Source: Prochlorococcus sp. AG-388-E21 (lineage in GTDB: Bacteria > Cyanobacteriota > Cyanobacteriia > PCC-6307 > Cyanobiaceae). Taken from it: a stretch of 64,000 bases of DNA. Positions 1 through 64,000 of this stretch are shown in pieces. The stretch spans positions 124,001 through 188,000 of the forward strand of contig QCGO01000001.1 of NCBI GenBank assembly GCA_003279855.1, read 5' to 3'. The first letter of the stretch is position 1. Each line of letters starts with the position of its first letter. A model generated the notes under the pieces. It worked only from the letters and a program-made list of their open reading frames with translations. It did no database searches and was not told the origin of the DNA. A program made the translations under genes and the position numbers.

Positions 1-724
1 AAATCTCTTTTAAAGATATACAGCCCCAACTTAAATAAGGAGATAATCTCGAACAACTATCGAAAGATTTCTCGGGGCTTGAAATGTCTTTTGAATAAGA
101 ATTTAATTTTTTACTGAAAAAATAATCCATTCTTTTTAGACCATTTTCCCTCCCTCCCTTTAATCTTCCTTCACATAAATCATCTTTAAAGCAAAAGAAA
201 TTATCTGGTGGTATTGCTCCAGTATCAATTTCTATAGGATTAATATTTGAAGGCTCTAATAATAATTTTTTCTCCATATTTTTTTTCCATTTTTTTGACC
301 AATTATTTCTATCTAGATTTCCTCTAAAAACAGAAAATTGTAAATATTCCTTCCAAATTATTTTTTTCATTGAAGCCCATTTTCTAACTTCTTTATCTCT
401 TTTATATGTAAAATAGTCACCAGTTTCTTGATGGCTATAAATACCCTTTAAATTGAAATTATTAGATATCTCATCAAAAATTTCAATAACTTTACCTGTT
501 CTAATTATTAAAGGTTGTCCAATTTTTTCAAGTGAATTTCTTAAATCTATAAGACTCTCCTTGCAAAATTGCCACTGTCTATCTGAATAAGTTTTTTGTT
601 TCCATAGTTCTTTTTCAACTATATAAATAGGTAATATATCCCTATCTTTTAAAGATTCAATTAGAGCCTCATTATCTTTTACTCTTAAATCTCTTTTAAA
701 CCATAGTATATTTATATCTTTCAT
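1..724 (-). CDS. DNA photolyase / cryptochrome family protein, N-terminal part (runs off window)
   Basis: The start codon lies at 722-724 on the minus strand and the frame stays open to base 1, giving about 241 residues; the C-terminal half is outside the window. The N-terminus (MKDINILWFKRDLRV) is the classic opening of the antenna-binding alpha/beta domain of photolyases. Near residue 228 the motif RLSPYLSWG marks the beginning of the FAD-binding helical domain. Family members are light-driven DNA repair enzymes or blue-light receptors; which one this is cannot be decided without the C-terminal half. It is unrelated in class to the FeS-type photolyase at 57.5 kb, so the organism carries at least two family members, which suits a surface-ocean phototroph. 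Confidence 0.85.
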   Translation of the reverse strand, partial: MKDINILWFKRDLRVKDNEALIESLKDRDILPIYIVEKELWKQKTYSDRQWQFCKESLIDLRNSLEKIGQPLIIRTGKVIEIFDEISNNFNLKGIYSHQETGDYFTYKRDKEVRKWASMKKIIWKEYLQFSVFRGNLDRNNWSKKWKKNMEKKLLLEPSNINPIEIDTGAIPPDNFFCFKDDLCEGRLKGGRENGLKRMDYFFSKKLNSYSKDISSPEKSFDSCSRLSPYLSWGCISLKEI

Positions 725-783
725 CTATAAAATTTATTTTTATTATAAAAAAATAAATTTTAATTAGTTACCAAATAAGAAAT

Positions 784-900
784 TTATTCTTTTTGGAATA
801 ATTTTAAAAACTCTTTATTTTCCATTCCTGAAAAACTTTTTTCCTTAATAGATTCAATTACTTTTGTATAGTATCTATATTTAATTTGATACTCACTCAT
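784..900 (-). CDS. small hypothetical protein, 38 residues
   Basis: The frame starts at an ATG (898-900), begins MSEYQIKYRYYTKV and ends at a TAA. It is charged and soluble-looking, with no membrane segment. No Shine-Dalgarno sequence precedes it, but a perfect TATAAT lies about 7 bases upstream of the ATG on the minus strand, so transcription would begin almost at the start codon and the mRNA would be nearly leaderless. That promoter placement is the main support for a real gene. Function unknown. Confidence 0.4.
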   Translation of the reverse strand: MSEYQIKYRYYTKVIESIKEKSFSGMENKEFLKLFQKE

Positions 901-941
901 TAAAAGAATTATACGCCAATTTTTGATATAAAATCTCCTAA

Positions 942-1166
942 CTATCTCTTCATATTTTTTTTGTCGGTTTTTTCTAGTTCCTCTTTATTACTTAAATATT
1001 TTTTTTCGATCCACTCAAAAACATCTTTAAGCTTACCGTTTATTTTGCCGTTAGTTATCCATCTTTTTATATAAGTTTCATCTCCATCTTCTAATTCAAA
1101 ACATTTTTCAGGTGAAGGCAGCGTGTAATTATGAAATCTATAAGTATAGTCTTTGATTAGTTTCAT
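942..1166 (-). CDS. hypothetical protein, about 74 residues
   Basis: The longest open frame reaches upstream to 1232, but its first 22 residues (MLFHLVHLCLC...) are an antisense-frame shadow of the broken membrane-protein gene next to it. The natural start is the internal ATG at 1166 (MKLIKDYTYRFHNYTLPSP). The product is soluble and rich in Lys, Glu and Trp, with WITNGKINGKLKDVFEWIEKKY in its middle, and has no signal or membrane segment. I recognise no domain. It probably belongs to the many small conserved hypotheticals of high-light Prochlorococcus. Confidence 0.5.
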   Translation of the reverse strand: MKLIKDYTYRFHNYTLPSPEKCFELEDGDETYIKRWITNGKINGKLKDVFEWIEKKYLSNKEELEKTDKKNMKR

Positions 1167-1170
1167 TAAA

Positions 1171-1530
1171 TTAATCTTTCTTTTTAAGTTCGAGTTCTCG
1201 CATAAACATAAATGCACCAAATGAAAAAGCAAGTGAGATTAAAAAAGTTAGAGGAAAATAAATGCCCCATAATTTTAATTTTAATCTTTTCCACTCTGCA
1301 ACTTAAAATATAAATATTGATATGAGAAGAACTCCTGTATCAGCTTATATAAATCCAGAAGTAGGAGTCTTCCATGTGTCATCAAAAAATGCGGTTCCTA
1401 TATCTATTACAGAACCTTGAATATTCCCATTCCTTACTAAGTTTATAAATTGAAGAATAAAATAAAATGGCCAAATTAATCCTGCTAGTGAAGTCGCTCC
1501 ATAAATAGTAAGTCTAATTTTTGACCACAT
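1171..1530 (-). pseudogene. DUF2834-like membrane protein gene interrupted by two in-frame TAA codons
   Basis: Read from the ATG at 1530, the frame gives MWSKIRLTIYGATSLAGLIW with a first membrane segment, then meets TAA at 1345-1347. The same frame continues with 13 sense codons to a second TAA at 1303-1305, then 43 sense codons with another strong membrane segment (WGIYFPLTFLISLAFSFGAF) ending at a TAA at 1171-1173. The three pieces together (about 118 residues) have the layout I associate with DUF2834 integral membrane proteins: an N-terminal helix, a middle FFxDTW-like stretch and a C-terminal helix followed by RE. The last piece has no ATG, GTG or TTG start of its own ahead of its membrane segment. 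The simplest reading is a recently decayed gene; sequencing error or readthrough cannot be excluded. The family assignment is from memory. Confidence 0.6.
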
Positions 1531-1749
1531 AGCTTTAACTTTTTAGTATATTTATAGCTAAAGTTGAAGAATAATTGATGTATAAAATCATCCTTATAAT
1601 TAGTCTTTTTTTATAATAAAAATTCAAAATATACATAATAATGTTCCTATTCTTTTTTTATTTGTTTTAAATTTTCTATATTTGGGTCGAATTACTCACA
1701 TCTTAAATTATGCTTATCAGCTATAAATGAGTTATAAACAAAAATATTT

Positions 1750-1860
1750 ATGACCCAGATTTTTTTTATTGATATTACGCTTGCTGTTTTTGGAGTATTT
1801 ATTTATTTATTTGGTCTTAAAAAATTATTATTTAATCATCCAAGAACTTCTCAAGACTAA
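1750..1860 (+). CDS. small single-pass membrane peptide, 36 residues
   Basis: ATG-initiated frame beginning MTQIFFIDITLAVFGVFIYLF, a single hydrophobic helix of about 18 residues, followed by a basic and polar tail (KKLLFNHPRTSQD). The inside-positive tail suggests an N-out/C-in or peripheral thylakoid/plasma membrane peptide. It lies just 6 bases before the next small gene on the same strand, so the two are probably cotranscribed. No family recognised. Confidence 0.5.
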   Translation: MTQIFFIDITLAVFGVFIYLFGLKKLLFNHPRTSQD

Positions 1861-1866
1861 TAATAA

Positions 1867-2013
1867 ATGGCAAAAATTAGTAAGGGAATTCCAATTGAAA
1901 TAGGTACTAAACGTCTTTCTTTATTAAAAGAAAAAGGATTAATAACAGAAGAAATATTTTCTGATGCTGAAGAGCTACTGATTAAGAGTGAAATGGATAT
2001 TCCTTCTAAATAG
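1867..2013 (+). CDS. small hypothetical protein, 48 residues
   Basis: ATG-initiated frame beginning MAKISKGIPIEIGTKRLSLL and ending EMDIPSK. The product is soluble, with a likely amphipathic helix in the middle (KEKGLITEEIFSDAEELLIK). It follows the membrane peptide above by 6 bases and precedes tenA by about 96 bases, a stretch that shows no thiamin-pyrophosphate riboswitch. Function unknown; amino-acid composition is that of a genuine protein and not a shadow frame. Confidence 0.5.
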   Translation: MAKISKGIPIEIGTKRLSLLKEKGLITEEIFSDAEELLIKSEMDIPSK

Positions 2014-2109
2014 TTAAATTCATACAAATTCTTATTAATTAAAAATCTAATTTACTTTTTAGATAAATAAAATCTTATCTGACTAAACTTAAAATAAAAA
2101 TTAAAAATA

Positions 2110-2733
2110 ATGTTAATCACAAAAAAATTATGGGAAAATAACTCTGATCTAGCTTCGCTTAGCTTGAAAACCAAATTTGTTCAAGGGATCAGAAATGGAA
2201 ACTTACCGAGAAATATTTTTAAAGAGTATCTAGCTCAAGATTATTTTTTTTTAGAGAGCTTTGCTAAGGCTTATGGCTTAGCTGTTTCTAAATCAAAAGA
2301 TAAAAGTGAAATTAAGTCTTTAAGCCAACTCTTAGTAGGTGTGTCTGATGAATTAATTCTTCATGAGACTTATGCAAAAGAATGGGAGATTGATTTGTCT
2401 ACTAACTATATAAAACCTGCTACAAAGAACTACACTGATTTCCTTTATGATGTTTCCTCAAAACTAAGTTCAGTTGAAATAATGTTTGCAATGACTCCTT
2501 GCATGCGTTTATATTCTTGGATAGGAAAAAATTTATCGGATATGATTTCAAATAATCCTTATAAAGAATGGATACTTACTTACTCTAATGAAAGTTTTGA
2601 TAATTTAGCAAAATCACTTGAAAAAATAATTGATAATTACCAAGAACCGTATGACATTAATCAGGCAAATAATTTATATAAAAAAGCCATGGAACTGGAA
2701 TTAGATTTTTTTAATGCCTATTCAAATTTTTAA
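2110..2733 (+). CDS. tenA: TenA family thiamin-salvage hydrolase (aminopyrimidine aminohydrolase)
   Basis: 207 residues, the usual TenA length, spanning the whole all-helical TenA/THI-4 fold. It has the LAQDYFFLESFAKAYG helix near residues 41-55, the catalytic-type Cys at 131 in the TPC motif, and a C-terminal acidic helix (ELELDFF). TenA enzymes hydrolyse the aminopyrimidine of degraded thiamin to HMP for reuse. The next gene, thiD, 35 bases downstream on the same strand, phosphorylates that HMP, so this is a two-gene thiamin-pyrimidine salvage operon. The start at 2110 lacks a strong Shine-Dalgarno sequence, as is common in this genome. Confidence 0.92.
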   Translation: MLITKKLWENNSDLASLSLKTKFVQGIRNGNLPRNIFKEYLAQDYFFLESFAKAYGLAVSKSKDKSEIKSLSQLLVGVSDELILHETYAKEWEIDLSTNYIKPATKNYTDFLYDVSSKLSSVEIMFAMTPCMRLYSWIGKNLSDMISNNPYKEWILTYSNESFDNLAKSLEKIIDNYQEPYDINQANNLYKKAMELELDFFNAYSNF

Positions 2734-2768
2734 TCAATTTAAGTAAGTTTTTTCATTTAAAAATTATT

Positions 2769-3557
2769 ATGTATTCTAATATTGCTCTTTCTATAGGCGG
2801 TAGTGACTCAGGCGGAGGTGCAGGGATTCAAGCAGATTTAAGAACTTTTATGGCGCTTAAAGTCCATGGATGTTCTGTGATTACATGTATTACTGCTCAA
2901 AATAGTGTAGAAGTAAAATGTGTAGAAGCTGTAAATAATGATATTTTAACAAGCCAGATTGATACCTTATTTTCAGATTTTGATATCAAATCTTTAAAAA
3001 CTGGAATGTTGCTAAACGATAGGATTATTAATGCAACAGCCTTAAAACTGAAATCTTATTCTATTCCAAAGGTCATTGACCCAGTAATGGTAAGTAGAAC
3101 CGGTTCTAAATTACTTGAGGATTCTGCAATTAATGCTTATAAAAAATTACTTTTACCAATTGCTGATTTGGTAACTCCAAATATTTTTGAAGCAAATCTT
3201 TTATCAAATTTGGATATTAAGAATGAGGAAGATATAGAGAATTCTGCAAAAAGTATTATTAAACTTGGTGCTAAAGCAGTTTTAATCAAAGGCGGTGGAT
3301 TGAAAGATATGAAAGGGAGGGACTTTTATCTTGATGTCTATGGAGGGAAAAAGTGGTTCATAAATAAATTTATTAATACTCAAAATACGCATGGTAGTGG
3401 ATGTACTTTAAGTGCTGCAATTTGTGGCTATCAAGCATTAGGATTTGACCTTATAGAGTCAATTCAAAAATCAAAATTATTTATTGAAAGATCCTTGAAG
3501 AACTCTTATCAAATCGGATCAGGGCCAGGACCTCTTGGACATCACCAATCACTATGA
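2769..3557 (+). CDS. thiD: hydroxymethylpyrimidine / phosphomethylpyrimidine kinase
   Basis: 262 residues, typical ThiD length. The glycine-rich GGSDSGGGAG motif at residues 10-19 and the HGSGC anion-hole motif at 208-212, with the catalytic Cys at 212, define the ribokinase-like ThiD family. It carries out the two successive phosphorylations of HMP to HMP-diphosphate in thiamin biosynthesis in the cytoplasm. It forms an operon with tenA. Nothing is missing or unusual in the protein. Confidence 0.95.
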   Translation: MYSNIALSIGGSDSGGGAGIQADLRTFMALKVHGCSVITCITAQNSVEVKCVEAVNNDILTSQIDTLFSDFDIKSLKTGMLLNDRIINATALKLKSYSIPKVIDPVMVSRTGSKLLEDSAINAYKKLLLPIADLVTPNIFEANLLSNLDIKNEEDIENSAKSIIKLGAKAVLIKGGGLKDMKGRDFYLDVYGGKKWFINKFINTQNTHGSGCTLSAAICGYQALGFDLIESIQKSKLFIERSLKNSYQIGSGPGPLGHHQSL

Positions 3558-3623
3558 AATAATTGATTTTAAAAAAATTAAAAAAAAGAATAAATTATTA
3601 AAATCTTTTATTTGAAAATCTTA

Positions 3624-3809
3624 TTAAAACCACCATTTTTTATTTTGATTTTTTAAAAATAAAATTTCTTCTGTTTCCCACCCACCTTCTAACCACTCAA
3701 GATGTTCTAGCAATAAAGATTCGCTTTCTCCCTTTGTTAAATGACCTAGTCTATTTGCAATTCCATCAAATCTTACTTTCATTAACTCTTCGATTTTGAT
3801 GTTATTCAC
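3624..3809 (-). CDS. hypothetical protein, 61 residues, acidic
   Basis: ATG start, beginning MNNIKIEELMKVRFDG and ending KNQNKKWWF. It is soluble and Glu/Leu rich, with a probable helical pair (GESESLLLEHLEWLEGGWE). It is convergent with thiD across a 66-base AT-rich gap. I do not recognise the family. The balanced composition and lack of any better frame on the other strand support it being expressed. Confidence 0.55.
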   Translation of the reverse strand: MNNIKIEELMKVRFDGIANRLGHLTKGESESLLLEHLEWLEGGWETEEILFLKNQNKKWWF

Positions 3810-3995
3810 AATTAAAACAGATAATTTTATCTAAATAAACTTGATTGGTTGTTAATGTCAATGAAATTATTCTTTTTTTATATTTTTAAATATGTAATTT
3901 GTATTAAATGCAACTATTTTATAGTGATAGTAATTAAGACTTATTCTCATAGATTGTATTTCTAGGTATTTTAAAAAATAAATCAGAAATTTTTT

Positions 3996-4139
3996 ATGAA
4001 AAACCAAGAAAAAACAACCTCAAAAACAGTTGTTAATGTCGGTTATTGTGAGAGCACTTCTGAGTGGCTTAATAGGATAATGACTGAACTTGCAGATGAA
4101 AGTAAGAATTTTGTGGATCTATCAGTTTTGTGCGCATAA
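3996..4139 (+). CDS. small hypothetical protein, 47 residues
   Basis: ATG-initiated frame beginning MKNQEKTTSKTVVNVGYCES and ending NFVDLSVLCA. It is soluble, with two Cys. It is followed within about 30 bases by a good hairpin terminator (4166-4187), so it sits in its own short transcription unit. Protein-like composition and the terminator support a real gene. No family recognised. Confidence 0.6.
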   Translation: MKNQEKTTSKTVVNVGYCESTSEWLNRIMTELADESKNFVDLSVLCA

Positions 4140-4163
4140 ATTCAATTATTGAAAGTCAATCGC

Positions 4164-4188
4164 TTAAGGCCTATTTAAGGCCTTTTGT
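4164..4188 (+). terminator. intrinsic terminator after the 47-residue gene
   Basis: A perfect 7-bp stem (AAGGCCT at 4166-4172, AGGCCTT at 4178-4184) with a 5-base loop, followed by a short T run. It lies about 25 bases past the stop at 4139. Confidence 0.65.
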
Positions 4189-4360
4189 GTATTAGATAAA
4201 CTTATATAAGTTATTTGAAAGGCATATGTTTATGACTTCTCATCGGTATATCTGGTGACAATAAATATATTTCAAAATAACTATTTTAATTAAAAATCTT
4301 CCCTCCCATGCGGCCTATCTCAGAGAAGCTTTATAAGAAATTAGTCAAAGCTTCCAAAAA

Positions 4361-4465
4361 ATGAATAAATTACTTCTTTACTTTTCAGCTCTATATTTTG
4401 GCGCAAATATTGGAAAATCTTTTGCTAGTGATAGCTTTACATACTACTTAATAATTTCTAATTAA
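4361..4465 (+). CDS. possible small exported or membrane peptide, 34 residues
   Basis: ATG frame beginning MNKLLLYFSALYFGANIG, then KSFASDSFTYYLIISN. The first 22 residues look like a signal peptide with a possible cleavage site after FAS. Very short, with no clear Shine-Dalgarno sequence, so support is weak; it could equally be the truncated start of a lost secreted protein. Confidence 0.3.
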   Translation: MNKLLLYFSALYFGANIGKSFASDSFTYYLIISN

Positions 4466-4544
4466 TCTATCTTTTTATTGGATATTTTTTAAGCTTTGGT
4501 TTTTGACTCTAAAATATTAAAGTAATCCTAAAAAAATACTCAAA

Positions 4545-5009
4545 TTGAATTTAGATAAAAGTAGTTCTGAAATTATAAATAAATTTAAATTATCTCCTCA
4601 CCCTGAAGGAGGATGGTTTAGAGAAATCATACGAAGTAAAAATCATGTGACTAGAAATGATGGTCAAAAAAGAAATAATATTACTAGCATTTATTATCTA
4701 CTTTGTAAAAGTGAGAGAAGTAAATGGCATCGAGTAAATTCTTCCGATGAGATATGGATTTATCTTCAAGGGGCACCCCTTAATTTATATTTTCTAGATG
4801 ATAATAAAGAATTAAGAAATATTAGATTAGATTTAAATAATCCTATTGAAATGATCCCCTCTGGATATTGGCAGGCTGCTTGCAGTACCGGAGAATTTAC
4901 ACTCACAAGTTGTTGTGTTGGCCCCGGGTTTGATTTTAATGATTTTCAAATGCTAAGAAATATAGATCCTTCTCTAAGACCAGCCAAGGCTATTGAAGAA
5001 CTAATTTAA
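4545..5009 (+). CDS. cupin-fold protein of the DUF985 family
   Basis: 154 residues from a TTG start; no ATG lies near the conserved N-terminus. The N-terminal LSPHPEGGWFREI motif (about residues 16-28) is the signature of DUF985 cupins. It is followed by the beta-rich core with WHRVNSSDEIWIYLQG around residues 64-79 and SGYWQAA near residue 106. Members form a dimeric beta-barrel; their substrate is not established. It is followed 23 bases later by an unrelated-looking small gene in the same direction. Confidence 0.8.
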   Translation: MNLDKSSSEIINKFKLSPHPEGGWFREIIRSKNHVTRNDGQKRNNITSIYYLLCKSERSKWHRVNSSDEIWIYLQGAPLNLYFLDDNKELRNIRLDLNNPIEMIPSGYWQAACSTGEFTLTSCCVGPGFDFNDFQMLRNIDPSLRPAKAIEELI

Positions 5010-5031
5010 TTTTTAAATTTTTTTTTATAAT

Positions 5032-5418
5032 ATGATTGAAATGAATCATGATCTTATTAATACAATCGGCATAAAGCAGATAGCAAGAGAAGAAGCTCAT
5101 CTTTACCAGGTGAGTGATGTTCAAGGATTAATTGATACTCTTGATAAGGATATTTCTCAATGGTCTGATTTTGATTGTTGGGAAAATATACGAGTTCAGC
5201 AATGGATTTTTGAGAGAGCTATGGATATTTATAAAGGTAAGAAAATTGATATTAAATGTAATTGTTGTGAATACAATTACATAAGTCAAAGAGAATTAGT
5301 AAAAAGTTCAAATAAAAAATGTTACGGGATAAAAAGTGCTTATATGATCGAAAAGGTTTTCAATGAAATCACATTAGCTGAAGCCAGAAGAGAAAGTGAT
5401 GGTACATATTCAGCATAG
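5032..5418 (+). CDS. hypothetical protein with a Cys cluster
   Basis: 128 residues, beginning MIEMNHDLINTIGIKQIARE; the second Met at residue 4 is an alternative start. It is soluble and mostly helical by composition. The middle carries CNCC (about residues 77-80) and a further Cys about 20 residues later, an arrangement that could bind metal, though spacing does not match a family I know. It probably shares a transcript with the DUF985 cupin. Function unknown. Confidence 0.65.
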   Translation: MIEMNHDLINTIGIKQIAREEAHLYQVSDVQGLIDTLDKDISQWSDFDCWENIRVQQWIFERAMDIYKGKKIDIKCNCCEYNYISQRELVKSSNKKCYGIKSAYMIEKVFNEITLAEARRESDGTYSA

Positions 5419-5491
5419 AGTTGTTAAAAATTAACCTTTCTAAGATGAATAAGTGAAACTAAGCTATTAGTTCATAGACTTAAAGAAGATT

Positions 5492-5779
5492 ATGGATAAC
5501 TTTGATAATGATCTATCTTCAAAACAAAAAGAATTTGTAAAGTCTTTAGAGAAAGCTTCAAATAAAGATTTATTTGAACAAAAAGATGAATTTAAAGAGG
5601 CAACTCCAAAAGTTGTTCATCTTAATTCCCTTATTACAAAAAATATTTATATTTTTACAAAAGATCCAAACTATAAAATGTTTGCCTGGCTAATGGCTCA
5701 GCTATTTATATTTTCATTATTTGTTTTGGTTGCGACATTTATGAAAAATAATCTTGTCCCCTATATTAATTCTCTTTAA
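5492..5779 (+). CDS. hypothetical C-terminally anchored membrane protein, 95 residues
   Basis: ATG start. About 65 charged residues (MDNFDNDLSSKQKEFVKSLE...) are followed by a single membrane helix near residues 68-86 (WLMAQLFIFSLFVLVATF) and a short tail. The layout suggests a cytoplasmic domain tethered to the membrane. No domain recognised. It stands alone, with 73 bases to the preceding gene and a promoter-like region after it. Confidence 0.6.
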   Translation: MDNFDNDLSSKQKEFVKSLEKASNKDLFEQKDEFKEATPKVVHLNSLITKNIYIFTKDPNYKMFAWLMAQLFIFSLFVLVATFMKNNLVPYINSL

Positions 5780-5842
5780 AAATTTAAGACTTATTTATAT
5801 CTCTTACTTAATTATTTATAAATTAATATTTTAAATTGGTGA

Positions 5843-5848
5843 TATAAT
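5843..5848 (+). promoter_or_regulatory. candidate -10 element upstream of the MarR-like gene
   Basis: A perfect TATAAT 65 bases before the ATG at 5914. No clear -35 element is visible, which is usual for Prochlorococcus promoters. Confidence 0.4.
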
Positions 5849-5913
5849 TAAATCATTCCACTTATGGATCTATCTTTACAAGTATTCACTTTTTATATTA
5901 GAATTTATCTAAT

Positions 5914-6336
5914 ATGTTTAGCTATGAAATAGATATGACCCAAGCAAAATTAGAGGGTTTATTAAAGATAGATAACGAATCATATAACCTTTTACGAGTG
6001 CTCACAATGTTCATGAAGTTAGATAATTCACAGGACGTTCCACTCCAGGCAATGGCAGTATTTTGGTACGTGGCAACCTACCAAAATTGTACTAAAAAGG
6101 ATATTGAAAAATACTTCGATATGAGTAAAGCTAGTGCTTCAAGGATGACGGATTATATAAGTCGATATCATAGACTAGGTAAGGCAGGATTAGGTCTAGT
6201 TTCTAAAGAACAAGATCCAAAAGATAAAAGAAGAACACTTTTGAAACTTACAAGGAAAGGTAAAGATCTAATTGAAAAGTCTTTTCATACTCTCTATGAG
6301 GATATGAAAAGTTTTGAAGCTGAATTTGAAGAATAA
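5914..6336 (+). CDS. MarR-like winged-helix transcriptional regulator
   Basis: 140 residues. A central winged-helix region (about residues 45-110) contains a helix-turn-helix, CTKKDIEKYFDMSKASASRM, and a wing with KEQDPKDKRRTLLKLTRKG. That basic wing (D-x-K-D-x-R-x) is the usual MarR-family signature. The C-terminal helix (EKSFHTLYEDMKSFEAEFEE) would form the dimer interface. Met8 (5935) is a possible alternative start. No adjacent target operon is obvious, so its ligand and regulon are unknown. Confidence 0.7.
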   Translation: MFSYEIDMTQAKLEGLLKIDNESYNLLRVLTMFMKLDNSQDVPLQAMAVFWYVATYQNCTKKDIEKYFDMSKASASRMTDYISRYHRLGKAGLGLVSKEQDPKDKRRTLLKLTRKGKDLIEKSFHTLYEDMKSFEAEFEE

Positions 6337-6413
6337 ATACTTGCAACTCAGTTAATTTGTTAGCTATTGAGAAACTTTTAAAACATTTAAACTAACTTTG
6401 AAATACAAACCAC

Positions 6414-6444
6414 AAGTTATCTTTTTTCTTCGGAGAAAATAACA
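6414..6444. other. hairpin with a TTCG loop in a 188-base intergenic gap
   Basis: GTTAT...ATAAC arms enclose a T-rich/A-rich stem closed by C(TTCG)G. It sits about 95 bases before the next gene. No T run follows on the plus strand, so it is not an obvious terminator; it could be part of a leader or a small RNA. Confidence 0.35.
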
Positions 6445-6524
6445 ACTTAGTTGTTACTCCTTAGACTCATTACGTAGTTAGAATTAAAGAATCCAGTAAT
6501 TCATTATCACCAGCAAAAACAGCA

Positions 6525-6779
6525 ATGGAGGAATATAGAGAAAAGTTAGAAAAGATGTACCAAAAATTAAATGAAGAAGAAGATCCCGTTTTAAAAAAAT
6601 GGTATCAATCACTTATTCCTAAGGCGATTTTATTATTTCCTGGAGTTGCTTTTGGCTTTACATTTTTAAAAGTAAATACTGATAAATCAATATTAGATTT
6701 ACTTTCTTTTGTTGCAGTAGGAAGTTTATTAGTTTTTGGGGGTATTTTTTTGAATTATCTCTTATCTAAAGGAAGATAA
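6525..6779 (+). CDS. hypothetical membrane protein, 84 residues, two transmembrane helices
   Basis: ATG start. A charged N-terminal helix (MEEYREKLEKMYQKLNEEED) of about 28 residues precedes two membrane segments near residues 32-47 (KAILLFPGVAFGFTFL) and 58-78 (LLSFVAVGSLLVFGGIFLNYL). The design, a cytoplasmic coiled stretch plus a helical hairpin, is common among small cyanobacterial membrane proteins. No named family recognised. Confidence 0.6.
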   Translation: MEEYREKLEKMYQKLNEEEDPVLKKWYQSLIPKAILLFPGVAFGFTFLKVNTDKSILDLLSFVAVGSLLVFGGIFLNYLLSKGR

Positions 6780-6812
6780 TGCAAGCATTTAGTCAAATAA
6801 AAATTTTTAATA

Positions 6813-7007
6813 TTAAAAAATTGATTTAGCTCTATTAGCTCTGCGGATTGTTTTTTTTAAAATATGATTTTTTATGGAAAGGTCAGAAATTGCATAAAGA
6901 GTTAAAAAGAAAACTGCTTTTGCAAAAATTGAAATTTGCATAATAAAAATAAACCTATTTATATAGAACCAAATCGCTAGATATAAGCAAGTCCTTAAAG
7001 ACCTCAT
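6813..7007 (-). CDS. possible small membrane protein, 64 residues
   Basis: ATG frame beginning MRSLRTCLYLAIWFYINRFI. It has two hydrophobic stretches and a very basic C-terminus (ILKKTIRRANRAKSIF), giving positive-inside topology. It converges with the preceding gene across 33 AT-rich bases. Composition is plausible for a membrane protein but also for an AT-rich random frame, so confidence is moderate. Confidence 0.4.
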   Translation of the reverse strand: MRSLRTCLYLAIWFYINRFIFIMQISIFAKAVFFLTLYAISDLSIKNHILKKTIRRANRAKSIF

Positions 7008-7173
7008 AATCCTGAAAGAATAATTTATGAACAGTCCAATAACAATAAAGAGGTAATTTATTTTTCGCTGATAGTCTTTTTATTTGTAGATTATCTATAT
7101 CAAAAACTATTAAAAAACTATTTTTAGTAATTAATACTCTAGATATTTGATACCTTTTGCAAGTATGGTAATA

Positions 7174-7243
7174 ATATCAGAAACTCCTCACACACTAATT
7201 TCTGATAATCAAGCACCCTTATCTCTAAATTAGGGTGTTTTTT
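7174..7243 (+). ncRNA. yfr1: Yfr1-like small regulatory RNA
   Basis: The gene carries the 11-base ACTCCTCACAC element (7183-7193), the ultraconserved single-stranded motif of cyanobacterial Yfr1. A 9-bp stem (TATCAGAAA at 7175-7183 with TTTCTGATA at 7199-7207) encloses it. A second hairpin follows (CACCCT at 7214-7219, AGGGTG at 7232-7237) and ends in a T6 run, giving a terminator. Total length is about 70 nt. In described Yfr1 RNAs the motif lies unpaired between two hairpins; here it would sit in the loop of the first. I therefore call it Yfr1-like and not certain Yfr1. Established Yfr1 blocks translation of outer-membrane porins. Confidence 0.6.
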
Positions 7244-7344
7244 ATTGAAATAAAAATAGAAAGTTATAACTGGCACATGTGACAATTAAATTACTTTCCT
7301 CATCCCCTTCCTATTTAGGAGAATGTATGACATATTATAAAAGT

Positions 7345-7435
7345 GTGTAGGAGAGGTTTTACTAAAACAGTGGAAACAAGGAAACACTTGATTTAGTTCA
7401 ACCAGGAAAAGACCTCTAACAGAGGTCTTTTTTTT
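7345..7435 (+). ncRNA. Yfr2-family small RNA (Cyano-1 motif)
   Basis: The transcript would start just after a TATTAT -10 element (7333-7338). It contains the tandem GGAAACA elements (TGGAAACAAGGAAACA at 7371-7386) that define the Yfr2/Cyano-1 family. It ends in a 9-bp terminator stem (AAGACCTCT / AGAGGTCTT, 7409-7429) with a T8 run. The length of about 91 nt matches the family. Its 5' end (AGTGTGTAGGAG, 7342-7353) is complementary to the Yfr1-like motif 150 bases upstream apart from one bulged base. No coding potential inside. Confidence 0.8.
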
Positions 7436-7467
7436 ATGCATCAAAATAGATTAAACATTAAATTATT

Positions 7468-7650
7468 TTATTTATGAAAATTATCAGAGGAGCCAATGGT
7501 TAAATTCTGAGTTGAAATCTTATAGAACTTCTCATGTACTGAATCACTAAATTCCTTTTCATTTGAATAATTCATTAGGTCCATCGGTTCAATATTTTCG
7601 TCGAACCATTCGTCGTATTCAATATTATTAGGTTCAGCAAAATAAGTCAT
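7468..7650 (-). CDS. hypothetical acidic protein, 60 residues
   Basis: ATG start, beginning MTYFAEPNNIEYDEWFDENI and ending TIGSSDNFHK. It is strongly acidic, soluble and aromatic-rich, with no membrane segment. It lies convergent to the Yfr2-type RNA, whose terminator ends 30 bases from its stop. I do not recognise a family; composition favours a real gene over a shadow. Confidence 0.5.
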   Translation of the reverse strand: MTYFAEPNNIEYDEWFDENIEPMDLMNYSNEKEFSDSVHEKFYKISTQNLTIGSSDNFHK

Positions 7651-7809
7651 ATTTAATAGATAGCTATCAAAAAATATGTAAACCGTACATGCTATACAAA
7701 ATCAAAGATTTATTGCAAGAAAGAAAATTGAAAAATCTAAATTCAGAGACAAATTAAGTGCTTCTTGAATTATTGGTTTTAAATTAGTAATTACACAATT
7801 ATTTTTAAT

Positions 7810-8130
7810 ATGGCTCATTATCACGTTCATGGTTTAATTCCTGATGGAATCTCTCAAGCTGAAGGTTACAAAATGTTTGAGCAATATATTGCTTCCGGTG
7901 CACCGATGGATAACTTTGAAGGATTTGAATTGATAAGTAGACTTCATGCCCCTGAAACCGGAGAAGTTTTTGTGACTTTCAAAGCTGATAATCACTTGGC
8001 AATATCTGAACATTTCGGAGTATGGAGAGCAAAATTTGGCCTCGAATGGAATATTACTGCTGTTTTAAATGATGAAGAAGTCATTCAAAGAAATAAGCAG
8101 GTTGCGGATGCTGTTGCTGCGATGGGATAA
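7810..8130 (+). CDS. DUF3303-type small protein
   Basis: 106 residues with the compact alpha/beta ferredoxin-like pattern of DUF3303: MAHYHVHGLIPDG strand, helix, GAPMDNFEGFELISRLH, ETGEVFVTFKADNHLAI, and FGLEWNITAVLNDEEV at the end. A second member of the same family lies at 9378-9686 in the opposite orientation and aligns along its whole length (SPYDSFEGFKVLNRVL; GNEIEVTPVLTDEEFV). Biochemical role not established. It ends in its own terminator. Confidence 0.75.
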   Translation: MAHYHVHGLIPDGISQAEGYKMFEQYIASGAPMDNFEGFELISRLHAPETGEVFVTFKADNHLAISEHFGVWRAKFGLEWNITAVLNDEEVIQRNKQVADAVAAMG

Positions 8131-8156
8131 TTCAATTGATTGACAGTCGATCTAAT

Positions 8157-8182
8157 ATAGAGGGATAAAACCCTCTTTTTTA
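8157..8182 (+). terminator. intrinsic terminator after the DUF3303 gene
   Basis: AGAGGG (8159-8164), 6-base loop, CCCTCT (8171-8176) and a T run, 28 bases after the stop. Confidence 0.8.
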
Positions 8183-8242
8183 ATGGATAAAAGATTTATT
8201 GCTGAAAAGATATTGACCCTAATTATTTCTTTGATTGGGTAA

Positions 8243-8602
8243 ATGAAAGGTCTATTACTTGCACCATTGTTATTAGGTTTAATTCCTTCAGCTAATGCAG
8301 GCGTCTACTACTATCTAGATTCTTCTTGGTCAGATAAAAGTTCAATAAAAGTTAAATGTGCAGATGGTAAAGCTAACCATCTTGTTTACTTTGGGCGAAA
8401 TAAAATACAGCTAGAAGGTCATGGTGAAAGTAAATATAAGAACCCAGAAATGAGTATGGAATTTCCTTATGGAAGATGGGCTAATCCAGAAAATAATATG
8501 TGCGTGTATAAATATCTAAGTGAAGATCATGATATGAGTATACGACAACGATCTATAAAAAGATGTGTTGAAAACTTAAAGTACTGTCCGAGTATTAACT
8601 GA
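8243..8602 (+). CDS. secreted hypothetical protein, 119 residues
   Basis: ATG start with a clean signal peptide (MKGLLLAPLLLGLIPSANA, residues 1-19, cleavage after ANA). The mature part of about 100 residues has four Cys (near residues 39, 87, 108 and 114) that could form disulfides, and many aromatic residues. It would act in the periplasm. The stop overlaps the ATG of the next small gene (TGATG), implying translational coupling. No known domain recognised. Confidence 0.65.
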   Translation: MKGLLLAPLLLGLIPSANAGVYYYLDSSWSDKSSIKVKCADGKANHLVYFGRNKIQLEGHGESKYKNPEMSMEFPYGRWANPENNMCVYKYLSEDHDMSIRQRSIKRCVENLKYCPSIN

Positions 8603-8727
8603 TGCCAAAAAAATATACTAAAAAAGAAAGCATTATTTATTGGGTTATTGGTTTAGCAATAGTATTTGGTAGTCCATATTTAATTGCATCAATTAATGAG
8701 AATACTTGTCCCGTTTATGATGTCTAA
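8602..8727 (+). CDS. small single-pass membrane protein, 41 residues
   Basis: The ATG overlaps the preceding stop by two bases. The product has a basic N-terminus (MPKKYTKKESIIYW), one membrane helix (VIGLAIVFGSPYLIASI), and a short tail ending CPVYDV. The translational coupling to the secreted protein upstream supports it. Function unknown. Confidence 0.5.
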   Translation: MPKKYTKKESIIYWVIGLAIVFGSPYLIASINENTCPVYDV

Positions 8728-8794
8728 AAAACAAAAGAAGAAGAACAAAAAGAAACTATTAAGAAGTTATATCCGTAAAAATGGGCGTAATTAA
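8720..8794 (+). CDS. possible Lys-rich micropeptide, 24 residues
   Basis: The ATG overlaps the end of the previous frame. The frame encodes MSKKQKKKNKKKLLRSYIRK and four more residues, then stops inside the first arm of a terminator hairpin. It completes a run of three overlapping small frames. Because Lys codons are AT-rich this could be chance. Confidence 0.25.
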   Translation: MSKKQKKKNKKKLLRSYIRKNGRN

Positions 8795-8804
8795 CGCCCT
8801 TTTT
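8781..8804 (+). terminator. intrinsic terminator ending the 8243-8794 small-gene run
   Basis: GGGCGT (8783-8788), 5-base loop, ACGCCC (8794-8799) and a T5 run. Confidence 0.75.
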
Positions 8805-8817
8805 AAAAGCTAGATCA

Positions 8818-8943
8818 TCCCCATCACCTAGCCCTTCCTAGAATAATAGCACTATATATGGTGTTGGACTGTAATATTGCTTACTTTAGGTGGAGTTGTT
8901 TGTATCTATTTTATTTGCCATTATAGAAATCCCCATCACCTAG
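8818..8943. repeat. 14-base direct repeat flanking a 98-base spacer
   Basis: The 14-mer TCCCCATCACCTAG occurs at 8818-8831 and again at 8930-8943, just before the start of the next gene. A partly complementary TAGGTGGAG lies between the copies at 8888-8896, so either copy could pair with it in a transcript. No coding frame of note in the spacer. Confidence 0.6.
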
Positions 8944-8962
8944 ACTCGCAAGGATCTTTTTT

Positions 8963-9352
8963 ATGTCTAGTTTTGTATCAGATACTCCTTTTATGCTTCT
9001 TGCAAAATTAAAGATTAAGGAAGATAAAGTTACCGAATATTTGGAAATTGCTAATAAGACAGATAAGACTGATGAATCAGACGAACCTGAAATGCTTCAT
9101 CATACTTTTGATCAAGATCTAGATGATCCTCTTCGTTTTGTATGGTCAGAAGTTTATAAAAACGATGATGGTTTACTTGCTCATTTAGCTAATCCAATAG
9201 TGGGTTTATATCTTAAAGCTTATTCTGAGTTAGGTACTGATTTTTCTGTTGAATTTTACGGAACTGTGGGAGATAAAGTGATTGAAGCTATTAAAGGAAC
9301 TGGAGTTCCTTTTAAACTCTTCAAAACACAATTCGGTTATAGCAGGGTTTAA
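8963..9352 (+). CDS. antibiotic-biosynthesis-monooxygenase-like (ABM/dimeric alpha-beta barrel) protein
   Basis: 129 residues. The first part (DTPFMLLAKLKIKEDKVTEY) and DPLRFVWSEVYKNDDGLLAHL around residues 57-77 follow the ABM strand-helix-strand pattern (sensor strand, HTFDQD, then VWSEVY). These small dimeric barrel proteins include quinol monooxygenases and heme-degrading or unassigned members. No cofactor residues can be named with confidence. It converges with the second DUF3303 gene. Confidence 0.65.
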   Translation: MSSFVSDTPFMLLAKLKIKEDKVTEYLEIANKTDKTDESDEPEMLHHTFDQDLDDPLRFVWSEVYKNDDGLLAHLANPIVGLYLKAYSELGTDFSVEFYGTVGDKVIEAIKGTGVPFKLFKTQFGYSRV

Positions 9353-9377
9353 GGTTAGTGAAATAACTAAATAGTTA

Positions 9378-9686
9378 TTACGCCGCTGTTTCTATCTGAT
9401 CTGTAACTGCGACGAACTCCTCATCTGTAAGTACAGGTGTGACTTCTATTTCATTTCCAAAGCCAGCACTCCAAGGCTGACACCACTGCCAAATTTTCGA
9501 ATGGTCAGAAGCTTGAACTATTGCCCAACCATTAGCTCCCTGAGGATTTAAAACTCTATTTAAAACTTTGAATCCTTCGAAACTGTCATAGGGAGATCCC
9601 TCTTTTACATAATTAGTAAATGTTTTGGTTGCTTTAATTGAAGCTTCCATTGATGGGAACTGCCATTGAACTATGTATGTTTGCAT
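9378..9686 (-). CDS. DUF3303-type small protein (second copy)
   Basis: 102 residues, beginning MQTYIVQWQFPSMEASIKAT. It matches the 7810-8130 protein in order and spacing of strands and helices: SPYDSFEGFKVLNRVL against APMDNFEGFELISRLH, and GNEIEVTPVLTDEEFV against LEWNITAVLNDEEV. The family is a small alpha/beta fold of unknown function. The gene is on the opposite strand and has diverged well beyond a recent duplication. Confidence 0.75.
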   Translation of the reverse strand: MQTYIVQWQFPSMEASIKATKTFTNYVKEGSPYDSFEGFKVLNRVLNPQGANGWAIVQASDHSKIWQWCQPWSAGFGNEIEVTPVLTDEEFVAVTDQIETAA

Positions 9687-9807
9687 AAAGCTTTTATTGA
9701 TTAGTTAACCAATTATGAACAATATTTTTTAAAAGAAAATTGAAAGTTAAATAACGAATACCAAAATACAGACAGCTAAGTTTAGAAGCAAGCTTAAAGT
9801 TTGAGAA

Positions 9808-9969
9808 TTAAATTTCATCTCTAATTTGCTTGACTAAAGTATCAAAAAGAATCTTAGTCCTAGTGGCAACCACAAACATAGAAGCAGCATCAGTAATAGA
9901 GAAATAGCATGGACATTTGGAATGTACTGCTCTTTTAAAATTTGTGTCTTCATAATCTATCTGGCTTTC
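9808..9969 (-). pseudogene. start-less small gene remnant (probably one-base deletion after the start)
   Basis: An open frame of 53 codons ends at TAA (9808-9810) and encodes AVHSKCPCYFSITDAASMF, then VVATRTKILFDTLVKQIRDE. The composition is protein-like, but the frame has no ATG, GTG or TTG before the internal Met. The ATG at 9953 is one base out of frame: ATGAAGACAC. Inserting a single G (ATGGAAGAC) would give a clean 48-residue protein starting MEDTNFKRAV. This suggests a recent frameshift in the second codon. The alternative frame from the same ATG gives a low-complexity Leu-rich peptide. Confidence 0.4.
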
Positions 9970-10046
9970 CTAAGTTTGATTTCTCTTCTTACAAGTAAAC
10001 CTAAAACTACAACACACATATTCATTAGAAAAACATCTAATGGCAT
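9957..10046 (-). CDS. possible membrane micropeptide, 29 residues
   Basis: ATG frame MPLDVFLMNMCVVVLGLLV followed by the basic tail RREIKLRKAR. It has a hydrophobic helix with positive-inside ending, but is very short and has no visible Shine-Dalgarno sequence. Confidence 0.25.
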   Translation of the reverse strand: MPLDVFLMNMCVVVLGLLVRREIKLRKAR

Positions 10047-10128
10047 TAAATAAAAAAGTATCTACTTAATTAATAGCAAGAATATTGGTATACGAATCAA
10101 GAAAGAATCACTAAAATACCGAGACTAA

Positions 10129-10266
10129 TTATTCAGATTCTTTGTGAAGTCTCTGATTGACTCCTTCTCTTCTCCAATAATCTTCATATATAAGATTTCT
10201 TTTTTGATAATCTAATGCGTTCATATTCTTGTCGAGTATGGCAAAAGGAGAATTAGTAAATTTCAT
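10129..10266 (-). CDS. small SPFxIL-motif protein, 45 residues
   Basis: ATG frame beginning MKFTNSPFAILDKNMNALDY and ending RLHKESE, preceded by an AGGA Shine-Dalgarno-like element. Its N-terminus aligns with the 61-residue protein at 10793-10978 (TSPFSILNKERRELDYIKG): S-P-F-x-I-L-[DN]-K, then L-D-Y about six residues later. It is therefore a paralogue in the same small-gene cluster. Soluble, charged, function unknown. Confidence 0.6.
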   Translation of the reverse strand: MKFTNSPFAILDKNMNALDYQKRNLIYEDYWRREGVNQRLHKESE

Positions 10267-10317
10267 AGTAAATCCTAAAATAAATGTTTATTAAATATCT
10301 ATTAGATATGAGATCTT

Positions 10318-10419
10318 TTATCTCGAATAACTAGATCCTCTATAAGTAAGCTTTATTGTCTTCTCTTCTTGGCTCTTGCAATATACAAATGACTTGCCAT
10401 TAAAATACATGTTTACCAT
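10318..10419 (-). CDS. 33-residue LTYRG peptide under a glutamine-II riboswitch
   Basis: ATG (10417-10419) to TAA (10318-10320). The peptide reads MVNMYFNGKSFVYCKSQEEK and ends with KLTYRGSSYSR. The LTYRG-x-x-Y element is the repeat unit of DUF4278 proteins and is also found in the riboswitch-controlled gene at 50158-50331. The start lies 30 bases downstream of the riboswitch aptamer. Glutamine-II (Downstream-peptide) riboswitches are known to precede short open frames like this one. The peptide's own function is unknown; a role in nitrogen-status signalling is inference from its switch. Confidence 0.75.
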   Translation of the reverse strand: MVNMYFNGKSFVYCKSQEEKTIKLTYRGSSYSR

Positions 10420-10448
10420 GATGCAGCTCCTGAAGTTGCTCAAGTCCC

Positions 10449-10498
10449 CGTCCTTTGGCTTGAGTCGTACTGCGGTCTATCTAGTGGTAGATCGGACG
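10449..10498 (-). promoter_or_regulatory. glutamine-II riboswitch (Downstream-peptide motif) ahead of the 33-residue peptide
   Basis: On the minus strand the P1 stem is CGTCC (10494-10498) with GGACG (10449-10453). P2 is ATCTA/TAGAT, followed by the conserved CGCAGT, CGA, TCA, CCA blocks and then GGACGGGG. The second copy at 50360-50405 has the same blocks with compensatory changes in P1 (CGTTC/GAACG) and P2 (CCTTC/GAAGG). The covariation is seen directly between the two copies. The family binds L-glutamine and controls short downstream frames in marine picocyanobacteria. Confidence 0.8.
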
Positions 10499-10503
10499 AT
10501 TTG

Positions 10504-10552
10504 GTAGCTTTAGCTACACTTTATTTATAGAGTATTTGTACTCAGTTGTCAA
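10504..10552 (-). promoter_or_regulatory. sigma70-type promoter and 5' hairpin of the riboswitch transcript
   Basis: TTGACA (10547-10552) and TATAAA (10524-10529) are separated by exactly 17 bases. The spacer contains a 5+5 inverted repeat, GAGTA-N4-TACTC (10530-10543). Transcription should start near 10517, the first base of a GTAGC-N4-GCTAC hairpin (10504-10517) lying 5 bases before the riboswitch P1 stem. Confidence 0.7.
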
Positions 10553-10581
10553 TATATAAAGGTAAATTCAATATTAGAGGA

Positions 10582-10725
10582 TTAGGCAGATTCGGTTATT
10601 TTGTTCTTCATATCTTCAATTTTATTAATTAATTCATCTAACCATTCTGTATTATTTTCTGATCTTTCTTTTAAATATGAAATTTTTGGTTGATTCATTT
10701 TATGTGTCTCGAAATCTCCGCTCAT
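10582..10725 (-). CDS. small hypothetical protein, 47 residues
   Basis: ATG start preceded by an AAGGA Shine-Dalgarno sequence at good spacing. The protein begins MSGDFETHKMNQPKISYLKE and ends in a Lys/Glu-rich helix (WLDELINKIEDMKNKITESA). It is soluble, probably helical or coiled-coil. One of a run of tiny minus-strand genes between 10.1 and 12.0 kb. Function unknown. Confidence 0.55.
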   Translation of the reverse strand: MSGDFETHKMNQPKISYLKERSENNTEWLDELINKIEDMKNKITESA

Positions 10726-10792
10726 AAAATTTTTCCTTACTAAATTTTTTTGTAATTAGTGAATTAATCAGCATCAATAAGTAAATAAATAA

Positions 10793-10978
10793 TTAGATAG
10801 AAACCCTGTCGATCATCAATACATCTTGGGTTTGGATTGTATCTCTCTTACTTTCATCCTCAGAGTCTTTATAAGAATCGATTTCAGCTTGAACTCTTCT
10901 CTTATAAACTCCTTTGATGTAATCCAGTTCTCTTCTCTCTTTATTTAGAATTGAGAATGGTGAGGTTTTTAAGTTCAT
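10793..10978 (-). CDS. small SPFxIL-motif protein, 61 residues
   Basis: ATG start with a strong AAAGGAG Shine-Dalgarno sequence 6 bases upstream. It begins MNLKTSPFSILNKERRELDY and continues with a highly charged region (KRRVQAEIDSYKDSEDESKR). The N-terminal half is paralogous to the 45-residue protein at 10129-10266; the C-terminal 20 residues have no counterpart there. Soluble, probably a nucleic-acid or protein-binding helix, function unknown. Confidence 0.65.
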   Translation of the reverse strand: MNLKTSPFSILNKERRELDYIKGVYKRRVQAEIDSYKDSEDESKRDTIQTQDVLMIDRVSI

Positions 10979-11005
10979 TTGTAACTCCTTTAAAATAATT
11001 TTTAA

Positions 11006-11143
11006 TCAACACCAGTTTTTATCGGATTCAATAAAAATATCTATAGTTTGCTGATTTTTGATTTCTTCCTCTAGAAGTTCTTCTTCTGATCTTTTTTTAA
11101 TCTCAGAGTTGTAAACTTCTTTTTTTGTTGGTGTGGTAGACAT
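11006..11143 (-). CDS. small charged protein, 45 residues
   Basis: ATG frame beginning MSTTPTKKEVYNSEIKKRSE, with a long acidic helix (EEELLEEEIKNQQTIDIFIE) and ending SDKNWC. It is almost certainly helical and soluble. No Shine-Dalgarno sequence is visible. It is the upstream member of the 10.1-11.1 kb run of tiny minus-strand genes. No family recognised. Confidence 0.45.
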   Translation of the reverse strand: MSTTPTKKEVYNSEIKKRSEEELLEEEIKNQQTIDIFIESDKNWC

Positions 11144-11519
11144 TTTCTTATGACAACTACACATATGTTCTAACTAAATAGACGAGTCATGCGATTAATA
11201 AAGATGTTCGGTTTGAGGTACTCCAATATACGGATAGAGGATCAACAATTAAATTTCAAAATGGTTAAAATAAGCAAGGTTAAATAAAAGATAAGATAAA
11301 AATATTTATTATTTACGAAATATTTTGATAAATATTAATTCATAAGATTAACTAACATTTAGATTGAATTTTTATCAATATTTTTTCATTTGTAACCAAT
11401 ATTATTTTTAGGGTTTGTTATGTAAATAATCAAACTTAAACGAAGTTTGGAGGTAAATCTAGAGGCTTTAAAAGTAGTAAAACCATTCCTTGAGTTACAT
11501 TAAAACCTTTATTTTCCAA
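11144..11519. other. 376-base intergenic stretch without a supported gene
   Basis: AT-rich. A 32-codon plus-strand frame from an ATG in the 11189 area (MRLIKMFGLRYSNIRIED...) has no Shine-Dalgarno sequence and competes with an equally plausible overlapping start-less frame, so neither is called. No hairpin with a T run, tRNA or repeat was found. Confidence 0.5.
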
Positions 11520-11654
11520 TTAGCTAGGAAGTTGGTGTGTAGGTGGTGCATGAAATTTTCGCTTTTTTCTTTTTGATCTCTTGTAAATAACAAAAAGACC
11601 TAATCCTAATAAAGGAAAGAATAAACCCTCTACAAACAAGGAAAAACTAATCAT
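11520..11654 (-). CDS. small single-pass membrane protein, 44 residues
   Basis: ATG frame beginning MISFSLFVEGLFFPLLGLGL, a 20-residue membrane helix. A strongly basic stretch follows (YKRSKRKKRKF), then a Pro/His tail (HAPPTHQLPS). The layout gives a clear N-out/C-in orientation. Protein-like composition on both sides of the helix supports a real gene. Function unknown. Confidence 0.55.
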   Translation of the reverse strand: MISFSLFVEGLFFPLLGLGLFVIYKRSKRKKRKFHAPPTHQLPS

Positions 11655-11735
11655 AATCGTTACCCCTATGTAACCGTTATGGAATTATTTATCCCAAAGT
11701 AACACTTTAAATATTATCGGTCGATCACTTGGGTC

Positions 11736-11840
11736 TTATGACCCAATTTTATGAGAGTTTTTACCTTTAAGAATCATCAATAAAGGCAAACCTAAAATCA
11801 TCAGACCCCCATCTATCAATAAAAAAGTATTCAAACTCAT
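11736..11840 (-). CDS. small membrane peptide, 34 residues
   Basis: The ATG follows directly on the stop codon of the 65-residue gene at 11841, so the two are translationally coupled. It encodes MSLNTFLLIDGGLMILGLPL then LMILKGKNSHKIGS, a membrane helix with a basic tail. Its last codons lie in a 7-bp hairpin (TTGGGTC/GACCCAA, 11730-11747) that may end the transcript. Function unknown. Confidence 0.5.
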   Translation of the reverse strand: MSLNTFLLIDGGLMILGLPLLMILKGKNSHKIGS

Positions 11841-12038
11841 TTATTTATTCCATCTAAGTGGTATTCCTTTTTTAACGGTGTCTTCTTTCATATTATCCAT
11901 CTCTTCCCTGATTTTGTTGTAGAAGGTTAGCTCTTCAGGATCTTTAGAACCGAGTCCATATTTCATTGTTGCAGCAAGATATATTTTGTGCTTTCGATAT
12001 GAAGATAATGCCATAGACGATCCTAATTTATAAATCAT
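11841..12038 (-). CDS. hypothetical protein, up to 65 residues
   Basis: The frame starts MIYKLGSSMALSSYRKHKIY. The Met at residue 9 is an equally good start, and the preceding eight residues may be leader. The remainder (LAATMKYGLGSKDPEELTFY..., ending GIPLRWNK) is soluble, helical and charged. It is followed without a gap by the 34-residue membrane peptide. No domain recognised. Confidence 0.5.
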   Translation of the reverse strand: MIYKLGSSMALSSYRKHKIYLAATMKYGLGSKDPEELTFYNKIREEMDNMKEDTVKKGIPLRWNK

Positions 12039-12186
12039 ATCTAACTTCTTTGTACGTTGTTTGTATCTCCCTATTTTTTTCTTTTTTTTAAGTAAACATC
12101 CTTAAACTTAATTTTTTCAAAAAAAATTTTTCTTTAACTTTACTTAACCATAGGTGAATATTATCTATTAAATAGAAATTGTAGGG

Positions 12187-12393
12187 ATGTTTAAATACAA
12201 GGAATTCATTTCTCAAATCAAATATAAAGAAGTAATATCCTCACCTGTATATTTTATTCCTGTTTTGCTTCTATCCATAATGATTATTATTGAAGGTTTT
12301 CACATCTTTAATCACAAACAAAATTGCAAAACTAAAGCTGAGTGGATGGAACAATCAGGAATGACTTATGACAGGGAATCAGAAGTTAATTAA
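12187..12393 (+). CDS. single-pass membrane protein, 68 residues
   Basis: ATG preceded by a GTAGGG element. About 18 charged residues (MFKYKEFISQIKYKEVIS) precede one membrane helix (VYFIPVLLLSIMIIIEGF, residues 21-38). A soluble tail of about 30 residues follows, with one Cys and ending YDRESEVN. It converges with arsR across 18 bases. Function unknown; no relation to arsenic resistance can be shown from the sequence. Confidence 0.55.
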   Translation: MFKYKEFISQIKYKEVISSPVYFIPVLLLSIMIIIEGFHIFNHKQNCKTKAEWMEQSGMTYDRESEVN

Positions 12394-12411
12394 TAAAATC
12401 TAAAATATAAT

Positions 12412-12783
12412 TTATTCACAGCAACGTTTTCTATTTGAGGAATAATCCGTCAAAGAAGTTATCCATTCCTTGATCAAAAAGAGAGATTCTTTATTTAGGC
12501 TGTAGTAGACCCATCTACCTTCTTGTCTGTCTGAGATAAGACCAGCTTCCTTCAAAATTTTTATGTGATATGAAATTCTTGATTGAGATAAATTAGTTAA
12601 TTTCATAATATCGCAAACACAAACTTCTCCATCCATCATTAGGTCAATTATTTCTAGCCTAAAAGGATCAGAGAATGAAACCATCAACTTAGATATATTT
12701 TCTTTTTTTACTTTGCTACTCTCTTTTAACAATTTTAAAGTAATTAATTTTCTTAAATATAGCTTAAATAAAAAAGATTTCAT
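12412..12783 (-). CDS. arsR: ArsR-family arsenite-responsive repressor
   Basis: About 123 residues from the ATG at 12783; an in-frame ATG at 12792 is also possible. The winged helix spans roughly residues 40-100. The metalloid-binding EVCVCDI motif (Cys55 and Cys57) matches the canonical ELCVCDL of As(III)/Sb(III)-responsive ArsR proteins. The recognition helix is LSQSRISYHIKILKEAGLI. A C-terminal RKRCCE adds two more Cys. It is divergent from gap-arsJ; the 24-bp palindrome between them is the likely operator. The N-terminal 35 residues are longer than in typical ArsR. Confidence 0.92.
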   Translation of the reverse strand: MKSFLFKLYLRKLITLKLLKESSKVKKENISKLMVSFSDPFRLEIIDLMMDGEVCVCDIMKLTNLSQSRISYHIKILKEAGLISDRQEGRWVYYSLNKESLFLIKEWITSLTDYSSNRKRCCE

Positions 12784-12799
12784 TAACAACAAGATCTTG

Positions 12800-12823
12800 A
12801 TACATCAAAATATTTTGATGTAT
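12800..12823. promoter_or_regulatory. perfect 24-bp palindrome, probable ArsR operator
   Basis: The half-site ATACATCAAAAT is followed directly by its exact reverse complement. It lies in the 65-base gap between divergent arsR and gap. Known ArsR operators have the ATCAA-N6-TTGAT core, which is present here. It covers the place where both promoters should be, so binding would shut off both directions. Confidence 0.85.
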
Positions 12824-12848
12824 AATTTCAATAGAAAATTTCAAAGTT

Positions 12849-13871
12849 ATGAAAATTGGAATTAATGGTTTTGGAAGAATTGGCAGATTAGTTTTCAGAG
12901 CATTATGGGATAGAGCTGATATAGAAATAACTCATATAAATGAGATAGCGGGAGATTCGAATGCCGCTGCGCATTTACTCGAATTCGATTCAGTCCATGG
13001 TAGATGGGTGAAAGATATAAAGGTTAAAGAAGAAGAAATAATAATTGATGGAAAGAAATTAGATTACACATCTTTTAAAAATTACCTTGATGTTCCTTGG
13101 GAAAAATCTTCTGTAGATATTATTTTGGAATGTACAGGAAAGAATAAAAAGCCAGACAAACTAAATCCCTATTTTGATACTCTTGGGATGAAAAGAGTAA
13201 TAGTAGCTTGTCCAGTAAAGGGAATTGTAGCTGGAGAGGAATCACTTAATATTGTTTACGGTATAAATCAAAGTCTTTATGACCCTTCTAAACATAAATT
13301 ACTAACTGCAGCATCTTGCACTACAAATTGTTTAGCTCCGATAGTAAAGGTAATCAATGAAAATTTTTCAATTAAGCACGGTGCTATTACAACTATTCAC
13401 GATGTTACGAACACTCAAGTTCCTGTAGATTTTTATAAAAGTGATTTGAGGAGAGCAAGAGGATGTATGCAAAGTTTAATACCTACTACTACTGGATCTG
13501 CTAAAGCTATCGCTGAGATCTTCCCAGAATTAAAAGGAAAATTAAATGGGCATGCAGTAAGAGTTCCTCTCCTTAATGGTTCTTTAACTGATGCAGTTTT
13601 TGAATTAAATAAAGAAGTGTCAACTGAACAAGTAAATTTGGCACTTAAAGTAGCTTCAGAAACTTATTTAAAAGGAATTCTTGGCTACGAAGAAAGACCT
13701 TTAGTTTCTGCAGATTATGTAAATGACTCTAGAAGTTCAATAGTTGATAGTTTATCAACTATGGTTGTTAATTCAAATTTATTAAAGATATACGCTTGGT
13801 ATGACAACGAGTGGGGTTACAGCTGCAGACTTGCAGATCTTACTGAATATGTAATCAAAAAAGAGATTTAA
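12849..13871 (+). CDS. gap1: glyceraldehyde-3-phosphate dehydrogenase of the arsenate-detoxifying type
   Basis: 340 residues, full length. It has the NAD-binding [10 protein letters not shown] at residues 5-14, catalytic Cys157 in AASCTTNC, His184 in IHDVTNTQ, and the C-terminal WYDNEWGYS. In the ArsR-GAPDH-ArsJ cassette this enzyme forms 1-arseno-3-phosphoglycerate from arsenate and G3P, and the next gene exports it. The placement directly between the ArsR operator and arsJ (11-base gap) assigns it to that pathway and not to housekeeping carbon metabolism. Ordinary glycolytic activity is not excluded by sequence. Confidence 0.92.
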
Positions 13872-13882
13872 TTTATGTCTTT

Positions 13883-15142
13883 ATGAAGTTATCTAATATT
13901 CAACAATATAGTGTTGTAACCGCAAACTATTGGGCATTCACGCTTACTGACGGCGCATTAAGATTATTAGTTGTTGGTCACTTTCATGAGCTAGGTTACA
14001 CAACTCTACAAATTGCTTTACTTTTCCTTTTTTATGAGTTTTTTGGAATAATTACTAATTTATATGGTGGTTGGATAGGAGCAAGATATGGTTTAAGGCT
14101 TACTTTATGGATTGGGACTATCCTGCAAATCATCGCTCTTTTCATGCTTATACCAGTTAAAGAGGATTGGCCAGTAATATTTAGTGTCGTATACGTTATG
14201 GTTGCTCAAGCAGTCAGTGGGATAGCAAAAGATTTAAACAAAATGAGTGCTAAAAGTGCTGTTAAGACAGTTGTTCCAGAGACAAATAACGACAATGATA
14301 CTGGCCAAAAACAACTTTTTAAATGGGTTGCTATTTTAACTGGATCTAAAAATGCTCTTAAGGGAGTTGGGTTCTTCTTGGGTGGACTTTTATATAAGTT
14401 ATTTGGATTCAATAATGCTGTAGGAATTATGGGTTTTGGACTCTGCTTAGCCTTTTTATTGACATTAATTTTGCCTGGAGAAATTGGCAAGATGAAAACC
14501 AAACCAGCTTTTAATGATCTTTTTTCAAAATCAGATGCCATAAATATTCTTTCAGCAGCAAGATTCTTTCTTTTTGGTGCAAGAGATGTTTGGTTTGTTG
14601 TAGCTCTTCCAGTATTCCTTGATATGGCATTTGGTTGGGACTACATGGAAATAGGATTATTTCTTGGAGCCTGGGTAATAGGTTATGGAATTGTTCAGGC
14701 TTCGGCTCCAGCAATTAGAAAGATATGGGGCCAGAAAGAAAGTCCAGGTCGTAAAGCTATCCAATTTTGGAGTGCCGTATTAATGGTAATACCATCTTTG
14801 ATAGGAGTCGCATTATGGAGAGAAAGTTCTCCATCGATAGCAATAATTTTAGGACTTACTATTTTTGGATTTGTTTTTGCAATGAATTCCTCTACACATT
14901 CTTATATGATTTTGGCCTACTCTGATAATGAAAAAGTCAGTTTAAATGTTGGCTTCTATTACATGGCAAATGCTGCTGGAAGACTAGTTGGAACATTACT
15001 ATCTGGCTTACTATTTATGATTGGAAGAAATCCGAGTATTGGTCTTCAATATTGTCTTTATTTTTCATCACTTCTAATATTATTATCTTGGATTTCGAGT
15101 CTTAAATTACCATCAATCAAACAAAGCTTATCATCACCATAA
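13883..15142 (+). CDS. arsJ: ArsJ organoarsenical efflux permease (major facilitator family)
   Basis: 419 residues with about 12 hydrophobic segments in the major facilitator layout, including the loop motif GGWIGARYGLRLTLW between helices 2 and 3. It begins MKLSNIQQYSVVTANYWAFT and starts 11 bases after gap1. The neighbouring arsR and gap identify it as ArsJ, which exports 1-arseno-3-phosphoglycerate from the cell. Without that context it would be called only an MFS permease. Complete, with no visible disruption. Confidence 0.9.
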   Translation: MKLSNIQQYSVVTANYWAFTLTDGALRLLVVGHFHELGYTTLQIALLFLFYEFFGIITNLYGGWIGARYGLRLTLWIGTILQIIALFMLIPVKEDWPVIFSVVYVMVAQAVSGIAKDLNKMSAKSAVKTVVPETNNDNDTGQKQLFKWVAILTGSKNALKGVGFFLGGLLYKLFGFNNAVGIMGFGLCLAFLLTLILPGEIGKMKTKPAFNDLFSKSDAINILSAARFFLFGARDVWFVVALPVFLDMAFGWDYMEIGLFLGAWVIGYGIVQASAPAIRKIWGQKESPGRKAIQFWSAVLMVIPSLIGVALWRESSPSIAIILGLTIFGFVFAMNSSTHSYMILAYSDNEKVSLNVGFYYMANAAGRLVGTLLSGLLFMIGRNPSIGLQYCLYFSSLLILLSWISSLKLPSIKQSLSSP

Positions 15143-15172
15143 AAACTAATTTTTTGAAATTAGAATATTTAA

Positions 15173-16399
15173 ATGGCAAAAATATCCTTAATTGAACTTG
15201 CAAAAATTTTCCTAAAAATTGGTATTTTAAGTTTTGGAGGACCGTATGCTCATATTTCCTTATTCGAAGATGAACTTATAAATAATAAAAAATTGATTTC
15301 AACTCAATCTTTTGAAAAAGGTATTGGATTATGTCAAATACTTCCAGGTCCAATATCTACTCAATTAGCAATATATATAGGTCTTAAAATTAATGGATAT
15401 CTTGGTGGATTGGTATCCGGTATAAGTTTCATTATCCCAGGATTCGTTTCGGTATTAGCTCTTAGTTTTTTTTGGCAAATTGGATCAGGATCAAAATTCT
15501 TAACAGATTTAATTTATTTCAATCCTCCTATTATTGCAGGAATAATTTTTTCATTCTCTTTAGTTCTATTAAAAAAAAGATTAAAGTTTGATCGAATATT
15601 ATTCTCTAGCTCAATATTATTTCTACTTATATTTGCCAAATATAATAGTATTAAATTTCCACTCATAACAATTCTTACTATTGCAGGATTGATAAATATA
15701 TTATTACGGAAATTCAAAGATAATTTTTACAGCTTGATCCCTTTATCTATATTTTCAACAACCTCATTTTTGAGTAGTACACTCTTTTTAGATATTTTTA
15801 AATTCTATAATTTCTTGAAGGATTCTTTAAACTCAAAGTTTTTAATAAATTATCTTAATCTGTTTTTTTTCTTCTTCAAATCGGGACTTTTTATTTTTGG
15901 AGGGGGACTAGTAATCATTCCTCTAATGAGTGATTATGTTGTCTCACAAGGATGGTTAACAAATAATGAATTTATAGATGGGATAATGATTGGCCAGATA
16001 ACACCTGGTCCTGTCTTATTAACTACAAGTTTTATTGGATACAAAGCTGGGTTTTCGGTCGGAGGAATAAATGAAGCTTTAAAGTATTCATTTATATCAA
16101 CTTTTGCAATTTTTTTACCAAGTTTTTTATTGATTTTTGTTTTTGGGAAAGGCTTCATAAAAAACAGAATTAACTCAATTAATTACTTTATCGAAGGAGT
16201 AATCAATACAATTCCAGGAGCAGTTATTTTTTCTGGATTTAATTTAATTGAAGATAGTTTTTCATCAAAATACTTTTTAATTAGCTCTATTTTTATAGTT
16301 TTAATCTCCACACTATTGTCTTTTTTTAAAATAGTTCCAACATACATACTTATTCTTTTTTCTTTAATATTAGGCTTGTCAAAATATTTGTTTGCATAA
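15173..16399 (+). CDS. chrA: ChrA-type chromate/anion transporter, two-domain form
   Basis: 408 residues made of two homologous CHR domains. The first contains [17 protein letters not shown] and [16 protein letters not shown] (residues 19-67). The second, near residues 235-310, has [11 protein letters not shown] and [17 protein letters not shown]. The two-domain form is the classic ChrA antiporter that exports chromate. It follows arsJ by 30 bases and may be cotranscribed. Substrate in this organism is inferred from family and not proven. Confidence 0.88.
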
Positions 16400-16400
16400 A

Positions 16401-16430
16401 AAAAAGGAGGAAATAAATTCCTCCTTTTAA
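16401..16430. terminator. bidirectional terminator between chrA and pstS
   Basis: An 11-bp perfect stem (AAAAGGAGGAA at 16402-16412, TTCCTCCTTTT at 16418-16428) with a 5-base loop. A and T runs on the two sides let it serve both converging genes. Confidence 0.85.
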
Positions 16431-16445
16431 ATATTGTCTTACGAT

Positions 16446-17441
16446 TTATTTACCGATTCTTTTTACAGCAGCTCTTGACTTCTCAAGAATATCTCCTTTT
16501 AAGGGGACAAATCCAAGTGATGGAGCTTTATCTTGATACTCATCACTTAACAATGTATTAAAGGCTTGTTTGATAGCTTTAGTGTTTCTACCATTACCCT
16601 CTTCATAAGCAAGTATCCATGTTAATGAAGCTATAGGGTATGCTCCTTTTGCAGTTGGGTTAGGATTTTTACCAGCAAGATTTTCATCTAGAGTAATACC
16701 ATTAAGAGCCTTAGCTCCTGCTTCTACAGATGGTTTTAGAAACTCCCCTGAAAGATTTTGAAGTGCAGCAGCTTTGACATTACCTTTTATGTAAGACTGG
16801 TTAACATAACCAATTGCACCAGGAGTATTTTGTATAACACCTGCTACACCTGAATTACCTTTTGCTCCAACGCCTGCTGGCCACTTAACTGATTTACCTG
16901 TTCCTAGTGTCCAAGTTTTTGAAAAAGCTTCCATAGAGTTAGTAAAAGCTTTGGTTGTGCCTGATCCGTCAGAACGATGTGCCCAAGTTAACTTACCTGA
17001 TTTACAGCCTAATTCTTTCCAGTTTTTAACCATACCCATAGCAACTCTTACTGCTTGCTCTTGAGTAAGTTTCAAATCACAATCATAGTTATAACCAAAA
17101 GCAATAGTTCCTCCAACCATAGGAATCTGTACTAATCCTCTTGTTACCTTTGCTATATCTTTATCCTTCATAGGATCATCAGAAGCACCAAAGTTTACTG
17201 TCTGATCAATAAAAGCTTTTCTTCCAGAGCCTGAACCAACAGCTTGATAGTTTACTCTTGGCCCTCCTGAAGTGGCTAAATCTTTGAACCAACGAGTGTA
17301 AATTTTGGCAGGAAATGATGCTCCAGCACCACTTAATCTTGTTCTAGCAGAAACACTTGTGCCAGGAACACTTGTACCAGCAGCAATGGCTACTGCAGAA
17401 GTGAAAACCAAAGCTTTCTTAGCTATGTTCATGGATGTCAT
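16446..17441 (-). CDS. pstS: periplasmic phosphate-binding protein of the Pst transporter
   Basis: 331 residues with an N-terminal signal peptide (about residues 1-32, MNIAKKALVFTSAVAIAAG...SVSA; Met4 is an alternative start). The mature protein opens with LSGAGASFPAKIYTRWF, the PstS signature, and has the phosphate-binding SDGSGTT loop in the middle and VNQSYIKG further on. It captures phosphate in the periplasm for PstCAB, which is not in this window. It is divergent from the porin gene over a 340-base region with several 11-bp-spaced Pho-box-like repeats, so it is presumably PhoB-controlled. Confidence 0.95.
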   Translation of the reverse strand: MTSMNIAKKALVFTSAVAIAAGTSVPGTSVSARTRLSGAGASFPAKIYTRWFKDLATSGGPRVNYQAVGSGSGRKAFIDQTVNFGASDDPMKDKDIAKVTRGLVQIPMVGGTIAFGYNYDCDLKLTQEQAVRVAMGMVKNWKELGCKSGKLTWAHRSDGSGTTKAFTNSMEAFSKTWTLGTGKSVKWPAGVGAKGNSGVAGVIQNTPGAIGYVNQSYIKGNVKAAALQNLSGEFLKPSVEAGAKALNGITLDENLAGKNPNPTAKGAYPIASLTWILAYEEGNGRNTKAIKQAFNTLLSDEYQDKAPSLGFVPLKGDILEKSRAAVKRIGK

Positions 17442-17516
17442 GATTAAATGAAAGACTACATATATATAGCACCGAATTTATACACAAATACTCATTAATT
17501 AAAATTTTATCCTGTG

Positions 17517-17546
17517 GTTAATTAGTTCTTAACCTCTTCTTAAACT
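17517..17546 (+). promoter_or_regulatory. candidate Pho box, plus-oriented
   Basis: Three 8-mers at exact 11-base spacing: GTTAATTA (17517), CTTAACCT (17528) and CTTAAACT (17539). CTTAACCT is the cyanobacterial Pho-box core. It lies 76 bases upstream of the pstS start and 236 bases before the porin ATG, so which promoter it serves is open. Confidence 0.6.
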
Positions 17547-17659
17547 AAATATCAAAGGAGGCTTTTTTCGTTTGGTTTTAAAAATATTTGAAAATAAACT
17601 TAGGTTGATTTTTAACTTTTATACAAAAAATCTTGAAAAATATGTAAATTTTTTTATTT

Positions 17660-17689
17660 AATTTAAGAGTAGTTTAAGGTCTATTTAAA
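17660..17689 (-). promoter_or_regulatory. candidate Pho box, minus-oriented
   Basis: Read on the minus strand: TTTAAATA, CTTAAACT, CTTAAATT, again at exact 11-base spacing. The orientation points toward pstS, though 220 bases from it. Confidence 0.5.
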
Positions 17690-17710
17690 TTTTCCTTTTT
17701 AACTCTACTC

Positions 17711-17729
17711 CTTAGTCATTCCTTAACCT
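17711..17729 (+). promoter_or_regulatory. candidate Pho half-array ahead of the porin
   Basis: CTTAGTCA (17711) and CTTAACCT (17722), 11 bases apart, ending 52 bases before the porin ATG. Confidence 0.5.
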
Positions 17730-17781
17730 TAATTCGTTCTCATAGATTTGGATTCCAATCCATTTTTACGTGTTGAGGTAC

Positions 17782-19092
17782 ATGAAACTTTTTCAAAAAC
17801 TAATTGCTGCTCCTGCCATAATCTCTTTGGCATCAGGGTTCGCAGTAAATGCATCTGAGATCAATTCAACAGATCTTAGTGATTATTCTAGATCTAACAA
17901 TTTAGTATCTTTAAATGATTTTAAATCAGATACTTTATTGCCAGGAGATTGGGCTTACGATTCATTAAAGAATCTTACAAATAGTTCAAAATTCAATGGA
18001 AACCCAGTCTCTCGTTTAGAAGCCGCTGCTGAATTAAGCAATCTAATTGCAGGCGGTGAAGGCTTAATGAATGGAGCTGCAATAGATAGACTAAGTGATG
18101 AGCTTGGTTCTGAGTTGGCAATTATGAAAGGAAGAGTTGATGGACTTGAAGCTCGTGTTGATGGTATCGAAGCAGGACAGTTTTCATCAACAACAACGAT
18201 GAAAGGTTCAGCTGAATTTTTGATCGGTGCTAAGAGTAATGGTGATTCTGACGCTGAAGAAGCTGTCATGACTGCCTTTCACTATACATTCGACTTAAAT
18301 ACAAGTTTTACGGGTGACGACAAATTAAATGTTGAGATATCAGCTGGTGACCAAACAGGTAGTAAAACACTTGGTGCAGATCTAGATTTTGGAGAGCCTT
18401 CATCTAGTCAGCTAAGAATTGAAGATATTAACTACACATTCCCTGTAGGAGAATGGAAACTATCCTTTGGCGAATCAATGGATGCTTCCAAAAACTGGCC
18501 AAATGCCTGTGCTGTAAACAACATCTATGATGCATTAGGTGATTGTGGAGCTGCAAACTCTGTTGATCTATCAGGAGATATTTCTTTTAGTGCTGGTAGA
18601 AGTTTTGGAGATGGATGGGATGTAGGTATCGGAGTTTCAGCAAATGATGGTGAAACTACAAAAGGTATGTTCACTAAGGAAGGAGCTGATTACTATGGAG
18701 CTGCTATCGGATACTCATCAGATAATTACGCTGTAACTCTTGCTTACTCCGATAAAGACACTACTTCATACTGGGGGGCTACAGCTTCTTATAGTACTGA
18801 TGGTGGTGCAACTGTCAGTGGCGGTATTGAATTCGGGAACCCAGAATCATCTTCAGATGATACTACTCAGTACGTTGTAGGAGTTTCTACCGATGTTGGT
18901 GAGGGTACTCTTTCAGCATCACTAGGAACAAAAGCTGCGTATACTGATAGTCAGACAGAGCATTATGCTTACGACCTCAATTATTCTTACCCAATAAATG
19001 ATTCAATGACTATCACACCATTTTTCTACATAGTTGAGAATGCTGGTGAAGATGATAATGGATTTGGAGCAATCACAACATTCAAATTCTAA
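17782..19092 (+). CDS. som: Som-type outer-membrane porin
   Basis: The open frame reaches a GTG at 17770, but the true start is the ATG at 17782, preceded by TTGAGG. It has a signal peptide (MKLFQKLIAAPAIISLASGF...AVNA), then a short SLH-like region (GDWAYDSLKNL ... SRLEAAAELSNLI). A coiled stretch (GSELAIMKGRVDGLEARVDG) follows, then a beta-barrel of alternating strands ending in Phe. This is the cyanobacterial porin architecture. Its position between pstS and the phosphatase, with Pho-box-like repeats ahead, suggests a phosphate-starvation porin. The ribosome-binding region GTGTTGAGG is complementary to the Yfr1-like motif with one bulge. Confidence 0.9.
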   Translation: MKLFQKLIAAPAIISLASGFAVNASEINSTDLSDYSRSNNLVSLNDFKSDTLLPGDWAYDSLKNLTNSSKFNGNPVSRLEAAAELSNLIAGGEGLMNGAAIDRLSDELGSELAIMKGRVDGLEARVDGIEAGQFSSTTTMKGSAEFLIGAKSNGDSDAEEAVMTAFHYTFDLNTSFTGDDKLNVEISAGDQTGSKTLGADLDFGEPSSSQLRIEDINYTFPVGEWKLSFGESMDASKNWPNACAVNNIYDALGDCGAANSVDLSGDISFSAGRSFGDGWDVGIGVSANDGETTKGMFTKEGADYYGAAIGYSSDNYAVTLAYSDKDTTSYWGATASYSTDGGATVSGGIEFGNPESSSDDTTQYVVGVSTDVGEGTLSASLGTKAAYTDSQTEHYAYDLNYSYPINDSMTITPFFYIVENAGEDDNGFGAITTFKF

Positions 19093-19125
19093 ATTAAAAT
19101 TTAATTTAGAAATCTTATACACATT

Positions 19126-19158
19126 AAAAAGACCTGCTATGTGCAGGTCTTTTTTTTG
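19126..19158 (+). terminator. porin terminator
   Basis: GACCTGC (19131-19137), 5-base loop, GCAGGTC (19143-19149), then a T9 run; A-rich on the 5' side. Confidence 0.9.
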
Positions 19159-19174
19159 CCAAAAATTTTTATAA

Positions 19175-19215
19175 CTTAAATTGTTCTTAATAAATTAATT
19201 TTTTTTTCTTAACTT
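19175..19215 (+). promoter_or_regulatory. candidate Pho box ahead of the phytase-like phosphatase
   Basis: CTTAAATT (19175), CTTAATAA (19186) and CTTAACTT (19208) fall on one 11-base phase, with the 19197 position degenerate. A TATATAA -10-like element follows before the ATG at 19255. Confidence 0.5.
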
Positions 19216-19254
19216 ACAAAAGCAATTATATAAGAGTATTTTCTTAAGCACTAA

Positions 19255-21537
19255 ATGAAAAAAACATTAGCTGCTGCAAGTTTTTCTGCATTACTTGCAA
19301 TCGTCGCCTCCTCTACAAGTAACGGATTTGCAAATTGGAATACAAAATATTGGGCAAATGAAAAAAACTTCAACAGAATTTCCTCTTTTAATGTAAGTGA
19401 TAATTTACCTAAAGGATCAAAATCTACCACCAAAACTTCTTCAGAAGTTGTTACAGCTTCAGAAGATGGAAAGACTTTGATGTATACAGATAGCGATCTA
19501 GGAGTAGTAGGTTTAGTTGATATCTCAGACCCTGCAAACCCTAAAGCATTGGGAGTTGTTGAACTTGAGGCAGAACCAACTGGAATTGCAGCACTTGGAA
19601 ACAATGCTTATATAGGTTCGAATACATCTGAAAGTTATACAAATCCTTCAGGAGCATTAGTTCAATACAATTTAGAAACAAGAAAAGCAGTAAAAGAATG
19701 TGATTTAGGTGGGCAGCCTGATAGCGTCTTTGTTTCACCAGACGGAACATTTCTAGCTGTCGCTATAGAGAATGAGAGGGATGAAGAATATAAAAATGGA
19801 TTTATCCCTCAAATTGATGACAATGGCATTCAAATTAATCCTGCAGGTTATGTTTCTCTTGTGAAGTTAAACAAAAGAGGGAAAATACAATGCAACTCAA
19901 TAAAAAAAGTAGATTTAACAGGCTTATCCGAAATAGCTCCTTTTGATCCCGAACCAGAATTCGTTGCTATTAATGATCTTGGTGAAACAGTTGTCTCTCT
20001 TCAAGAAAACAACCATCTTGCAGTAATTGATAAAGATGGAAATGTAATATCACATTTCTCGGCAGGAGTTGTAAAACAAATGGCAGGAATGGATACAAAG
20101 AAAGATGGAGCACATAAATTTAAAAGCAAACTAAAGAATGTAAGAAGAGAGCCCGATGGTCTTACTTGGATTGATAATGACCATTTTGCAACAGCAAATG
20201 AAGGCGATTACAAGCATATTGATCCAAATCAGGCAAAAAGAGGTGGTTCAAGATCCTGGACTATTTTTAAAAAAGATGGAACAGTAGTTTATGAAGATGC
20301 AAATAGACTAGAAAGAGCAATTGCACAAATAGGTCATTTCCAAGATGGGAGAGCAGGTAAAAAGGGAGTAGAACCTGAGTCAGTTACATATTCAAAAATT
20401 AATGGAACGCCCTATTTATTTGTTGGTGCTGAACGAGCTGGGATAGTAGCTGTTTACGATATCACAGAACTAAATCAACCTTTGCTTACTCAATTACTTC
20501 CATCAGGCATTGGACCAGAGGGATTTGTCGCAATTCCAGAGAGGGGATTAATTGCCTCAGCAAATGAAAAAGACTACAACAAAAAAGAACCTGGTTTATC
20601 TTCTCATGTGACTATTTATCAACTACAAGATGCTCCTGCTTCATACCCACATTTAACAAATGAAAATGGCCTTGAATTTGTATCTTGGGGTGCGATAAGT
20701 GGAATGGTGGCTGGTGATGACGGTAAAATTTATGCTGTAAATGATGGGACTTTTAAAACTCAGCCAAGAATTTACGTTATTGATCCTTCATCTTCCCCAG
20801 CACTATTAGAAAGAGCTATAGATATAAAGCTAGATGGTAAGACTGCATTATTTATGGATCAAGAGGGTATTACTACTGATGGTAATGGTGGATTCTACAT
20901 TTCTACTGAAGGAATCAAGAAAAAGCTAGATGAACATCCTCCTGCAATCTACCATGTAAGCTCAGATGGTGAAATTTTAGAGAAGATAACTCCACCACTT
21001 TCATATCTTAATTATGCTAAAAATCCTGGTTTTGAAGGCATAACAAGGAATGGGGATATTCTTTATATTGCTCAACAGAAGCCTTGGGGTGATGATACTT
21101 TCAATACTACTAAGATCCTTTCCTATAATTTAAAAACCAAACAGTGGGGGGCCGTAAATTATCAATTAGATAGGATCAAAAAAGGTGGCGTTGGCATTTC
21201 AGAATTGACTTACCATGACGGGGCACTTTATGTAATCGAAAGAGATAGTTTCTATGGAAAGAAAGCGAAATTGAAAGCTATATATAAAATAGATTTAGAT
21301 GATGTTATTTTCGAAGGTCTTCAGACTAATATTCCTCCCAGACTTTATCCTTTAGTTGAAAAAGAGTTAGTTACTGATCTAAAACCAGTAATGCAATCTA
21401 CGGGTGGTTTTATCCTTGAAAAGGTTGAAGGCTTAGCAATAACAAGCGAAGGGCAAGCATGGATTTCAACTGACAACGACGGGACTGGAAAGAAATCAAC
21501 TGGTGAAACTCTTTTCCTAAATATTGGAAAAATCTAG
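19255..21537 (+). CDS. large secreted phytase-like / atypical alkaline phosphatase
   Basis: 760 residues with a signal peptide (MKKTLAAASFSALLAIVASS). Residues 50-470 form a beta-propeller-like region (choice-of-anchor-I type) with repeated blades such as VEPESVTYSKINGTPYLFVG and GPEGFVAIPERGL. Residues 480-760 look like a phytase-like esterase domain (GMVAGDDGKIYAVND, QEGITTDGNGGFYISTEG). Acidic residues are frequent, consistent with calcium binding. It sits in the phosphate island where MED4-type strains carry the gene annotated phoA, so release of phosphate from esters in the periplasm is likely. The catalytic residues cannot be named with confidence, so I leave the symbol empty. Confidence 0.75.
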   Translation: MKKTLAAASFSALLAIVASSTSNGFANWNTKYWANEKNFNRISSFNVSDNLPKGSKSTTKTSSEVVTASEDGKTLMYTDSDLGVVGLVDISDPANPKALGVVELEAEPTGIAALGNNAYIGSNTSESYTNPSGALVQYNLETRKAVKECDLGGQPDSVFVSPDGTFLAVAIENERDEEYKNGFIPQIDDNGIQINPAGYVSLVKLNKRGKIQCNSIKKVDLTGLSEIAPFDPEPEFVAINDLGETVVSLQENNHLAVIDKDGNVISHFSAGVVKQMAGMDTKKDGAHKFKSKLKNVRREPDGLTWIDNDHFATANEGDYKHIDPNQAKRGGSRSWTIFKKDGTVVYEDANRLERAIAQIGHFQDGRAGKKGVEPESVTYSKINGTPYLFVGAERAGIVAVYDITELNQPLLTQLLPSGIGPEGFVAIPERGLIASANEKDYNKKEPGLSSHVTIYQLQDAPASYPHLTNENGLEFVSWGAISGMVAGDDGKIYAVNDGTFKTQPRIYVIDPSSSPALLERAIDIKLDGKTALFMDQEGITTDGNGGFYISTEGIKKKLDEHPPAIYHVSSDGEILEKITPPLSYLNYAKNPGFEGITRNGDILYIAQQKPWGDDTFNTTKILSYNLKTKQWGAVNYQLDRIKKGGVGISELTYHDGALYVIERDSFYGKKAKLKAIYKIDLDDVIFEGLQTNIPPRLYPLVEKELVTDLKPVMQSTGGFILEKVEGLAITSEGQAWISTDNDGTGKKSTGETLFLNIGKI

Positions 21538-21551
21538 TTAAAACTACTAAT

Positions 21552-21587
21552 AAAAGTCACCTTTTATATAAGGTGGCTTTTTTTTGC
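21552..21587 (+). terminator. terminator after the phosphatase gene
   Basis: GTCACCTT / AAGGTGGC stem (one G-T pair) with a 6-base loop and a T8 run. Confidence 0.88.
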
Positions 21588-21615
21588 AGTTCTTATAATT
21601 AAAAAAAGTTAAAAC

Positions 21616-21942
21616 ATGAAATACCTAATATTTATTATTTTATTCATCGCCCCAGTTAAAGCTGAAACAAAATATTATTGGCAGGGTGTCAGGCATTATT
21701 TAAATCGACCCAAACTAATGATAGAAGCATGCAAAGATATGAAAGAAGAAAATGACATTGGAACATCTGCTTTCGAGAGTATGTACATGCCAACATTACC
21801 TGATAGGCTTTGGTTAGCTATTGGCAAAAGAGATTCTTATTGGGCAGATGACTCCAAAGAAGGAAGCATTCTTTTTACAAGAGAAGGGGTTTTGAATTTA
21901 AAAAAATTTATTGCAGAAAAATCATGTCCTAATATTTTTTAA
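21616..21942 (+). CDS. small secreted protein, 108 residues
   Basis: Signal peptide MKYLIFIILFIAPVKA (residues 1-16), then a mature domain of about 92 residues with two Cys (near residues 39 and 104) that could form a disulfide, and many aromatics (KYYWQGVRHYL, DRLWLAIG). No family recognised. It converges with phoR, separated by only 7 bases. Its position in the phosphate cluster suggests, but does not show, a link to phosphate starvation. Confidence 0.6.
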   Translation: MKYLIFIILFIAPVKAETKYYWQGVRHYLNRPKLMIEACKDMKEENDIGTSAFESMYMPTLPDRLWLAIGKRDSYWADDSKEGSILFTREGVLNLKKFIAEKSCPNIF

Positions 21943-21949
21943 ATTTTCC

Positions 21950-23110
21950 CTATAAATCTGTATTAAGACACGGAAAGATAGTTTCAATAATCGCTCCACC
22001 ATCTTTATGATTAAATGCCTTTATAAAACCTTTATTGTTATTAATTATTTTTTTTGTAATTGAAAGACCTAAACCACTTCCACTTTTCTTAAATTTAGTC
22101 CTTGATGGATCCCCACGATAAAAACGAGAAAAAATGTCATTTGATTCATTTTCTTCTAATCCAATACCTTTATCTCTAACTCTTATAACAACAGAGCTAG
22201 CTCTCTTAAAAATTTCAATTTGTATGCCCTCTTTTGTTGGGGAATAACGAATAGCGTTATCTAAAATATTTATAAATGCTCTTTTTAAATTTTCAATATC
22301 CCCAGATATATAATATTTTGTTGGAGAAAATAAATTTATTTTTATATCCTTTTTTTCTGCAAGCGGTTTTAGTGTTTGCCAAGATTCCATAATCAATTCT
22401 GAAATAGATATTTTTTTGTTTTTATTAAAATCTTCGCTACTTTCTAGCTTAGAAAGCTCTAAAGTCTCTTCGGCCATTTTTCTTAATCTTTTTGACTCTT
22501 TCTTAAGTCTTTTAACAAGATACCTATCCTTTTTTGATACTACTGATTCAAGTCTTTCCCCAATTAAGATAAGTGATGTAAGAGGGGTTTTCAGTTCATG
22601 AGAAACATCATTAATTAATTGATTTTGTCGTTTTTTTATCGATTCAATTGATAATTTACTTTCCAATAATATTAAATAATTCTTTTTCCTTCCTCTAACA
22701 ATATTTACCGAAATGGGTACTCCCGCAATTATGAAATCAAGGTTGAATGGGAAATCTTTTTTTCTTAAATATAGAATTTTATTACTAAGTACTTCAAGCT
22801 CATTAATATCATTAATTGCTTTTCCAATAACATCTTTATATTTGATAACCCTAATAAGAGATAAAGCTTTCTGATTGATAAATTTTATTGTTAGATCAGA
22901 TGATAAGATTATCCACCCTTGCGATGAATAATCTAACCAAGACAACACTTCTTGAGGTTTAATTTTATCAAATGGGAAATCAATAGTTTTTTTATACTTA
23001 TTTTTATCAACTTCAAATTTTTTTTCTTTTGATTGAGAAAAATGCTTGACTTTTATTTTCCACTTCTGATGTAAAAAAAATAATACTTCTTGTAGTGTTT
23101 TCATTTTCAT
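21950..23110 (-). CDS. phoR: phosphate-sensor histidine kinase
   Basis: 386 residues. After a basic N-terminus come a PAS-like sensor region (about residues 50-150), a dimerisation domain with the phospho-accepting His171 in NDVSHELKTPLTSL, and a HATPase domain. The ATPase domain has the N box ILDNAIRYSP, RDKGIGL and SGSGLGLSI motifs. There is no clear pair of transmembrane helices, as in other cyanobacterial PhoR/SphS kinases. It overlaps the end of phoB by 4 bases, so it is translationally coupled. It should control the pstS, porin and phosphatase genes upstream. Confidence 0.92.
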   Translation of the reverse strand: MKMKTLQEVLFFLHQKWKIKVKHFSQSKEKKFEVDKNKYKKTIDFPFDKIKPQEVLSWLDYSSQGWIILSSDLTIKFINQKALSLIRVIKYKDVIGKAINDINELEVLSNKILYLRKKDFPFNLDFIIAGVPISVNIVRGRKKNYLILLESKLSIESIKKRQNQLINDVSHELKTPLTSLILIGERLESVVSKKDRYLVKRLKKESKRLRKMAEETLELSKLESSEDFNKNKKISISELIMESWQTLKPLAEKKDIKINLFSPTKYYISGDIENLKRAFINILDNAIRYSPTKEGIQIEIFKRASSVVIRVRDKGIGLEENESNDIFSRFYRGDPSRTKFKKSGSGLGLSITKKIINNNKGFIKAFNHKDGGAIIETIFPCLNTDL

Positions 23111-23835
23111 CCAAACTTATATCCAAAACCTCTTACAGTTTTAAGAAACTTTGGAGCTGAGGGATCTTCTTCTAATTTCTCTCTGAGCCACCTAACATGA
23201 ACATCTACAGTTTTAGTATCACCAATAAAGTCAATTTCCCAAATTTTTTCAAGTATTAAATCCCTTGACCATACTCTTTTTGGATTTTTCAAAAATAACT
23301 CTAATAATTTAAATTCTTTGGGAGATAATGTTATTTCTTTATCAAAAGAAGTTACCCTGCATTCTTCCAAGAACATTTTTATATGATTAAACTCGAGAAC
23401 AGTTTTTGATTTTTCTATATTTTTTTTATTACGTTTAGATCTTCTTATTAAGGCTCTTGATCTAGCAATTAATTCATTTAAACCAAAAGGTTTTGTTAAA
23501 TAATCATCTGCACCAACCTCTAAACCAAGAACCCTGTCTGATTCATTATCTTTAGCACTCAAAATTAGTATGGGTGTATAATTTTCTTCATTTCTTATTT
23601 TTCTACATAACTCTAATCCATTTAACCCTGGCAACATTAAATCTAGAATTATTAGGTCAACATCATTTTTAGAATCATTAGTAAAAAAATCTAAAGCACT
23701 TAAACCATCTTTGAAACTTGATACTTTAAAACCTTCGCTATTCAACGTCTCACTGACTGTCAGCCTAATACTCTTGTCATCCTCTACAAGAAGAATTTTT
23801 GAGTCTTGCAAACTTTTATGCTCTTTAATAGCCAT
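23107..23835 (-). CDS. phoB: phosphate response regulator
   Basis: 242 residues. The receiver domain (10-130) has acidic-pocket D19 and D20, phospho-acceptor D65 in LIILDLMLPG, S93 and K115 in LTKPFG. The OmpR-type winged helix (about 145-240) contains SPKEFKLLELFLKNP and VDVHVRWLREKLEEDP. The latter is close to the PhoB consensus. It is the first gene of the phoB-phoR operon, and its likely binding sites are the 11-bp-spaced repeats at 17.5-17.7 and 19.2 kb. Intact, unlike the frameshifted versions known in some strains. Confidence 0.94.
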   Translation of the reverse strand: MAIKEHKSLQDSKILLVEDDKSIRLTVSETLNSEGFKVSSFKDGLSALDFFTNDSKNDVDLIILDLMLPGLNGLELCRKIRNEENYTPILILSAKDNESDRVLGLEVGADDYLTKPFGLNELIARSRALIRRSKRNKKNIEKSKTVLEFNHIKMFLEECRVTSFDKEITLSPKEFKLLELFLKNPKRVWSRDLILEKIWEIDFIGDTKTVDVHVRWLREKLEEDPSAPKFLKTVRGFGYKFG

Positions 23836-24063
23836 TTAAAGTCCCAACAATTTTATTTTATATAATCAAAATTATTTGATGTAATTATTTCATAATTGCT
23901 TTACATAATGTCCTTATTTTTTTTATTTGATCTTATTTCCTTTTTAATTTTCTCTTAAACCTTTTTACATAAATTTAGATTGTCTCTTTAAGCTTCCTCA
24001 CACAAAATTTTAAAGAGACAAACTTATTGAATCTAATAATAACTATTTAAATTAATATCCCAT

Positions 24064-24222
24064 CTAAGCGTAACAATAATCGTCATCTTCATCTATATTC
24101 GTCACGACCCATTCTGGTGGAAAGTCGCCGATTTTGACATATTGATACAGCTTATCAACATCTGGATCGTAATAAGTGTCGTTGATTATTGGATCTTTGA
24201 TTACTTTTAAATTTCTTAAAAG
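24064..24222 (-). pseudogene. 52-codon open frame lacking a start, next to tRNA-Thr
   Basis: The frame ends at TAG (24064-24066) and encodes VIKDPIINDTYYDPDVDKLY, then QYVKIGDFPPEWVVTNIDED and DDYCYA. Composition is convincingly protein-like (DPDVDKLYQYV, FPPEWVV), yet upstream there is only LLRNLK before an in-frame TAG, and no ATG, GTG or TTG at a sensible position. A GTA codon sits where a GTG start would be expected. It is either a gene with a mutated start or a fragment cut off beside the tRNA. Family unknown. Confidence 0.4.
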
Positions 24223-24247
24223 CTAGTGATAGAGAGGTTTCGAGGCA

Positions 24248-24319
<72 letters not shown>

Positions 24320-24330
24320 TGAAAAAAAAG

Positions 24331-24412
24331 TGGGCCGGGTTGGATTTGAACCAACGTAGGCAGAGCCAGCGGATTTACAGTCCGCCCCCTTTAACCACTC
24401 GGGCACCGACCC
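24331..24412 (-). tRNA. trnY: tRNA-Tyr (anticodon GTA)
   Basis: 82 nt with the long variable arm of a class II tRNA. Acceptor GGGTCGG pairs with CCGGCCC (one G-T). Anticodon arm CGGACTGTAAATCCG, T arm TTGGTTCAAATCCAA. No encoded CCA. It leads the Tyr-Thr pair and is divergent from aroQ. Confidence 0.95.
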
Positions 24413-24513
24413 CCACTATTTGAACTTATCAGTTAATGGTCACTTTGTGTGAAAATGTTTTGGTTTTTTTGTTTCTTTCTAGATAGCATTTAAAAGAAAA
24501 GACTTAATAGCTG

Positions 24514-24954
24514 ATGAATATTTTATTGATAAATGGGCCAAACCTTAATCTGTTGGGTACTAGAGAACCTGAAATATATGGAAATAAAACCTTGAATGAT
24601 ATTGAAAAAGATTTAATCAAAGTTGCTAAAGAAAAAAATATTAATCTTGAATGCTTTCAAAGTAATCATGAAGGTGAAATAGTTGATAAAATCCAATCCT
24701 CGGTAAGTAGTATCCATGGAATTCTTATTAATGCCGGTGCTCTTACTCATACTTCAATTTCTATAAGAGATGCTTTAATTGGATCAAAAATTCCATTTGT
24801 AGAACTACACATATCAAATATCTTTAGCAGGGAAGAATTTCGAAAAGAATCTTTTCTTACAGACAAAGCAATAGGAATAATTAGTGGATTTGGTATTACA
24901 AGTTATTTTCTTGCTCTTGAGGGAATAATTGAATTTTTAAGCAGTAATAAGTAA
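24514..24954 (+). CDS. aroQ: type II 3-dehydroquinate dehydratase
   Basis: 146 residues. It has the family opening [20 protein letters not shown], the catalytic Tyr in the EIYG loop, NAGALTHTS at about residues 77-85, and [14 protein letters not shown] with the catalytic His. It dehydrates 3-dehydroquinate in the shikimate pathway. The stop is immediately followed by the miaE start (no gap), so the two genes are coupled. Confidence 0.96.
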
Positions 24955-25563
24955 ATGCTAGTAGATTTTAAAAGGCCCTCTTCTAATATTAAATATTTAT
25001 CCTCATTATCCTCAGAAAGTTGGCTAGAGCTAGCGTTATCGAATCCAATAGAGATACTTATTGATCATGCTCATTGTGAAAGAAAAGCTGCTGGAGTTGC
25101 AATTCAATTAATGTTTAGATATCCATCTGAACCAGACTTGGCAGAAGTTTTGAGCCCCATAGCAAGGGAAGAGTTAGAGCATTTTGAAAAAATACTGTTT
25201 TTACTAAAGGATCTTGGTCATTCGCTTAAAGCTCTTAAGCCTCCCCCATACGGAGCTGAATTGGCTAAATGTGTCAGAAAAGAGGAACCATATAGAATGT
25301 TAGATAGTTTCTTAATAGCAGGACTTATTGAAGCAAGAAGTCATGAAAGATTAAGTTTACTAGCATTGAATTCTGAGCATAAATCTTTGAAGTTACTTTA
25401 TGAGTCTTTACTTGAAAGTGAAGCAAGACATTTTGGAATTTATTGGAAACTAGCACAGACTAAATTTTCTAAAAATGAAACTAATAAAAGATTAGAGGAA
25501 TTATCTAATATTGAATCGGTGATCTTATGCCAAACTTTTGCTTTGCCAAGAATTCATAGTTAA
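24955..25563 (+). CDS. miaE: tRNA 2-methylthio-N6-isopentenyladenosine hydroxylase
   Basis: 202 residues of a ferritin-like diiron protein. Metal ligands are visible as pairs: DHAHCERKAAG (residues 40-50), EELEHFEKI (about 75-83), EARSHERL (about 120-127) and ESEARHFGIY (about 150-159). MiaE hydroxylates the modified A37 of tRNAs reading U-starting codons. It directly abuts aroQ. Full length. Confidence 0.88.
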   Translation: MLVDFKRPSSNIKYLSSLSSESWLELALSNPIEILIDHAHCERKAAGVAIQLMFRYPSEPDLAEVLSPIAREELEHFEKILFLLKDLGHSLKALKPPPYGAELAKCVRKEEPYRMLDSFLIAGLIEARSHERLSLLALNSEHKSLKLLYESLLESEARHFGIYWKLAQTKFSKNETNKRLEELSNIESVILCQTFALPRIHS

Positions 25564-25583
25564 GTGAATTTTGCTATTAATTT

Positions 25584-26339
25584 ATGGGAATTGGAAAAAC
25601 TCTAAAAAATCTGCTTAGTTTTAAAAGTGATCTTGCATCATTAACAGTTGTTGGTGTTGGTCCTGGAGATAGTTCTTTGCTAACTATTGCTGCAGTAGAA
25701 GCAATTAAAAAAGCAAAACTAATAGTTTTCCCAATTTCAAGTGATGATAGAAAGAGTTCATCTGCGGAAATAGTCAAAAAATATATCAAATTCAAGAAAA
25801 AAATACCCATTATTTTTCCAATGGCAAGGCAAGAATTTGATCCAGATCAAATCTGGTCAAGTGCTGTGGATATAATTGTTAAATCTGTTAGAAATAATAA
25901 ATCTGTTGCTTTACTTTGTCTTGGAGATCCTTCGTTATATGCAAGTTCCTCTAATATTCTGAGAATAATAAAAAATAATTATCCTGAAATAATCACAAAG
26001 ACTATACCTGGAATATCATCTATCTCAGCAGCAGCTGCTTTAAGTAATTTTGATTTAGTAAAGAAAGGTGAGACTTTGATAATAAAAGAATGTCCTTCTT
26101 CTAAATCAGAATTAACTGCTCTAATAATTAAGACTAAAGCAAACAAAACAGTTTTAGTACTAATGAAAGTTGGAAAAAGATGGAGTCTAGTTAAAGAAGT
26201 TTTAAAAAAAGAGAAAATCATTAATAAAGCTTTAATCGCTTTAAATGTAGGGATGCCTGATCAAATTATCCAAGATGCTTCAGAATATAATGTGGAGACA
26301 ATACCTTATTTTTCTTTGATTTTGATTAGACCTAATTAA
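25584..26339 (+). CDS. cobI: precorrin-2 C20-methyltransferase
   Basis: 251 residues of the tetrapyrrole methylase family. It has the N-terminal LTVVGVGPGDSSLLTIAAVE, the CLGDPSLYASSSNI loop near residue 112, and the PGISSISAAAALSNF motif near residue 140. The enzyme uses SAM to methylate precorrin-2 at C20 in cobalamin synthesis. Its last base overlaps the ATG of the next gene. A typical length for the family. Confidence 0.93.
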   Translation: MGIGKTLKNLLSFKSDLASLTVVGVGPGDSSLLTIAAVEAIKKAKLIVFPISSDDRKSSSAEIVKKYIKFKKKIPIIFPMARQEFDPDQIWSSAVDIIVKSVRNNKSVALLCLGDPSLYASSSNILRIIKNNYPEIITKTIPGISSISAAAALSNFDLVKKGETLIIKECPSSKSELTALIIKTKANKTVLVLMKVGKRWSLVKEVLKKEKIINKALIALNVGMPDQIIQDASEYNVETIPYFSLILIRPN

Positions 26340-26821
26340 TGAATAATGACAATTTTCTAAATAAAGAATTTAAATGGCCCATAAGTAGGAAAATATTGTT
26401 TCTGATACTTGAGGATAAAGTAAGTGATATTTTTGTATGTGAATTGGTATGGCAAAGACTTTTTTATATCAATGAACCTTCTATGGATGGATGGATATCA
26501 AGTTCCTTAACTCCCTCGTATTGGTCAGAAAAATTTGTAAAAGCTCCTCAAATTATTTCAGAACGATCAGCTTCAGTTCACTTGACACGATCTATACCGA
26601 AAGATCACAAACAAAATTTAAAAAAAATTCTTAATTTTAAAGGTTATAAAATTAACGACCTTTATCCTAGAAGAACAAGAAGAGCAACTGCTGTAAATTG
26701 GTTGATCTATTGGTCTATTGACTCGAGTTCTTCTTTAGATGATTTTTGTAAGTTACCTGAATTATCTCCCCCATCTCCTAATCCAGCAAAAGGTCATTAT
26801 GGAGATCCTGAAATCAAATAA
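26339..26821 (+). CDS. DUF1823 family cyanobacterial protein
   Basis: 160 residues. The conserved core SVHLTRSIPKDHKQNLKKIL and GYKINDLYPRRTRRATAVNW (about residues 79-118) is what I recall for DUF1823, a family found mainly in cyanobacteria and plastid-bearing organisms. It is soluble and basic in the middle. It overlaps the cobI stop by one base (TAATG), so it is cotranscribed, but no role in cobalamin synthesis is known. Function unknown. Confidence 0.8.
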   Translation: MNNDNFLNKEFKWPISRKILFLILEDKVSDIFVCELVWQRLFYINEPSMDGWISSSLTPSYWSEKFVKAPQIISERSASVHLTRSIPKDHKQNLKKILNFKGYKINDLYPRRTRRATAVNWLIYWSIDSSSSLDDFCKLPELSPPSPNPAKGHYGDPEIK

Positions 26822-26892
26822 ATATGCTTGTTTAGAGTAAAAGATCGTATTGAGGGTATAGTTGTATTAGATCTAATTTTCTAGGGGAATAA

Positions 26893-28269
26893 TTGACTCT
26901 TCCATCAATAGCAATAATCGGAAGACCTAATGTTGGGAAATCTACTTTGGTTAATAGATTCTGCCAAAGTAATGATGCAATTGTATTTGATAAACCTGGA
27001 GTTACCAGAGATAGAACTTATCAAAATGCTTCTTGGGGCGGGAGGGAATTTCAAGTTGTTGATACGGGAGGACTAGTTTTTGAAGATGATAGTGAATTTC
27101 TTCCTGAGATTCGTACTCAAGTATTTTTAGCATTAGAAGAGGCTTCGCTTGCTTTATTTGTGGTTGATGGGAATCAAGGAGTAACTGACGGAGATTTATC
27201 TATAGCAAAATGGCTGAGAAATTCAGCTTGTAAAACAATTGTTGCAGTAAATAAATGTGAATCTACATCCTTAGGCATTTCTTTGGCCTCTGAATTTTGG
27301 AAATTGGGATTAGGTGAACCTTATCCTGTTTCTGCTATTCATGGCTCTGGAACGGGGGATCTGTTGGACCTTGTTATTGACGGATTTCCTAAAGATTTAA
27401 ATGTTGAAGATAAGGAAGATAAAATTATGATGTCAATTATAGGAAGACCAAATGTTGGTAAATCTAGTTTGTTAAATGCTATTTGCGGAGAAAAAAGAGC
27501 AATAGTTAGTGATATTAGTGGGACTACAACTGATTCAATAGATACTCTTATTAAGAAAGATCACCATCTATGGAAAATAGTAGATACAGCAGGGATAAGA
27601 AGAAAAAAAAATGTAAAATATGGGACTGAATTTTTTGGTATTAATAGAGCTTTTAAATCTATTGATAGAAGCGATGTTTGCGTATTAGTTATAGATGCGA
27701 TAGATGGTGTGACAGATCAAGATCAGAAATTGGCAGGACGAATAGAAGAACAAGGTAGAGCATGTGTAATTGTAGTGAATAAATGGGATCTTGTAGAGAA
27801 AAATAATTCCACAATCTATGAAGTAGAAAAAGAACTTAGAGCAAAATTATATTTTTTGCATTGGTCAAAAATGATTTTCATTTCAGCTTTGACTGGTCAA
27901 AGAGTTCAAAATATTTTTGAGCATGCTCTTAATGCTGTAACCCAACATAGAAGGAGAGTTACAACTTCAGTCGTCAATGAAGTTCTTAAGGAGGCTCTTG
28001 GATGGAAAAGTCCACCAACAAAGAGAAGCGGAAAACAAGGAAGACTTTACTATGGGACTCAAGTAAAAAACCAGCCTCCAACTTTTACTCTTTTTGTAAA
28101 TGATCCTAAATTATTTGGAATTACATATAGAAGATATATTGAAAAACAAATAAGATTAAATCTTGGGTTTGAAGGATCTCCAATAATTTTACTTTGGAGA
28201 GGAAAACAGCAAAGAGATCTAGAAAAGGAGACATCAAAAAAGAATATTAATATTATTCAAAAAGATTAA
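26893..28269 (+). CDS. der: ribosome-assembly GTPase Der (EngA)
   Basis: 458 residues from a TTG start preceded by AGGGG. It has two tandem GTPase domains, each with GRPNVGKS (residues 9-16 and near 184-191), DTGG and DTAG G3 motifs, and NKC/NKWD G4 motifs. A C-terminal KH-like domain is present from about residue 350. Der acts in 50S subunit maturation. It overlaps the start of the next gene by one base. Confidence 0.96.
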
Positions 28270-29183
28270 TGAATATTCTTACTAAATTTCCTATTGGACA
28301 ATATGTTGATGGTAATAGAAGTTGGTTAAGAATTGTCGACAGTAGATTAAAAATAATTGCAGTATTTATTTTTCTAATTACTCCAATCTGGGCAGGCCCT
28401 TTGTGGAGAATAAGTTTAGTTATTTGTTTGATATTTATTACTTTTATAAGTTTGTTACCTTCTAGAGTTTGGTGGCGATCACTCCTCTTCCTTTTAGGAT
28501 TATCATTGACAATTGGATTATTATCATTAATAGCATCTTCTAATATTCAATCTCTTGATAGTTCTTTAAGAGATCCGAATGAATTGAACTTAATTTTAGA
28601 AAGTCAGGAAACTTGGAATATTTTAGAAATTCCATCCAAGAAAATAGGATTTATAACTCTTGGGTCCTATAACTTATCTAGGAAAGCTTTTGAGTTAGGA
28701 ATAAAAACTTCAACATTAATATTTACTGTTATTCATAGTGTGAATTTGATGCTCCTAACAACATTACAAGAGGATATAGTCTGGGCCTTAAGTTGGTTTA
28801 TGATACCTTTGAGAAAAGTTGGTTTGCCTATTGATAAATGGCTTTTTCAATTACTTTTAGCTTTGCGCTTTATTCCTTTAGTTCAAGAAGAATTACAAAA
28901 TATAATTAAAGCAGTATCAGTTAGATCAATAAATCTTAGAAGTTTGGGTTTTAAGAAATCTATTAATGTTTTATTAACAATGGTTGAAAGACTTTTTTTA
29001 AATATATTCTTAAGAATTGATCAAGGGGCAGATTCGTTACTTTCTAAAAAAAAAATAACTATAAAAACTAATAGATATAAGGCTTTTGATAAAAAAAATT
29101 CCCTAACTTTTATTTTTAATTCATTATCGATATGTTTTATATGCATAGCAATTTTTCTTAGAAAACAGTATGGTGCATTGTAA
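28269..29183 (+). CDS. EcfT/CbiQ-family energy-coupling transporter membrane component
   Basis: 304 residues with about six hydrophobic segments. The cytoplasmic coupling signature appears twice, in loops of the form A-R-G: SVRSINLRSLGF near residues 216-227 and the LALRFIPLVQEEL region before it. EcfT proteins couple two ATPases to a substrate-binding S component for vitamins or metals. No ATPase or S component is adjacent, so the substrate is unknown; cobalt or another metal is only a family-level guess. Coupled to der by a 1-base overlap. Confidence 0.8.
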   Translation: MNILTKFPIGQYVDGNRSWLRIVDSRLKIIAVFIFLITPIWAGPLWRISLVICLIFITFISLLPSRVWWRSLLFLLGLSLTIGLLSLIASSNIQSLDSSLRDPNELNLILESQETWNILEIPSKKIGFITLGSYNLSRKAFELGIKTSTLIFTVIHSVNLMLLTTLQEDIVWALSWFMIPLRKVGLPIDKWLFQLLLALRFIPLVQEELQNIIKAVSVRSINLRSLGFKKSINVLLTMVERLFLNIFLRIDQGADSLLSKKKITIKTNRYKAFDKKNSLTFIFNSLSICFICIAIFLRKQYGAL

Positions 29184-29200
29184 ATAAATAAATTTTTAGT

Positions 29201-29467
29201 TTGAGTTCAGAGCGTTATTTAAATCACCCAACATTTGGAATGTTATATCAAGTCTCTCTAGGGATTGAGGGAAAAGATATTTATGCGACTTTGTATGCCC
29301 AAAAAATGTTTTTTTTAGTCGAAGTTAAACAACGAGAAGTCTTTTTTGAAGTTATACCCTATTTAGATGCTCGAAATCAGTCTGAATTAAACTTGCAAAG
29401 AGCAAGAAGACAAGGATCAGAAGATTTCCCAAAATGGGAGAATTTATTTAGGCAAACTTTTTTATAA
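29201..29467 (+). CDS. pipX: PII/NtcA-interacting protein PipX
   Basis: 88 residues from a TTG start. It begins MSSERYLNHPTFGMLYQVSL, matching the Tudor-like N-terminal domain of PipX, and ends with the two-helix tail (NLQRARRQGSEDF...FRQTFL). PipX shuttles between PII and the global nitrogen regulator NtcA according to 2-oxoglutarate. It is followed 3 bases later by the YggS-type gene, the conserved pipX-pipY pair of cyanobacteria. Confidence 0.93.
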   Translation: MSSERYLNHPTFGMLYQVSLGIEGKDIYATLYAQKMFFLVEVKQREVFFEVIPYLDARNQSELNLQRARRQGSEDFPKWENLFRQTFL

Positions 29468-29470
29468 AAT

Positions 29471-30109
29471 TTGGAAATTTCAAATTACTTGCAAATTAAA
29501 AAACAATTACCTCTTAATGTAAATTTACTTGCTGTGAGTAAGGGGTTTAGTAGTAAAGAAATCAAAATTATACATAATTTAGGACAAAATGATTTTGGGG
29601 AAAGTAGATTTCAAGAAGCTATTGAGAAGAAACTCTTATTAGATGATTTAAAAAATATAAAATGGCATTTCATTGGAAGAGTGCAGACTAATAAAATAAG
29701 AAAAATAGTACAAAATTTTGAATATATTCATTCTGTAGACTCATATGAAAAATTATTAAAGATTTCTAATGTTTCCTTTGAAGAAAAGAGAAATCCAATA
29801 ATAATGTTGCAAGTCAAATTAAGTGAAGATCCAAATAAAGGAGGATTTAATCCTAAAGTATTGTTAGAAAAATGGGATCAGATTAAGCAATTTAAAAGTA
29901 TCAAAATTAAAGGCCTAATGACTATTAACCCAAAGGGTTTGAGTTCAATAGAAAATATTAAACTATTTAAAAAATGCCGGTACCTTGCAGATTCCCTCAG
30001 ACTTCAGGATTGTTCAATGGGAATGTCAGGAGACTGGGAGGAAGCTGTTAAAGCAGGCTCTACTTGGTTACGGTTAGGATCAACAATTTTTGGTAACAGA
30101 ACATATTAG
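29471..30109 (+). CDS. pipY: PLP-binding homeostasis protein, YggS/PROSC family (PipY)
   Basis: 212 residues from a TTG start. The PLP lysine lies in LLAVSKGFSSKEI near residue 23; further motifs are NDFGESRFQEA, WHFIGRVQTNK and GLMTINPKG, and it ends with SMGMSGDWEEAVKAGSTWLR. It is a single-domain type III fold with no known catalytic reaction, involved in pyridoxal-phosphate and amino-acid homeostasis. The tight pairing with pipX supports the cyanobacterial name pipY. Shorter than most (about 220). Confidence 0.92.
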   Translation: MEISNYLQIKKQLPLNVNLLAVSKGFSSKEIKIIHNLGQNDFGESRFQEAIEKKLLLDDLKNIKWHFIGRVQTNKIRKIVQNFEYIHSVDSYEKLLKISNVSFEEKRNPIIMLQVKLSEDPNKGGFNPKVLLEKWDQIKQFKSIKIKGLMTINPKGLSSIENIKLFKKCRYLADSLRLQDCSMGMSGDWEEAVKAGSTWLRLGSTIFGNRTY

Positions 30110-30267
30110 TCAGTAATTAATTATATTTTATAAAAATCTTGTTTTTAAACTTGCAGTAAACTATAAGTAACGTTATTTAAGTATAGGTAGTTTATTCATT
30201 TATAAAAGATGGATATATTACTAAAGGTTTTTTGGCCTTAGTTATCAATTTCAAGAGGATTTAAAAG

Positions 30268-30843
30268 GTGTCACTTATTTCTCGATTAAAGGCAGTTGTT
30301 GCAGGGGACGATTATCTGGATGATGATTTTGATGAGTTGGATTATGCATCAGAGGATGAATTTAATGGTAATAATGATTTTAAACAAAATCATAAAAACT
30401 CGAATGCACTTTCAAATTCAAATCCATTTGAATTTATGAATAATAATAGGACATCAAATGTGGTAGGAATGCCTGGTATTGCTAATTCATCTTCTGAGGT
30501 AAGCTTGATGGAGCCAAGAAGTTTTGATGAAATGCCTCAAGCAATACAGGCATTAAGAGAAAGAAAGACTGTAATTCTAAATTTGACTATGATGGATCCT
30601 GATCAAGCACAAAGAGCTGTTGATTTTGTTGCAGGAGGTACATATGCAATAGATGGTCATCAAGAAAGAGTTGGAGAAAGCATTTTTCTTTTTGCTCCTA
30701 GTTGTGTAAATGTAACTAGTTCTTTCCCAGAGGAGGCTTCTCCCTCTAACGTTTCAAGCAAAAAGACATCTCAATATAATTTTGAAACTAACACAACTCC
30801 AGAGCCAGCTTGGGGAGAATCTAAATTATCGGCTTACAATTAA
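30268..30843 (+). CDS. sepF: cell-division protein SepF (Cdv2)
   Basis: 191 residues from a GTG start with AGAGGAT upstream. The N-terminal amphipathic membrane-targeting helix ([15 protein letters not shown]) is followed by an acidic linker (about 20-85). The SepF core follows: [20 protein letters not shown] then [20 protein letters not shown]. SepF links FtsZ filaments to the membrane. An Asn/Ser-rich C-terminal tail is of the cyanobacterial type. It is followed by proC after 7 bases. Confidence 0.93.
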
Positions 30844-30850
30844 CTAATCT

Positions 30851-31657
30851 GTGACTAGTAAAATTGCAGTCATTGGATTTGGAAATATTGCAAAAGCTAT
30901 TATTACGCCGCTATTTGATAAAAAGTTACTAAATCCAAAGGATGTTTATTGTTTAGTAAATACAAAAAAAAGTTTAGAAAATATTAGAAAAAACTATAAA
31001 TATGATATTAATATTTTTCAGGCAAACTCCAAGGCTTCGGAAATTATATGGGACTGCAAAGTTAAACTTCTCTCTGTAAAGCCTCAGCAACTTAAAAATA
31101 TAATTGAGTTAGAAAAAAATAAAAATAATTTATTGGTTTCTATTTTAGCTGGTGTATCTTTAGAAAAACTTATCAAGAAATTTCCAAATCATAAATGCGT
31201 TAGGGTTGTAACCAATATTCCAATAACAATTGGTAAAGGTTTAACTGGAATTTCCTGGGGAGATAAAATAACTAAAGATCAGAAGCAATTCATAAAAAGA
31301 TTATTTGAAAATTCTAGTAAAATTTATGAATTCCCTGAAGATTTACTTGATATTTTTTTATCAGTAACATCTTCGGGCCCAGCTATAATAGCCTTAATTA
31401 TTGAGGCTTTAAGTGACGGAGGTTTAAGCGGCGGACTGCAAAAAGAACTTTCTGAAGAACTTGTTATGGAGATGATTCTAGGCACCGTTAGTTTAATAAA
31501 AGAAACTAATTTAACAACTGCTGAGCTTAAGAATATGGTAACTTCTCCTGGGGGCACCACCATATCAGCACTAAGGGTTTTAGAGAATAGGAGTTTAAGG
31601 TCTGCTCTAATAGAAGCAGTAGTTTCTGCAAGTAATCGAAGTAAGGAATTTCATTAA
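30851..31657 (+). CDS. proC: pyrroline-5-carboxylate reductase
   Basis: 268 residues from a GTG start. It has the N-terminal Rossmann motif IGFGNIAKAI and the SVKPQQL region near residue 76. The C-terminal proline-synthesis signature is TSPGGTTISALRVLE with SGPAIIALIIEALSDGG before it. It performs the last step of proline biosynthesis with NAD(P)H. It converges with the glycosyltransferase gene, the two stop regions overlapping by 4 bases. Confidence 0.95.
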   Translation: MTSKIAVIGFGNIAKAIITPLFDKKLLNPKDVYCLVNTKKSLENIRKNYKYDINIFQANSKASEIIWDCKVKLLSVKPQQLKNIIELEKNKNNLLVSILAGVSLEKLIKKFPNHKCVRVVTNIPITIGKGLTGISWGDKITKDQKQFIKRLFENSSKIYEFPEDLLDIFLSVTSSGPAIIALIIEALSDGGLSGGLQKELSEELVMEMILGTVSLIKETNLTTAELKNMVTSPGGTTISALRVLENRSLRSALIEAVVSASNRSKEFH

Positions 31658-32820
31658 GGGTTATATATTTTTATAGTATTTAAGTAAAGTTTTTCCAGAA
31701 CTTCAATATTTTTTTTTATTGTATATCTTTCAATTACTCTTTCACGTCCTTTTACTCCCAGAGCCTTCGTGAATGAAGGATGATCTACCAAAATTGGAAT
31801 TATAGTTTTTAATTGAGTGGAAACATTATCAGTAGAGATCACAATGCCTGCTCCATTATCTAAAACTTCACCATCAGCCCCAGCATCCGTTGCAACACAT
31901 GCTGTGCCAGTGGACATTGCCTCTAAAAGTGATAAAGATAGTCCCTCTATTAAACTTGGTAAAAAAAACACCTCTGCGATTTGCATAATTGCTACTCTTG
32001 TTTCTAAATCAATTTCTGATCCCCACCAAACTAATTTATCTTTTCCTAGATTAGAAAAACTATTTTCCAGTGTAGGCTTCATTGGGCCGTCTCCAACAAT
32101 TACAAGTTTGCAATTATGAGTTTTTGTTTGCCGCCAAGATTTTAAAAGAGCCTCAATATTTTTTTCGTTAGCAATCCTCCCCATATATATAAAGATTCTT
32201 CCTTCCCCTAGTTTACTTTTAACTAAATTATATTTTTTACTTTTTACTTTCATAGGTTGCCAAATACTTTCATCAACTCCATTTGGAATAATTATTTGCT
32301 TTTCTTTACTAACCCCTAGGTTTTCTAAAAGTGTTTTTTGAGGTTCTGAAAAAACAATAATTTTATGAAATTTAGCGAGAAAGGGCGCATAAAGTTGATA
32401 AGTTAGTTGTTGAGTACTTGCAGTTAAGTTCCTATTATTTTTATCAAATGCGGGATGAAATGTTCCAACAAGTGGGAGGTTTATTTGTTTGCAAAGTTCA
32501 GGTAATCTAAAGTCGAGAGGAGATAAAGTTAGACTTGCATGAACTATATCTGGCTTTAATCTCTCTAATGAATGTCTTAATTCTTTTTCTGCCCTTGGAG
32601 AAGGGATCGTATAAACTTGTGATTTAATTAAGTAAGGAAGACTGACCTCAGGATCGTTTGCTAAAAATAAGGGTTTAGATTCATTTGCATTAGAGGGATT
32701 ATCAAAATGTATAAAACTTACTTTATGACCTCTCACTTTTAATTGTTCAGTAGTCAAATTTCCATAACTTACATTTCCACAAAAGGGAGATTTTTTACCT
32801 AGCCAGGCAACATGAACCAC
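31654..32820 (-). CDS. family GT4 glycosyltransferase
   Basis: 388 residues with the two-Rossmann GT-B fold. The acceptor half carries GKKSPFCGNVSYGNLTTEQL; the donor half has IIPNGVDESIWQP, YMGRIANEKNIEALLKSW and the nucleotide-sugar motif EGLSLSLLEAMSTGTACVAT (E-x7-E). No signal peptide is visible, so it acts at the cytoplasmic face. Acceptor and sugar are not predictable from sequence; no polysaccharide cluster surrounds it, which points to a housekeeping glycolipid or metabolite role. Confidence 0.88.
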   Translation of the reverse strand: MVHVAWLGKKSPFCGNVSYGNLTTEQLKVRGHKVSFIHFDNPSNANESKPLFLANDPEVSLPYLIKSQVYTIPSPRAEKELRHSLERLKPDIVHASLTLSPLDFRLPELCKQINLPLVGTFHPAFDKNNRNLTASTQQLTYQLYAPFLAKFHKIIVFSEPQKTLLENLGVSKEKQIIIPNGVDESIWQPMKVKSKKYNLVKSKLGEGRIFIYMGRIANEKNIEALLKSWRQTKTHNCKLVIVGDGPMKPTLENSFSNLGKDKLVWWGSEIDLETRVAIMQIAEVFFLPSLIEGLSLSLLEAMSTGTACVATDAGADGEVLDNGAGIVISTDNVSTQLKTIIPILVDHPSFTKALGVKGRERVIERYTIKKNIEVLEKLYLNTIKIYNP

Positions 32821-32906
32821 ATCAAATTAATCAACTATTTATAAAGTTAACAGTCAAAGTTACAATCATCTAGATCTTTTAATTTATTAACAATTTGACC
32901 CTCAAA

Positions 32907-33686
32907 TTATCTATAAAATTCTCTTAGCATTTTTAGTGATGATAATTCTTTTTCTAATTGAGCAGAGATCCAATTTTCAACAATAGATAATATTTTAAGC
33001 CAAACGTTTTTAGGTCCTAATAATTCTCCATTTGATTTAATTGGTAATTCTGCGAAAAGAAGTCTTTGTAAAAGAGCAATTTCAGAAGCATTCACTTTTA
33101 AAACACTCTCTTCATCTTCTACTGTAGAAAATCCTTCATTTGGTAAATAGGAACATTGCCAATCCCAGTTACCTAAGGGTGGAATGATAGGCTCGCCCGT
33201 TTTGCAGCAAAAATTTACAGGAATATTTATCCCTCCAATTGCTAATAAATGAATTAAAGATTGAATACTCATTGAAAGCATTTTGAAGTCCTCTTCACTC
33301 TCGAGATTATATTCATAAATTCGATCTAAATGAATAAGTGCGCTAGACAGGTAATCTTTTTGCTTATCGTTGTTTCCAACTAATAAAAAGGTTAATTCAG
33401 TTATTGCTTGGGCTGCAGCAAGACATTCAATATTTTTCCCCAACCCGTTGTAGCTTTTGAGTATTTTAATCTGGCGAACAGACTTAAGACTTCTTTTTCC
33501 AAAGATCTGAAAACTTAAATATGTTAACGGAGTAGCTGCAGCAAGACTACTTTTTGGACGCCTGGCGCCTGGAGCTGCAAGTCTAATAATACCTTGTTCA
33601 TCTGTTAAAACAGTTATTAATCTTCCACTCTCACCTAGTGGACTAGCTTTAATACAGAGACCTTTTATTCTACTTTCCCCTGACAT
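32907..33686 (-). CDS. recO: DNA repair protein RecO
   Basis: 259 residues. The N-terminal OB fold opens ESRIKGLCIKASPLGESGRL, with ITVLTDEQGIIRLAAPGARR next. A helical domain follows, containing a zinc-site remnant (CCKTGEPIIPPLG near residue 160). RecO loads RecA on SSB-coated DNA with RecR. Only two clear Cys are seen in the zinc region, fewer than the four of many bacteria. It is preceded without a gap by deoC. Confidence 0.9.
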   Translation of the reverse strand: MSGESRIKGLCIKASPLGESGRLITVLTDEQGIIRLAAPGARRPKSSLAAATPLTYLSFQIFGKRSLKSVRQIKILKSYNGLGKNIECLAAAQAITELTFLLVGNNDKQKDYLSSALIHLDRIYEYNLESEEDFKMLSMSIQSLIHLLAIGGINIPVNFCCKTGEPIIPPLGNWDWQCSYLPNEGFSTVEDEESVLKVNASEIALLQRLLFAELPIKSNGELLGPKNVWLKILSIVENWISAQLEKELSSLKMLREFYR

Positions 33687-34346
33687 TTAAATAAGTCTAA
33701 TTTCTTTAAAAATCTCATTAAAACTTGTTGTTCCAATACAATCTATACCTGAATCGAATAAATCAACAACTTGGGTTAGGGTTTTTATGCTTCCTACCAC
33801 TTTTATAGAATTCTGGTTGCCAATAAATTTTAATATTTCAACTATATCAACTTTAGAAAGAGCAGGTCCAAAACCATCTCCAAATTGAAAATTTGATATT
33901 CCTAATTCAAGAGAAATTTCTATGGCTTTTTCAAAAAGTGCTTTATCTAATTTTGTTTTGTTTATGATTACAGTGACTGGTAATTCTGAAGCATTAATAC
34001 TCTCAATTTCACTAGCAAAACTATTTAAATCATTTTTTGATAGTTTTAGAAAATTAGGGATGTATTCTATTCCGCTTGCACCATTATCTTTTGCATAGCA
34101 AACAAATTCATCAATAAAATCAACTGGTAAATCAGCTAATGGATAAGAAATTAGAGTATTTATATTTACTTTATGATTGTTTAATGCATCTTTTATAGGA
34201 CTTAAAAAGTTAAGAGATGTAGAAACATTTCTAATATTATATTTTTGAATTAAATCGCAGTTGGCATTTAATTCTTCCAAAGATAAATACGGATTAATTA
34301 TTATTGCATGTATCTTTTCATTTAATTCGTAATCGATATTAAACAT
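33687..34346 (-). CDS. deoC: deoxyribose-phosphate aldolase-like protein
   Basis: 219 residues of a TIM-barrel aldolase. It has VSTSLNFLSPIKDAL near the N-terminus, the VTVIINKTKLD region, and the C-terminal NSIKVVGSIKTLTQVVDLFD, which resembles the K-x-S/A-G-G-I phosphate-binding end of DeoC. The classical active-site Lys pair (KT...KASGG) is not clearly preserved in its usual form (VVGSIKT here), so activity may have changed. It is sandwiched between hpf and recO with gaps of 8 and 0 bases. Confidence 0.75.
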   Translation of the reverse strand: MFNIDYELNEKIHAIIINPYLSLEELNANCDLIQKYNIRNVSTSLNFLSPIKDALNNHKVNINTLISYPLADLPVDFIDEFVCYAKDNGASGIEYIPNFLKLSKNDLNSFASEIESINASELPVTVIINKTKLDKALFEKAIEISLELGISNFQFGDGFGPALSKVDIVEILKFIGNQNSIKVVGSIKTLTQVVDLFDSGIDCIGTTSFNEIFKEIRLI

Positions 34347-34354
34347 TTTTAGTA

Positions 34355-34939
34355 TTATTTAGACTGGATTAATCCATAACCACCATGATTCCTTTTATAA
34401 ACAACTTGTAGTTCATTATTTACTTTATTTCTAAATACATAAAATTCATGATCAATAAAATCTAATTGTTTTCTGGCCTCTTCCAAAGAGATAGGAATCA
34501 TTTCAAAATATTTTTTTTTAATAAATGGTTCAGGTAATCTCACCTCTCTTTCCTCGTTGAATATATCTTTATCTATAGAATCTGATTCTTCAATTACATT
34601 GGAAAAAGAATTTTTATTCTTTACAATATTATTATGTAATTTTTTATTATGCCTCTCTTTATATTTCCTTAGTTTTCTACAAAGTTTATTTGAAACCAAA
34701 TCAATACTTGAATATAGATTTTCTGTTTTTTCTTCAGCTCTGATAATAGTTCCATTAGCAAAAATTGTAACTTCAGCTGTTTGGAATGAAACTCTTGGAT
34801 TCTTTTCGATTGAAAGGTGTATATCTACTTCTTTAACGATATCCTTATAGTGATGCGTTGCTTTTTCTATTTTTGCCTCAGTATATTCTTTTAAAGGTCC
34901 TGTAAGTTCGAGATTCTTTCCATGGATTAAAATTTTCAT
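34355..34939 (-). CDS. hpf: long-form ribosome hibernation promoting factor (LrtA)
   Basis: 194 residues, the long cyanobacterial form. The N-terminal ribosome-binding domain (MKILIHGKNLELTGPLKEYT, residues 1-100) has a basic face (KLCRKLRKYKERHNKKLHN). The C-terminal dimerisation domain is FEMIPISLEEARKQLDFIDH and EFYVFRNKVNNELQVVYKR. It forms 100S ribosome dimers and in cyanobacteria is known as light-repressed transcript A. It is divergent from lipB, with 44 bases between. Confidence 0.94.
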   Translation of the reverse strand: MKILIHGKNLELTGPLKEYTEAKIEKATHHYKDIVKEVDIHLSIEKNPRVSFQTAEVTIFANGTIIRAEEKTENLYSSIDLVSNKLCRKLRKYKERHNKKLHNNIVKNKNSFSNVIEESDSIDKDIFNEEREVRLPEPFIKKKYFEMIPISLEEARKQLDFIDHEFYVFRNKVNNELQVVYKRNHGGYGLIQSK

Positions 34940-34983
34940 AATAAATCTAAAAATATTTTCATGTTTCCTAAATCTACATAACT

Positions 34984-35628
34984 ATGATTAATAGAACATC
35001 AATAATTAAACAACCTGATAAAATTTCATTTTTTTATGATGTATATAAATTACAAAAAGAATATCAAGACTCATTAATTTCAGGTAAATCAAATATGAAT
35101 TTTATTTGGTTAGGCGAGCATCAACTTTGTTATACCTTGGGAAGAGGTTCGAATATGGATAACTTGCTTTTCTCAGAAGATGAACAAGATGTATTTAAAA
35201 TTGATAGAGGTGGTGAGGTTACATGCCATATGCCAGGACAGTTAGTTACTTATTTAGTTTTAGATTTGAGTAATTTTAATAAAGATTTAAATTGGTATTT
35301 AAGAAAAATTGAAAAAATAATTATTAAAACTCTAAGGAGTTTTAATATTAATTGCTCTACTAAAGATGGATTTACAGGGGTGTGGATAGGAGAAAGGAAA
35401 ATTGCTTCAATCGGTATTGGATGCAAACGGTGGGTAACAATTCATGGCTTCTCAATAAACGTTAACTGCAAATTAGAAAATTTTAATAAGATTGTTCCTT
35501 GCGGTATTGAGGACTGCCAAATGGTAAATATGTCTGATTACAATAAAAATGTAGATATAAAAGAAGTTAAGAAAATTGTTAAAAAAATCATTCATGAAGA
35601 GTTTAATTTTAATTTTGTATCAGAATAG
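34984..35628 (+). CDS. lipB: octanoyltransferase LipB
   Basis: 214 residues. The motif [20 protein letters not shown] (near residue 77) is the cyanobacterial variant of RGG-x-T-x-HGPGQ. The catalytic Lys lies in [10 protein letters not shown] and the Cys in [11 protein letters not shown]. It moves octanoyl groups from ACP to lipoyl domains. The E2 lipoyl protein of pyruvate dehydrogenase, encoded 2.6 kb downstream, is one substrate. Confidence 0.92.
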
Positions 35629-35658
35629 AAACTTAAAAGATTTGGAAATTTCATAAAT

Positions 35659-37584
35659 ATGAAAGAATTAGCATATTGGCCTGCAGCAAAATCTCTTCCA
35701 AAAAATGAAAAATTTACAAGTAAAAGGAAAGATATAAATAATCTTGATCATGTTGATCAAATATGGGAATACTTAAAATTAAGATGTGGGAATACAATAG
35801 CTATTAATGATTTGAGAGGAAAAAATAAAGAAAAAATTTCCTATTCTGAGTTAGCTAATTTAATCACTAAAGTCTCTAATTCTTTTAAAAATTATGGATT
35901 AGTTAAAGGTGATGTTGTCACATTAATATCTGAAAACTCACCAAGATGGTTAATAGCTGATCAAGGGTTGATGCGATTAGGAGCTATTAATGCTGTAAGA
36001 GGTATTAATTCACCTTCAGTAGAATTAGAGTACATAATTGAGCATTCTAATTCTGTGGGTCTAATTGTTCAATCAAAGGAAGTTTGGCTGAAATTAAATA
36101 AAAAAAGTGAATTAAAAAAAAGATTTAAATTTATAATTAATCTGGAAGATGAACAATTTGAAGATTTAATAAATTGGCCTGACTTTATAAAAGCAGGAGA
36201 AAAAAATCTTTTAAAAAATAATAGTTTCGAAAAATATAATCATCAGATTAACGATATTGCCAGCATTCTCTATACATCAGGAACAACAGGCAAACCAAAA
36301 GGTGTTCCCTTGACACATGCAAACTTTTTACATCAAATAATAAATCTGGCCTATATCGCCGATCCAGAACCGGGAACTTCTGTCTTGAGTGTATTACCTA
36401 TCTGGCATTCGTATGAAAGAAGTGCAGAATATTTCTTTTTTTCATGCGGGTGTACTCAATTTTATACAAATCCAAAATTCCTGAAAGATGATATTAAACA
36501 AGTTAAGCCAGTTGTTATGGCTACTGTTCCTAGGCTATGGGAGGCCATTCATGATGGCTTTTTCTTGGCTTTAAAAAAAATGCCTCCTAAAAAACAGAAA
36601 ATTATAAAGATCTTGATAAAGAATAGTTCTATTTTTAAAAGAAATTTAAGAAAGATCAGAAATTTAGAAATTAATCAAGTAAGTTCCTTCGCAAAAATAT
36701 CTTTAACAATATCTCTAATAGGAAGATTTTTTATACATAAGATATCTTCTACTTTTTTATGGCCAAGTATTTTGAAACAATTATGTGGAGAAAAACTTAA
36801 ATTTCCGATCAATGGTGGTGGGGCTTTACCTGAGCATGTAGATTTGTTTTTTGAATCTTTAGGTATAGATGTTCTAGTCGGTTATGGATTAACAGAAACC
36901 AGTCCAGTACTAACTTGTAGAAGAAGAGAACTTAATGTGAGGGGATCTTCTGGACAGCCATTGGCATTTACTGAAATTAAAATAATGAATGAAGAAAAAG
37001 ATAAGATTTTGAAATTTAAAGAGATAGGCAAGATTCTTGTTAAAGGACCTCAAGTAATGAAAGGTTATTTGAATAATATTTCAGCTACTAAAGATGTTTT
37101 ATCAAAAGATGGTTGGTTTGATACTGGAGATTTAGGTTTTCTTATTCCAAATGGATCTTTGGTTATAACAGGGCGAGCCAAGGATACGATAGTTCTTTCT
37201 AGTGGAGAAAATATAGAGCCAAATCCCCTTGAAACTGAGATTCTTAGTTCTGAATTTATTAATCAAGTTCAATTAGTAGGTCAAGATAAAAAATGTTTAA
37301 CAGCACTTGTCGCTCCAAACATAGAATTAGTAGAAAATAAATTCTTTGAAAATGATATCTCCAAATTAAATTCGAATAAAAAAATTGGTTTGTTTTTTAA
37401 GTCGCAGATAAATAATTTGCTAAAAAATAGATTGGGAGCAAGATTTGAGGAACAGGTATTAGATTGCTATTTTGTTGATGCTTTTACTTTAGAAAATGGT
37501 TTATTGACTCAAACTCTTAAGCAGAAAAGAAGAGAAATAGTTGATTTATATTCATCGCAAATAGAAGAAATGTATAAAAAATAA
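35659..37584 (+). CDS. aas: long-chain fatty acid CoA/ACP ligase
   Basis: 641 residues of the AMP-forming ligase family. It has the ATP/P-loop motif LYTSGTTGKPKGVPLTHANF at about residues 210-229, GYGLTETSPVL near 410, and GWFDTGDLGFL near 488. Cyanobacteria carry a single such enzyme that acts mainly as acyl-ACP synthetase, recycling free fatty acids released from membranes, hence the symbol. Its true carrier cannot be read from the sequence. It follows lipB by 30 bases on the same strand. Confidence 0.88.
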   Translation: MKELAYWPAAKSLPKNEKFTSKRKDINNLDHVDQIWEYLKLRCGNTIAINDLRGKNKEKISYSELANLITKVSNSFKNYGLVKGDVVTLISENSPRWLIADQGLMRLGAINAVRGINSPSVELEYIIEHSNSVGLIVQSKEVWLKLNKKSELKKRFKFIINLEDEQFEDLINWPDFIKAGEKNLLKNNSFEKYNHQINDIASILYTSGTTGKPKGVPLTHANFLHQIINLAYIADPEPGTSVLSVLPIWHSYERSAEYFFFSCGCTQFYTNPKFLKDDIKQVKPVVMATVPRLWEAIHDGFFLALKKMPPKKQKIIKILIKNSSIFKRNLRKIRNLEINQVSSFAKISLTISLIGRFFIHKISSTFLWPSILKQLCGEKLKFPINGGGALPEHVDLFFESLGIDVLVGYGLTETSPVLTCRRRELNVRGSSGQPLAFTEIKIMNEEKDKILKFKEIGKILVKGPQVMKGYLNNISATKDVLSKDGWFDTGDLGFLIPNGSLVITGRAKDTIVLSSGENIEPNPLETEILSSEFINQVQLVGQDKKCLTALVAPNIELVENKFFENDISKLNSNKKIGLFFKSQINNLLKNRLGARFEEQVLDCYFVDAFTLENGLLTQTLKQKRREIVDLYSSQIEEMYKK

Positions 37585-37641
37585 ATTAAAAAAGAAAATT
37601 CTCTTTGATAACTCTATATTGAAAGGGTAAATTAATTTTTT

Positions 37642-38088
37642 ATGGAAACTAAAAACTCTATATCCATCAAACGTTCAATAGCAATTAAAGCTATTGTTAC
37701 CCCTACTTGGAAAGAAGATGCTGAGAAGGAATTAAGTAATGCGATTTCCGCAGTTGACCAACAATTATCACAACTTGAACAAGAAGGTCAACAAATAGTT
37801 AGTAATATAAGATCCCAGTCAGTAAATCCATTAGATCCTAGAGTTCAAGAGCAAGTTGGCCAAGTTCAGCAACAAGTTGGGGCGAAAAGAAGCGAACTTG
37901 AAGAGCAAAAAAGAAATCTATTGCAACAACAAAGCCAAGTTCGTGATTTAAAAATGGATGAAATTGTTGATCAAGGACAGGTTGATAGCTTTTGTGATGT
38001 TTCCGTTGGGGATAATCTTATTAAGAAGATGCAAGTTTCAATAACAGTTAAAGATGGGATAATTCAATCGATTAATAACAACGAATAA
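37642..38088 (+). CDS. YlqD-like coiled-coil protein
   Basis: 148 residues. The central part (about 30-105) is a Gln/Glu-rich coiled coil (EEQKRNLLQQQSQVRDLKMD). It is flanked by the N-terminal SIAIKAIVTPTWKEDAEKEL and the C-terminal beta segment FCDVSVGDNLIKKMQVSITV. This matches the YlqD family conserved in cyanobacteria and Bacillus, whose function is unknown. Soluble, and without a signal peptide. Confidence 0.75.
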   Translation: METKNSISIKRSIAIKAIVTPTWKEDAEKELSNAISAVDQQLSQLEQEGQQIVSNIRSQSVNPLDPRVQEQVGQVQQQVGAKRSELEEQKRNLLQQQSQVRDLKMDEIVDQGQVDSFCDVSVGDNLIKKMQVSITVKDGIIQSINNNE

Positions 38089-38223
38089 ATTTAAAAGTTT
38101 AAATTCCTTTTTGAATGTAAATCATAGTTTCTTTGGGGCTATTTTTTTGTAAAATATAAACATAACGATCTTTAGGAGTTTTGTAAGTTCTTAAAGCTAG
38201 TAAAATTTTAAAAAATTTATCTG

Positions 38224-39591
38224 ATGTCTCACGAAATATTTATGCCTGCTCTTAGTTCTACTATGACTGAAGGCAAAATTGTTGAATGGTTAAAGAATCC
38301 TGGAGATAAAGTTGAAAGAGGAGAATCTGTTTTAGTTGTTGAATCAGATAAAGCTGATATGGATGTTGAATCTTTCCAAGATGGATATCTTGCAGCAGTA
38401 CTAATGCCAGCGGGTAGCACTGCTCCAGTAGGTGAAACTATCGGACTTATTGTAGAGAATCAGGATGAGATAGCTTCTATACAAGAACAAAATAAAGTTA
38501 AACAGGTTGAAGTATCCAGTGATGCCCAACTCGAATTGCCAAATAAAAAACCTGAAATAAAAGAAGAAAAGCAAAAAGAGGTGCCTCAAAATAATGAGCA
38601 GGAAGTCGAGATTAAAAGGGAAAAAGTGCTAAGTACCTCTAATGAGATTCAATTTAACGCCTCTACTAGTAATAATTCTTCAAGAGTAATAGCATCTCCA
38701 AGGGCAAAAAAGCTTGCTTCTACAATGGGAGTTGAATTAGCAAAAGTGCATGGATCAGGACCTCATGGAAGGATTCAGGCTGATGATGTATTGAAGGCAA
38801 ATGGCCAACCTGTGTCTATTCCATGGATAGGAGAGGGGAGTTCTCCTGCTAGTATTGGCACTCCTCATATTCAAGCTGAAAGTAAATCAGAGACATTAGG
38901 GAATAGTTTTGGAAACCCTGGGGAAACTGTTCAATTTAATACTCTTCAAAAAGCTGTCAATAAGAATATGGAATCTAGTTTAAATGTTCCATGTTTTAGA
39001 GTTGGTTATTCAATTAATACTGATAAATTGGATAATTTCTACAAGAAAGTAAAGCAAAATGGAGTTACTATGACTGCATTATTAGTCAAGGCAGTAGCAA
39101 AGACACTTAAAAAACATCCCCAAGTTAATTCAAGCTTTTCAGAAAACGGAATTTCTTATCCAGAAAATATAAATATTGCTGTGGCTGTTGCTATGGAAGA
39201 TGGAGGGTTGATAACTCCAGTATTAAAAGAACCTTGTAACACTGATTTATTTGAATTATCTAGAGAGTGGAAAGATCTTGTGAAAAGATCTAGAGCAAAA
39301 CAATTAGAACCAGATGAATACTCAACAGGAACATTTACTTTGTCAAATTTAGGAATGTTTGGTGTTGATAGGTTTGATGCAATACTTCCACCAGGTACAG
39401 GTGCAATTTTAGCCATAGCATCATCGAAGCCAACAGTTGTTGCTAATAATGATGGCTCAATATCTGTAAAAAAAATAATGCAAGTAAATTTAACAGCTGA
39501 TCATAGAGTAATTTATGGTGCTGATGGTGCATCATTCTTAAAAGACTTGTCTTCTCTTATTGAAAACGAGCCAGAAACACTTGTAGCCTAA
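38224..39591 (+). CDS. pdhC: dihydrolipoamide acetyltransferase (E2) of pyruvate dehydrogenase
   Basis: 455 residues. An N-terminal lipoyl domain carries the lipoylated Lys45 in VESDKADMDVESF. A Glu/Lys/Gln-rich linker (about 85-160) follows. A peripheral-subunit-binding domain contains ASPRAKKLASTMGVELAKVH. The acyltransferase domain has the active-site ADHRVIYGADGASFL, the plastid/cyanobacterial variant of D-H-R-x-x-D-G. It makes acetyl-CoA from pyruvate with E1 and E3. A promoter region of 135 bases lies ahead. Confidence 0.94.
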   Translation: MSHEIFMPALSSTMTEGKIVEWLKNPGDKVERGESVLVVESDKADMDVESFQDGYLAAVLMPAGSTAPVGETIGLIVENQDEIASIQEQNKVKQVEVSSDAQLELPNKKPEIKEEKQKEVPQNNEQEVEIKREKVLSTSNEIQFNASTSNNSSRVIASPRAKKLASTMGVELAKVHGSGPHGRIQADDVLKANGQPVSIPWIGEGSSPASIGTPHIQAESKSETLGNSFGNPGETVQFNTLQKAVNKNMESSLNVPCFRVGYSINTDKLDNFYKKVKQNGVTMTALLVKAVAKTLKKHPQVNSSFSENGISYPENINIAVAVAMEDGGLITPVLKEPCNTDLFELSREWKDLVKRSRAKQLEPDEYSTGTFTLSNLGMFGVDRFDAILPPGTGAILAIASSKPTVVANNDGSISVKKIMQVNLTADHRVIYGADGASFLKDLSSLIENEPETLVA

Positions 39592-39597
39592 TTTTAA

Positions 39598-40719
39598 TTG
39601 AATTTTGAAATTCATAATGAAGAAATAGATCATAAGCTAGAAGCTTATGATTATATTCTTGATGAAACATTAATTGCTAATAAACCTTCTAAGGTAAGGC
39701 ATGAATCTAGATTAATGATAGTTAGAGATAGTTCATTAGAAGAAGACTTTACAACAAATAAATATACAAAGAATCTCTTGGACGAACTTAGGAAGGGGGA
39801 TTTGGTAGTTGTAAATGATACGAAGGTGATGAAAGCAAGGTTAAAGGTTGAATTAGAAAATGGGAGATTAGTCGAATTATTAGTTTTGGAGAAAGCAGAT
39901 GAATCTACTTGGCTATGTTTAGCAAGGCCTGCCAAAAAGTTAAAAATAAACAGTCAATTAAATTTAAAATCATCCTTGGCAAAAGATATAAAATTGTATA
40001 TTTCTGGGATTGATAAAGAAACTGGAGGAAGATTTATCAAGTTTCCAGAAAACATAAATGATCTAATTTCAATGAATAATCTCCTTGATATATACGGAGA
40101 AATCCCCCTACCACCATATATAAAAAGCGCCGAAGAAGAATCTTTTCATGAAAATAGTTATCAAACTGAATATGCAAGTAATCCTGGAGCAGTTGCTGCG
40201 CCAACAGCAGGATTACATTTAAGTAAAAGTCTTATTTCAAATTTAAAAAAAAAAGGCATATTAGTTATGCCAATTACTTTGCATGTAGGTTATGGAACAT
40301 TTAAGCCAATTGATCAAGAAGATTTATCTAATTTAAAACTTCATAAAGAGTGGGTCAGTGTTAGTAGGAAAGTGGTAGAAGAAATAAAAAGAGTAAAAAA
40401 AACTGACAGAAGAGTAATAGCTATTGGAACTACTAGCGTAAGAGCTCTTGAAAGTTGCTATTCGAATGAAATGGAAGACTTAATTCCTATAGCTAAGTAT
40501 GTTGATTTAGTAATTAAGCCAGGCTACAAATTCAAGGCAGTTGATGGATTATTAACTAATTTTCATCTCCCAAAGAGTTCATTATTACTTCTAGTAAGCG
40601 CAATGATTGGTAGAGAAAGATTATTAAATCTATATAAAAATGCCATAAGAGAAAAATTTAGATTTTTCTCTTATGGCGATGCTATGTATATTTCTCCAGA
40701 TTCATTTCTAGAGAAATAA
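39598..40719 (+). CDS. queA: tRNA preQ1(34) S-adenosylmethionine ribosyltransferase-isomerase
   Basis: 373 residues from a TTG start 6 bases after pdhC. Family motifs are LRKGDLVVVNDTKVMKARL, GAVAAPTAGLHLSKSLI, HVGYGTFKPID and LTNFHLPKSSLLLLVSA. QueA builds epoxyqueuosine in tRNA. The last coding segment (40642-40677) contains a 15-bp perfect inverted repeat that serves as a terminator for the converging cysK (see separate entry), a constraint on this reading frame. Confidence 0.94.
   Translation: MNFEIHNEEIDHKLEAYDYILDETLIANKPSKVRHESRLMIVRDSSLEEDFTTNKYTKNLLDELRKGDLVVVNDTKVMKARLKVELENGRLVELLVLEKADESTWLCLARPAKKLKINSQLNLKSSLAKDIKLYISGIDKETGGRFIKFPENINDLISMNNLLDIYGEIPLPPYIKSAEEESFHENSYQTEYASNPGAVAAPTAGLHLSKSLISNLKKKGILVMPITLHVGYGTFKPIDQEDLSNLKLHKEWVSVSRKVVEEIKRVKKTDRRVIAIGTTSVRALESCYSNEMEDLIPIAKYVDLVIKPGYKFKAVDGLLTNFHLPKSSLLLLVSAMIGRERLLNLYKNAIREKFRFFSYGDAMYISPDSFLEK
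40632..40677 (-). terminator. cysK terminator embedded in the 3' coding end of queA
   Basis: GCCATAAGAGAAAAA (40642-40656) and its exact complement (40663-40677) enclose a 6-base loop. On the minus strand the hairpin is followed by ATTTTTATATAG, a T-rich tract. It starts 48 bases past the cysK stop. On the plus strand no T run follows, so it should not stop queA. Confidence 0.75.
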
Positions 40720-40724
40720 TATTT

Positions 40725-41711
40725 TTAAGCTTTAACTGGCTCTTGAATTATTCCACTTGGAACTTCAGTAAACATAATTGATGATAAATACCTTTCAGCT
40801 AAATCTGGCAAAACAACCACTATAGTTTTACCTGCATATTCATCTTGCTCAGCTAATCGGACAGCAGCAGCAGCAGCAGCCCCACAAGATATTCCTACAA
40901 GAAGCCCTTCTTCTTTTGCCAATCTAAGAGCCATTTCGATTGATTCATCATTCGTGACTTGTTCAACTTTATCAACAATTGATAAATCAAGGTTTTTAGG
41001 AATAAATCCTGCTCCTATGCCTTGAATTTTGTGTGGTCCAGATTTAACTTCTTCGCCATTCATTGTCTGAGTGATAACAGGACTATGTGATGGTTCTACT
41101 GCTACAGAAACAATATTCTTGCCCTTCTCTTGTTTAATATATCTCGATACTCCTGTAATTGTTCCACCTGTTCCAACCCCTGCAACAAAAACATCAATTT
41201 CACCATCGCAATCATCCCAAATTTCAGGCCCAGTTGTTTTGAAATGAATTTCTGGATTTGCTGGATTATCAAACTGACCTGGCATGAAATATTGAGAGGG
41301 ATTACTTTCTGCGATCTCTTTAGCTTTAGCAATTGCTCCTGGCATACCTTTAGAAGCCTCTGTTAAAACAATTTCGGCCCCTAATACTGCCATCACTCTT
41401 CTCCTTTCAATGGACATAGATTCTGGCATTGTAAGGATTAGTTTGTAACCTCTTGCTGAAGCTGTAAAAGCTAAGGCAATTCCAGTATTTCCAGATGTAG
41501 GTTCAACAATGGTTTTGTCTTTGGTAAGTTTTCCGCTTTTCTCCGCGTCCCATATCATGTTTGCACCAATCCTACACTTAACACTATAGGCAGGATTTCT
41601 ACCTTCAATTTTTGCCAATACAGTAGCTTTAGCGTTTTTAGTAACTGATTTTAATTTTACTAATGGAGTGTTTCCAATAGCAAAACTGTTGTCCTCATAA
41701 ATTTTTGCCAT
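40725..41711 (-). CDS. cysK: cysteine synthase (O-acetylserine sulfhydrylase)
   Basis: 328 residues. PLP-binding Lys45 lies in [14 protein letters not shown]. The substrate loop is [13 protein letters not shown] (near residue 67) and the PLP phosphate loop is [14 protein letters not shown] (near residue 177). It makes cysteine from O-acetylserine and sulfide. It converges with queA with only 5 bases between stops. The two downstream-oriented neighbours on its 5' side are also sulfur amino-acid enzymes, giving a local sulfur-metabolism block. Confidence 0.95.
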
Positions 41712-41796
41712 TTATACATTATGAAAATATACATTAATTCTAACTATTATTTAGAAAAAAGAGTACATAGGTTTTTATACGGTAAATACTAGGAAT

Positions 41797-43266
41797 TTAA
41801 AAATTATTTAATGCTTCAGAAAAGATTCTCCATAAGTGATCTTTATCTTCCAGTCCGACAGATACTCTAATAAGGTGCGAAGGAATGTTAAAACTTTCAA
41901 CCCAATCTAATTCGTCATAATGAGCTAATAAAACATAAGGACATACAAGGGTAAATTTTGTACCTAAACTAGGTCCTTTTGATATTTGAAGAGAATCATA
42001 AAACTTTTTAGCTTTCTCAAGACCTCCTTTTAATTCAAAGGATAATAAGCAACCATATCCCCCATCAGAAGTCATTATGGAATTGAAATTAGGACAATTT
42101 TCGGGATGGAAAATATTTTTGATCTCTTTACGTGTTTCTAATCTTTTTTTTAATTCTAAACATGCTTTATTTTGCTCAAAAACTCTTTGTTTTACATCTC
42201 TACTAGCTTTTTCTAGTGAAACCATATCGCCATCTGAAAGCATTGGAAGGTTGATTTCATTTAAAGCATTTCTAAATTGATCAATCCATCTGCTTTTTGG
42301 ATTTAGTATTAGTGACCCAGCAAGAATATCCCCGCTACCTGAAAAGATTTTTGTTAGTGAAGTGAAAACGATATCTGCATGTTCTAGAGAATTTATATTT
42401 AAATTTGAACCAATAGTATCGTCAATTATCACAGGTATATTTAATTTATTAGCTATTTCTGAAATTTTTTTTATGTTCACACATTTGAGCATTGGATTAC
42501 TTGGTAATTCAATAATCAAGGCTGCTGGATTTATTTTTATTATTTCTAATTCAATATCCTTGCAATTTTCTTCTGTGATTAACTTGGCTCCATGAAAGAT
42601 ATGCATTGGTAATTTAAGTACATCTACATATGGGAAACCAATTTGAAGTGTAGGTCTATCTGGAAATAATTTATATATTATTTCTAATGATGTGTATAAC
42701 GCTGACATGCCAGATGAGGTCAAGTGAACATCTTTAGAGCTTGTTTTTGTAAACTTAGAAATTCTATCTTTTATTCTTTGACAACTTTCTATGGCTAAAG
42801 ATTTTGAAGGGCAATCCTCTAGGCCTAATTCAATTGCAGCCGCTCTTGAAGATATACCGAGACCGGTATGTTGCCAAAAATATCTTGCATATTTGCTCGC
42901 TGATTCTCTAGTAATTAAAAAAGCTAAATTATGCCCTCTTTCGATATATGTAGCTCCTTTAGAAGTATTTCTATCACAGTATTTTTTTGCTTTTAAAGCT
43001 ATTCTTTCATTTGGATAGGGCCAGATACTTAGATCATTTAAGTGACTTTCTTTTTTTACCTTTTCACATAATCTTTTTACTAAAGGATTAAGTCCAAAAC
43101 GAGGATAGATTGACTTTAATAATTCCATGCATTTTGGATTTTTTTCCTCATAATTAATTACATCTTTCCAAGTTGGTAAAGCTACAGAAACAGCATGTTC
43201 ATTATCAGGAATCGAATATCCCAACTCTAAACTTCTCCATATTGGATTTTTTAGTAAATTTCTCAC
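41797..43266 (-). CDS. cystathionine gamma-synthase-like PLP enzyme with N-terminal extension
   Basis: 489 residues, about 100 longer than usual for the Cys/Met-metabolism PLP family. The N-terminal extension (1-115) includes HAVSVALPTWKDVINYEEKN, which resembles the extension of fungal Str2-type cystathionine gamma-synthases. The catalytic part has SSGMSALYTSLEII, IDDTIGSNLNI with the PLP Asp, and the PLP Lys in FTSLTKIFSGSGDILAG. It lies 3 bases downstream of the conventional 390-residue paralogue. Exact substrate is uncertain; methionine synthesis by transsulfuration is likely. Confidence 0.75.
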   Translation of the reverse strand: MRNLLKNPIWRSLELGYSIPDNEHAVSVALPTWKDVINYEEKNPKCMELLKSIYPRFGLNPLVKRLCEKVKKESHLNDLSIWPYPNERIALKAKKYCDRNTSKGATYIERGHNLAFLITRESASKYARYFWQHTGLGISSRAAAIELGLEDCPSKSLAIESCQRIKDRISKFTKTSSKDVHLTSSGMSALYTSLEIIYKLFPDRPTLQIGFPYVDVLKLPMHIFHGAKLITEENCKDIELEIIKINPAALIIELPSNPMLKCVNIKKISEIANKLNIPVIIDDTIGSNLNINSLEHADIVFTSLTKIFSGSGDILAGSLILNPKSRWIDQFRNALNEINLPMLSDGDMVSLEKASRDVKQRVFEQNKACLELKKRLETRKEIKNIFHPENCPNFNSIMTSDGGYGCLLSFELKGGLEKAKKFYDSLQISKGPSLGTKFTLVCPYVLLAHYDELDWVESFNIPSHLIRVSVGLEDKDHLWRIFSEALNNF

Positions 43267-43269
43267 TTT

Positions 43270-44442
43270 TTAGAATTTATTTAAGGCAAATAAGATATCT
43301 GAAATTAAATCATTTGTATCTTCACAACCTACCGACAATCTTATAAGTGAATCATCAATACCTAGGAGGTTTTTTGTTTTGTCATCAACAGATGCATGAG
43401 TCATTGTTGCTGGGTGGCAAATTAAACTTTCAACGCCTCCAAGACTCTCTGCTAATGAGAAATATCTGAGTGTTTTACAAAATTTAAAAGTGTCCGATTT
43501 TTTTAAATTCAATTTAAGGGTGATCATTGAACCACCAGATTTCATTTGTGATTTTGCTAAATTAAATTGTGAATGTTTTTGATTAAAGGGATAAAAAACT
43601 TTACTAATTATTCTGTGATTTTCAATTTCCTTAGAAATTATCTCTGCACTTTTTGTTTGTTGTTCGATTCTTAGAGGGAGAGTTTTTACTCCTCTTGTAA
43701 TTAACCATGTATCAAAAGGCGAGGGTTGAAGTCCTAAAGCTTTTTGAGAGAAAAGCATCTTACTATTCCATTCCTCATTATTTGTTAGGACTGCTCCACC
43801 AAGTGCATCACTATGGCCATTTATAAATTTTGTTGTACTTATAAGAGATAGCGTTGCGCCTAGGTCTAGAGGTTTTTGAATGAGAGCTGTAGAAAAGGTG
43901 TTATCTAGAACAACAGGTATTTTGTACTTATTAGCTTCATCACAAATAAGTTTAATATCAAGTACTTTCAAAAGAGGATTTGTGGGACTTTCGAGCCAGA
44001 TTAAAGTTGGCTGTAAGTCTTTAATTGCTTTAAAATTTTCTTTATTTGTAAAATCTGTATATAAAACTTCTATTCCAAATTTTTTGAAAATTTTATCGAA
44101 CATTCTTACCGTACAACCATATAGATTTGACTCGCAGAGTATTTTATCGCCTGATTTTAATGAAGATGTAATTGCAGTTACTGCACTTATGCCAGATCCA
44201 AAAATTGTACAATATTTGGATTCTTCTATGGATTTAAGTATATTTTCTAGAATTTTAAAGTTTGGATTACCTGATCTGGTGTAATCGAAATTGCCCTTAT
44301 TACCATGTTTAAATGTTGAGGTAGAAAAAATTGGTGGCATGATACATCCAGTCTCTTCAGAAAATGTTTCTCCATGATGAATTGATAAGGTTTTAACACC
44401 TGGCTTTTTGATAATATTTTTCTTATTTCCCATTGTTTTCAA
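43270..44442 (-). CDS. metB: cystathionine gamma-synthase / beta-lyase family enzyme
   Basis: 390 residues, normal family length. It has FDYTRSGNPNFKILE, FGSGISAVTAITSSL, LDNTFSTALIQKP with the PLP Asp, the PLP Lys in STTKFINGHSDALGGAV, and SLGGVESLICHPATMTHASV near the C-terminus. The last motif is typical of cystathionine gamma-synthases and beta-lyases. Which of the two it is cannot be settled by eye. It is the first gene of a tight pair with the Str2-like paralogue. Confidence 0.88.
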   Translation of the reverse strand: MKTMGNKKNIIKKPGVKTLSIHHGETFSEETGCIMPPIFSTSTFKHGNKGNFDYTRSGNPNFKILENILKSIEESKYCTIFGSGISAVTAITSSLKSGDKILCESNLYGCTVRMFDKIFKKFGIEVLYTDFTNKENFKAIKDLQPTLIWLESPTNPLLKVLDIKLICDEANKYKIPVVLDNTFSTALIQKPLDLGATLSLISTTKFINGHSDALGGAVLTNNEEWNSKMLFSQKALGLQPSPFDTWLITRGVKTLPLRIEQQTKSAEIISKEIENHRIISKVFYPFNQKHSQFNLAKSQMKSGGSMITLKLNLKKSDTFKFCKTLRYFSLAESLGGVESLICHPATMTHASVDDKTKNLLGIDDSLIRLSVGCEDTNDLISDILFALNKF

Positions 44443-44459
44443 AATAAGAATTAATTAAA

Positions 44460-44484
44460 CCTCTCACCAATAAGGTGAGTGATT
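44460..44484 (-). terminator. probable rpsD terminator
   Basis: CTCACC / GGTGAG, 6-bp stem with a 5-base loop (44463-44479), 29 bases past the rpsD stop. The downstream T tract is weak. Confidence 0.5.
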
Positions 44485-44507
44485 TAATAATTTGAAGAAA
44501 AGGATTT

Positions 44508-45116
44508 TTATACTTTTCTTGAATAGTATTCAACAACTAATAACTCGTTTATTTCAAGAGCGACCCATTCTCTATCACACTTCCCGTTGATTTTGCCTGT
44601 TAACTTAGCTTTGTCTAACTCTATATGAGGTGGAACATTAGCTAAACCAGGAAATTCAATATTACCTTCAACAAGTTTTTTACTCGCTTTGTTTTCTTTA
44701 ATGCTAATTACATCTCCTGGTTTACATTGGTAACCTGCAATATCAAGAACTTTTCCGTTAATGGTTACATGCCCATGATTTACTAGTTGTCTTGAACCTG
44801 GGATTGTTCCACCAAAACCTAATCTAAAACAAACATTATCTAATCTGTTTTCTAAAAGTCTAAGGAGATTGGTTCCTGTAGAGCCTTCTTGAGCCCTAGC
44901 TTTTTTAACGTAACGAACTAGTTGCCTTTCAGAAACTCCATAGTTGAATCTAAGTTTCTGTTTTTCTTCTAGACGAATTGCGTATTCTGATCGCTTGCGA
45001 CGGGCTTGGCCGTGCTGACCTGGAGGATTAGACTTCTTTGAAGCTTTCCTAGTGAGACCTGGTAGTTCTCCCAAGCGACGCGTAACCCTTAATCTTGGGC
45101 CGCGGTATCTTGACAT
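44508..45116 (-). CDS. rpsD: 30S ribosomal protein S4
   Basis: 202 residues, standard length. It opens [20 protein letters not shown] and has [20 protein letters not shown]. The S4 RNA-binding domain starts near residue 90 ([20 protein letters not shown], then [20 protein letters not shown]). It is a primary 16S rRNA-binding protein. It stands alone, divergent from yidD. Confidence 0.97.
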
Positions 45117-45211
45117 AAGTTTAAATTAAAATTGAGATTTGCAATAAATTGGATAATTGATTAAATTCAACTAAACTAATTACTACTGAACTATTATTTT
45201 ACATCATTAAA

Positions 45212-45448
45212 GTGTTCAAAACTATTAATAAATCAATTACTTCTATACTTCTTTTTATGATTTCCTTTTATCAAAAGTGGTTTTCTCCTTTTTTCGGACC
45301 AAGATGCAGATTTATACCAAGCTGCAGCTCTTATGGATACGAGGCAATTACTAGACATGGTCCTTGGAAGGGAGGGTGGTTAACTTTAAGAAGATTAAGC
45401 AGATGTCATCCTTTAACTCCCTGTGGATGTGACCCTGTGCCTGATTGA
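45212..45448 (+). CDS. yidD: membrane protein insertion efficiency factor YidD
   Basis: 78 residues from a GTG; Met17 (MISFYQKWFSPFFGPRCRFI) is an alternative start. The family motif PRCRFIPSCSSYGYEAI, followed by GPWKGGWLTLRRLSRCHPL and PCGCDPVP, is fully present. YidD is a small membrane-associated helper of YidC-mediated insertion. It is followed 4 bases later by a thioredoxin-fold gene on the same strand. Confidence 0.94.
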   Translation: MFKTINKSITSILLFMISFYQKWFSPFFGPRCRFIPSCSSYGYEAITRHGPWKGGWLTLRRLSRCHPLTPCGCDPVPD

Positions 45449-45452
45449 ATGA

Positions 45453-45755
45453 ATGAAAATATTTATTTTTGTTAGACAGGGATGTTGCCTTTGTGATTCA
45501 TTAAAAAACAAACTGGCAAAAATAAATCTTAATGAGTTATTCCCTAATCTAGAGGAGCTTAAAGAAATTGATATTGATAGGGTCGATTTATATAAAGATA
45601 AATATAAAAAATATGATTATGAAGTACCTGTTATTGCTATTGAAGGAATTAGGTCTGAGGAAATTATAGAATTACCTCGTATTTCTCCAAGATTAAAAGA
45701 TGATCAATTAAAGAATTGGTTTCAAAAAAATATTAATACCATTCTGAAGAAATAA
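45453..45755 (+). CDS. glutaredoxin-like thioredoxin-fold protein
   Basis: 100 residues. The N-terminus MKIFIFVRQGCCLCDSLKNK has a C-C-x-x-C-like redox site (Cys11, Cys12, Cys14). The EVPVIAIEG strand (near residues 59-67) supplies the cis-Pro of the thioredoxin fold. It belongs to the DUF836/glutaredoxin-like family. It lies between yidD and murE with 4- and 10-base gaps, so it is in an operon with them. Redox partner unknown. Confidence 0.85.
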   Translation: MKIFIFVRQGCCLCDSLKNKLAKINLNELFPNLEELKEIDIDRVDLYKDKYKKYDYEVPVIAIEGIRSEEIIELPRISPRLKDDQLKNWFQKNINTILKK

Positions 45756-45765
45756 TTTTTGTTAT

Positions 45766-47301
45766 ATGAGATCTATAAAATTACACAGACTTTTAGATTT
45801 GGTAGGAATTATCCCCTCATTAGATCTGATTGATAAAGAAATCAATAATATTTCTTTTAACTCTAAAGAAGTACAAAAAGGAACTTTATTTTTAGGTATG
45901 CCTGGTTTAAATGTTGATGGAGGAAAATATTGTATTGAGGCAATTGAAAATGGTGCAGAGGCTGCCATTATTGGATCTGCTGCAAAACAGAAAATTGGAT
46001 CTATTGATCGAGAAAGGATTTTGGTTATAGAGGATAATTTAGATTATATTTTTGGTCAAATAGTCGCTGAGTTTTGGAATAGGCCTTCAAGAAAACTAAA
46101 ACTTATTGGGGTTACGGGTACAAATGGAAAAACGACAATTACTTTTTTACTGGAATATCTTTTAAAAAAATTAGGAAAAAAGACTGCATTATTTGGGACC
46201 TTATTTAATAGATGGCCTGGCTTCTCTGAGGTGGCTTCTCATACAACTGATTTCGCTGATAAACTTCAAAAAAAATTAAATGCTGCTGTTGAGGCAGAAT
46301 CTGAATTCGCGATATTAGAAGTAAGTTCTCATTCTATTGCTCAAAACAGGATATCTGGCTGCGAATTTGAAGCGGCTATTTTTACTAATTTAACTCAAGA
46401 TCATCTTGATTATCACTCAGATATGGAATCTTATTTTCAAACAAAAAGAAAATTATTTTCCCCACCTTACTTATCAGAAAAAGATGGGATAGCTGTTTTA
46501 AATTATGATGACCTTTGGATATCTAAATTATTATCTGATCTTGAAAAGAGAACGTCATTAGTCTCTACAAAGTTAACTAAGAGTGAATTTAAAAAGGATG
46601 ATTTTTTTTACGTAACGGATAAGCAATTTACTGAAAGTGGATCCACCTGTATTTTTCATACACCTAAGGAAAAAATTAAACTTTTGGTTCCACTTGTTGG
46701 TGAATTTAATTTAATGAATGCGATTCAAGCAATAACAATTTTGTATAAACTTAATTTCTCTTTAAAAGATTTATCAAAACTAATACAATCTTTCCCTGGT
46801 ACTCCTGGGAGAATGGAGAAAATAGAAATTGATAATAATGACTTTTCAAGATCACTTCCAATAGTAATTATTGATTATGCCCACACTCCTGATGGATTAA
46901 AAAAAGTTTTGCAATCAATTAAAAAACTTTGTAAAGGTAAACTCATTACTGTTTTTGGCTGTGGAGGAGATCGAGATCGTAGTAAAAGGCGTTTAATGGG
47001 ATCAATAGCTGAAGAGTTTTCTGATCATGTGTTTATAACTTCAGATAATCCAAGATCAGAAGAACCGCAAAGGATAGTAAATGATATTTTGATGGGTATA
47101 GAAAAAAGAGATCAAATAAAAATTGAAATTGATAGATTTAAAGCAATAAATGAATCTATAAAATTTGCCAATAAAGAAGATGTTGTTTTAATTGCAGGTA
47201 AAGGACATGAAAACTATCAAATTCTCAATGATAAAGTGATTGATTTTGATGATAGAAAAATTGCTTACAAATTTTTAGAAGAAAAAAGTAAATCCAAATA
47301 A
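45766..47301 (+). CDS. murE: UDP-MurNAc-tripeptide synthetase (meso-diaminopimelate-adding)
   Basis: 511 residues. It has the ATP motif GVTGTNGKTTITFLLEYLL near residue 115, the EVSSHSIAQNRI carbamate-Lys region, and VIIDYAHTPDGLKKVL. The amino-acid selector DNPRSEEP near residue 415 indicates meso-diaminopimelate. It adds the third residue of the peptidoglycan stem. Third gene of the yidD operon. Confidence 0.96.
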   Translation: MRSIKLHRLLDLVGIIPSLDLIDKEINNISFNSKEVQKGTLFLGMPGLNVDGGKYCIEAIENGAEAAIIGSAAKQKIGSIDRERILVIEDNLDYIFGQIVAEFWNRPSRKLKLIGVTGTNGKTTITFLLEYLLKKLGKKTALFGTLFNRWPGFSEVASHTTDFADKLQKKLNAAVEAESEFAILEVSSHSIAQNRISGCEFEAAIFTNLTQDHLDYHSDMESYFQTKRKLFSPPYLSEKDGIAVLNYDDLWISKLLSDLEKRTSLVSTKLTKSEFKKDDFFYVTDKQFTESGSTCIFHTPKEKIKLLVPLVGEFNLMNAIQAITILYKLNFSLKDLSKLIQSFPGTPGRMEKIEIDNNDFSRSLPIVIIDYAHTPDGLKKVLQSIKKLCKGKLITVFGCGGDRDRSKRRLMGSIAEEFSDHVFITSDNPRSEEPQRIVNDILMGIEKRDQIKIEIDRFKAINESIKFANKEDVVLIAGKGHENYQILNDKVIDFDDRKIAYKFLEEKSKSK

Positions 47302-47383
47302 AATTTATTAAGCAAAAATAGAGAGATATTTGCACAAACCACAAGAAAAGTTTCTTAGTATTGGTTAAGTAGTTTTTAATAAG

Positions 47384-48088
47384 ATGAAAGGGTTAGCCTT
47401 AATCGTAGGTTCAGGTGGAATTGGGACGCAAATAGCTAAAGATTTGAGTGAAAGTGAAAAAGACTTAGATGTTGTTTTGTGTGGAAGACAAAGTGAATTT
47501 AATTCTTTTTGGGAATTAGATATAGAGGATTCTCAATCCCTTTTGCAGTTGAAAAATAAAATATCAAACCATCCTTCAAATTTAAGACTAGTCATTAACG
47601 CTACAGGGAGACTTCATAGTGATTCTCTTCAACCAGAAAAAAGATTACAACATCTTGATAAAGAAAATATGATGGAAAGTTTTTCAATAAATGCCTTTTC
47701 TCCTATTTTATTAGCTAAAACTATTGAAGAATTTATACCAAAAGATATTAATTTTAATTTTGCGAGTATAAGTGCAAGAGTGGGAAGCATTGGAGATAAT
47801 CAAACTGGAGGTTGGTATTCATATAGAGCAGCAAAATCTGCCCAAAATCAGTTTTTTAAATCTTTAAGTATTGAATGGGCTAGACGTTTCCCAAAAGCTA
47901 CTATTACATTGCTTCATCCAGGAACAGTAGATACTGATTTATCTAGACCTTTTCATAAATTTGTTCCAGAACATAAATTATTTAGTACAGAAAAATCATC
48001 CCAATTTTTGATCAATATTATTAAAAATCAAACTCCAACATCTACTGGAAAATTTATTGCATGGGACAGCTCAGAAATTCCCTGGTAA
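47384..48088 (+). CDS. short-chain dehydrogenase/reductase
   Basis: 234 residues. The NAD(P) motif is VGSGGIGTQIA (residues 8-18). Next come NATGRLH, the Ser in FASISARVGSIGDN and the YSYRAAKSAQ catalytic Tyr-x-x-x-Lys (near 146-150), then LHPGTVDTDLSRPF. It belongs to the C-factor-like SDR group. Substrate unknown. Its last 18 bases overlap the converging aminotransferase gene. Confidence 0.85.
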   Translation: MKGLALIVGSGGIGTQIAKDLSESEKDLDVVLCGRQSEFNSFWELDIEDSQSLLQLKNKISNHPSNLRLVINATGRLHSDSLQPEKRLQHLDKENMMESFSINAFSPILLAKTIEEFIPKDINFNFASISARVGSIGDNQTGGWYSYRAAKSAQNQFFKSLSIEWARRFPKATITLLHPGTVDTDLSRPFHKFVPEHKLFSTEKSSQFLINIIKNQTPTSTGKFIAWDSSEIPW

Positions 48089-49252
48089 TTTTTTTATTTC
48101 TTCAGAAAGTAAATCAATTTCATCGTTTGTTGTCATCTGATGTACGCATGCTCTAAACCATTTTGGGTCTTCTAAAACTCTAATCCAAATTTTCTTTTCT
48201 CCAAGTTTCTTCACAAATTTGTCCTTATCTTCAATATTTTCGATAGTAAAACTAACTATCCCATTTAAGTATTTTTTATCTAAAACTAATTCAACTCCGC
48301 TTAATTGATTTAATTTATCCCAAAGTTTTCCACTTAATCTTTTGATATTTTTGCTTTTTTCTTTTTCAGTACAGTCTTTATCCAAAAGATCTAAAGAATT
48401 CCGGAGACCTGCAAGTAAAGGAATACAAGAGGTAGCTACTTCAAACTTTCTTGCATCTTCATGAAAAAGATTATCTGAAGGTTCATAAATTCCTTGTTCT
48501 TTTTTTAATGATTTCCAACCAATTATTGTTGGATCTGTTTCATGAATAAATCTATCTGAGACATAAATAGCTCCAAGTCCTTCAGGACCACATGCCCATT
48601 TATGAGAAGTTATAGAATATAGATCAGAATAAAAAACTTCATCTTCAATTTTTATATGACCAAAGGTTTGAGCACCATCAACAAGTAGATAAGAATTTTC
48701 TCGATTATTTTTTAATTCGATAGAAATTTGTTTTAAAGGAATTTTATATCCAAAGTTCCACAAAATATGAGAAATAATTAGGATCTTAGTCTTGCTATTT
48801 AGATTTTTTAAAATCTCTAAAATTATATTTTCGTCGTTTAGATTTCTAACTTTTTGAATTGGTAAAATTTTGAATATTAATTTATTTCTTCTGCAAAATT
48901 CTCTACTTGCAGCTACTACTCCAGGATGTTCACAGTCACTTATTAACAATTCTTCTCCCTCTTCTACTTTTATACCCCAAAAAGGCAAAATCATTCCAGA
49001 AGAGATATTCTCAGTTAAAGCTACATTTTTTGAATTAACACCTAATTTTTGCGCAATAATTTTTTTTGTGGTCAATATTTCTTTATAAATAAAAGGCCAC
49101 ATATCATTTGTAAATGGTCCTAAATCTTGAATGATTTCCCAAGTTTTAACTATTGCTTCTAAGGAAGATTTTGGTAATGGTCCTTGACCTCCATAATTGA
49201 AGTAAGATTTGTTTTTTAATGCGGGTATTTGATCTCTTAAATTAATTGTCAT
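48071..49252 (-). CDS. class V aminotransferase (cysteine desulfurase-like)
   Basis: 393 residues of fold-type I PLP enzyme. It has YFNYGGQGPLPKSSLEAI, ALTENISSGMILPFWG, LLVDGAQTFGHIKIED with the PLP Asp, and the PLP Lys in SITSHKWACGPEGLGAIYV. The GPEG after the Lys is frequent in isopenicillin-epimerase and SufS-like enzymes of this class. No clear catalytic Cys loop of SufS is seen near the C-terminus (WFRACVHQMTTNDEID has one Cys). Substrate uncertain. It follows arsM by about 32 bases on the same strand. Confidence 0.82.
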   Translation of the reverse strand: MTINLRDQIPALKNKSYFNYGGQGPLPKSSLEAIVKTWEIIQDLGPFTNDMWPFIYKEILTTKKIIAQKLGVNSKNVALTENISSGMILPFWGIKVEEGEELLISDCEHPGVVAASREFCRRNKLIFKILPIQKVRNLNDENIILEILKNLNSKTKILIISHILWNFGYKIPLKQISIELKNNRENSYLLVDGAQTFGHIKIEDEVFYSDLYSITSHKWACGPEGLGAIYVSDRFIHETDPTIIGWKSLKKEQGIYEPSDNLFHEDARKFEVATSCIPLLAGLRNSLDLLDKDCTEKEKSKNIKRLSGKLWDKLNQLSGVELVLDKKYLNGIVSFTIENIEDKDKFVKKLGEKKIWIRVLEDPKWFRACVHQMTTNDEIDLLSEEIKKLPGNF

Positions 49253-49284
49253 TCAAATTTTAAAATTAAATTTCTTAGGAAGGG

Positions 49285-50079
49285 CTAAATATTCCCTACT
49301 AAAGTTACTGTTCTAAATTCAATATCTTCAATGACTTTCCAAGGTTCATTGCTTCTCTCTGCGAATTCTAAGTTTTTAAAACCTAAATTTTTAAAATCAT
49401 TTAGGAATTCTGGCTCATACCATGCTCCACTAATACATCCTGTCCATAGATCATGATCATTTTGCAATTTTAAAGGAACTTTTTTACTCGAGACAATATC
49501 GCTAATGGCTATTCTTCCTTTATCTTTAAGAACTCTTTTTATATTTCTTAAAAGATTACTTCTAGATTCAGGATTTACTAAATTTAAAACACAATTACTT
49601 AAAATAATATCAACTGATTTGTCTGCGATTAATGGATTTAAATCTTCATCTAATTCATCGAGATTTTCAATTGATCCTGCAAGAAATTCTGTATTGATGA
49701 AACCAATCTTTTCTGAAAATTTTTTAGAAGCAGATCTTGATAATGTAAGCATATCAGGATTTTGATCAACCCCAATTACTTTCCCTTCTTCCCCAACAAT
49801 TTGAGAACAAATAAAGGCATTTTTGCCGCTCCCACTACCAAGATCTAAAACAATATCATTCTTCTTTACATATTTTGTTGGATCACCACATCCATAATCT
49901 CTTTCAATAACTTCTTCAGGAATTGCTTCAAGTAAAACAGGATTAAAACCAACCGGTGTACAAAGACAACTCTCTTTTTCTAATGCAGCAGAACCATACC
50001 TTTCTTGAATAGCATCTTTATGATCAAGACCTTTTAAATTTTTATTTGACTTATCAGTATTGCAGCAATCGCTAGACAT
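49285..50079 (-). CDS. arsM: ArsM-type arsenite S-adenosylmethionine methyltransferase
   Basis: 264 residues. The SAM motif VLDLGSGSGKNAFICSQIV lies near residues 77-95. The three Cys that coordinate As(III) in characterised ArsM proteins all have counterparts here: Cys64 in DYGCGDP, Cys163 in LSNCVLNL and Cys215 in GCISGAWYEPEF. An N-terminal Cys pair (residues 5-6) and C38-x-C40 are extra. ArsM adds methyl groups to arsenite. It is 36 kb from the arsR-gap-arsJ cluster and does not share its operator. Confidence 0.82.
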   Translation of the reverse strand: MSSDCCNTDKSNKNLKGLDHKDAIQERYGSAALEKESCLCTPVGFNPVLLEAIPEEVIERDYGCGDPTKYVKKNDIVLDLGSGSGKNAFICSQIVGEEGKVIGVDQNPDMLTLSRSASKKFSEKIGFINTEFLAGSIENLDELDEDLNPLIADKSVDIILSNCVLNLVNPESRSNLLRNIKRVLKDKGRIAISDIVSSKKVPLKLQNDHDLWTGCISGAWYEPEFLNDFKNLGFKNLEFAERSNEPWKVIEDIEFRTVTLVGNI

Positions 50080-50116
50080 AAAGGTAATTCTACTTCTTAA
50101 TAAATAAATATAGCCA

Positions 50117-50147
50117 AAAAAAAACCCCTAAGAAGGGGTTTTTCTTT
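50117..50147 (-). terminator. terminator of the DUF4278 gene
   Basis: AAAACCCC (50121-50128), 6-base loop, GGGGTTTT (50135-50142), 11 bases past the stop, A/T runs on both sides. Confidence 0.85.
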
Positions 50148-50157
50148 TGGAATTAAA

Positions 50158-50331
50158 TTATTTAGTGTAGTTAGCACCTCTGTAATTTAATTCTGCCTTT
50201 TCATTACTTGAAGAAGCGTCATCCATTCTGTTGGTGTATACGTTTCTTCTGTAGGTAAGTTCAACAGGTTGCTTATTAGCAGCCTTTTTGTTTTGAACGT
50301 AGTTTTTACCTCTGTAAGTTAAAGTAGTCAT
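50158..50331 (-). CDS. DUF4278 protein under a glutamine-II riboswitch
   Basis: 57 residues from the ATG at 50331. The frame is open further upstream, but that part is riboswitch and leader; another in-frame ATG at 50355 touches the aptamer. The protein is made of three related units: LTYRGKNYV at the start, LTYRRNVYTN in the middle and LNYRGANYTK at the end, joined by Lys/Asn-rich linkers. This is the DUF4278 repeat. The 33-residue peptide at 10318-10419 carries a single unit and the same kind of riboswitch. Function unknown. Confidence 0.85.
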   Translation of the reverse strand: MTTLTYRGKNYVQNKKAANKQPVELTYRRNVYTNRMDDASSSNEKAELNYRGANYTK

Positions 50332-50359
50332 GTTTCGATGTGACAAAACGGCCATCCCC

Positions 50360-50405
50360 CGTTCCCTGGTATGACTCGAACTGCGCCTTCTGATGAAGGT
50401 GAACG
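50360..50405 (-). promoter_or_regulatory. glutamine-II riboswitch (Downstream-peptide motif) ahead of the DUF4278 gene
   Basis: P1 is CGTTC (50401-50405) with GAACG (50360-50364), and P2 is CCTTC/GAAGG. The conserved CGCAGT, CGA, TCA, CCA blocks follow, then GGAACGGGGG. The family senses L-glutamine. The final G-rich strand sits next to the alternative start at 50355, so ligand binding could hide it. The same elements occur at 10449-10498. Confidence 0.82.
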
Positions 50406-50409
50406 AAAT

Positions 50410-50459
50410 GTAGCAACAGCTACTTTTCAATTATAGACGTATTTTTGTGTTGCTGTCCA
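50410..50459 (-). promoter_or_regulatory. promoter and 5' hairpin of the DUF4278 transcript
   Basis: TATAAT at 50430-50435 and TGGACA at 50454-50459 with an 18-base spacer. Transcription should begin near 50423, at the first base of the GTAGC-N4-GCTAC hairpin (50410-50423), 4 bases before P1. Same layout as at 10504-10552. Confidence 0.7.
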
Positions 50460-50587
50460 GATATTACGGATAGAAATAATTTTTTAATTTTTTTTTAATT
50501 ATTATCTAAAGTAAATTTTGGTGTGATTTATATCTAAAAGGGATTAGGTTTATATTTAATTTCCGCTTTACTAATTAATTTAAATTT

Positions 50588-50848
50588 ATGACAGGGTTTT
50601 TATATTTTTTGGGAAATACTTTGAGATGGCCCGCTTTAAAACCAAAAGAATTTTTTTCTTTACATGCATATTTTACTATTATTTATTTGATAACTTTTAC
50701 ATTAAGTAAAAATGAAGTTAATCAGTCAAATTTAGTATTTACATTAGGAATCTTAGCTCCTCTTTTAATAGCTATAGGTCAAGGTCTTCCTGTAAATTGC
50801 TTAGATTTTAAATCATCATTAAATAAGGAATTAAGCAAAGATTCGTAA
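50588..50848 (+). CDS. hypothetical membrane protein, 86 residues
   Basis: ATG start, beginning MTGFLYFLGNTLRWPALKPK. It has two membrane segments (FFSLHAYFTIIYLITFTLS and FTLGILAPLLIAIGQGLP) and a polar C-terminus ending SLNKELSKDS. It converges with nifU across 21 bases. Protein-like throughout, but I do not recognise a named family. Confidence 0.6.
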   Translation: MTGFLYFLGNTLRWPALKPKEFFSLHAYFTIIYLITFTLSKNEVNQSNLVFTLGILAPLLIAIGQGLPVNCLDFKSSLNKELSKDS

Positions 50849-50869
50849 ATAAAATTTTCAAAAAATAGC

Positions 50870-51115
50870 TCACAAAACTTGGACAACTTCACTAATTTCA
50901 GGAATCATTTCTTTTAGTTTTCTTTCTATTCCCATTTTTAATGTCATGGTACTGCTTGGGCAGCTTCCACATGCTCCTTGAAGTCTTACTTTAACAATGG
51001 GACCATCAATTTCTGCTATTTCTACATTACCTCCATCTGATATCAAGAAAGGTCTTAGTTCATCTAAAACCGTTTCAACATTTTCATTTGTAAGTGGTAA
51101 TGTTTCAGTACTCAT
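50870..51115 (-). CDS. nifU: NifU-like Fe-S scaffold (NFU domain)
   Basis: 81 residues consisting of one NFU domain. It has [20 protein letters not shown] and the Fe-S-binding [20 protein letters not shown] (C-x-x-C near residues 51-54). It delivers Fe-S clusters, notably to photosystem I in cyanobacteria. The single-domain form is the usual cyanobacterial Nfu. Divergent from mqo. Confidence 0.95.
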
Positions 51116-51185
51116 AATTTTGAATTAACTTTATAATAAGCCTAGAAAGAAATGCGATTAATTGCAAAAAAAATAATTTTCTGTT

Positions 51186-52679
51186 GTGACTTCTAAAAAC
51201 ATCTTAAATAAAAATGATAGTTATGATGCGATATTGGTAGGGGCAGGAATAATGACCGTAACACTTGCGTTATTAATTACAGAGATCTTACCTACAATAA
51301 AAATATTAATTATAGAAAAGTTAAATAAACCAGGTAGTGAAAGTACTGGTGCATTTAATAATGCAGGAACTGGTCATGCTGCAAATTGCGAATTAAATTA
51401 CACCCCGGTGGATGAAAATGGAAATTTACAAATAGATAAAGCCCTTTCTATAAATCGTTCCTTTGAAAATTCAATGTCTTTATGGGCCTCATTGTATGCA
51501 ACTGGGAAGATAGATATTAAAAAATTTTTAAAATTTATTCCTCATATAAGTTTTGTCACAGGTACTGAAAATATTTCTTTTTTAAAAAAAAGATTTAAAG
51601 CAATGTCTGAATATCCAGAGTTTGCAGACATGGAATTTTCATCATCTTTTAATCAAATAAAATCATGGGCACCACTTATTACTAAAAGTAGAAATCCATT
51701 AGATAAAGTTGCAGCTACTCGAATAAAAAGAGGAACAGATATCAATTTTGAGGCTTTAACAAGAGAATATCTAACTTATATTTCTAAGAATAAAAATGTT
51801 GAAATTAGTTATAATACAGAGTTAATAGATTTAAAGAAAACAGATAAAAAACAATGGAAATTAAAAGTTCGTTCACTAGGCAAAATAGTTTCACTTAGCA
51901 CTTCATATGTTTTCCTTGGAGCTGGTGGCAAAACAATAAACTTTTTGCAAAAATCTAAAATTCCAGAAGCTAAAATATATGGTGGTTTTCCTGTTAGTGG
52001 AAAATGGCTTATTTGTGAGGAAAAGTCTTTAACGGAAAAACATAATGCAAAAGTTTATGGGAAAGCAGATATAGGATCACCTCCAATGTCAGTGCCGCAT
52101 TTAGATACAAGATGGATTGAAGGCAAAAAATTTCTTCTCTATGGCCCTTTTGCTGGTTTCACCACCAAATTCTTAAAAAAAGGCTCTTATCTTGATTTAT
52201 TTAGTTCAATTAAAAAAAATAATTTATTCTCTATGCTTGATGTTGGGATTAAGAATAACGAATTAATTAATTATCTTTTTTCACAATCTCTTAAGAGTCA
52301 TAATTCTCGAGTTGAAAACTTGAGGAATATGATGCCATCAGCTGAGTCTTCGAATTGGTATTTGGAGAACGCTGGGCAAAGAGTTCAAATAATCAAAAAA
52401 ACTAAAGATGGAGGTTCTTTGCAATTTGGCACGGAAATTGTCAACTCGGCAGATGGCTCACTTTCTGCTTTATTAGGTGCTTCTCCTGGTGCTAGTACAG
52501 CCGTTTCAATTATGATTGAGGTTTTAAAAAAATCTTGCCTTTTTAATGCTGATAAATTTGATCTTGAGAAAAAATTAAGTAATCTTCTTTATGAATCTGA
52601 ATTAAAAAATGAAAGTGATAATAATTTTTTAGAAATTATTAAAAAAAGAAATAATTCTATTTTAGGTTTCCACCCATAA
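51186..52679 (+). CDS. mqo: malate:quinone oxidoreductase
   Basis: 497 residues from a GTG start. The FAD dinucleotide fold [19 protein letters not shown] lies at residues 13-31; family motifs [32 protein letters not shown] and [13 protein letters not shown] follow. It oxidises malate at the membrane and feeds electrons to quinone. It is a full-length Mqo and the only malate-oxidising gene in this window. Confidence 0.95.
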
Positions 52680-52735
52680 TCTTAATTAGCTATCATGAAC
52701 CAAGAGGAAAATATAGGAATCGTTCTTTAATTTAT

Positions 52736-54544
52736 ATGACTGATATATCTGTTTCAAAAATAAGAAATTTTTGCATTATAGCTCATATTGATCATGGTAA
52801 GTCTACTCTCGCGGATAGGTTGCTTCAAGATACTGGTACTGTTAAGCAAAGGGATATGCAAGATCAGTTTTTGGATAGTATGGATCTTGAAAGAGAAAGG
52901 GGAATAACAATCAAATTACAGGCTGCAAGAATGAAATATAAAGCAGAAGACTCACAAGAATACATTTTAAATTTAATTGACACACCAGGACATGTTGATT
53001 TTTCTTACGAAGTAAGTAGATCATTGCAGGCTTGTGAAGGTGCTCTATTAGTTGTTGATGCAAGTCAAGGTGTAGAAGCTCAAACTTTAGCTAATGTTTA
53101 TCTTGCCCTTGAAAATAATTTAGAAATAATTCCTGTCTTAAATAAAGTTGATTTGCCTGGTGCTGATGCTGAAAAAATAAAGCAAGAAATTGAAGAGATT
53201 ATTGGATTAGACACATCTAATGCAATAAATTGTTCTGCAAAAACTGGAGAAGGTATTGAAGATATATTAGAAGCAGTTGTGAGTAGAATTCCTCATCCTA
53301 AAGATGAAGTGAAATCTCCTACTAAGGCCCTTATTTTTGACTCTTATTATGATCCTTATAGAGGTGTAATTGTTTACTTCAGAGTAATAGCTGGGTCAAT
53401 TAATAAAAAGGATAAGATCTTACTTATGGCAAGTAAGAAAAACTATGAGTTAGATGAAATTGGAATAATGGCTCCTGATGAGAAGCAAGTTAATGAACTT
53501 CATGCGGGAGAAGTTGGTTATCTGGCTGCATCTATTAAGTCAGTCGCTGATGCAAGAGTGGGAGATACAATTACACTATTTAATTCTCCTGCTGAAGATC
53601 CTCTCCCTGGATATAAAACAGCTAATCCTATGGTGTTTTGTGGATTGTTTCCAACTGATGCCGATCAATATCCAGATTTAAGAGAGTCTTTAGAAAAACT
53701 GCAATTGTCTGATGCCGCGCTTAAATACGAACCCGAGACAAGTAGTGCTATGGGATTTGGCTTTAGATGTGGATTTTTAGGACTTCTTCATATGGAAATT
53801 GTTCAGGAAAGATTGGAGAGGGAATATGATTTGGATTTGATAGTAACAGCGCCTTCAGTAATATATAAAGTTAATTTGAACGATCAGGAAGACATATTAA
53901 TTGATAATCCTTCTACAATCCCAGATCCTCAATCAAGAGAATCAATAGAAGAACCCTATGTAAAAATGGAAATTTATTCTCCCAATGAATTTAACGGGAC
54001 ACTAATGGGTTTATGCCAAGAAAGACGAGGTATTTTTATTGATATGAAATATATCACTACAGATAGAGTGACTTTGATTTACGAAATACCATTAGCAGAA
54101 GTTGTTACTGACTTTTTTGATCAAATGAAAAGTAGAACTCAAGGATATGCATCAATGGAATACCATTTGATTGGATATAGAAAAAATGATCTCGTTAGGT
54201 TAGATGTTCTTATAAATTCTGAAAGAGCTGATCCTTTAACTTCTATTGTTCATAAAGATAAGGCTTATGGGATTGGTAGGGGCTTAGTAGAAAAATTAAA
54301 GGAGCTTATACCAAAACAACAATTTAAAATACCAATTCAGGCTTCAATAGGTAGTCGGATTATTGCAAGCGAAAGTATAAGTGCATTAAGAAAAGATGTC
54401 CTTTCTAAATGCTATGGGGGAGATATCTCTAGAAAAAAGAAACTTTTGAAGAAGCAAGCTAAAGGGAAAAAGAGGATGAAGGCAATGGGTAAAGTTGATG
54501 TACCTCAAGAAGCTTTTATGGCAGTTTTGAAATTAAATCAGTAA
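52736..54544 (+). CDS. lepA: elongation factor 4 (LepA)
   Basis: 602 residues. G1 [15 protein letters not shown] is at residues 16-30, followed by the GITIKLQAA effector loop, [27 protein letters not shown] and the LepA-specific C-terminal domain ([17 protein letters not shown], then [19 protein letters not shown]). It back-translocates or rescues stalled ribosomes. Complete. Confidence 0.97.
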
Positions 54545-54626
54545 TTAATTTCAAATTAAAAACTAAAAGCTATTTTATCTTTGAAACAAAAGGTATATTT
54601 TAGTTGATTCGAATAATCATAAATTT

Positions 54627-55460
54627 GTGAATTCAAACTCATCAAATCAAGTTGCTCAGAACATTAGAAGGACTGGCTTTTTAATTGTACTTTCATATCT
54701 TTTAATAGTATTAATTATGAAAGTATTAGAGGCTAATAACTTTTTTGGTTATTCTTTATCATCATTTAGTGATAATATTTTTGCTCCACCTTCCTTAAAA
54801 CATTTATGTGGTACGGATAGATTAGGAAGGGATGTTTGTTTAAGAACTTTACAAGGATCATCTATAGCTATTGAAGTTGTATTCCTCGCAATTTTCTTTG
54901 CTTTAATTTTAGGCCTTCCATTAGGGTTATTGAGTGGATACTTTGGAGGGATCCTTGATAAATGCTTATCACTTGTAATGGATACTATTTTTTCAATTCC
55001 TGTTATTTTGCTTTCAGTAGTAGTAGCTTTTGTACTTGGTAAAGGGATTATTAATGCCTCTATAGCCTTATGTATAGTTTATGCTCCTCAATATTTTAGA
55101 TTAATCAGAAATCAAACAATGTTAATAAAATCAGAGATATATGTTGAAGCTGCAAGAGTTTCGGGAGCTGATGTTAAAACTATAATTTTTAAATATATAC
55201 TTCCAAATGTAATAACTCCTCTACCTATCCTTCTTACTTTAAATGCTGCGGATGCTGTTTTGGTATTAGGAAGTTTGGGCTTTTTAGGGTTAGGAGTTCC
55301 TGCTAATGTTCCAGAATGGGGAAGTGATCTTAATCTTGCGCTTGCGGCAATTCCTACTGGTATTTGGTGGACTGCTTTATTCCCAGGATTAGCAATGTTT
55401 TTTTTAGTCCTAGGTCTTTCCTTTATAGGAGAAGAACTAGAAAATATTTTTGAAAATTGA
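54627..55460 (+). CDS. ABC transporter permease, DppC/OppC family
   Basis: 277 residues from a GTG start with six hydrophobic segments. The family N-terminal GTDRLGRDVCLRTLQGSSIA is followed by GLPLGLLSGYFGG. The EAA loop for ATPase contact is EAARVSGADVKTIIFKYIL (near residue 172), and the end is GIWWTALFPGLAMFFLVLGL. It would move peptides, nickel or similar substrates, but the other subunits are not in the window. It converges with trmH. Confidence 0.88.
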   Translation: MNSNSSNQVAQNIRRTGFLIVLSYLLIVLIMKVLEANNFFGYSLSSFSDNIFAPPSLKHLCGTDRLGRDVCLRTLQGSSIAIEVVFLAIFFALILGLPLGLLSGYFGGILDKCLSLVMDTIFSIPVILLSVVVAFVLGKGIINASIALCIVYAPQYFRLIRNQTMLIKSEIYVEAARVSGADVKTIIFKYILPNVITPLPILLTLNAADAVLVLGSLGFLGLGVPANVPEWGSDLNLALAAIPTGIWWTALFPGLAMFFLVLGLSFIGEELENIFEN

Positions 55461-55479
55461 AAGTTAATTTTAATATTTT

Positions 55480-56151
55480 TTAGTTATTAACAACTTCATT
55501 AATTTCTCCATACTGATTCAGCGGTGGATATTTTTTTCCAGACTTTCTGTATATTGAACCTAATTCAGGATAACTCCATTCAAATAATGTCTTTTCGTAT
55601 TCTTCTTTACTTAAACCTTCTCCATTAAGAGGAAGTAAACTCTTACTTTCTCTTTGTCGAATAGCTTCAAAAAGTAAAATAGAAGCTGCTACTGAAACAT
55701 TCAAAGATTGGACCATACCTGACATTGGAATGAAGATTGATTCATCAACTTTTGAAATTAGTTGATCACTTAACCCCCATTTTTCTGCTCCTAAAACAAA
55801 ACAAGTATTTTCTGAATAGTCAAAAATTTTGTAATCAGTTGAGCTCTTATTTAGTGTTGTTCCATATAATTTAAAACCTTTCTTTTTTAACTTAGATACT
55901 GCAGAAATTATTGTCTCATGGTTATTTAATTTGACCCATTTTTGACTACCTTGAGCTGTACTGTTAAAAGTTTTAACTTTATCTTTTTCACAAATGAAAT
56001 TCGCTTCAAAAACTCCTGCCGCATCACATGTTCTTAATATCGCAGATAAATTGTGTGGCTTATTTACTGCCTCTACTAGAACCGTTAAGTTTTTCATTCG
56101 GCAATTTAAAACATTTTTTATTCGCTCAAATCTTCGTGGCAAAATTGACAT
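55480..56151 (-). CDS. trmH: tRNA (guanosine-18-2'-O-)-methyltransferase
   Basis: 223 residues from the ATG at 56151 (MSILPRRFERIKNVLNCRMK); the 14 upstream in-frame residues look like leader. The SpoU/TrmH knot motifs are EAVNKPHNLSAILRTCDAAG, FVLGAEKWGLSDQLI and IPMSGMVQSLNVSVAASILL. The C-terminal extension of about 40 residues is usual for TrmH. It methylates G18 in tRNA D-loops. Confidence 0.93.
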   Translation of the reverse strand: MSILPRRFERIKNVLNCRMKNLTVLVEAVNKPHNLSAILRTCDAAGVFEANFICEKDKVKTFNSTAQGSQKWVKLNNHETIISAVSKLKKKGFKLYGTTLNKSSTDYKIFDYSENTCFVLGAEKWGLSDQLISKVDESIFIPMSGMVQSLNVSVAASILLFEAIRQRESKSLLPLNGEGLSKEEYEKTLFEWSYPELGSIYRKSGKKYPPLNQYGEINEVVNN

Positions 56152-56322
56152 TTTAGAAATGTTTAAAGTTAATTTAATTATATTAGTTCTCAAAAATATA
56201 ATTTTAAAATATAAATTTTTAAAGTTTTGACTTAATGCTTTATATATTAATTCAAATTCAATGTATGGATTATTTAATCTTTTATTTGGTTTATAATGAT
56301 TTAATAATTTATTTGAGATTAA

Positions 56323-56526
56323 ATGGCTTACATTGAATGGGATTACACTGTTATAACTAGTATGGTAGAAAGTCAGGGTTGGACGTTACCAGAATATGAT
56401 TCAAAAGAATGGAAACAATTTAATGATGAACTTGGAGAGAAAATGAGAGGTGTTGGAATTGTGTTCGAAAAATATTGTAAATTTGCTCCAGATATTGGAG
56501 AAGGAGTTCACCTTTTAGATGATTAA
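56323..56526 (+). CDS. hypothetical acidic protein, 67 residues
   Basis: ATG start preceded by a GATTAA region with no strong Shine-Dalgarno sequence. It begins MAYIEWDYTVITSMVESQGW and ends FAPDIGEGVHLLDD. It is soluble and acidic, with a helical centre (SKEWKQFNDELGEKMRGVGI). It is followed by a 10-bp hairpin. Probably one of the conserved small proteins of marine picocyanobacteria; I recognise no domain. Confidence 0.65.
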   Translation: MAYIEWDYTVITSMVESQGWTLPEYDSKEWKQFNDELGEKMRGVGIVFEKYCKFAPDIGEGVHLLDD

Positions 56527-56533
56527 GAATTTA

Positions 56534-56563
56534 AACCATTGATGTATCCCTTAATCAATGGTT
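56534..56563 (+). terminator. 10-bp hairpin after the 67-residue gene
   Basis: AACCATTGAT (56534-56543) and ATCAATGGTT (56554-56563) with a 10-base loop, 7 bases past the stop. No T run follows, so termination is uncertain; it may instead protect the 3' end. Confidence 0.5.
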
Positions 56564-56735
56564 AATAGTTAATACAATAAGAAAATTTTGATTTAATTGG
56601 TTAAAGAAATTATTAAGGCTTTATAAAGCTTCTTTTGAAAATTTATTAGTAACATTCAAAAATCTTTAAAAAGCTTTTAATTTTTAATTGTCCACAAAAA
56701 AGTTATTTAAATTTTATATTTAAATAAAAAAAGGT

Positions 56736-57128
56736 ATGATGCAAAATAAATTAATATTTTTATTCGACGGTGGTTGTCCATTATGTCTTAGAGAAACTAA
56801 TTTTTTAAAAAGTAAAGACGAGTTAAATAAAATTGACTTTGTTGATATCAATAATGTTAACTATAATCCTATTCTTTTTAAGGACATCTCATATGCAGAA
56901 GCGATGTCAAATCTTCATGGGATTTTAGAAAATGGAAATATTATCAAAGGGCTAGATGTATTAGCATATTCATACGAATTAATAGGGTTAGGGTGGGTTT
57001 ACTATCCTTTAAAAATTAAATTCCTTGCGCCGGTTTTGAGGTTATTTTATAAATATTGGGCAAAATACAGACTTAAAATTACGGGCAGATCAAATATTGA
57101 AAAACTCTGTACTTCTGAATGTAAGTAA
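56736..57128 (+). CDS. DCC-family thiol-disulfide oxidoreductase (DUF393)
   Basis: 130 residues with the family motif LFDGGCPLCLRETNFL (Cys17-x-x-Cys20, residues 12-27) and the DCC-family tail (GRSNIEKLCTSECK). Members are thioredoxin-like proteins with a C-x-x-C site and unknown partners. It starts a four-gene same-strand run: DCC protein, TIGR03643 protein (5-base gap), DUF2256 protein, FeS-type photolyase. The conserved company suggests a redox or cofactor role for the photolyase. Confidence 0.85.
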   Translation: MMQNKLIFLFDGGCPLCLRETNFLKSKDELNKIDFVDINNVNYNPILFKDISYAEAMSNLHGILENGNIIKGLDVLAYSYELIGLGWVYYPLKIKFLAPVLRLFYKYWAKYRLKITGRSNIEKLCTSECK

Positions 57129-57133
57129 TAAAA

Positions 57134-57370
57134 ATGGAAATTATTGACATAGATAGATTAATCGAGATGTGTTGGGAAGATAGAACTCCTTTTGAAGCCA
57201 TTGAGTATCAATTTGGTTTAAAAGAAGAAGATGCTATTAAAATAATGAGGAATAATCTTAAGCCAAAATCATTTAAAGTTTGGAGAAAAAGAGTTTCGGG
57301 AAGGAAAACAAAACATATGGAACTTAAAGATTCAACTAGATTTAAATCTACTCATAAAAGAAAATTATAA
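57134..57370 (+). CDS. TIGR03643 family small protein
   Basis: 78 residues. It has DRLIEMCWEDRTPFEAIEYQ at the start, FGLKEEDAIKIMRNNLKPKS next and FKVWRKRVSGRKTKHMEL at the end. This matches what I recall of the TIGR03643 family, a helix-turn-helix-like small protein repeatedly found next to DUF2256 and photolyase genes. It is basic at the C-terminus and may bind nucleic acid. No function has been assigned. Confidence 0.8.
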   Translation: MEIIDIDRLIEMCWEDRTPFEAIEYQFGLKEEDAIKIMRNNLKPKSFKVWRKRVSGRKTKHMELKDSTRFKSTHKRKL

Positions 57371-57373
57371 ATT

Positions 57374-57505
57374 TTGAAAATCTTACCAAGCAAAATATGT
57401 CCTGTTTGCAACAGGTCATTTAATTGGCGCAAAAAATGGAAAGATTGTTGGAAGGAAGTTAAATACTGTTCTAATAGATGCAGAAATAGGAAGTCATTAA
57501 TATGA
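57374..57505 (+). CDS. DUF2256 zinc-ribbon-like protein, 43 residues
   Basis: TTG start (57374-57376); the stop TGA at 57503-57505 overlaps the ATG of the photolyase gene at 57502. The protein carries two Cys pairs: [16 protein letters not shown] near the start and [10 protein letters not shown] near the end, plus DCW in between. This is the DUF2256 pattern, a treble-clef or zinc-ribbon finger. The overlap means translational coupling to the photolyase. Too short for most automatic gene callers. Confidence 0.85.
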
Positions 57506-58992
57506 ATCAGATATCGATAATATTTCCAAATCAACTTTTTAGAGAAAGCCCACTCTTGAAATTAAGTTGTGGAATTTTGATGATAGAAGATTCATTATTT
57601 TTCGGTAATGATAAATTTCAAAAGTCAATTAATCACAAAAACAAATTAATTTTCCACAAAGCGTCAATGCTTGCCTATAAAAAATATTTGGAAAATTCAG
57701 GTCATAAAATTCTTTATATTGAGAATAGAAGTAATCTTTCCACCGTTGAGTATTTATCAAAATATATTCAAGGGAAATATCAAAAGATAAATATTATAAA
57801 TCCTCATGATTTTTTAATTATGAAGAGGTTAAATAAATTTGTTGAAGCCAACAATCTTAAATTACAAGTTTTCAAATCCCCAATGTTTATTACTAATGAA
57901 GACTTACGAGAATCTTTTAAATCTAATCCCAAAAAACCCTTGATGGGTAGATTTTATGAGAATCAAAGAAGAAGTCAAAATATATTATTGAATCCTGATG
58001 GTTCACCTCAAGGAGGTAAATGGAGTTTTGATGAATCAAATAGAAAAAAATTACCCAAGAAAGTAAATATTCCTGAAATCCCAAAATTACCAAAAAATCA
58101 GTTTGTAATTCAAGCTGAAAAGATAATTTCTAATTTAGAGATAGAGTTTATAGGTGAAAGTAATTATTTTATATATCCAACTTCTTTCGAAGAAGCTGAT
58201 AGTTGGCTTCATGATTTTTTTGAAAATAGATTTTCTTTGTTTGGCGATTATGAAGATGCAATTAGTAAGGAAAAAGTTTTTTTATGGCATAGTTTACTTT
58301 CCCCTCTTTTAAATAGCGGTTTATTGACTGCAAAAGAAGTTATAAATAAAGCATTAGCTTATGGTGAAAAAAATAAAGTTCCTATTAACTCTCTAGAAGG
58401 TTTTATTCGTCAAATAGTTGGATGGAGAGAATTTATTTGCTTGGTTTATGAAAAATATGGTACCCAAATGCGCACTACTAATTTTTGGAATTTTGATAAT
58501 AAGCCTATGCCTGAGTCTTTCTATAAGGGAACCACAGGAATCGATCCAGTAGATATCGTCATAAATAATATTATTAAATACGGTTATTGCCATCATATTG
58601 AGAGGCTTATGATAATAGGTAACTTTATGCTTTTATGTCGTATACATCCTGATCATGTTTATAAATGGTTTATGGAAATGTTTATAGATTCTTATGACTG
58701 GGTAATGGTCCCTAATGTTTATGGAATGAGTCAATTTAGCGATGGTGGGATCTTTTCAACAAAACCTTATATTTCTAGTTCAAATTATGTGAAAAAAATG
58801 TCTAATTATAAAAGTGGTCCTTGGTGTTCAATCTGGGATGGTTTGTTTTGGAAATTTATAAAAGATAATGAAACTTATTTTAGAAAACAATATAGACTTG
58901 CAATGTTAACGAGAAATTTAGATAAAATGAGTCCCGAAAAGCTAAATGGTCATTTAACAATAGCTGAGGAATTTATTAGTAATCTTTATTAA
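57502..58992 (+). CDS. FeS-type bacterial cryptochrome/photolyase (PhrB-related)
   Basis: 496 residues, beginning [20 protein letters not shown], the opening of the photolyase-related protein family and not of classical PhrA. The FAD-binding half contains [53 protein letters not shown] and the C-terminal [18 protein letters not shown]. The spaced Cys in these blocks are candidates for the [4Fe-4S] ligands of the family. Characterised members repair (6-4) photoproducts. Last gene of the DCC/TIGR03643/DUF2256 cassette. Confidence 0.88.
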
Positions 58993-59295
58993 AAATAATA
59001 CTAAATTTATAGCTAATTTTAAAACTTAAGAGAATCTATTGATATTAATGAATATTAAAAAACAGTGTTAGATTATTAGATAAATAGATCATTAATTAAT
59101 CTAAAAAATAAATTTTTCTAGGTTTAATTTTACCTCATTTCCTACTTATATAAAATTAGATTGGATAACAAATTTGTATTTGAAATTGAGTGCTCTAAAA
59201 GAATTAATTCCTTTCAATGCTAGAGATTTTATTGATTTAGAAAAAATTAATAGTGACTCACTTTAAACCTCTTTAACTTTTTGTTCTCATTACAA
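58993..59295. other. 303-base stretch with only a weak small frame
   Basis: AT-rich. A possible TTG-started 26-residue frame at 59186-59266 encodes LSALKELIPFNARDFIDLEK and a short tail; it is protein-like but has no Shine-Dalgarno sequence or good start. No hairpin terminator or RNA gene recognised. Confidence 0.4.
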
Positions 59296-59433
59296 ATGAA
59301 AAAAAATAAAAAAAATAAATTATTTTCAAGAGAAAAAGTCCATTCTCTTAACATATATATATTTTTGGGATTCAATCTAACTTTAGTTAGTGTTCTTGGT
59401 TTTATTTGGTTTAATACTTCAATTAATAGTTAA
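59296..59433 (+). CDS. small single-pass membrane protein, 45 residues
   Basis: ATG start. A basic N-terminal part (MKKNKKNKLFSREKVHSLNI) is followed by a single membrane helix (FLGFNLTLVSVLGFIWF) and a short polar end (NTSINS). The strong charge asymmetry gives N-in/C-out topology. It lies 59 bases before rsmB on the same strand. No named family recognised. Confidence 0.55.
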   Translation: MKKNKKNKLFSREKVHSLNIYIFLGFNLTLVSVLGFIWFNTSINS

Positions 59434-59492
59434 GAATAATATTCATAATTAATAGTATATTTAGCATATATTACTAAACAAGATTTTATACA

Positions 59493-60806
59493 TTGATTAA
59501 AGGGTACCTTCAAAGAAAAGCATCTTGGGAAATTCTATTAAAAGTAAGTTCCGGAATTTATTCAGATCATGCTCTAGAAAAGGTACTAAAAAATTATGAG
59601 TTCAATTCATTAGATATAGCATTCATAACTGAATTATCTTTTGGATGTATTAGATATAGAAAATTTCTTGACCTTTGGATAGACCATACATCAAAACTTT
59701 CTCATATAAAGCAACCACCAAAACTAAGATGGCTTTTACATATAGGTTTATATCAATTATTAAAAATGGATAAAATACCATTTTCTGCATCTATTTCTTC
59801 AACTGTAGAAGTTGCAAAGAAAACTGATTTAAAAGGTTTGGCTGGAACTGTAAACGCAATATTACGTAATACCGTTAGACATATAGAAAAAGAAAATGTC
59901 CCAAAAATATCCTCAGATGAAATAGAGAGATTGTCTTCTCTTGAGTCATTACCAATATGGCTTGTAGAAGAAATTGTTAATTGGGTAGGAATAAAAGAAG
60001 CCAAAAATATCGCCAAGGCATTTAATAAAAAACCTTCAATTGATTTGCGAATTAATTCTCTGAAAACTGATTTAAATAAATTTTTGAATGAACTTGCTGA
60101 ATGTAATATAAATGCCACTGCAATCAGTCAACTGAAAAATGGGGTCGCCTTAAATTCTAATCCAAGGTCTATTAAAAAACTCCCTGGTTACAGCGAGGGG
60201 CTGTGGGTAGTCCAAGATAGATCTTCTCAATGGGTCGCTCCTCTTTTAAATCCAATGAAAGGTGAAAAGATTCTAGATGCTTGCTCCGCCCCAGGAAGTA
60301 AAACAACTCATTTAGCTCAGTTAGCTAATGACGATGCTGAAATCCTAGCTGTTGATAGATCAGAAAAAAGATTGAAAATACTTCAATCAAATTTGGAAAG
60401 ATTAAATATAAAAAGTGTTAAGACTTTGAAAGCTGATGCTACTAGTTTAGTTGATATTAAGCCAAATCTCATCTCTTATTTTGATAAAATCTTAATTGAT
60501 GCTCCATGTTCAGGGATAGGAACCTTAGCAAGAAATCCTGATTCCAGATGGTCTTTAAGTAAGGATAAAATAAATCAATTAATCCTTTTACAGGAAAGAT
60601 TATTAGAAAGCGTTTTACCTCTTTTAAAAAGAAATGGCACTTTAGTTTATTCAACTTGTACAATATGTCCAGAAGAAAATAATTTTCTAATTAAAAGATT
60701 TTTGACAAAAAATAAGGAAATTAAATTAGATAGTGAAAAACAAATTTTTCCGAAATTTGATGAACCAGGAGATGGATTTTATGCCGCAAAAATTTCTTTT
60801 AAATAA
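59493..60806 (+). CDS. rsmB: 16S rRNA m5C967 methyltransferase
   Basis: 437 residues from a TTG start. The N-terminal NusB-like domain (1-140) has KASWEILLKVSSGIYSDHAL and LRWLLHIGLYQLL. The SAM-dependent domain has VQDRSSQWVAPLLNP, ILDACSAPGSKTTHLAQL, the catalytic DAPCSGIGTLARNPDSRW and VYSTCTICPEENN. It methylates C967 of 16S rRNA. It converges with the PBP gene with a 16-base gap. Confidence 0.95.
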   Translation: MIKGYLQRKASWEILLKVSSGIYSDHALEKVLKNYEFNSLDIAFITELSFGCIRYRKFLDLWIDHTSKLSHIKQPPKLRWLLHIGLYQLLKMDKIPFSASISSTVEVAKKTDLKGLAGTVNAILRNTVRHIEKENVPKISSDEIERLSSLESLPIWLVEEIVNWVGIKEAKNIAKAFNKKPSIDLRINSLKTDLNKFLNELAECNINATAISQLKNGVALNSNPRSIKKLPGYSEGLWVVQDRSSQWVAPLLNPMKGEKILDACSAPGSKTTHLAQLANDDAEILAVDRSEKRLKILQSNLERLNIKSVKTLKADATSLVDIKPNLISYFDKILIDAPCSGIGTLARNPDSRWSLSKDKINQLILLQERLLESVLPLLKRNGTLVYSTCTICPEENNFLIKRFLTKNKEIKLDSEKQIFPKFDEPGDGFYAAKISFK

Positions 60807-60822
60807 AAAAAGTATTTTATTA

Positions 60823-62586
60823 TTAAATCTTTAAATCATATATTTTACTAATGAATTTTTTCCAAAAGTAAGCGGCATTACCGCTAGATAACTTAGATTC
60901 TTTATTCTCATCAAAACCTATCCAAACTCCGGTAGTAAGATTCTTAATTGAACCAATAAACCAAAGATCCCTATTACCGTCTGAAGTTCCTGTCTTGCCA
61001 TATACTCTTTCTCCTTTAATTGAGGCTGCTATTGAAGTACCTTCCGATACTGATTTTTCAAGTAGATTATTTAGGCTTTTGTTTACTTTAGAATCTAATA
61101 TCTTCTCATGAATAAATTTATTTTCCCAAATTAATTCATAATTATTTGATTCTATTTTTTCAAGAATGCTTGGCTTATATAGATTTCCATTGCTATTCAA
61201 AGCTGAATAGGCATTTGTAATATTTAGGAGGCTATCTCCATAAGATCCGATAGCTAATGGTAAAAACTCTTCAAGCTGTTGTTTATACCCTAGGCCGAAC
61301 ATATTAGCTAGATTTATAATTTTTCTGAGGCCTATTTTACTAGAAATTTGTAGAGGAACTATATTTGAGGATGTTTTAAAAGAGTCTATTAAAGATATCT
61401 TACCTCGATAAATTTCGGAAAAATTTTTGGGACAATATTCTTTCCAGCACTTAGGTAAATCTTCAAATTTATCGCTTAATCTTATACCTTCTTTTAATGC
61501 TGCAGTGTAGGGAATTATTTTAAAAGTTGAACCTAAAGGCCTTATAGCGGAGGTAACTCTATTAAATTCGTTTATTTTTGGTTTCTTACTGGTTATCATT
61601 GTTCTAATCAAACCGCTATTGGATTCTATTGATACCAAGGCTGTTTCAATATTATTTGGCCCTATAGTCCTAGAAATTTTTTGTCCTATTTCCTGCCAAT
61701 CTTTGTTGATGCTGGATTTTATCCTTAAAAATTTGTACTTTTTAGGATTTTTGATTTTGTTATTTGTTTCCTTGAGGATGAAATTTATTAATAAATTATC
61801 TTTAGAATCTTTATTATTTATTGAATAATTTAATTTAACTTTTTCCTTTAGGGCTTTATTTCTCTCGTCTAAAGATATGTAGCCATCAATATACATATCT
61901 TTTAAAATTTTATTTCTTTTTTTAATAGCTAAATCGATATTTTCATAAGGCGAATAAATTGAGGGAGCAGGTGCTAATCCAGCTACTAAGGCAACCTCAG
62001 ATAATGATAATTCCGTTATGAGTTTCCCAAAATAAACTTGGGAGGCTTCATTAATACCATAAGCCCCTGATCCTAAGTAAATATTATTTAAATATAATTT
62101 TAAAATTTGATTTTTACTGAATTTCAAGTCTAATACTAAGGAAATTATTATTTCTTTAATTTTTCTTTGAAAACTTAAATCATTATTTAAGAAAATTAAT
62201 CTTGCTACTTGCTGAGTAATAGTGCTTCCACCCTCTTTAAAGTATCCGCTCTGAATATTACTAATAAAGGCTCTTGATAAACCTATTAAGTCAATTCCAT
62301 TATGGTTAAAAAATCTTTTATCCTCACCGGAGATAAAAGAATACTTTAGAAAAAATGGTATCGCATTTGTATTATCAAGAACATCGAATTTTCGACTTAA
62401 TTTTCTTAATTTTTTATTATCAGAAGAGAATATTTCATAAGTATAGGGTATTGATTTTGAAGTATTAATTTTAAGTGGGTCAAAATTTAAAGTAATCCTA
62501 ATTAAATTAAGTATGGGAAAAAATACAACAAAGAAAATAAATATTGATGAGCTAAAAATAAAATATTTATATTTTATTCCATTCAC
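60823..62586 (-). CDS. class A penicillin-binding protein (transglycosylase/transpeptidase)
   Basis: 587 residues. An N-terminal membrane anchor (FIFSSSIFIFFVVFFPIL) is followed by the GT51 domain with EDKRFFNHNGIDLIGLSRAF, GGSTITQQVARLI and GSGAYGINEAS. The transpeptidase domain has the Ser-x-x-Lys in GSTFKIIPYTAAL, SSN and KTGTSDGNRDLWFIG. It polymerises and cross-links peptidoglycan at the outer face of the plasma membrane. Shorter than E. coli PBP1a, as is usual here. Confidence 0.94.
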   Translation of the reverse strand: MNGIKYKYFIFSSSIFIFFVVFFPILNLIRITLNFDPLKINTSKSIPYTYEIFSSDNKKLRKLSRKFDVLDNTNAIPFFLKYSFISGEDKRFFNHNGIDLIGLSRAFISNIQSGYFKEGGSTITQQVARLIFLNNDLSFQRKIKEIIISLVLDLKFSKNQILKLYLNNIYLGSGAYGINEASQVYFGKLITELSLSEVALVAGLAPAPSIYSPYENIDLAIKKRNKILKDMYIDGYISLDERNKALKEKVKLNYSINNKDSKDNLLINFILKETNNKIKNPKKYKFLRIKSSINKDWQEIGQKISRTIGPNNIETALVSIESNSGLIRTMITSKKPKINEFNRVTSAIRPLGSTFKIIPYTAALKEGIRLSDKFEDLPKCWKEYCPKNFSEIYRGKISLIDSFKTSSNIVPLQISSKIGLRKIINLANMFGLGYKQQLEEFLPLAIGSYGDSLLNITNAYSALNSNGNLYKPSILEKIESNNYELIWENKFIHEKILDSKVNKSLNNLLEKSVSEGTSIAASIKGERVYGKTGTSDGNRDLWFIGSIKNLTTGVWIGFDENKESKLSSGNAAYFWKKFISKIYDLKI

Positions 62587-62587
62587 T

Positions 62588-63535
62588 TTAAGCTACTAAA
62601 AAACTATGTCCTATTGCTAAAGCGGTGACTAACATTCCAGTTATAAGAAATGGCTGAGCACTTGCCTGATATTTGACATCAAATTTTAACGGGTCTCTTA
62701 GTAACCACATATCTTGAAATGTAATTTGAGGAATTACCAGTAAAACTAAAATTACTGATGCTAAATGTTGTCCAATAACAATTAATACGATAACCATTGC
62801 TAATTGAAAAATATCAATGAGACCAGCACTTATTCTACTAGCCTTTTTAATTCCAAATATTACAGGTAACGAATTTAATCCTAGTTTTGAATCCCCTTCA
62901 ACACTTTTGAAGTCATTTATAACTGCTATTCCGAGTCCAGAAAGACTATAAGCAAGAGTTAGTAATGCAGTAACAATAGTTAATTTCCCAAATAAGGCTT
63001 GTCCTGCCCACCATGGGAGAGCTATATATGAAGCTCCTAAAGCATAATTTCCTAGCCAGCCATTTTGCTTCAATTTTAAAGGAGGAGCAGAATAGATATA
63101 ACTTACTAAAGACCCACCTAAAGCCAGAAGAAAGACAGAGGGAAAACTATGTTTTGCATATAAATCTAATAAAAAAGAGACTATTAAACCAGAAATAAGT
63201 AATACCCAAATTTGTATTTTTACTTCCTTAATCGAAATCTTTCCAGAAGGTATTGGTCTATTAGGTTCATTAATAGCATCAATTTCTCTATCAAAAAAAT
63301 CATTAATAGTTTGGGTATAACCTGCTAGAAGTGGTCCGCTCATGAGCATGCATGCTAGTGAGGCTAAAACATTACTTATTGTCCACTGAAAGTTTCCGCT
63401 TGCGGCAGCTCCACAGATTACCCCCCATATCAAGGGGATCCATGTGATTGGCTTCATTAATTGTATGCGTAGTTTCCAAATACTTGAAGTCTCAGAAGCC
63501 CCTTTAATTCCTAATAATTGTTTTGGATCATTCAC
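62588..63535 (-). CDS. chlG: chlorophyll synthase
   Basis: 315 residues of the UbiA prenyltransferase family with about nine membrane helices. The first Asp-rich motif is NDFFDREIDAINEPNRPIPS (near residue 93), followed by the second NDFKSVEGDSKLGLNSLPV (near residue 212). It attaches the phytyl or geranylgeranyl tail to (divinyl-)chlorophyllide in thylakoid membranes. Presence of this gene marks the host as a chlorophyll-based phototroph. It is 1 base upstream of the PBP gene. Confidence 0.96.
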   Translation of the reverse strand: MNDPKQLLGIKGASETSSIWKLRIQLMKPITWIPLIWGVICGAAASGNFQWTISNVLASLACMLMSGPLLAGYTQTINDFFDREIDAINEPNRPIPSGKISIKEVKIQIWVLLISGLIVSFLLDLYAKHSFPSVFLLALGGSLVSYIYSAPPLKLKQNGWLGNYALGASYIALPWWAGQALFGKLTIVTALLTLAYSLSGLGIAVINDFKSVEGDSKLGLNSLPVIFGIKKASRISAGLIDIFQLAMVIVLIVIGQHLASVILVLLVIPQITFQDMWLLRDPLKFDVKYQASAQPFLITGMLVTALAIGHSFLVA

Positions 63536-63544
63536 TTTTAATAT

Positions 63545-63769
63545 TTAACCTTTCTCAATTTCTTCAGGGAAAAACCAATTTTCCTCTCCATTTTGCAATC
63601 TAACAGTAATGCCAATACTTCTACCATCGGTCATTTTATATCCTGTTGTTACGACTCTTGGGTTTGAGGATATTTGATCAATTAGCTTTGCAGGTAATCT
63701 ATCTTTAACCTTATCTATGTTAATTTTAACTTTACTACCAATTTTGGGTAATAATTTAGTTTCAGCCAT
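63545..63769 (-). CDS. DUF2862 family cyanobacterial protein
   Basis: 74 residues: KIGSKVKINIDKVKDRLPAK, then VVTTGYKMTDGRSIGITVRL and ENWFFPEEIEKG. This is the small beta-rich DUF2862 family, conserved across cyanobacteria with no assigned function. It lies 9 bases upstream of chlG and is probably cotranscribed with it and the PBP gene. Confidence 0.85.
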   Translation of the reverse strand: MAETKLLPKIGSKVKINIDKVKDRLPAKLIDQISSNPRVVTTGYKMTDGRSIGITVRLQNGEENWFFPEEIEKG

Positions 63770-63828
63770 AAGAGGTAAAATGGAAGCTATTATGCAAGAT
63801 TAACAGTCTTTGGTCAATTTTTTTTAAA

Positions 63829-64000
63829 ATGGTAGCTCTTCGTTTAATTCCTTGTTTAGATGTAGCAAATGGAAGGGTCGTTAAAGGTGTTAATTTTGTA
63901 AACCTTAGAGACTCTGGTGACCCTGTCGAATTAGCGTGTAAATACTCAGAAGCAGGAGCTGATGAATTAGTATTTTTAGATATAAGAGCTAGTGTGGAAA
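63829..64000 (+). CDS. hisF: imidazole glycerol phosphate synthase cyclase subunit (5' part, runs off window)
   Basis: 57 residues are visible: [40 protein letters not shown] and [15 protein letters not shown]. The catalytic Asp of C-L-D-V near residue 11 and the (beta/alpha)8-barrel phosphate motifs are typical of HisF, which cyclises PRFAR to IGP and AICAR in histidine synthesis. The rest lies beyond the window. Confidence 0.95.

Follow-up and report, generated by a model that had tools for sequence, protein, structure and literature searches.

The locus that we analysed in a 64,000-nt stretch of the genome of Prochlorococcus sp. AG-388-E21 (referred to below as the window) is very probably the Prochlorococcus yfr10-yfr2 locus, in which tandem genes encode two small RNAs (sRNAs) that pair with each other and are inherited as a unit. 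The adjacency and the mutual pairing are already known: both, including the bulged C of the duplex, were described in 2008 (PMC2518516), and experimental support followed in 2019 (PMC6778093).

Identity of the two RNAs

Judged from their sequences, both RNAs of the window belong to curated sRNA families (Table 1). The match of the first to the covariance model of RF02362 extended over the full length of the model (1-78), and that of the second to RF01701 (Cyano-1), at 7341-7408 (+), was also full length, with 67.1 bits against a gathering score of 41. In addition, comparison of the window with the MED4 genome gave a single alignment of 2512 nt with 92.9% identity, covering both sRNA genes. The original prediction had called the first RNA Yfr1-like; the name should read Yfr10, since at gathering scores the RNA matched RF02362 and not RF01116. 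Yfr1 of the same genome (RF01116) was found on another stretch, L281, at 341-394, upstream of a thioredoxin gene (PF00085), and the window RNA neither matches RF01116 nor lies between guaB and trxA. The 86-aa ORF fragment located 5' of Yfr1, which we took as guaB, matched no Pfam family.

Folding predicted that Yfr10 begins with a hairpin of an 8-bp stem and a 15-nt loop containing CTCCTCACAC, the loop motif being that of RF02362, and that the motif is accessible (0.98). With Yfr2 taken to span 7342-7436, its initial 13 nt were predicted to be unpaired and to be followed by a hairpin with the GGAAACA repeat and then by a terminator-like hairpin; the repeat, GTGGAAACAAGGAAACAC, spans the hairpin loop, as in other members of the Yfr2 family. 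The ends of the RNAs were placed with the help of MED4 (genome G015 of our set), in which our Yfr10 match, 346661..346738, equals the coordinates in Table 1 of PMC2518516, where northern blots and 5' RACE are the evidence. As MED4 yfr2 starts at 346828 (PMC1242208 Table 2) and our RF01701 match there begins at 346826, the Yfr2 start in the window is likely to be at about 7343. The window contains four further matches at other positions; two matches to the glutamine-II riboswitch (RF01704) were noted in it, at 50351-50408 and 10439-10501 (-).

Table 1. Positions in the window of the two sRNA genes and of their predicted elements
Feature	Position	Strand	Basis or remark
Putative yfr10 -10 element TATGGT	7164..7169	+	Placed from the mapped MED4 Yfr10 start (PMC2518516 Table 1)
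Yfr10 small RNA	7176-7253	+	RF02362, 100.6 bits, E 3.4e-15; gathering score 43
Yfr1/Yfr10 motif CTCCTCACACACT	7184-7196	+	Loop of 15 nt, first Yfr10 hairpin
Yfr10 terminator-like hairpin and T run	7211..7243	+	Fold
20-nt dyad AACTGGCACATGTGACAATT	7268..7287	+	Between the genes, upstream of yfr2; 17/18 positions fit the consensus
Putative yfr2 -10 element CATATT	7331..7336	+	Placed from the MED4 yfr2 start 346828 (PMC1242208 Table 2)
Anti-motif AGTGTGTAGGAG	7342..7353	+	Yfr2 5' end
Yfr2-family small RNA	7343..7436	+	About 94 nt including terminator; ends by orthology with MED4 yfr2 346828..346921
Yfr2 terminator-like hairpin and T run	7404..7436	+	Fold

Pairing between the Yfr10 loop and the Yfr2 tail

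The duplex of 12 pairs with one bulged C that had been predicted between CTCCTCACACACT and AGTGTGTAGGAG proved exact, both in its coordinates and in its pairing. If Yfr2 starts as in MED4 (7343), the pair A7342:U7196 falls outside the RNA and 11 pairs are left; restricted to accessible bases, this shorter duplex had an energy of -16.4 kcal/mol. To compare the pairing with chance, we used dinucleotide shuffles and a proxy for IntaRNA in which Yfr2 was taken as 7342-7436 and the duplex was confined to bases with an unpaired probability >0.5. The resulting duplex (-17.5 kcal/mol) was equalled by none of 2000 shuffles of Yfr2 (mean -3.9, sd 1.9), by one of 2000 shuffles of Yfr10 (mean -6.8) and by none of 2000 when both RNAs were shuffled (mean -3.7). 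The unrestricted best duplex, at -21.2, was ordinary: out of 2000 shuffles each, 1531 (Yfr2), 1435 (Yfr10) and 1598 (both) were as low or lower. The expectation that the pairing energy would be better than that of shuffled controls was thus borne out among accessible bases (0-1/2000) and failed for the unrestricted duplex, so that the energy test is passed only with structure taken into account. IntaRNA likewise takes structure into account.

The accessibility of the tail depended on where Yfr2 ends. Specifically, the tail was 0.97-1.00 unpaired for 3' ends at 7434-7438, giving the free 5' end of the Yfr2 family, and the MED4 length of 94 nt places the end at 7436; with 3' ends at 7442 or 7449, the tail was only about 0.2 unpaired (0.22 for 7442) and the restricted duplex fell to -4.4. 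In the 54 Yfr10-Yfr2 units of the survey described below, the tail was more than half accessible in every case when the 3' ends were cut at the T run (median 0.93); with longer, uncut 3' ends the median over the 54 units was 0.67 and the window copy had 0.26. In the folding model, the accessible pairing of the Yfr10 loop and the Yfr2 tail exceeds chance, given a MED4-like 3' end of Yfr2.

Terminators, promoters and an intergenic dyad

Both RNAs had been predicted to have their own promoters and terminators on the same strand. The fold agrees with this for the terminators, each RNA having a terminator-like hairpin followed by a T run, while the promoter positions are those that we infer from MED4 (Table 1). 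A simple terminator scan, which covered loops up to 8 only, found none for either RNA. The promoter scan gave one match, at 7147-7175 (shuffles average 9.1), with a register that would put the transcription start within the hairpin of Yfr10; TATGGT at 7164-7169 would fit the mapped MED4 start better, and a TANNNT pattern was seen at this place, by eye and uncounted, in the loci inspected.

The dyad between the genes was scored against the consensus AACTGNCACATGTGNCAGTT, which was derived from the same loci. At least 12 of 18 positions agreed, at a shared place, in 41 of 64 Yfr2 loci, a count that leaves out L080, whose score sits at another place; the reversed-sequence control gave 0/64. Of the ten Yfr2 loci at which no Yfr10 was detected, five (L092, L112, L115, L126 and L129) have the dyad, and MED4 yfr3 (L090) is without it, suggesting that the dyad goes with Yfr2 and not with Yfr10. 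The GntR regulator PMM1637 binds yfr2 promoters via the CGRE1 motif, and two MED4 homologues are regulated by it (PMC6778093); the dyad at 7268-7287 is perhaps a CGRE1 site of PMM1637.

Adjacency in related genomes and in a second genus

In the genome of AG-388-E21, each of four Yfr2 is preceded on its own strand by a Yfr10 match, with gaps of 61-91 nt; three of these matches are above the gathering score and one is below it (37.3 bits). Two of the further units lie about 3 kb apart on opposite strands (L282, 1107-1812 and 4762-4997; contig C1, about 431 kb), one of them adjoining the 6S RNA, and a stretch of 2 kb in genome G031 likewise holds two units, again on opposite strands.

We then surveyed 60 genomes, 37 of them of the same genus and many incomplete, with stricter filters. 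Of the 60, 31 contained Yfr10, every one of them within the genus, and 51 contained Yfr2, 32 of these being in the genus; G025 (97% completeness) yielded neither. Among the within-genus matches (55 Yfr10 and 64 Yfr2), 54 of the 64 Yfr2 are preceded by Yfr10 at a distance of 61-91 nt, and 54 of the 55 Yfr10 are followed by Yfr2, the exception being L131 in genome G021. The adjacency, whose conservation the original prediction had proposed to check, is kept in most related genomes of the survey. Inspection by eye of the ten unpaired Yfr2 revealed a Yfr10-like motif missed by the search in four (L087, L107, L112 and L119), an upstream Yfr10 that seems decayed in two (L115 and L129), and no visible Yfr10 upstream of L090 (MED4 yfr3), L092, L120 and L126.

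The Yfr10-Yfr2 order has been stated for high-light strains (PMC6778093). When we searched 121 genomes of the family for Yfr2, there were 27 high-scoring loci among the matches listed, and among these the exact motif was present upstream of Yfr2 in 7/7 loci of the own genus, in 7/9 of a sister genus (g52) and in 0/11 of other genera. The hairpin of the sister genus, AACAGAAC-loop-GTTCTGTT, compared with ATCAGAAA-loop-TTTCTGAT here, differs on both sides in two of the eight stem pairs. A 21-mer of this hairpin occurred in 27 stretches, all titled Prochlorococcus, in 24 of which a Yfr2 loop follows within 330 nt downstream, one of the remaining three being cut short. The Yfr2 tail in the nine loci of the sister genus, among the matches listed, holds GTGAGGAG, a complement of the motif without a bulge. 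The RF02362 search detected no Yfr10 in 23 genomes of other genera; since the motif hairpin is nevertheless seen upstream of Yfr2 in the sister genus, this model is narrow.

Exact scans of viral contigs gave two matches to the Yfr2 loop, each in one and the same stretch directly downstream of a likely coding start, and 119 matches to AACTCCTCACACAC, with no Yfr10-Yfr2 unit; by exact patterns only, 0/121 viral stretches had a Yfr2-like tail (of either type) or loop in the 400 nt after CTCCTCACAC.

Inheritance of the unit and choice of partner

The distances among Yfr10 copies correlated with those among the neighbouring Yfr2 copies (Mantel r 0.62, reached by 0/2000 permutations). Swapping partners within genomes gave a mean r of 0.22 and 0/5000 swaps reached 0.62 (13 genomes, 36 pairs), which means that the units were mostly duplicated or inherited together.

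At the model position, 41 of 54 motif 10-mers are CTCCTCACAC, and cognate pairing had -16.48 kcal/mol versus -16.28 kcal/mol for partners permuted within genomes, with 44 wins, 9 ties and 27 losses in 80 comparisons of cognate with non-cognate partners. The cognate gain of 0.2-0.3 kcal/mol was reached by 41/5000 free permutations and 37/5000 within-genome swaps, figures that come from related, not independent, copies. Being so small, this gain led us to reject the idea that adjacent partners are clearly the best match. Pairing is not private to adjacent copies: the partners within a genome are nearly interchangeable, and Yfr1 shares the motif. The motif of one partner is altered in units L127 and L100 (G031), L084 (G001) and L122 (G019), the strongest damage among them being in the Yfr2 tail of L127 (-7.8 kcal/mol). 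The altered motifs in some Yfr10 and the damaged L127 tail suggest that the pair is not always maintained.

Whether proximity itself matters is evenly balanced in our judgement, there being about an even chance that the adjacency is a by-product of ancestry, in which Yfr10 would have arisen beside the Yfr2 promoter and would hitch-hike there, both RNAs acting in trans on the whole cellular pool, with proximity having no function. The near interchangeability of partners (44/9/27 of 80; mean gain 0.2 kcal/mol), the apparent decay of Yfr10 upstream of some intact Yfr2, as seen by eye, and the existence of Yfr2 without visible Yfr10, such as MED4 yfr3 (L090), are consistent with such an origin; however, order and strand are kept in the 54 pairs, as are two spacing classes (61-68 and 81-91 nt), the sister genus has the same order (7/9 loci, among the matches listed), and the cognate gain, although small, exceeds 4963/5000 within-genome swaps, again of related, not independent, copies.

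Proposed mechanism

In the mechanism that we favour, the tandem genes yfr10 and yfr2 would each have their own promoter and terminator. Yfr10 would display the Yfr1 motif in a hairpin loop and Yfr2 the complement as a free 5' tail, so that the two RNAs, when both present, would pair over 11-12 base pairs with one bulge. Pairing with Yfr2 would remove Yfr1 and Yfr10 from their mRNA targets and would occupy Yfr2 itself, and the unit is inherited and duplicated whole. Such mutual titration, suggested for this locus in the original prediction as a sponge pair, was proposed in 2008 (PMC2518516) and supported in 2019 by experiments on the MED4 orthologues (PMC6778093). In MED4, Yfr1 and Yfr10 were pulled down by Yfr2; in E. 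coli, co-expression of Yfr2 restored GFP from the Yfr1-repressed 5' region of PMM1121; in vitro, RNase E cleavage of Yfr2 stopped once Yfr1 or Yfr10 was bound; and binding of Yfr1/Yfr10 to ppa mRNA was abolished by small amounts of Yfr2 (all PMC6778093). With Yfr10 as bait, Yfr2 itself was only slightly enriched and Yfr3-5 were clearly enriched (PMC6778093), suggesting that the adjacent Yfr2 copy is not the favoured partner. By analogy, the same mechanism probably operates in this strain as in MED4; our own observations on the strain and its relatives comprise sequence, family membership, significance of accessible pairing, conservation and co-inheritance.

The MED4 units yfr10-yfr2, yfr12-yfr4 and yfr18-yfr5 (PMC2518516, PMC6778093) resemble that of the window in families, order, strand, spacing, motif and bulged-C pairing, but an upstream Yfr10 match was found for 3/4 Yfr2 in MED4 and for 4/4 here (one below the cut-off). 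Yfr1 (RF01116) has the ACTCCTCACAC motif in common with Yfr10, but it is a separate gene, with a thioredoxin gene downstream in this genome, whereas Yfr10 sits in tandem with Yfr2, and its motif lies between hairpins and not in a loop (PMC6778093). GlmY/GlmZ, named in PMC2518516, are likewise a case of one sRNA altering the activity of another; unlike them, Yfr10 and Yfr2 are encoded in tandem and pair directly.

Two other readings bear on the pairing. It is unlikely that the main product is a read-through RNA, of about 261 nt in this strain, in which the motifs cancel each other in cis and where the efficiency of processing or termination determines the amount of free Yfr10 and Yfr2. A MED4 RNA of about 270 nt has been noted as a precursor of Yfr10 and Yfr2 (PMC2518516 Table 1), loop-tail pairing in cis was predicted with probability >0.5 in 50/54 units (51/54 with 3' ends at the T run), and the predicted window precursor pairs loop and tail in cis at its energy minimum. 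However, 103/162 shuffled-tail and 100/162 shuffled-loop controls passed as well, leaving only a modest excess, the folding model allows no pseudoknots, and the precursor may be a minor species, as both genes have terminators and probably their own promoters. As a speculation, cis pairing might bear on the slight enrichment of Yfr2 with the Yfr10 bait. That the complementarity is incidental, each motif being kept for its own mRNA targets, of which both RNAs have many (PMC6778093), is highly improbable and already largely refuted by the published MED4 work, given the reciprocal pull-down, GFP reporter and primer-extension competition (PMC6778093) and the 0-1/2000 shuffles that match the accessible pairing.

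Porin-like genes with the motif in a terminator loop

The exact motif 10-mer occurs at five sites in the genome of AG-388-E21, namely three Yfr10, Yfr1 and C4:162359-162368 (L280, L291), the last of which lies outside the window, where it forms part of the loop of the terminator hairpin that follows a porin-like gene. The encoded protein (424 aa) matched no Pfam family and is called porin-like because of its 36% identity to a window ORF that matches OprB (PF04966). When 200 genomes of the genus were searched for motif-N4-18-T7, 11 of them yielded 12 matches in all, against one for the reversed control. The terminator-loop architecture is present in four matches (L286, L287, L291 and L294), in each case downstream of an ORF, and these ORFs resemble one another at the C-terminus; seven were set aside as chance, lying opposite a long open reading frame with no real hairpin, and L289 was set aside because its hairpin is weak and lies far from another ORF. 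Followed by TTTT, the stem GCAGCCC/GGGCTGC was present in those four of the 200 genomes only, always with the motif in the loop, and a looser stem was found in 6/266 genomes, the four plus G257, with the partial motif CTCCTCATTG, and G283, without the motif.

In all four genes, the anti-motif GTGTGAGG lies 6-9 nt upstream of the ATG or GTG taken as the start, which in L286 and L291 is a chosen start, since the open frame continues upstream through the octamer. The octamer was near the start in 22 of 27 porin-like loci (L312, L315 and L323 of 30 having been left out, and L311 misread, its longest frame being another gene). In the window, the gene at 17746-19092 (+) that matches OprB porins (PF04966) is without GTGTGAGG, and GTGTTGAGG precedes its likely ATG; GTGTGAGG is present in four other porin-like genes of the same genome.

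The two ends of the same mRNA were predicted to pair at -14.2 to -14.9 kcal/mol, and Yfr1 to pair with the same site at -14.3. The terminator-loop motif is not general, as other relatives, for example L296 (70% identical), are without it. It is possible, although we hold this only tentatively, that the Yfr1 motif, together with its complement, makes up a wider code found also inside single mRNAs, as in the four porin-like genes. The word 'terminator' is absent from the main text of PMC6778093, and we make no claim that this lead is unreported. If it is true, a porin-like mRNA could repress itself and its paralogues, its 3' end serving as a built-in Yfr1, or it could instead soak up Yfr2 and thereby free Yfr1/Yfr10.

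Implications

Prochlorococcus has few protein regulators. The Yfr1/Yfr10/Yfr2 network touches carbon, nitrogen and porin genes (PMC6778093). Three points appear to be worth a second look: the unit-wise inheritance, the occurrence of the unit in a second genus, and the porin lead. Now that many genomes, and a second genus as well, show the antagonists inherited as one tandem unit, the role of proximity becomes testable. The porin lead suggests that some target mRNAs hold both halves of the code and, if true, would together with the tandem Yfr10-Yfr2 units amount to an RNA buffer built on one short code common to sRNA, anti-sRNA and target mRNA.
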